NCBI GenBank assembly: GCA_016867675.1
Contig: VGIZ01000011.1
Span: forward strand, 1-10,911
DNA: 10,911 nucleotides
Source of the DNA: Candidatus Aenigmatarchaeota archaeon
GTDB lineage: Archaea; Aenigmatarchaeota; Aenigmatarchaeia; QMZP01
Direction: 5' to 3'
Positions 1 to 10,911 of this stretch are shown piece after piece (position 1 is the first letter of the stretch; each line of letters opens with the position of its first letter). The notes under the pieces are model-generated. The model made no database searches. It worked only from the letters and a program-made list of their open reading frames with translations, and was not told where the DNA came from. Both the position numbers and the translations under genes were made by a program.

Positions 1-196
1 GCACGTTCTTGCGCACGGCCTTGGACTTTATGTTTGAAGCCGTGCCCTGCTCGTTGCGCAGCTGCTCATTCACCTTGTTGAGGTTGAAACCCTGGGGTAT
101 GTAAACCGACACAAGCTCTGTGTGCCTGCCCCTTATCTTCTCCAGCTGCTCTATCAGCAGCTTCAGCCTCTTCGTCGCTGCTTCGTTTTCAGTCAT
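1..196 (-). CDS. prf1: Peptide chain release factor 1, archaeal (aRF1), N-terminal part
   Basis: Cytosolic class I release factor that reads stop codons in the ribosomal A site and triggers peptide release. Only the first 65 codons are present; the gene runs off the left edge. The visible part has an N-terminal helix, then a segment reading [13 protein letters not shown] (about residues 22-34) typical of domain 1 of a/eRF1, and TASNIKSK near residues 53-60, which contains the NIKS motif used in stop-codon recognition. The ATG at 196-194 is chosen because it places these motifs at the usual distance from the N terminus. No TATA-like sequence lies 25-30 nt before this ATG, unlike most genes here, so its mRNA probably has a long leader that includes the hairpin array at 230-349. 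An AGGT lies directly against the ATG, too close to be a convincing ribosome binding site. Identification is firm; the leader is inferred. Confidence 0.93.
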
Positions 197-201
197 ACCT
201 C

Positions 202-215
202 TCGCCTTCCGTTTG
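202..215. repeat. Direct repeat, copy A (next to aRF1 start)
   Basis: TCGCCTTCCGTTTG here is identical to 362-375. Read on the minus strand the similarity continues past the identical block with a few transitions, toward the aRF1 start codon. Together the two copies bracket the hairpin array at 230-349, as expected if the array arose by insertion or by duplication of the sequence just before the aRF1 start. Confidence 0.7.
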
Positions 216-229
216 TTGACGGGCTGTCT

Positions 230-349
230 CCGCTTTCAGCGGGACATGTCTGTGGACTTCGTCCACGATATGCCCGACAGCTTTGCTGTCGGTAGCATGC
301 CTGAGAGTTTCGCTCTCAGTCGCATCGCTTGCTGAATTTGGTGCATGCG
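230..349 (-). repeat. Tandem array of short perfect hairpins in the probable aRF1 leader
   Basis: Read on the minus strand (aRF1 sense) the units are: CGCAT/ATGCG with a 19-nt loop (349-321); CTGAGAG-CGAAA-CTCTCAG (319-301); CCGACAGC-AAA-GCTGTCGG (292-274); GTGGAC-GAA-GTCCAC (266-252); and CCGCT-GAA-AGCGG (242-230). The centres of the last four lie about 23-27 nt apart. The stem sequences differ completely while pairing stays perfect, and the loops stay A-rich and mostly contain GAA. The linkers are also alike, several containing CATGC, CATAT or CATGT. Two further hairpins of the same style lie upstream: 440-431 (loop TGAA) and 423-408 (stem GGCGG/CCGCC). Conserved pairing without conserved stem sequence suggests a structure that matters as RNA or as a binding site. 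Function unknown. Confidence 0.75.
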
Positions 350-361
350 AGGGTTTATCTT

Positions 362-375
362 TCGCCTTCCGTTTG
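362..375. repeat. Direct repeat, copy B
   Basis: Second identical copy of the 14-nt sequence at 202-215, 160 nt away and on the far side of the main hairpin array. It precedes no start codon on either strand. Confidence 0.7.
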
Positions 376-452
376 GCTGCGGACGCCTTTCTCTCTTTTG
401 AATCAGTGGCGGATTCAACCGCCTCGCATCCGCTTCAGCGTATTTAATAGAG

Positions 453-460
453 TTTGATAA
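453..460 (+). promoter_or_regulatory. TATA-like box of KaiC-like gene
   Basis: TTTGATAA lies 24-31 nt before the ATG at 484, the same spacing as at several other genes here, which predicts a leaderless transcript starting at or near that ATG. The surrounding stretch 441-474 is AT-rich with other possible TATA sequences, so the exact element is uncertain. Confidence 0.45.
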
Positions 461-483
461 ACTAATATAATATAGTGCATTCC

Positions 484-1182
484 ATGAAAAGGGTGAAGAC
501 AGGCATAGCCGGCCTTGACGACATTCTGGGCGGGGGCATACCGCAGAACCAGCTGCTGCTGATAACAGGCACCAGCGGCACAGGCAAGACCATCATGTGC
601 AGCCAGTTCCTCTGGAACGGCGTCAAGAAATTCGGCGAGGCGGGCGTCTACCTGAGCTTTGAGGAGCCCGCCGACGCGATAAGGGAGAACATGAAGGAGT
701 TCGGCTGGGACTTCGGCGAGATGGAAAAGGCGGGCAGGCTGGCGTTCATAAAGTACGACCCGTTCAGGATTGACGAGGTCTTCAACATCCTTGACTCCAC
801 CATAAGGGAGATAGGCGCGACCCGCGTGGTCGTTGACTCCATCTCAGCGCTCGGGCTGCACGTCAGGGACAAGTCAGAGCTGCGCAGGATGATATACAAC
901 CTGTCCATCCTGCTCAGGAAGCTCAACTGCACCTCGCTCATAGTCTCGGAGATAGTGCACGGCACCGAGCCGAAGCTCTCCCGCTACGGGGTTGAGGAGT
1001 TCGTCGCGGACAGCGTCATAGTCCTCTACTACGAGCGCATAGAGTCGGTGTTCAACCGCGCCATACAGGTGTGGAAGCTGAGGGGCTCGGAGCACTCCGA
1101 GCGGCTCCACCCCTACCTCATAGACGGCAGCAAGGGCATCGTTGTCAGCTCAGGCGAGGAAGCCTACGTCAGGAGAAGGTAG
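484..1182 (+). CDS. KaiC-like / RadA-superfamily single-domain ATPase
   Basis: A 232-residue cytosolic RecA-fold ATPase of the archaeal KaiC-like group. The N terminus carries the family signature (TGIAGLDDILGGGIP, residues 6-20). Walker A is GTSGTGKT (29-36), an acidic pair follows the next strand (FEE, 59-61), and Walker B ends VVVDS (D118). With a single domain it is about half the length of cyanobacterial KaiC. Archaeal members are common and often regulatory or signalling ATPases, but the partner here cannot be told. I prefer the ATG at 484 to the in-frame GTG at 475, because MKRVKTGI is a normal family start and a TATA-like box sits 24-31 nt upstream of 484. It lies just before the secretion ATPase on the same strand, but that gene appears to have its own promoter 166 nt further on. 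Family assignment is firm; role unknown. Confidence 0.9.
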   Translation: MKRVKTGIAGLDDILGGGIPQNQLLLITGTSGTGKTIMCSQFLWNGVKKFGEAGVYLSFEEPADAIRENMKEFGWDFGEMEKAGRLAFIKYDPFRIDEVFNILDSTIREIGATRVVVDSISALGLHVRDKSELRRMIYNLSILLRKLNCTSLIVSEIVHGTEPKLSRYGVEEFVADSVIVLYYERIESVFNRAIQVWKLRGSEHSERLHPYLIDGSKGIVVSSGEEAYVRRR

Positions 1183-1183
1183 C

Positions 1184-1200
1184 GCGCATGAGTTCTGCGC
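1184..1200 (+). other. Small hairpin after the KaiC-like gene stop
   Basis: GCGCA (1184-1188) and TGCGC (1196-1200) can pair around a 7-nt loop, starting one base after the TAG stop. No T-run follows, so it does not look like a typical archaeal terminator. The rest of 1201-1317 shows nothing I recognise. Confidence 0.3.
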
Positions 1201-1317
1201 AAGATGCCTGATTGGGCCACGCATTTGTTTGCAGTCCTGCACTTGTCGCGAGCGCATTCGCACAAAAACAGCAGGGCTCAAGCCAAGGTAGCAGGCGGGC
1301 TGGCGCATACAAATTCT

Positions 1318-1325
1318 TATTTTAA
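1318..1325 (+). promoter_or_regulatory. TATA box of secretion ATPase gene
   Basis: TATTTTAA lies 24-31 nt upstream of the ATG at 1349, consistent with a leaderless transcript. No ribosome binding site is visible before the ATG. Confidence 0.6.
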
Positions 1326-1348
1326 GCAAACTTGCCCAATATTATTCC

Positions 1349-3058
1349 ATGGTGGACCTTCCCGGCATCAGGGGCCTTATCAGGAAGAAGATAGAGGAGG
1401 CGAAGAAGGAGGCGGTCTACCCCAAGGTCATGTTCAGGGAGCCTCTGCACATCATAGCCCTGCCGAGCTTCAGGGACCCCTCAAGGGTGGACTTCAGCTA
1501 CCCGCTCATAGAGCCCTTTGCCACAGCGCACATAAAATGGGACGACAGCACCAAGACGCTCAAGTACAATGTCATTGAGCCCGAGATGTCAGATGAAGAC
1601 GGGGCGATGCTCAAGAAGATGGAGGATGCGCTCACCGAGGTCATAGACGTAAAGATGTCGGCCATCAAGAACCGCTCCGAGCTTGTGGCATACCTGCAGA
1701 AGAAGATAAGCCAGATAATGGACGACACCGGCATGAGGATTCCGCAGGACAGGTACATCAGGATAATGTACTACATCATCAGGGACTTTGTGGGGCTCAA
1801 CCGCATAGAGCCGCTCATGCACGACCCTTACATAGAGGACGTCGGATGCACGGGCACTGACACGTCCATCTACATAATCCACAGGAAGTTCGGCTCCATG
1901 GAGACCAACATCATCTACAAGGACTTTGAGGAGCTCAGCGACTTCGTGGTCAAGATTTCAGAGCGATGCGGCCGTTACATCTCCTACGCCAAGCCGCTGC
2001 TGGACGGCAGCCTGCCTGACGGCTCCAGGGTTCAGGCCTCGCTGGCAAAGGACGTTTCCACCAAGGGTCCCACGTTCTCCATCAGGAAATTCAGGAGCAA
2101 CCCCTTCTCGCCCGTTGACATGATGAACCTCGGAACAGCGTCGTCAGCCATGCTCGCATACCTGTGGCTGCTGCTGCAATACGACGCCTCCATGCTGATA
2201 GTCGGCGGCGTCTCCACAGGAAAGACCAGCATGCTCAACGTGCTGAGCATGTTCATCCATCCCGAGGACAAGATAATCAGCATAGAGGACACGCGCGAGA
2301 TAAACATCCCCCACGCCAACTGGGCGCCGTCTGTCACCCGCGTCGGCTTCGGCGTGCCTGAGTCCATGACAGGCAAGAGGTATGGCGAGATAGACCTCTT
2401 CGACCTTCTCAGGGAGAGCTTCAGGCAGAACCCTGACTATGTCATAGTCGGCGAGGTCAGGGGCAAGGAAGCCTATGTCATGTTCCAAGGAATGTCGTCG
2501 GGCCACCCGAGCCTCGGCACCATGCACGCGGGCTCTGTTGACGACGTCGTCAAGAGGCTGGAGACGCCGCCAATAGAGCTGTCGCCCTCGCTGCTGGAGG
2601 CGCTTGACATCATCATCGTCATGGTCAATGCCCAGGAAAAGGGCAAGTCCGCGCGCCGCGTCAAGGAGATTGACGAGATACAGAGCGTGGACCTGAGGAC
2701 AGGCGGGGTGCACACTGTCAAGACCTTCGGCTGGGTGCCCTCGCAGGACAAGTACAACGAGAACACCATGGCGTCCGAGGTCATACGCAGGATTTCGTTT
2801 GACAAGGGCATACCCTACCCCAGGCTGATGGAGGAGATAGAAAAGAGGAAGCGCGTGCTTGAGTGGATGCAGCGGCACAACGTGGTGCAGTACGACGAGG
2901 TCTGCAAGATAATCAACCTCTACTACAACGACGAGCCCGCGCTGATGCAATGGGTGGAGAAGGACACCCCGCCCCACGAGGAGAAGGTCAAGGGTCACGT
3001 GGAAAAGGCCTGGGAGTCCGTGACCGGGCTGAGGGTTGTCGGGGAGGACGGGAAGTAG
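1349..3058 (+). CDS. Type II/IV secretion-type ATPase (archaeal pilus/archaellum assembly, GspE/TadA/FlaI superfamily)
   Basis: A 569-residue cytosolic hexameric ATPase expected to power assembly of a type IV pilus-like filament or secretion of pilin-like proteins. All four family motifs are present: Walker A GGVSTGKT (286-293), Asp box SIEDTREI (311-318), Walker B DYVIVGEVRG (363-372) and His box GTMHAGS (390-396). The approximately 220 residues before the core include DGSLPDGSRVQ, the usual N-terminal-domain signature just upstream of the ATPase core. The C-terminal extension after residue 480 is helical and highly charged. The natural partner is the integral membrane platform protein at 3335-4219, but that gene is on the opposite strand with a small gene between. 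No pilin gene with a class III signal peptide is visible. Whether it belongs to an archaellum or a Tad/adhesive pilus cannot be decided here. Confidence 0.93.
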   Translation: MVDLPGIRGLIRKKIEEAKKEAVYPKVMFREPLHIIALPSFRDPSRVDFSYPLIEPFATAHIKWDDSTKTLKYNVIEPEMSDEDGAMLKKMEDALTEVIDVKMSAIKNRSELVAYLQKKISQIMDDTGMRIPQDRYIRIMYYIIRDFVGLNRIEPLMHDPYIEDVGCTGTDTSIYIIHRKFGSMETNIIYKDFEELSDFVVKISERCGRYISYAKPLLDGSLPDGSRVQASLAKDVSTKGPTFSIRKFRSNPFSPVDMMNLGTASSAMLAYLWLLLQYDASMLIVGGVSTGKTSMLNVLSMFIHPEDKIISIEDTREINIPHANWAPSVTRVGFGVPESMTGKRYGEIDLFDLLRESFRQNPDYVIVGEVRGKEAYVMFQGMSSGHPSLGTMHAGSVDDVVKRLETPPIELSPSLLEALDIIIVMVNAQEKGKSARRVKEIDEIQSVDLRTGGVHTVKTFGWVPSQDKYNENTMASEVIRRISFDKGIPYPRLMEEIEKRKRVLEWMQRHNVVQYDEVCKIINLYYNDEPALMQWVEKDTPPHEEKVKGHVEKAWESVTGLRVVGEDGK

Positions 3059-3065
3059 AGGCGGC

Positions 3066-3284
3066 TCATCTTACGTGGTATGTTTTCAGAACATCGCCGT
3101 TTTTATCTACAATATCAACCCTGTCTGCTCCATGTTTTTCATCAATACGGCCTCTGTACATCCTTTCAATGACCCCAGAAACTTCTGCAACCGTGTCGCC
3201 TTCAGCAACTAATATTGGCGCACATTCATCATCAAACGTGTCAACATGATAAGCGCCGAGCTTCTTTTTGTGACATACAGCCAT
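3066..3284 (-). CDS. Small hypothetical protein (72 aa)
   Basis: A 72-residue soluble, acidic-to-neutral protein with no signal peptide or membrane segment and no family I recognise. The C-terminal half (about residues 52-72) reads like a beta hairpin ending VLKTYHVR. The ATG at 3284 is supported by a TATA-like box 22-29 nt upstream, the same layout as its neighbours. Codon use differs from the large flanking genes: GAA, GAT, GTT and ATT are frequent, where the neighbours favour GAG, GAC, ATA and AGG. It is convergent with the secretion ATPase, with only 7 nt between the stops, and lies downstream of the platform gene on the same strand. It may be a lineage-specific or acquired gene; a false ORF is less likely given the promoter-like sequence. 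Confidence 0.6.
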   Translation of the reverse strand: MAVCHKKKLGAYHVDTFDDECAPILVAEGDTVAEVSGVIERMYRGRIDEKHGADRVDIVDKNGDVLKTYHVR

Positions 3285-3305
3285 GAAAACCTTTTAGCAG
3301 GAAGC

Positions 3306-3313
3306 AATAAAAA
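3306..3313 (-). promoter_or_regulatory. TATA box of the 72-aa gene
   Basis: On the minus strand TTTTTATT lies 22-29 nt before the ATG at 3284, in the short gap after the platform gene. It supports independent, leaderless transcription of the small gene. Confidence 0.5.
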
Positions 3314-3334
3314 CGCATCTGCCTGCGCGCCACC

Positions 3335-4219
3335 TTACACCCCAGGATACGTCACGTGCACGAAGGCGAGGAAGCTGATGTTGAGCGCGGGCAGCACGAG
3401 CCACGTCATCAGCAGTATGAGCTCGTCTATGGTCATGCCCAGCACGGTGCCTCCGATGAGGCTCATTATCCCAAGCACGGACAGCATCATCAGCGGAGCG
3501 GCGACAAGCAATGCCGTGTAGATGTCAGCGTAGGTGGAAAGGGTCTTCAGGTACTTCTCCCTGCGTATCCTGTAGTCGAACATTGCCTTGTCAGCCATCT
3601 CGCTTATGTACTCAACAAGGTTGCCTCCCTTCTCTATGGTCTGCGTCATGCCGCCGAGGACCTGCTTCAGCATGTCTGACGGCGTCCTTGCCGCGACCTC
3701 GTTTATGGCGTTTATAGAGCTCATGCCGAACGTCCTGATGTTCCTGACAACGAGCTTTGACTGCTCCGCTATCGCGCCGTATTCCTCGTAGTCCGTCAGC
3801 ATGTCAAACATGAACTCGGGCGGGATGCCCGACGACACTATGGCGTTCATGTGCGCCAGCGCGAAGGGCAGGTCTGTCTCTATGGAGTTCTTTATGCTCG
3901 TGGATTTCTGTATCGGGTATATGTAGAACACGAAAAACACCACCGCGGCTGCGAGGACGGGCATGAGCGTTATCACAACTATGGAAAAAACCGCGTCAAA
4001 GGCGAGGAGAAATGAAGCCAGCACCGCGGCGGCAACCGAAGCGAAGAATGCAACCACGGTTGTCATGAAAATCGTGCAAATCCACACCTTGAGCGGCATC
4101 TCGCTGTTTATGCTCATGAGGTGCGGCTTCACGGAAGCGAAGTATGCCGCATACCTCTCGTAGACGCTGCCGAATATGGCCACGGAAAACCTCCTGTAGA
4201 ACTTGTAAATCCCCGCCAT
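3335..4219 (-). CDS. TadC/FlaJ-like membrane platform protein of type IV pilus-like system
   Basis: A 294-residue integral membrane protein with the layout of a single T2SSF-type unit. A basic N-terminal region is followed by hydrophobic segments at about 45-73 and 76-101, a cytoplasmic helical domain at about 105-230 containing the conserved-looking stretch EKGGNLVEYI (196-205), and two more membrane segments at about 233-256 and 266-290. Such proteins sit in the cytoplasmic membrane under the assembly ATPase; the likely partner is the ATPase at 1349-3058. At about 300 residues it is TadC-sized, roughly half of a two-domain FlaJ/ArlJ. I place the start at 4219 (MAGIYKFY) rather than the upstream in-frame ATG at 4252, because TTTTTTAA lies 23-30 nt before 4219, matching the leaderless spacing of other genes, and 4252 would lie upstream of that promoter. 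Confidence 0.87.
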   Translation of the reverse strand: MAGIYKFYRRFSVAIFGSVYERYAAYFASVKPHLMSINSEMPLKVWICTIFMTTVVAFFASVAAAVLASFLLAFDAVFSIVVITLMPVLAAAVVFFVFYIYPIQKSTSIKNSIETDLPFALAHMNAIVSSGIPPEFMFDMLTDYEEYGAIAEQSKLVVRNIRTFGMSSINAINEVAARTPSDMLKQVLGGMTQTIEKGGNLVEYISEMADKAMFDYRIRREKYLKTLSTYADIYTALLVAAPLMMLSVLGIMSLIGGTVLGMTIDELILLMTWLVLPALNISFLAFVHVTYPGV

Positions 4220-4241
4220 GATATTGTATTTGCAGGCGGTG

Positions 4242-4249
4242 TTAAAAAA
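4242..4249 (-). promoter_or_regulatory. TATA box of the platform gene; decides its start
   Basis: TTTTTTAA on the minus strand lies 23-30 nt upstream of the ATG at 4219. It overlaps the reading frame that would be used if translation began at 4252, which argues for the shorter protein. Confidence 0.5.
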
Positions 4250-4260
4250 CAATGCCTGTT

Positions 4261-4515
4261 TTACGAGAGGGTATTGACGAGGGAGTGCAGCATCCTTCTT
4301 ATCCTGCTGCGATAAATCCCCTCTCGGTTAAGCATGCTTCGGCCGTCTGCGGTAAGCCATGCTGTTTCCACAGGCTGTCCGCCGACATCCCTGAACCCAA
4401 ATGTCGCCACCCCTATCCCGGCAAAACTATACAGAATATTTTCGTCTTCAGGCAACACTACTTCGCTTTTTCTGTATCTGCGAAGAATTTCGTATACGCG
4501 GTCGCTGAGAACCAT
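4261..4515 (-). CDS. Small hypothetical protein (84 aa)
   Basis: An 84-residue soluble basic protein that I do not recognise. It has a charged helical N terminus (YEILRRYRKSE, 8-18), a glycine-rich beta-like middle (30-45) and a basic helical C terminus (66-84). There is no signal peptide, membrane segment or metal-binding cysteine. The ATG at 4515 has a TATA-like CATAAAAA 21-28 nt upstream (minus-strand reading TTTTTATG). Codon use (CGC, CGA, GAA, ATT) differs from the AGG/ATA/GAG-rich large neighbours, as for the 72-aa gene at 3066-3284. It ends 41 nt before the platform gene start, but that gene seems to have its own promoter in the gap. Function unknown. Confidence 0.6.
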   Translation of the reverse strand: MVLSDRVYEILRRYRKSEVVLPEDENILYSFAGIGVATFGFRDVGGQPVETAWLTADGRSMLNREGIYRSRIRRMLHSLVNTLS

Positions 4516-4535
4516 ATGAATAATTGATAGAAATG

Positions 4536-4543
4536 CATAAAAA
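4536..4543 (-). promoter_or_regulatory. TATA box of the 84-aa gene
   Basis: TTTTTATG on the minus strand lies 21-28 nt before the ATG at 4515, in the gap between eS26 and this gene. Confidence 0.45.
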
Positions 4544-4557
4544 CACGTAGTGAGAAC

Positions 4558-4812
4558 CTACCTCTTCCTGACGATGCTCCTGTGCCTTGCGCAGGCAGGG
4601 CAAGCGTATATCTTGGTCTGCATCATGTTGAAGCCGCGCCTGCCCCAGCCGGGCATTCCCCTGAGCAGCGGGTCGTTTATCCTGATGCCCTTGACAATCG
4701 GGAAGGTCTTGTACCTCGGCACAAGCTTGCCGCAGAACCCGCAGCGGACGGTGTTCTCCCTGCCCCTGGTCTTGGTGTGGTCCCATCCCCTCTTGTATCC
4801 GTGCCTCGACAT
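4558..4812 (-). CDS. rps26e: 30S ribosomal protein eS26
   Basis: An 84-residue zinc-binding small-subunit ribosomal protein located near the mRNA exit channel in known eukaryotic ribosomes. Two CxxC pairs are visible, C24/C27 (CGFCGKLVPR) and C71/C74 (CPACARHRSIVRKR); the family keeps both knuckles and the basic C-terminal tail. The middle segment (about 45-66) is rich in Gly, Arg and Met and looks lineage-specific. The start at 4812 gives the expected basic N terminus. It lies 80 nt downstream of eL40 on the same strand and could be cotranscribed, although TATA-like sequence also occurs in the gap. In reference surveys eS26 is present in crenarchaeal-type and eukaryotic ribosomes and missing from classical euryarchaea, which makes it a useful lineage clue. 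Confidence 0.9.
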   Translation of the reverse strand: MSRHGYKRGWDHTKTRGRENTVRCGFCGKLVPRYKTFPIVKGIRINDPLLRGMPGWGRRGFNMMQTKIYACPACARHRSIVRKR

Positions 4813-4892
4813 ATGCCTTGCGCCTTGATATTATAGCCGAAACCGCTTGTATCATTTGGTCAATGCGGCATTTCAATTTATTTTAAATTATA

Positions 4893-5069
4893 TTAGACTT
4901 TCCTTTCCTTGTGGATCGCCCTCAGCTGCTTGGACTTGCATTTCCTGCACTTGACCTTTCCCGCCCTTATCTTGGAGAAGTCCGCCCTTATCTTCGCGCC
5001 GCACTTCATGCACACGAAAACGCGCAGGAAGAGCCTCTTCTCAGCCTCGGGAAATTTCTGCTTGCCCAT
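4893..5069 (-). CDS. rpl40e: 50S ribosomal protein eL40
   Basis: A 58-residue zinc-ribbon protein of the large ribosomal subunit; in eukaryotes the same protein is made fused to ubiquitin, in archaea alone. The family start FPEAEKRLF (6-14) is followed by a C4 zinc site: C20/C23 (VCMKCG) and C41/C44 (CRKC). I place the start at 5069 (MGKQKFPEAE) rather than the in-frame upstream ATG at 5087, because known archaeal eL40 proteins begin just before FPEAE. A GGGTG five bases before this ATG can pair with the 16S rRNA 3' end. A TATA box at 5117-5124 would give a leader of about 20-30 nt, so this gene seems to be leadered, unlike most of its neighbours. Confidence 0.92.
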   Translation of the reverse strand: MGKQKFPEAEKRLFLRVFVCMKCGAKIRADFSKIRAGKVKCRKCKSKQLRAIHKERKV

Positions 5070-5116
5070 CAAAGCACCCGGCGACAACCGCTATAGACCA
5101 ATAATGCCGCATGTGG

Positions 5117-5124
5117 TTTATAAG
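5117..5124 (-). promoter_or_regulatory. TATA box of eL40, overlapping the upstream stop codon
   Basis: CTTATAAA on the minus strand is 48-55 nt before the eL40 ATG. It overlaps the TAA stop (5120-5118) of the coiled-coil protein gene, so this promoter is embedded in the end of another gene. AATGCCGC (5103-5110) and GCGGCATT (5135-5142) are inverted copies that flank it, giving an 8-bp stem with the TATA box in the loop. Confidence 0.5.
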
Positions 5125-5858
5125 CTTGCCCTGCGCGGCATTCTTATTTTGCTGCGGTTTGAAAATACAAGCAGCATTATCGCTCCGACCACGAAGCCGA
5201 TGGCAAAGCTCGTGGAAACGCCGCCAAGGACCATGCCTGTCACCATGTTTCCTGCCTCTGTCTTGGCCTTCAGGTCCTCAATGCTCGCAGCCAGACCCTT
5301 TGTTTCCTCCTTTACGGATTCCAGACCCTTCTGCGATTCCGCAAGCGCCTGCAGGCTGCTTTCGGTTGAGTTAATCCTCCTGTTTATCTCGCTGATTTTG
5401 CCGCTGACAGCGTCAATCCTTGCGCTGACATCGGCAAGCTCCTGCAGCGTCTTCACATCCTCCTGCAGCGCCTCTATGGCGTCTTGGCTGAGCGTGGTTG
5501 AGATGACAAGCCTCGCTATCTCGCTGCCGTCTGCCAGTATGCCCACTCCGTAGCTGCCTAGCTGCGCGTCCGAAGGCACGGAAACCTTCACGGGCACTAT
5601 GCCTGTCAGCGACGGATGGACGACAATTGCGCCGCTGCCGCCGAACGAAACCCACCCCGCCTTTTCGCCTGATGCCGTTATGTTGGCGTCCGCTGAGACG
5701 TCCTGAACAACAAGAAGGACCTCGCTGCTTCCGCCTATCTCAGCCACCACATTAATGGTTCGCTGCCCTGACGGCACTGATATGGCTGCTGCCATGGACG
5801 CCGTCATGCACAAAACAAGCAATGCCGCAAACGCAGGCAGCAGGCCATTGGTCTTCAT
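5118..5858 (-). CDS. Secreted, C-terminally membrane-anchored coiled-coil protein
   Basis: A 246-residue protein of unknown family. Residues 1-24 are a signal peptide (MKTNG, then a hydrophobic core ending near ASMAAA). Residues about 27-125 are rich in short hydrophobic and Gly/Ser stretches consistent with a beta-sandwich. Residues about 127-200 form a long heptad-like helix (repeated Leu, Ile and Val with Glu and Lys), a probable coiled coil. A membrane segment lies at about 205-232, followed by a basic tail (NRSKIRMPRR). The positive-inside rule places most of the protein outside the cell with a short cytoplasmic tail. It may be a cell-surface stalk or envelope protein. The ATG at 5858 is supported by a TATA box 24-31 nt upstream that is shared with the divergent tRNA-Cys. 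Confidence 0.8.
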   Translation of the reverse strand: MKTNGLLPAFAALLVLCMTASMAAAISVPSGQRTINVVAEIGGSSEVLLVVQDVSADANITASGEKAGWVSFGGSGAIVVHPSLTGIVPVKVSVPSDAQLGSYGVGILADGSEIARLVISTTLSQDAIEALQEDVKTLQELADVSARIDAVSGKISEINRRINSTESSLQALAESQKGLESVKEETKGLAASIEDLKAKTEAGNMVTGMVLGGVSTSFAIGFVVGAIMLLVFSNRSKIRMPRRASL

Positions 5859-5881
5859 ATACCCTTATTTTATAAGATGAT

Positions 5882-5889
5882 TATTAATA
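5882..5889. promoter_or_regulatory. Palindromic TATA box serving both strands
   Basis: TATTAATA reads the same on both strands. It lies 24-31 nt before the minus-strand ATG at 5858 and 26-33 nt before the 5' end of tRNA-Cys at 5915, so a single element could position TBP for divergent transcription of both genes. Confidence 0.55.
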
Positions 5890-5914
5890 TCTGCAAATGC
5901 GCGGAAAATTTCTC

Positions 5915-6039
5915 GCAGAGGTAGCCAAACGGCCAGGCGCTCGCCTGCAGCAAGCCTTTTAAGAAAAGGCTTGAGCGAAAAACGTTGGAGAAAAGCTTGC
6001 AGACAGCGGGTCAACCGGGTTCGACTCCCGGCCTCTGCT
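5915..6039 (+). tRNA. tRNA-Cys (GCA) with intron
   Basis: The acceptor stem GCAGAGG (5915-5921) pairs with CCTCTGC (6032-6038). The D arm is GCC/GGC (5924-5926, 5936-5938). The anticodon stem is CTCGC (5940-5944) with GCGGG (6006-6010). The loop is C-T-GCA-G, with anticodon GCA at 5947-5949, completed by A6005 after splicing. The variable loop is TCAA. The T arm is CCGGG-TTCGACT-CCCGG (6015-6031). Discriminator base T6039 (U73) is the known identity base for tRNA-Cys. CCA is not encoded. A 54-nt intron (5951-6004) sits at the canonical 37/38 position. The get3 ATG begins at 6041, one base past the discriminator. Confidence 0.95.
5951..6004 (+). other. BHB intron of tRNA-Cys (54 nt)
   Basis: The splice sites form a canonical bulge-helix-bulge. 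The central 4-bp helix is CTGC (5945-5948) with GCAG (5999-6002). The 5' bulge is A-G^C (cut after 5950) and the 3' bulge A-C^A (cut after 6004). The inner helix is AAGC (5952-5955) with GCTT (5995-5998). The outer helix is the anticodon stem. The intron also holds a perfect 9-bp hairpin, AAGCCTTTT/AAAAGGCTT (5952-5960 with 5964-5972), which uses the same AAGC as the BHB inner helix, so the two folds compete. The rest (5973-5994) is A-rich and contains no C/D box pair I can see. Confidence 0.9.
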
Positions 6040-6040
6040 T

Positions 6041-7035
6041 ATGAATGTTAGGAAGAAACAGACGCAGTTCTACTTCTTCTGCGGCAACCAGTAGCAAAGC
6101 TGGCCGTTAAGGGAGGAGTGGGAAAGACCTCAATCGCGTCAGCAACGGCGCTCTGGTTCTCAAGGCACGGGAGGAGGACGCTTGCGGTTTCCATAGACCC
6201 CGCCCACTCCCTTTCGGACTCGTTTGAGGAGAGGATAGGGCACGAAGTGAAGCAGCTGGAAAAGAACCTTTACGGAATGGAGATAGACCCTGCGAAGTCC
6301 ATGCAGGAATACAAGGACAAATTCATGCCTAAGATAGAGAACAGCTTCCTCGGCTCCATGGGGCTGGAGGACACATTCGACATCGCGGGCATGACTCCGG
6401 GCATGGACGAGATAGCTGCGTTTGACAGGTTCCTGAAATACATGAACTCGGACGAGTATGACGTCATAGTCTTTGACACCGCTCCTACAGGCCACGCCCT
6501 TCGCTTCCTGTCGCTGCCCGACGTCCTCGACAGCTGGGTCGGAAAGATGATAAAGATAAGGATGCAGTTCGCGGGCATTGCGGGGCTCGTGGGCAGGCTG
6601 CTGCCGTTCGGCAGCAGGAGTAAATCTGCCGCGGATGCGGCTAGTGGCGAGCAGCCGGAAAAATTTGGAGCAGAGCAGCTGGAGGCGATGAAGCAGCGCA
6701 TAAAGGCGGCTAAGGAAATCCTGTCAGACCCGAAACGGACGCATTTCAGCCTTGTGCTCATACCCGAGGAGATGAGCATATTCGAGAGCGAGCGGTCGCT
6801 TGAGGCGCTGAAGGCATACGGCATACCGGTCGAGGGGGTTGTCGTGAACAACATCGTGCCCGAGAACACGCACTGCAGGTTCTGCAGCGAGAGAAGGCAG
6901 ATGCAGGAGGCAAGGCTGAAACTCATCAGGCAGAAATTCAGGAAGTGCGGGATAAAGGAGCTTCACCTTTTCGCGGAAGAGGTCAAGGGCGCTGTGATGC
7001 TGGAGAGAGTCGGCCTGCTGCTTTACGGGAAATGA
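6041..7035 (+). CDS. get3: Get3/ArsA-family ATPase, interrupted by a 23-nt BHB intron
   Basis: Cytosolic dimeric ATPase of the tail-anchored-protein targeting (Get3/TRC40) type. Exons are 6041-6086 and 6110-7035; splicing gives 323 residues, a normal archaeal Get3 length. The spliced protein begins MNVRKKQTQFYFFC and then shows the deviant Walker A GKGGVGKT (15-22) with signature lysine K16, switch I DPAHSLSDSF (45-54), switch II DTAPTGH (138-144), an A-loop region IPEEMS (233-238) and a zinc/dimer CxxC (C271/C274). The CxxC and the Met-rich helices at about 98-128 favour Get3 over arsenite-pump ArsA. Unspliced, the ATG frame stops at TAG 6092 after 17 codons, and the downstream frame has no start before GTG 6118, which lies inside the P-loop. 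No TATA box is correctly placed, so it is probably cotranscribed with tRNA-Cys. A frameshifted pseudogene is the alternative, but the exact BHB geometry argues against it. Confidence 0.9.
6087..6109 (+). other. Predicted BHB pre-mRNA mini-intron in get3 (23 nt)
   Basis: The outer helix is C6073-T6080 with G6111-G6118 (8 bp including three G-U pairs). The central 4-bp helix is GCGG (6081-6084) with CCGT (6104-6107). The 5' bulge is C-A^A (6085-6087) and the 3' bulge T-A^A (6108-6110). The inner helix is CCAG (6088-6091) with CTGG (6100-6103), closing an 8-nt loop. Cutting between the second and third base of each bulge removes 6087-6109 and joins A6086 to A6110. This rebuilds an AAG codon for the signature lysine of GKGGVGKT and restores one open frame. 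The length is not a multiple of three and the segment contains an in-frame TAG. Splicing itself is inferred. Confidence 0.87.
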
Positions 7036-7162
7036 TGTCGCTGGACATGCAGGGGTGACAGCCTTTCTCGCATTCGGAGGCAACCCAAACCTATGTTGCA
7101 GATGCATACCCACCAAAGGCGCAAATCTTGAGCAAAGAACACAATTTCATTCGGGCATCTCG

Positions 7163-7170
7163 CATATAAA
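7163..7170 (+). promoter_or_regulatory. TATA box of winged-helix/zinc-ribbon gene
   Basis: CATATAAA lies 22-29 nt before the ATG at 7192, predicting a leaderless mRNA. The preceding stretch 7036-7162 contains no further gene or structure I can support. Confidence 0.6.
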
Positions 7171-7191
7171 ACAGCCAACCAACAATACAGC

Positions 7192-7578
7192 ATGCCATCC
7201 AAGCAGGGCAAGAAGATACCGAAGGACGACGTTCTTGAGTTCGTGGTGAGGGACATACTCAGGCAGAGGAGCGTGGACACACAGAAGGAGCTGGCGGAGC
7301 TTGCCAACAGGAGGTTCGCTGCCTCAGGCTCCTCGTTCAGGGTCTCGCCTGCAAGGGCAAGGCTGGCGGCATTGGGGATAGGCGCGAAGATAGTCATAAG
7401 GACAAGGAAAGGCGAGGCGCCGAAGAGATGCCCTGGCTGCGGTCACAGGCTCGCGAAGACCTTCATGCGCAACCTGAAAGGCAGGGACGCCGTCTATGCG
7501 ATGAGATGCCCCCGCTGCGGCTACGAGGGCAGGCTCGGCCACTGGCTGCCGAGCCGCTATGGGTTCGGCAGGCTGTGA
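7192..7578 (+). CDS. Winged-helix plus zinc-ribbon protein, probable transcription-related or RNA-binding
   Basis: A 128-residue soluble basic protein. Residues about 12-72 look like a winged helix-turn-helix (helices around VLEFVVRDILRQ and TQKELAELANRRF, then a strand pair KIVIRTRKG). Residues 80-109 form a C4 zinc ribbon: C80/C83 (CPGCGH) and C106/C109 (CPRCGYEG). This pairing is common among small archaeal transcription-associated proteins, but I cannot name the family or its target. It has its own TATA box and starts 156 nt after get3. It is convergent with idi, with three bases between the stop codons. Codon use matches the resident genes. Confidence 0.75.
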   Translation: MPSKQGKKIPKDDVLEFVVRDILRQRSVDTQKELAELANRRFAASGSSFRVSPARARLAALGIGAKIVIRTRKGEAPKRCPGCGHRLAKTFMRNLKGRDAVYAMRCPRCGYEGRLGHWLPSRYGFGRL

Positions 7579-7581
7579 AAA

Positions 7582-8118
7582 TCAGAAGCTTCGTTTATTC
7601 TCGTTGTACCAGTCGATGACCCTGTCCAGCACGATTTTGAACCACGGCGTGTAGGCTTCGGGATTTGCCTTCACATCCTTCCTAAGCTCATCAAGCCCCA
7701 CCCATCTGAAGCCCGCGGCTTCCTCTGGGTTCGGCTTCACCACACCGTCAAACCTGCCGACAAAGACGTGGTCCAGCTCGTGCTCTGTCAGCCCGTTGCT
7801 GAACTCTGTTCTGTAGGTGAACTTGAATATCTCCCTGAGCGGGACGTCAAAACCCATCTCCTGCTTCAGCTTCCTGTGCGCGGCCTGCCCTGTGGTCTCG
7901 TCAGGGTGCTGGTGGCTGCAGCAGGTGTTCGTCCACAGGCCTGCGCAGTGATACTTGTCCATCGCCCTCTGCTGGAGCAGCATCTCGCCCCTGCTGTTGA
8001 AGACAAAAACAGAAAACGCCCTGTGCAATCTGCCCCCATTCTGGTGGGCTTTCAGCTTCTCTTCGCTGCCCGCCTCCCTGTCATTCTCGTCAACAAGCAC
8101 TATGAGCTCTTTGACCAT
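7582..8118 (-). CDS. idi: Isopentenyl-diphosphate delta-isomerase, type 1
   Basis: Cytosolic Nudix-fold enzyme, 178 residues, interconverting IPP and DMAPP, the building blocks for archaeal isoprenoid membrane lipids. The family signatures are clear: HRAFSVFVFN (32-41), KYHCAGLWTNTCCSH (55-69) with the catalytic cysteine at C67 by comparison with the E. coli enzyme, a Nudix-like helix AAHRKLKQEMGF (79-90), and TEHELDHVFVG (111-121) carrying the catalytic/metal-binding glutamate. Length is normal for the family. Many archaea use the unrelated FMN-dependent type 2 enzyme, so type 1 is of some phylogenetic interest. The ATG at 8118 gives a standard N terminus; a TATA sequence at 8151-8158 is 33-40 nt upstream and may be shared with the divergent gene at 8178. 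Confidence 0.95.
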   Translation of the reverse strand: MVKELIVLVDENDREAGSEEKLKAHQNGGRLHRAFSVFVFNSRGEMLLQQRAMDKYHCAGLWTNTCCSHQHPDETTGQAAHRKLKQEMGFDVPLREIFKFTYRTEFSNGLTEHELDHVFVGRFDGVVKPNPEEAAGFRWVGLDELRKDVKANPEAYTPWFKIVLDRVIDWYNENKRSF

Positions 8119-8150
8119 AAATCACACATGAAAACTGCATCTCTAAAGAA

Positions 8151-8158
8151 TATAAAGT
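8151..8158. promoter_or_regulatory. Possible shared TATA box between idi and the 453-aa gene
   Basis: TATAAAGT on the plus strand lies 20-27 nt before the ATG at 8178. The same bases read on the minus strand lie 33-40 nt before the idi ATG. The 59-nt gap has no other strong TATA candidate. Confidence 0.45.
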
Positions 8159-8177
8159 TAACAACCAAATAATCTGC

Positions 8178-9539
8178 ATGAAATCGGGTGGGCTTGTTCT
8201 GGCATTCGCGGTCGCATTGGCGCTGTTTGCAGCGCCGGTGCTTGCCGAGCCTGTATCAATATCAGTGACTCCGAACGAGATAAAGAGCGACGTTGATGTG
8301 AACAATGTCTATTCCGTGACCATAACGAACAACCAGGGCAGCCCTGACACGTTCAAGCTGAACCTTGACGGGCCCTACATCTGGTGGGGGCCGACATTCG
8401 CCCTGCCTGTCAGCCTGCTGTCAGGCGAATCCAAGACGTTCGGCATGTCATTCTTCCCGACAGGCGACCGCTTCGGCAGGTTTCCCTACACGCTTTCCAT
8501 AGCATCCGTAAGCAACCCATCGGTCTCCGACAGCGCCGGCTTCTACCTTGACGTGGAGCCTGTGCGCATCAACGACATCACGCTTGCGAGGAGCGGCGGC
8601 ACGCTGAAAGCCGACATTGTGGCCGACTCCCTCAAGAGAAGGGACATTTCATTCGCCCTGTCGCTCAGGACAGCAGGCGGGGATGTTGTGGCCAGCTCAT
8701 CCTTCGCCAGCCAGATAGAGGGCGCGCAGAGCGTATCAGGCTCAATTGACCTGCCTGCAAACCTGCTTGCGGGCAGCTACACGTTCTTCGTTGAGGCGAC
8801 CACAGAAGGCGCAACAATAAAAAAGACCCAGCCGTTTGTCCTTGACCCCATGCACAACGTCGTCAAGACAAGGGCTGAGGTTGATACGGCGCTCTACAAA
8901 GAGGTGACCATAACGCTCACAAACCAGGGGAACGTCGTTGAGGACAACTACAAGGTCGCGGAGACCACTGGCGCAGACCAGCTGGTCGGCTTTGTCACCG
9001 CGCCAAATGACTGCACCACCGGTGCAAGCGGCAGCACCTGCAGCTATGTCATAAACGGGCTTGTGCCCGGCGCATCAGCGCAGATAGTCTACCACATAGA
9101 GTTCTGGCCCACGCTCATGCAGTACATCGGCGCATCGGTCGCGGTGATTGCAATACTTGGATTCACGTTCATCCGAAGGACAAGCCCGAAGATAAGGAAG
9201 ACCTCAACCGCGCTCGGCGACGGCAGGCACAGCGTTGTGCTTGAGGTAAGGAACCCCTTCGTGCACCACCTCAACAACGTCGTTGTCCGCGACTTCGTCC
9301 ATCCCATAGCCAGCGTCGTCCATGAGGAGATAGAGTCGCTGAAGCCCGTTGTCAGGAAGACCGAGGCGGGGACAGAGCTGATATGGAAGCTGGGCGACGT
9401 GAAGCCGAAGGAGACGCGGCTGCTGAAGTACGGCGTGCAGTCCGTGTTCCGCGGCGGCGGCATAAGCGCGCCCAAGGCCTACATGAGGTTCATGAACCCC
9501 AAGGGCAGGAGCTTCAGGATTTTCTCGAATGCGCTGTGA
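8178..9539 (+). CDS. Large secreted/membrane protein with CARDB-like ectodomain and cytoplasmic beta domain
   Basis: A 453-residue protein of no family I can name precisely. Residues 1-23 are a signal peptide ending at VLAEP. Residues about 24-310 are beta-rich with repeats of the kind YSVTITNNQGSPDTFKLNL (45-63) and EVTITLTNQGNVVEDNYKV (about 242-260), typical of CARDB/NEW-like immunoglobulin-fold domains on archaeal cell surfaces. A single membrane segment follows (about 315-333) with a basic FIRR...KIRK border. Residues about 343-453 form another beta domain with a DUF11-like pattern (VLEVRNPFVHHLNNVVVRDF, then WKLGDVKPKETRLLKY). By the positive-inside rule this last domain is cytoplasmic, unusual for such folds. 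It may link surface and cytoplasm. It has its own TATA box and is divergent from idi. Confidence 0.78.
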   Translation: MKSGGLVLAFAVALALFAAPVLAEPVSISVTPNEIKSDVDVNNVYSVTITNNQGSPDTFKLNLDGPYIWWGPTFALPVSLLSGESKTFGMSFFPTGDRFGRFPYTLSIASVSNPSVSDSAGFYLDVEPVRINDITLARSGGTLKADIVADSLKRRDISFALSLRTAGGDVVASSSFASQIEGAQSVSGSIDLPANLLAGSYTFFVEATTEGATIKKTQPFVLDPMHNVVKTRAEVDTALYKEVTITLTNQGNVVEDNYKVAETTGADQLVGFVTAPNDCTTGASGSTCSYVINGLVPGASAQIVYHIEFWPTLMQYIGASVAVIAILGFTFIRRTSPKIRKTSTALGDGRHSVVLEVRNPFVHHLNNVVVRDFVHPIASVVHEEIESLKPVVRKTEAGTELIWKLGDVKPKETRLLKYGVQSVFRGGGISAPKAYMRFMNPKGRSFRIFSNAL

Positions 9540-9552
9540 ACCTAATTCTAGC

Positions 9553-9591
9553 GGCATGGCTGAGTGGCTGTTCTCAGATGCCTATCGGCAT
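9553..9591 (+). other. Mutually exclusive hairpins between the 453-aa gene and the methyltransferase
   Basis: GGCAT (9553-9557) and CTGAG (9560-9564) pair with CTCAG (9573-9577) and ATGCC (9578-9582), forming a 10-bp stem with a 2-nt bulge. The same ATGCC can instead pair with GGCAT at 9587-9591 across a TATC loop. The two folds exclude each other. The site is 14 nt after the stop of the upstream gene and about 65 nt before the methyltransferase start. No T-run follows, so a simple terminator is not evident. Confidence 0.45.
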
Positions 9592-9641
9592 AGCGGCACG
9601 GTCCCTCCCAAACGCTTAATATCAAACAAATTAACAATCAC

Positions 9642-9647
9642 AAGGAG
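9642..9647 (+). promoter_or_regulatory. Shine-Dalgarno site of the methyltransferase gene
   Basis: AAGGAG lies 8 nt before the ATG at 9656. This is the clearest ribosome binding site in the window and contrasts with the leaderless layout of most resident genes; it decides the start at 9656 over the in-frame ATG at 9704. Confidence 0.65.
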
Positions 9648-9655
9648 TTGAAGCC

Positions 9656-10498
9656 ATGCAGACGGAAACAATCTTAAAAAATCAGCAATCAATACATTTT
9701 GATATGGAAGTGAACAAAGTATATACTGTTGATTGCATAGAAGGAATGCAGAAACTAATAGATGAAAAAAGCATAGATATAATTGTGACATCTCCGCCAT
9801 ACAACATTGGCGTAAGATATAATTCACACGTTGATAATTTGCCTTATGAGGATTACTTGAATTGGATGGATATATTCGGCAGGCTATGTAGCAAAATTTT
9901 GAAGGACAGTGGCTCTCTTTTTTTCAACATAGGTGACAAGGTAAGTGATGAATTCAAGGCTTTTGAGGTTGCGCAAAGAATAGCGAAATCGCTTACGCTT
10001 CAGAACACGATACATTGGGTGAAGTCAATAGCGGTTCCTGAATATGATATAAATATTGGTCATTTCAAACCAGTAAACAGCGATAGGTTCCTAAATAATT
10101 GCCATGAATACATATTTCATTTCACAAAGAGCAAATCGGTGCCGCTAAATAAGACAGCAATAGGAGTTCCCTACGCAGATAAGTCCAACATAACAAGATG
10201 GAAACACGGCACGTCGAACGGTGATTCTAGGGATAGGGGAAATGTGTGGTTCATACCATATGATACCGTTGTGTCCGAAAAGGAGCATCCGGCGGCATTC
10301 CCAAGAAAGCTTCCCGAGATGTGCATCAAGCTGCATGGTTTTAATGACAAAACCATTGTTCTCGATCCGTTCATGGGTTCCGGGACGACTTGTGTGGTAG
10401 CTAAAAATATGGGCTGTAAGTTCATAGGTTTTGAGATAGACAAGGAATATTCAAGAATGGCTATGGAGAAATTGTCGCAGAAAAAGATATCTGCCTAG
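9656..10498 (+). CDS. Beta-class DNA methyltransferase (N4-cytosine or N6-adenine), type II R-M type
   Basis: A 280-residue DNA methyltransferase that transfers a methyl group from S-adenosylmethionine to an exocyclic amino group in a specific DNA sequence. The catalytic motif TSPPYN is at 45-50, and the AdoMet-binding motif DPFMGSGTT is near the C terminus (237-245), followed by GFEID; this order (motif IV before motif I) defines the beta class. The segment between is the likely target-recognition region. SPPY occurs in both N4-cytosine and N6-adenine enzymes, so the product is unresolved. The gene is AT-rich, with many AAA, ATA, AAT and TTT codons, and has a Shine-Dalgarno site, both unlike the GC-rich neighbours, suggesting transfer. 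It converges on the probable cognate nuclease, their stop codons overlapping in one CTAG (10495-10498). Confidence 0.93.
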   Translation: MQTETILKNQQSIHFDMEVNKVYTVDCIEGMQKLIDEKSIDIIVTSPPYNIGVRYNSHVDNLPYEDYLNWMDIFGRLCSKILKDSGSLFFNIGDKVSDEFKAFEVAQRIAKSLTLQNTIHWVKSIAVPEYDINIGHFKPVNSDRFLNNCHEYIFHFTKSKSVPLNKTAIGVPYADKSNITRWKHGTSNGDSRDRGNVWFIPYDTVVSEKEHPAAFPRKLPEMCIKLHGFNDKTIVLDPFMGSGTTCVVAKNMGCKFIGFEIDKEYSRMAMEKLSQKKISA

Positions 10499-10911
10499 AT
10501 AGTCTTGCAGTCCTTGTATATCATGGGGTTGTTGGCATTGAACTCAGGCTTGAAGTTGACTTTCAGGCTGTATAAATCAACTATTCTGAATCCCTTCACT
10601 ATGAACGGGCTCCTGTTTTTCTCGCCCTTCGATTCAACCTCAAAACCTATTAGTATGTGCGGGCACGAGCGGTTCACCTTAAATTTCTCTTTTTCTGTTG
10701 GTTTGAAATAGAATGTCCTAAGGGTTGATTCTTTCGTCTTTTCCTGATACGTCTTTGTTTCTGCATAAATCGTTTTATTGTTGAACTCAACTACAATATC
10801 CGGGTAGCCAGATGATTGCCTTTTTCCAGATGATATATGAGGCCGCGATGCCTTGAAACCCCGTATTGATTGTATCAACCCCATAAGCTGTCCGTCAATG
10901 TAATTTCCCAA
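10495..10911 (-). CDS. Probable restriction endonuclease (PD-(D/E)XK fold), 5' end missing
   Basis: The last 139 codons or so of a gene that continues past the right edge; the frame is open to the end, and the TTG at the edge should not be taken as a true start. The sequence has GYPDIVVEF followed by IYAETK, giving D38, E51 and K53 (counted from the window edge) in the PD-(D/E)XK spacing, preceded by a Ser/Lys/Arg-rich segment. A C-terminal beta-rich region follows. With its position facing a DNA methyltransferase and sharing a CTAG stop overlap, the best reading is the cognate type II nuclease. The family is too divergent to name a specificity. It is AT-rich like the methyltransferase, so the pair probably moved together. 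Other PD-(D/E)XK roles such as repair nucleases are possible but less likely in this context. Confidence 0.72.
   Translation of the reverse strand: MGNYIDGQLMGLIQSIRGFKASRPHISSGKRQSSGYPDIVVEFNNKTIYAETKTYQEKTKESTLRTFYFKPTEKEKFKVNRSCPHILIGFEVESKGEKNRSPFIVKGFRIVDLYSLKVNFKPEFNANNPMIYKDCKTI

Follow-up and report, generated by a model that had tools for sequence, protein, structure and literature searches.

Introns bordered by a bulge-helix-bulge (BHB) motif are described in archaeal pre-mRNA for the cbf5 gene of Crenarchaeota (Yokobori 2009, PMC2738675; Watanabe 2002 as cited there). The accessible parts of the former paper report both the splicing of this intron and its dependence on the splicing endonuclease, and they place the cleavage of the cbf5 BHB between the second and third residues of the bulge (PMC2738675). 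An archaeal virus is also mentioned there as having putative introns of 12 bp (Peng et al., in PMC2738675), which, like the insert described below, are very short and lie in protein-coding genes. Similarly, the BHB sites in the 5' UTR of Haloferax HVO_1309 are an mRNA substrate of the splicing endonuclease; as far as the available text of this 2020 paper goes, they differ from our case in lying in a non-coding leader and restoring no codon, and, besides them, crenarchaeal cbf5 is the only mRNA BHB intron reported in archaea (PMC7714728).

Here we describe a 23-nt insert in the get3 gene of a Candidatus Aenigmatarchaeota archaeon which, judging from its sequence, from comparison with relatives and from known enzymology, is very probably a BHB intron of the get3 pre-mRNA. 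It resembles the crenarchaeal cbf5 intron, as presented in the accessible parts of PMC2738675, in forming a BHB within a coding sequence, in having the same bulge cuts and in splitting a catalytic codon after its first base. The two differ in the codon (the catalytic Asp of Cbf5 versus the P-loop Lys of get3), in the lineage (Crenarchaeota versus Aenigmatarchaeota) and in the endonuclease (hetero-oligomeric for crenarchaeal cbf5 versus epsilon2 here), and the get3 case is known from DNA alone. With archaeal tRNA introns at position 37/38 the insert shares the 3-4-3 motif and the cut rule, and one such intron is predicted in the tRNA-Cys gene just upstream. Unlike tRNA introns, it lies in an mRNA, where removal must restore the reading frame too.

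Among the matches listed by our search of the open-licence literature, which covered titles and abstract starts and may miss subscription papers and preprints, there was no report of an archaeal get3 or rtcB intron, in keeping with the initial annotation, according to which no such intron is known to have been reported in Get3/ArsA. Within the searched literature, cbf5 is the sole coding-sequence BHB intron stated with proof, so that get3 would become the second such gene and rtcB the third. If the reading is true, get3 would represent a rare case of archaeal mRNA splicing by tRNA-splicing enzymes, and the occurrence of two interrupted get3 genes together with rtcB and cbf5 cases in one phylum would make such splicing wider and recurrent. 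Several long-standing questions would also become testable: how BHB introns arise, why they lie in codons of the highest conservation, and whether archaeal genes are regulated through splicing capacity.

A predicted BHB intron in the P-loop of get3

The window, which is the whole 10,911-nucleotide stretch that was analysed, is contig C11 of a source genome of 772 kb in 156 contigs (64% complete), whose genus has no further genome among the relatives searched. From the ATG at 6041, the frame translates to MNVRKKQTQFYFFCGNQ and ends at TAG 6092-6094, while the remainder of Get3/ArsA lies in a different frame with its stop at 7035. Joining 6041-6086 to 6110-7035 yields a Get3 of 323 aa with FFCGKGGVGKT, and raises the PF02374 score from 303.9 bits (from GTG 6118) to 326.8 bits. 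Translation therefore bears out what the initial annotation had claimed, namely the two frames, the exact restoration of GKGGVGKT on excision of 6087-6109 and the splitting of the signature Lys codon. On the plus strand, exon 1 (6041-6086) opens with the ATG and ends with the first base of the codon for the P-loop Lys, the predicted 23-nt intron (6087-6109) splits that codon as A^AG and contains TAG 6092 in the exon-1 frame, and exon 2 (6110-7035, stop included) encodes the remainder of the ATPase, a PF02374 profile match of 316.5 bits in a frame open for 305 codons. As in the cbf5 type of pre-mRNA intron, the insert breaks the open reading frame and its exact removal restores a conserved motif.

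The borders of the insert have the form expected of a BHB. The centroid structure of 6068-6122 is an exact 3-4-3 BHB whose outer, central and inner helices measure 11, 4 and 5 bp; the fold has z = -3.7, and none of 200 shuffled sequences folded equally well. In this structure, all on the plus strand, 6070-6080 of exon 1 pairs with 6111-6121 of exon 2, the latter strand also encoding Gly-Gly-Val-Gly of the P-loop, and GCGG at 6081-6084 pairs with CCGU at 6104-6107 as the central helix. The 5' bulge CAA (6085-6087) and the 3' bulge UAA (6108-6110) carry the predicted cuts, after 6086 and after 6109, and the inner helix CCAGU/GCUGG with its 6-nt loop occupies 6088-6103. Cutting after the second bulge base, the cbf5 rule, gives precisely the in-frame get3 join. 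The coordinates and predicted cuts of the canonical BHB first proposed were right, but its outer helix of 8 bp was too short. The minimum free energy state slips by one base on the 5' side, with a difference of 0.1 kcal/mol (-24.7 vs -24.6 kcal/mol), and when 3-4-3 registers near the break were scored by energy, blind to frame, the best was the in-frame one (-25.4 kcal/mol).

A hairpin at a frame break might instead be passed by the ribosome, through translational bypassing or programmed frameshifting. The short stem-loop at the get3 break does recall known bypass elements, yet bypassing requires matching take-off and landing codons, and here the take-off GGC (6083-6085) does not match the landing GTT (6106-6108, before AAG 6109-6111); on this test we rejected a bypass element (byp). 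Frameshifting would add extra residues within the P-loop, and the rtcB inserts discussed below differ in codon phase and in length (21-34 nt), which likewise speaks against passage by the ribosome and leaves it very improbable. A group I or II self-splicing intron was also rejected: such introns have a ribozyme core of hundreds of nucleotides, the insert measures only 23 nt, and the window holds no Rfam match at the gathering score.

The protein recorded for the window (P0001) is the 305-aa frame from GTG, which begins at VGKT. Gene calling thus yields a truncated gene, and an interruption of this kind can go unseen. This record agrees with a reading in which an internal start (CTG 6100 or GTG 6118) produces an N-terminally shortened Get3 and the 17-aa upstream frame is a leader peptide. 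Such a protein would be missing the first beta strand and, at the P-loop, either the initial Gly or the entire front part. The 34 get3 genes of the phylum that are uninterrupted retain all of these, and we regard an internal start as highly unlikely.

To relate the predicted get3 intron to chance BHB motifs, we scanned 241,450 bases of the source genome on both strands (the window and 20 stretches of 7.7 to 20 kb) for motifs with 4/4 central pairs, an inner helix of at least 4 and an energy of -8 kcal/mol or lower. The get3 motif ranks first among 379 candidates that bridge two open frames (-24.1 kcal/mol); in 241 of these candidates, the unspliced sequence does not allow reading through. Weak motifs escape the scan: the rtcB insert of the same genome falls below its threshold, so that the output is not an intron count. 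The margin is modest, the next unrelated candidate standing at -22.0 kcal/mol, so fold strength by itself does not decide; the in-frame P-loop join and the second get3 gene described below do. Twelve further strong candidates were read as spliced proteins (one in two frames) and judged by eye to be chance; the second-ranked place, on L113, lies outside these 12.

Splicing machinery and the upstream tRNA-Cys

The source genome contains one splicing endonuclease match, encoded on L044 at 1201-2409 (minus strand), a protein of 402 aa whose residues 20-402 align with the epsilon2 enzyme of ARMAN-2 (4fz2; phmmer E 5.3e-103). The residues aligned with the catalytic triad Tyr236, His251 and Lys282 are conserved (numbering from the available part of PMC6379350, which also describes epsilon2 enzymes as having broad specificity). 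The endonuclease type, which the initial annotation had suggested looking up in the same genome, is accordingly epsilon2 with a Tyr/His/Lys triad. A gene for the ligase RtcB, itself interrupted, is present as well, and the genome thus encodes both a splicing endonuclease and a ligase. As a separate observation, the matches listed for some other genomes (G022, G007, G020 and G011, for example) include an endonuclease frame of 391-435 aa together with a short one of 184-192 aa, perhaps two types of splicing endonuclease in one genome.

Just upstream of get3, ARAGORN with introns allowed places a tRNA-Cys(GCA) gene at 5915-6039 on the plus strand, whereas its default mode and Rfam at the gathering score returned no tRNA in the window. 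The 32-nt intron that ARAGORN assigned to this gene was replaced by a BHB-based one of 54 nt, predicted at 5951-6004 (plus strand; tRNA position 37/38) with 4/4 central pairs, an inner run of 4 bp and 6/6 outer pairs; the clean 71-nt form left after its removal is recognised as tRNA-Cys. A single base lies between the end of the tRNA and the get3 ATG, so that one shared precursor transcript might carry both BHBs. For the relative P0002, part of what is recorded as its N-terminus may come from translating a tRNA, in which case the tRNA-get3 order may be conserved.

With these components, the get3 precursor would be transcribed, possibly together with the intron-bearing tRNA-Cys, the epsilon2-type endonuclease would cut it after 6086 and 6109, and RtcB would ligate the exons at 6086/6110.

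Interruptions of get3, cbf5 and rtcB across the phylum

Get3 matches were found in 42 of 156 genomes of the phylum, comprising 36 get3 genes (E 8e-47 or better, counted by hand from the listing) and six weak, short matches. The initial annotation had proposed comparing get3 with and without the insert: the P-loop is uninterrupted in 34 of the 36 genes and interrupted in two, those of the source genome (G000) and of G027, which belongs to another family of the same order. G027 carries a different, BHB-like insert of 27 nt, which splits this Lys codon in the same phase, behind its first base. Its best register, scored blind to frame, is the in-frame one (-20.4 kcal/mol); its central helix is able to pair 5 bp, and in the canonical register the first outer pair is mismatched (G-A). 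Two of the uninterrupted genes (G035 and G034) had appeared odd, which a run of N and contig ends explain.

In the get3 tree, the two interrupted genes fall into separate well-supported clades, each of which also contains uninterrupted genes. From this we infer two gains at one site; a single old intron with very many losses is a conceivable alternative. The closest relatives found with a complete N-terminus (P0002-P0004, 79-80% identity) are uninterrupted, so the insert would be young or often lost. At the position of the insert, 32 intact get3 genes could form on average 6.2 of 9 outer-helix pairs, compared with 9/9 in the window and 8/9 in G027, and this pre-existing potential may account for the recurrence. 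One of the intact genes, L007, reaches 9 of 9 outer pairs despite having no insert. The get3 site would then be a hot spot for BHB insertion, because the P-loop codons supply the outer helix, with pyrimidine-rich Phe-Phe codons facing purine-rich Gly-Gly codons, and only the inner stem needs inserting. Separately, the recorded proteins of three further Get3 relatives (P0010, P0031 and P0056, 72-82% identity, on contigs of up to 55.7 kb) start after the P-loop, as would be expected of interrupted genes, and are possibly further cases.

These relatives also bear on a rival view, in which get3 was recently broken into a pseudogene or an assembly error introduced the 23 nt, and the BHB is coincidental. 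The lack of the insert in the closest complete relatives would fit such an origin, chance BHB motifs at -22 kcal/mol do exist in the source genome, and the rtcB gene of G101, broken without a BHB, indicates that real breakage or misassembly occurs in such genomes. Against this, the get3 frame is otherwise open over 305 codons, its motif is the top-ranking one in 241 kb with exact in-frame cuts, and in G027, from another family, this codon is interrupted in the same phase by a different insert that is again BHB-like. Breakage or misassembly is on this evidence improbable, and the reading as a BHB intron is supported by its agreement with independent lines of evidence: the second get3 gene, the splicing machinery, the predicted tRNA-Cys intron, and the interruptions of rtcB and cbf5.

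For cbf5, a TruB_N match, taken as Cbf5, was obtained in 131 genomes and was not found in the source genome; among the matches listed, three (G149, G124 and G103) have internal stops. Their inserts, of 15, 15 and 30 nt, lie at the catalytic Asp codon (L132 163-178, L133 150-165 and L134 279-309, respectively), and removal restores this codon and GTLDP. When placed after the first base of the Asp codon, each of the three has 4/4 central pairs and at least four outer pairs; shifting the placement by one base downstream leaves the product of L133 and L134 unchanged. This position is that of the proven crenarchaeal cbf5 intron, as published in the accessible part of PMC2738675. The cbf5 inserts, read from sequence as candidate introns of a proven kind at a proven place, are an internal positive control within this phylum.

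Matches to rtcB are more widespread (136 of 156 genomes), and the gene is interrupted, mostly by BHB-like inserts, in at least 18 of these 136, a lower bound given that partial and contig-end genes and those in intein-sized frames lay outside the sample. The sample consisted of 20 genomes with broken- or long-looking matches and the source genome, 21 in total. Among the 18 interrupted genes, 16 are interrupted at site 1 (PDGH^xGYG or HxG^YG) and five at site 2 (around GFDINCG), including three at both; the remaining three comprise two intact genes and one that is differently broken. The rtcB genes of G059 and G061 (L098 and L097), considered as interrupted, turned out to be uninterrupted. That of G101 (L088) has a frame break and a missing stretch without a BHB, either a real defect or a misassembly, and was excluded from the counts. 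Because L067 and L079 are one gene, L067 was removed as redundant. RadA (PF08423), used as a control, passed the cut-off in 150 of 156 genomes and showed no internal stop among the matches listed.

In the source genome, rtcB (L045 2938-1498, minus strand, on G000:C3) is interrupted by a BHB-like insert of 34 nt, PDMHWG^YG. A contiguous outer helix is missing here, and the register that is in frame and restores the motif ranks only second. The gene just upstream is one that we take to be archease-like. The interrupted genes of the 17 further genomes are L079-L087 and L089-L096. Intron lengths were derived from HMM coordinates and the best-pairing position within 22 bases was then taken, the HMM score being unable to choose between neighbouring joins. 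At site 2 of L086, the length of 28 derived in this way was wrong and 31 restores GFDINCG; neither L095 nor site 2 of L083 allowed a convincing placement of a BHB.

In twelve site-1 genes of one clade, the cut immediately follows the codon for the His of PDGH; the positions were first chosen by pairing at the protein-defined length, and all 12 nonetheless came to lie after the same codon. The main clade has 13 site-1 genes, and the pair count omits one of them, L095, with its unsure cuts. Across the 12, 88.0% of the cells of the stem are paired and 18 cells are changed on both sides, a covariation with double changes at all five inner pairs, while slid registers reach at most 58.3%. In 11 of the 12, the central helix has G-A as its outermost pair, and the site-1 motifs are therefore not strictly canonical. 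The rtcB tree was built from 23 uninterrupted and 18 interrupted genes of the 136, with L097 and L098 outside it. A side observation concerns long frames: many of the rtcB matches listed belong to open frames some 830-1020 aa long, in which the Pfam match begins at about 36-49, and these look like inteins near intron site 2.

A broader and decidedly tentative proposal, which we think rather unlikely as a whole, is that Aenigmatarchaeota possess a recurrent class of tiny BHB pre-mRNA introns in active-site codons, amounting to a feedback regulon based on RNA splicing. Their sites would be the P-loop Lys codon in Get3, the motifs PDGHxGYG and FDINCG in RtcB and the catalytic Asp codon in Cbf5. 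Since RtcB, the exon-joining ligase, is itself interrupted, the splicing pathway would control the mRNA of its own ligase, and the output of get3 and cbf5 would be tied to splicing capacity.

Pairing at 23 interruption sites

We combined the 21 rtcB sites with the two get3 sites and scored their registers blind to frame. The best register was in frame and stop-free at 17 of the 23 sites (expected 6.6, P about 5e-6, for sites that are partly related by descent and so are not independent draws), and at the other six it was out of frame or contained a stop. All but one of the 17 in-frame registers restore the protein motif, the exception being rtcB of the source genome. The intron length defined by the protein equalled the best-pairing length at 10 of the 23 sites, with 1.35 expected by chance, and was the best or second best at 18.
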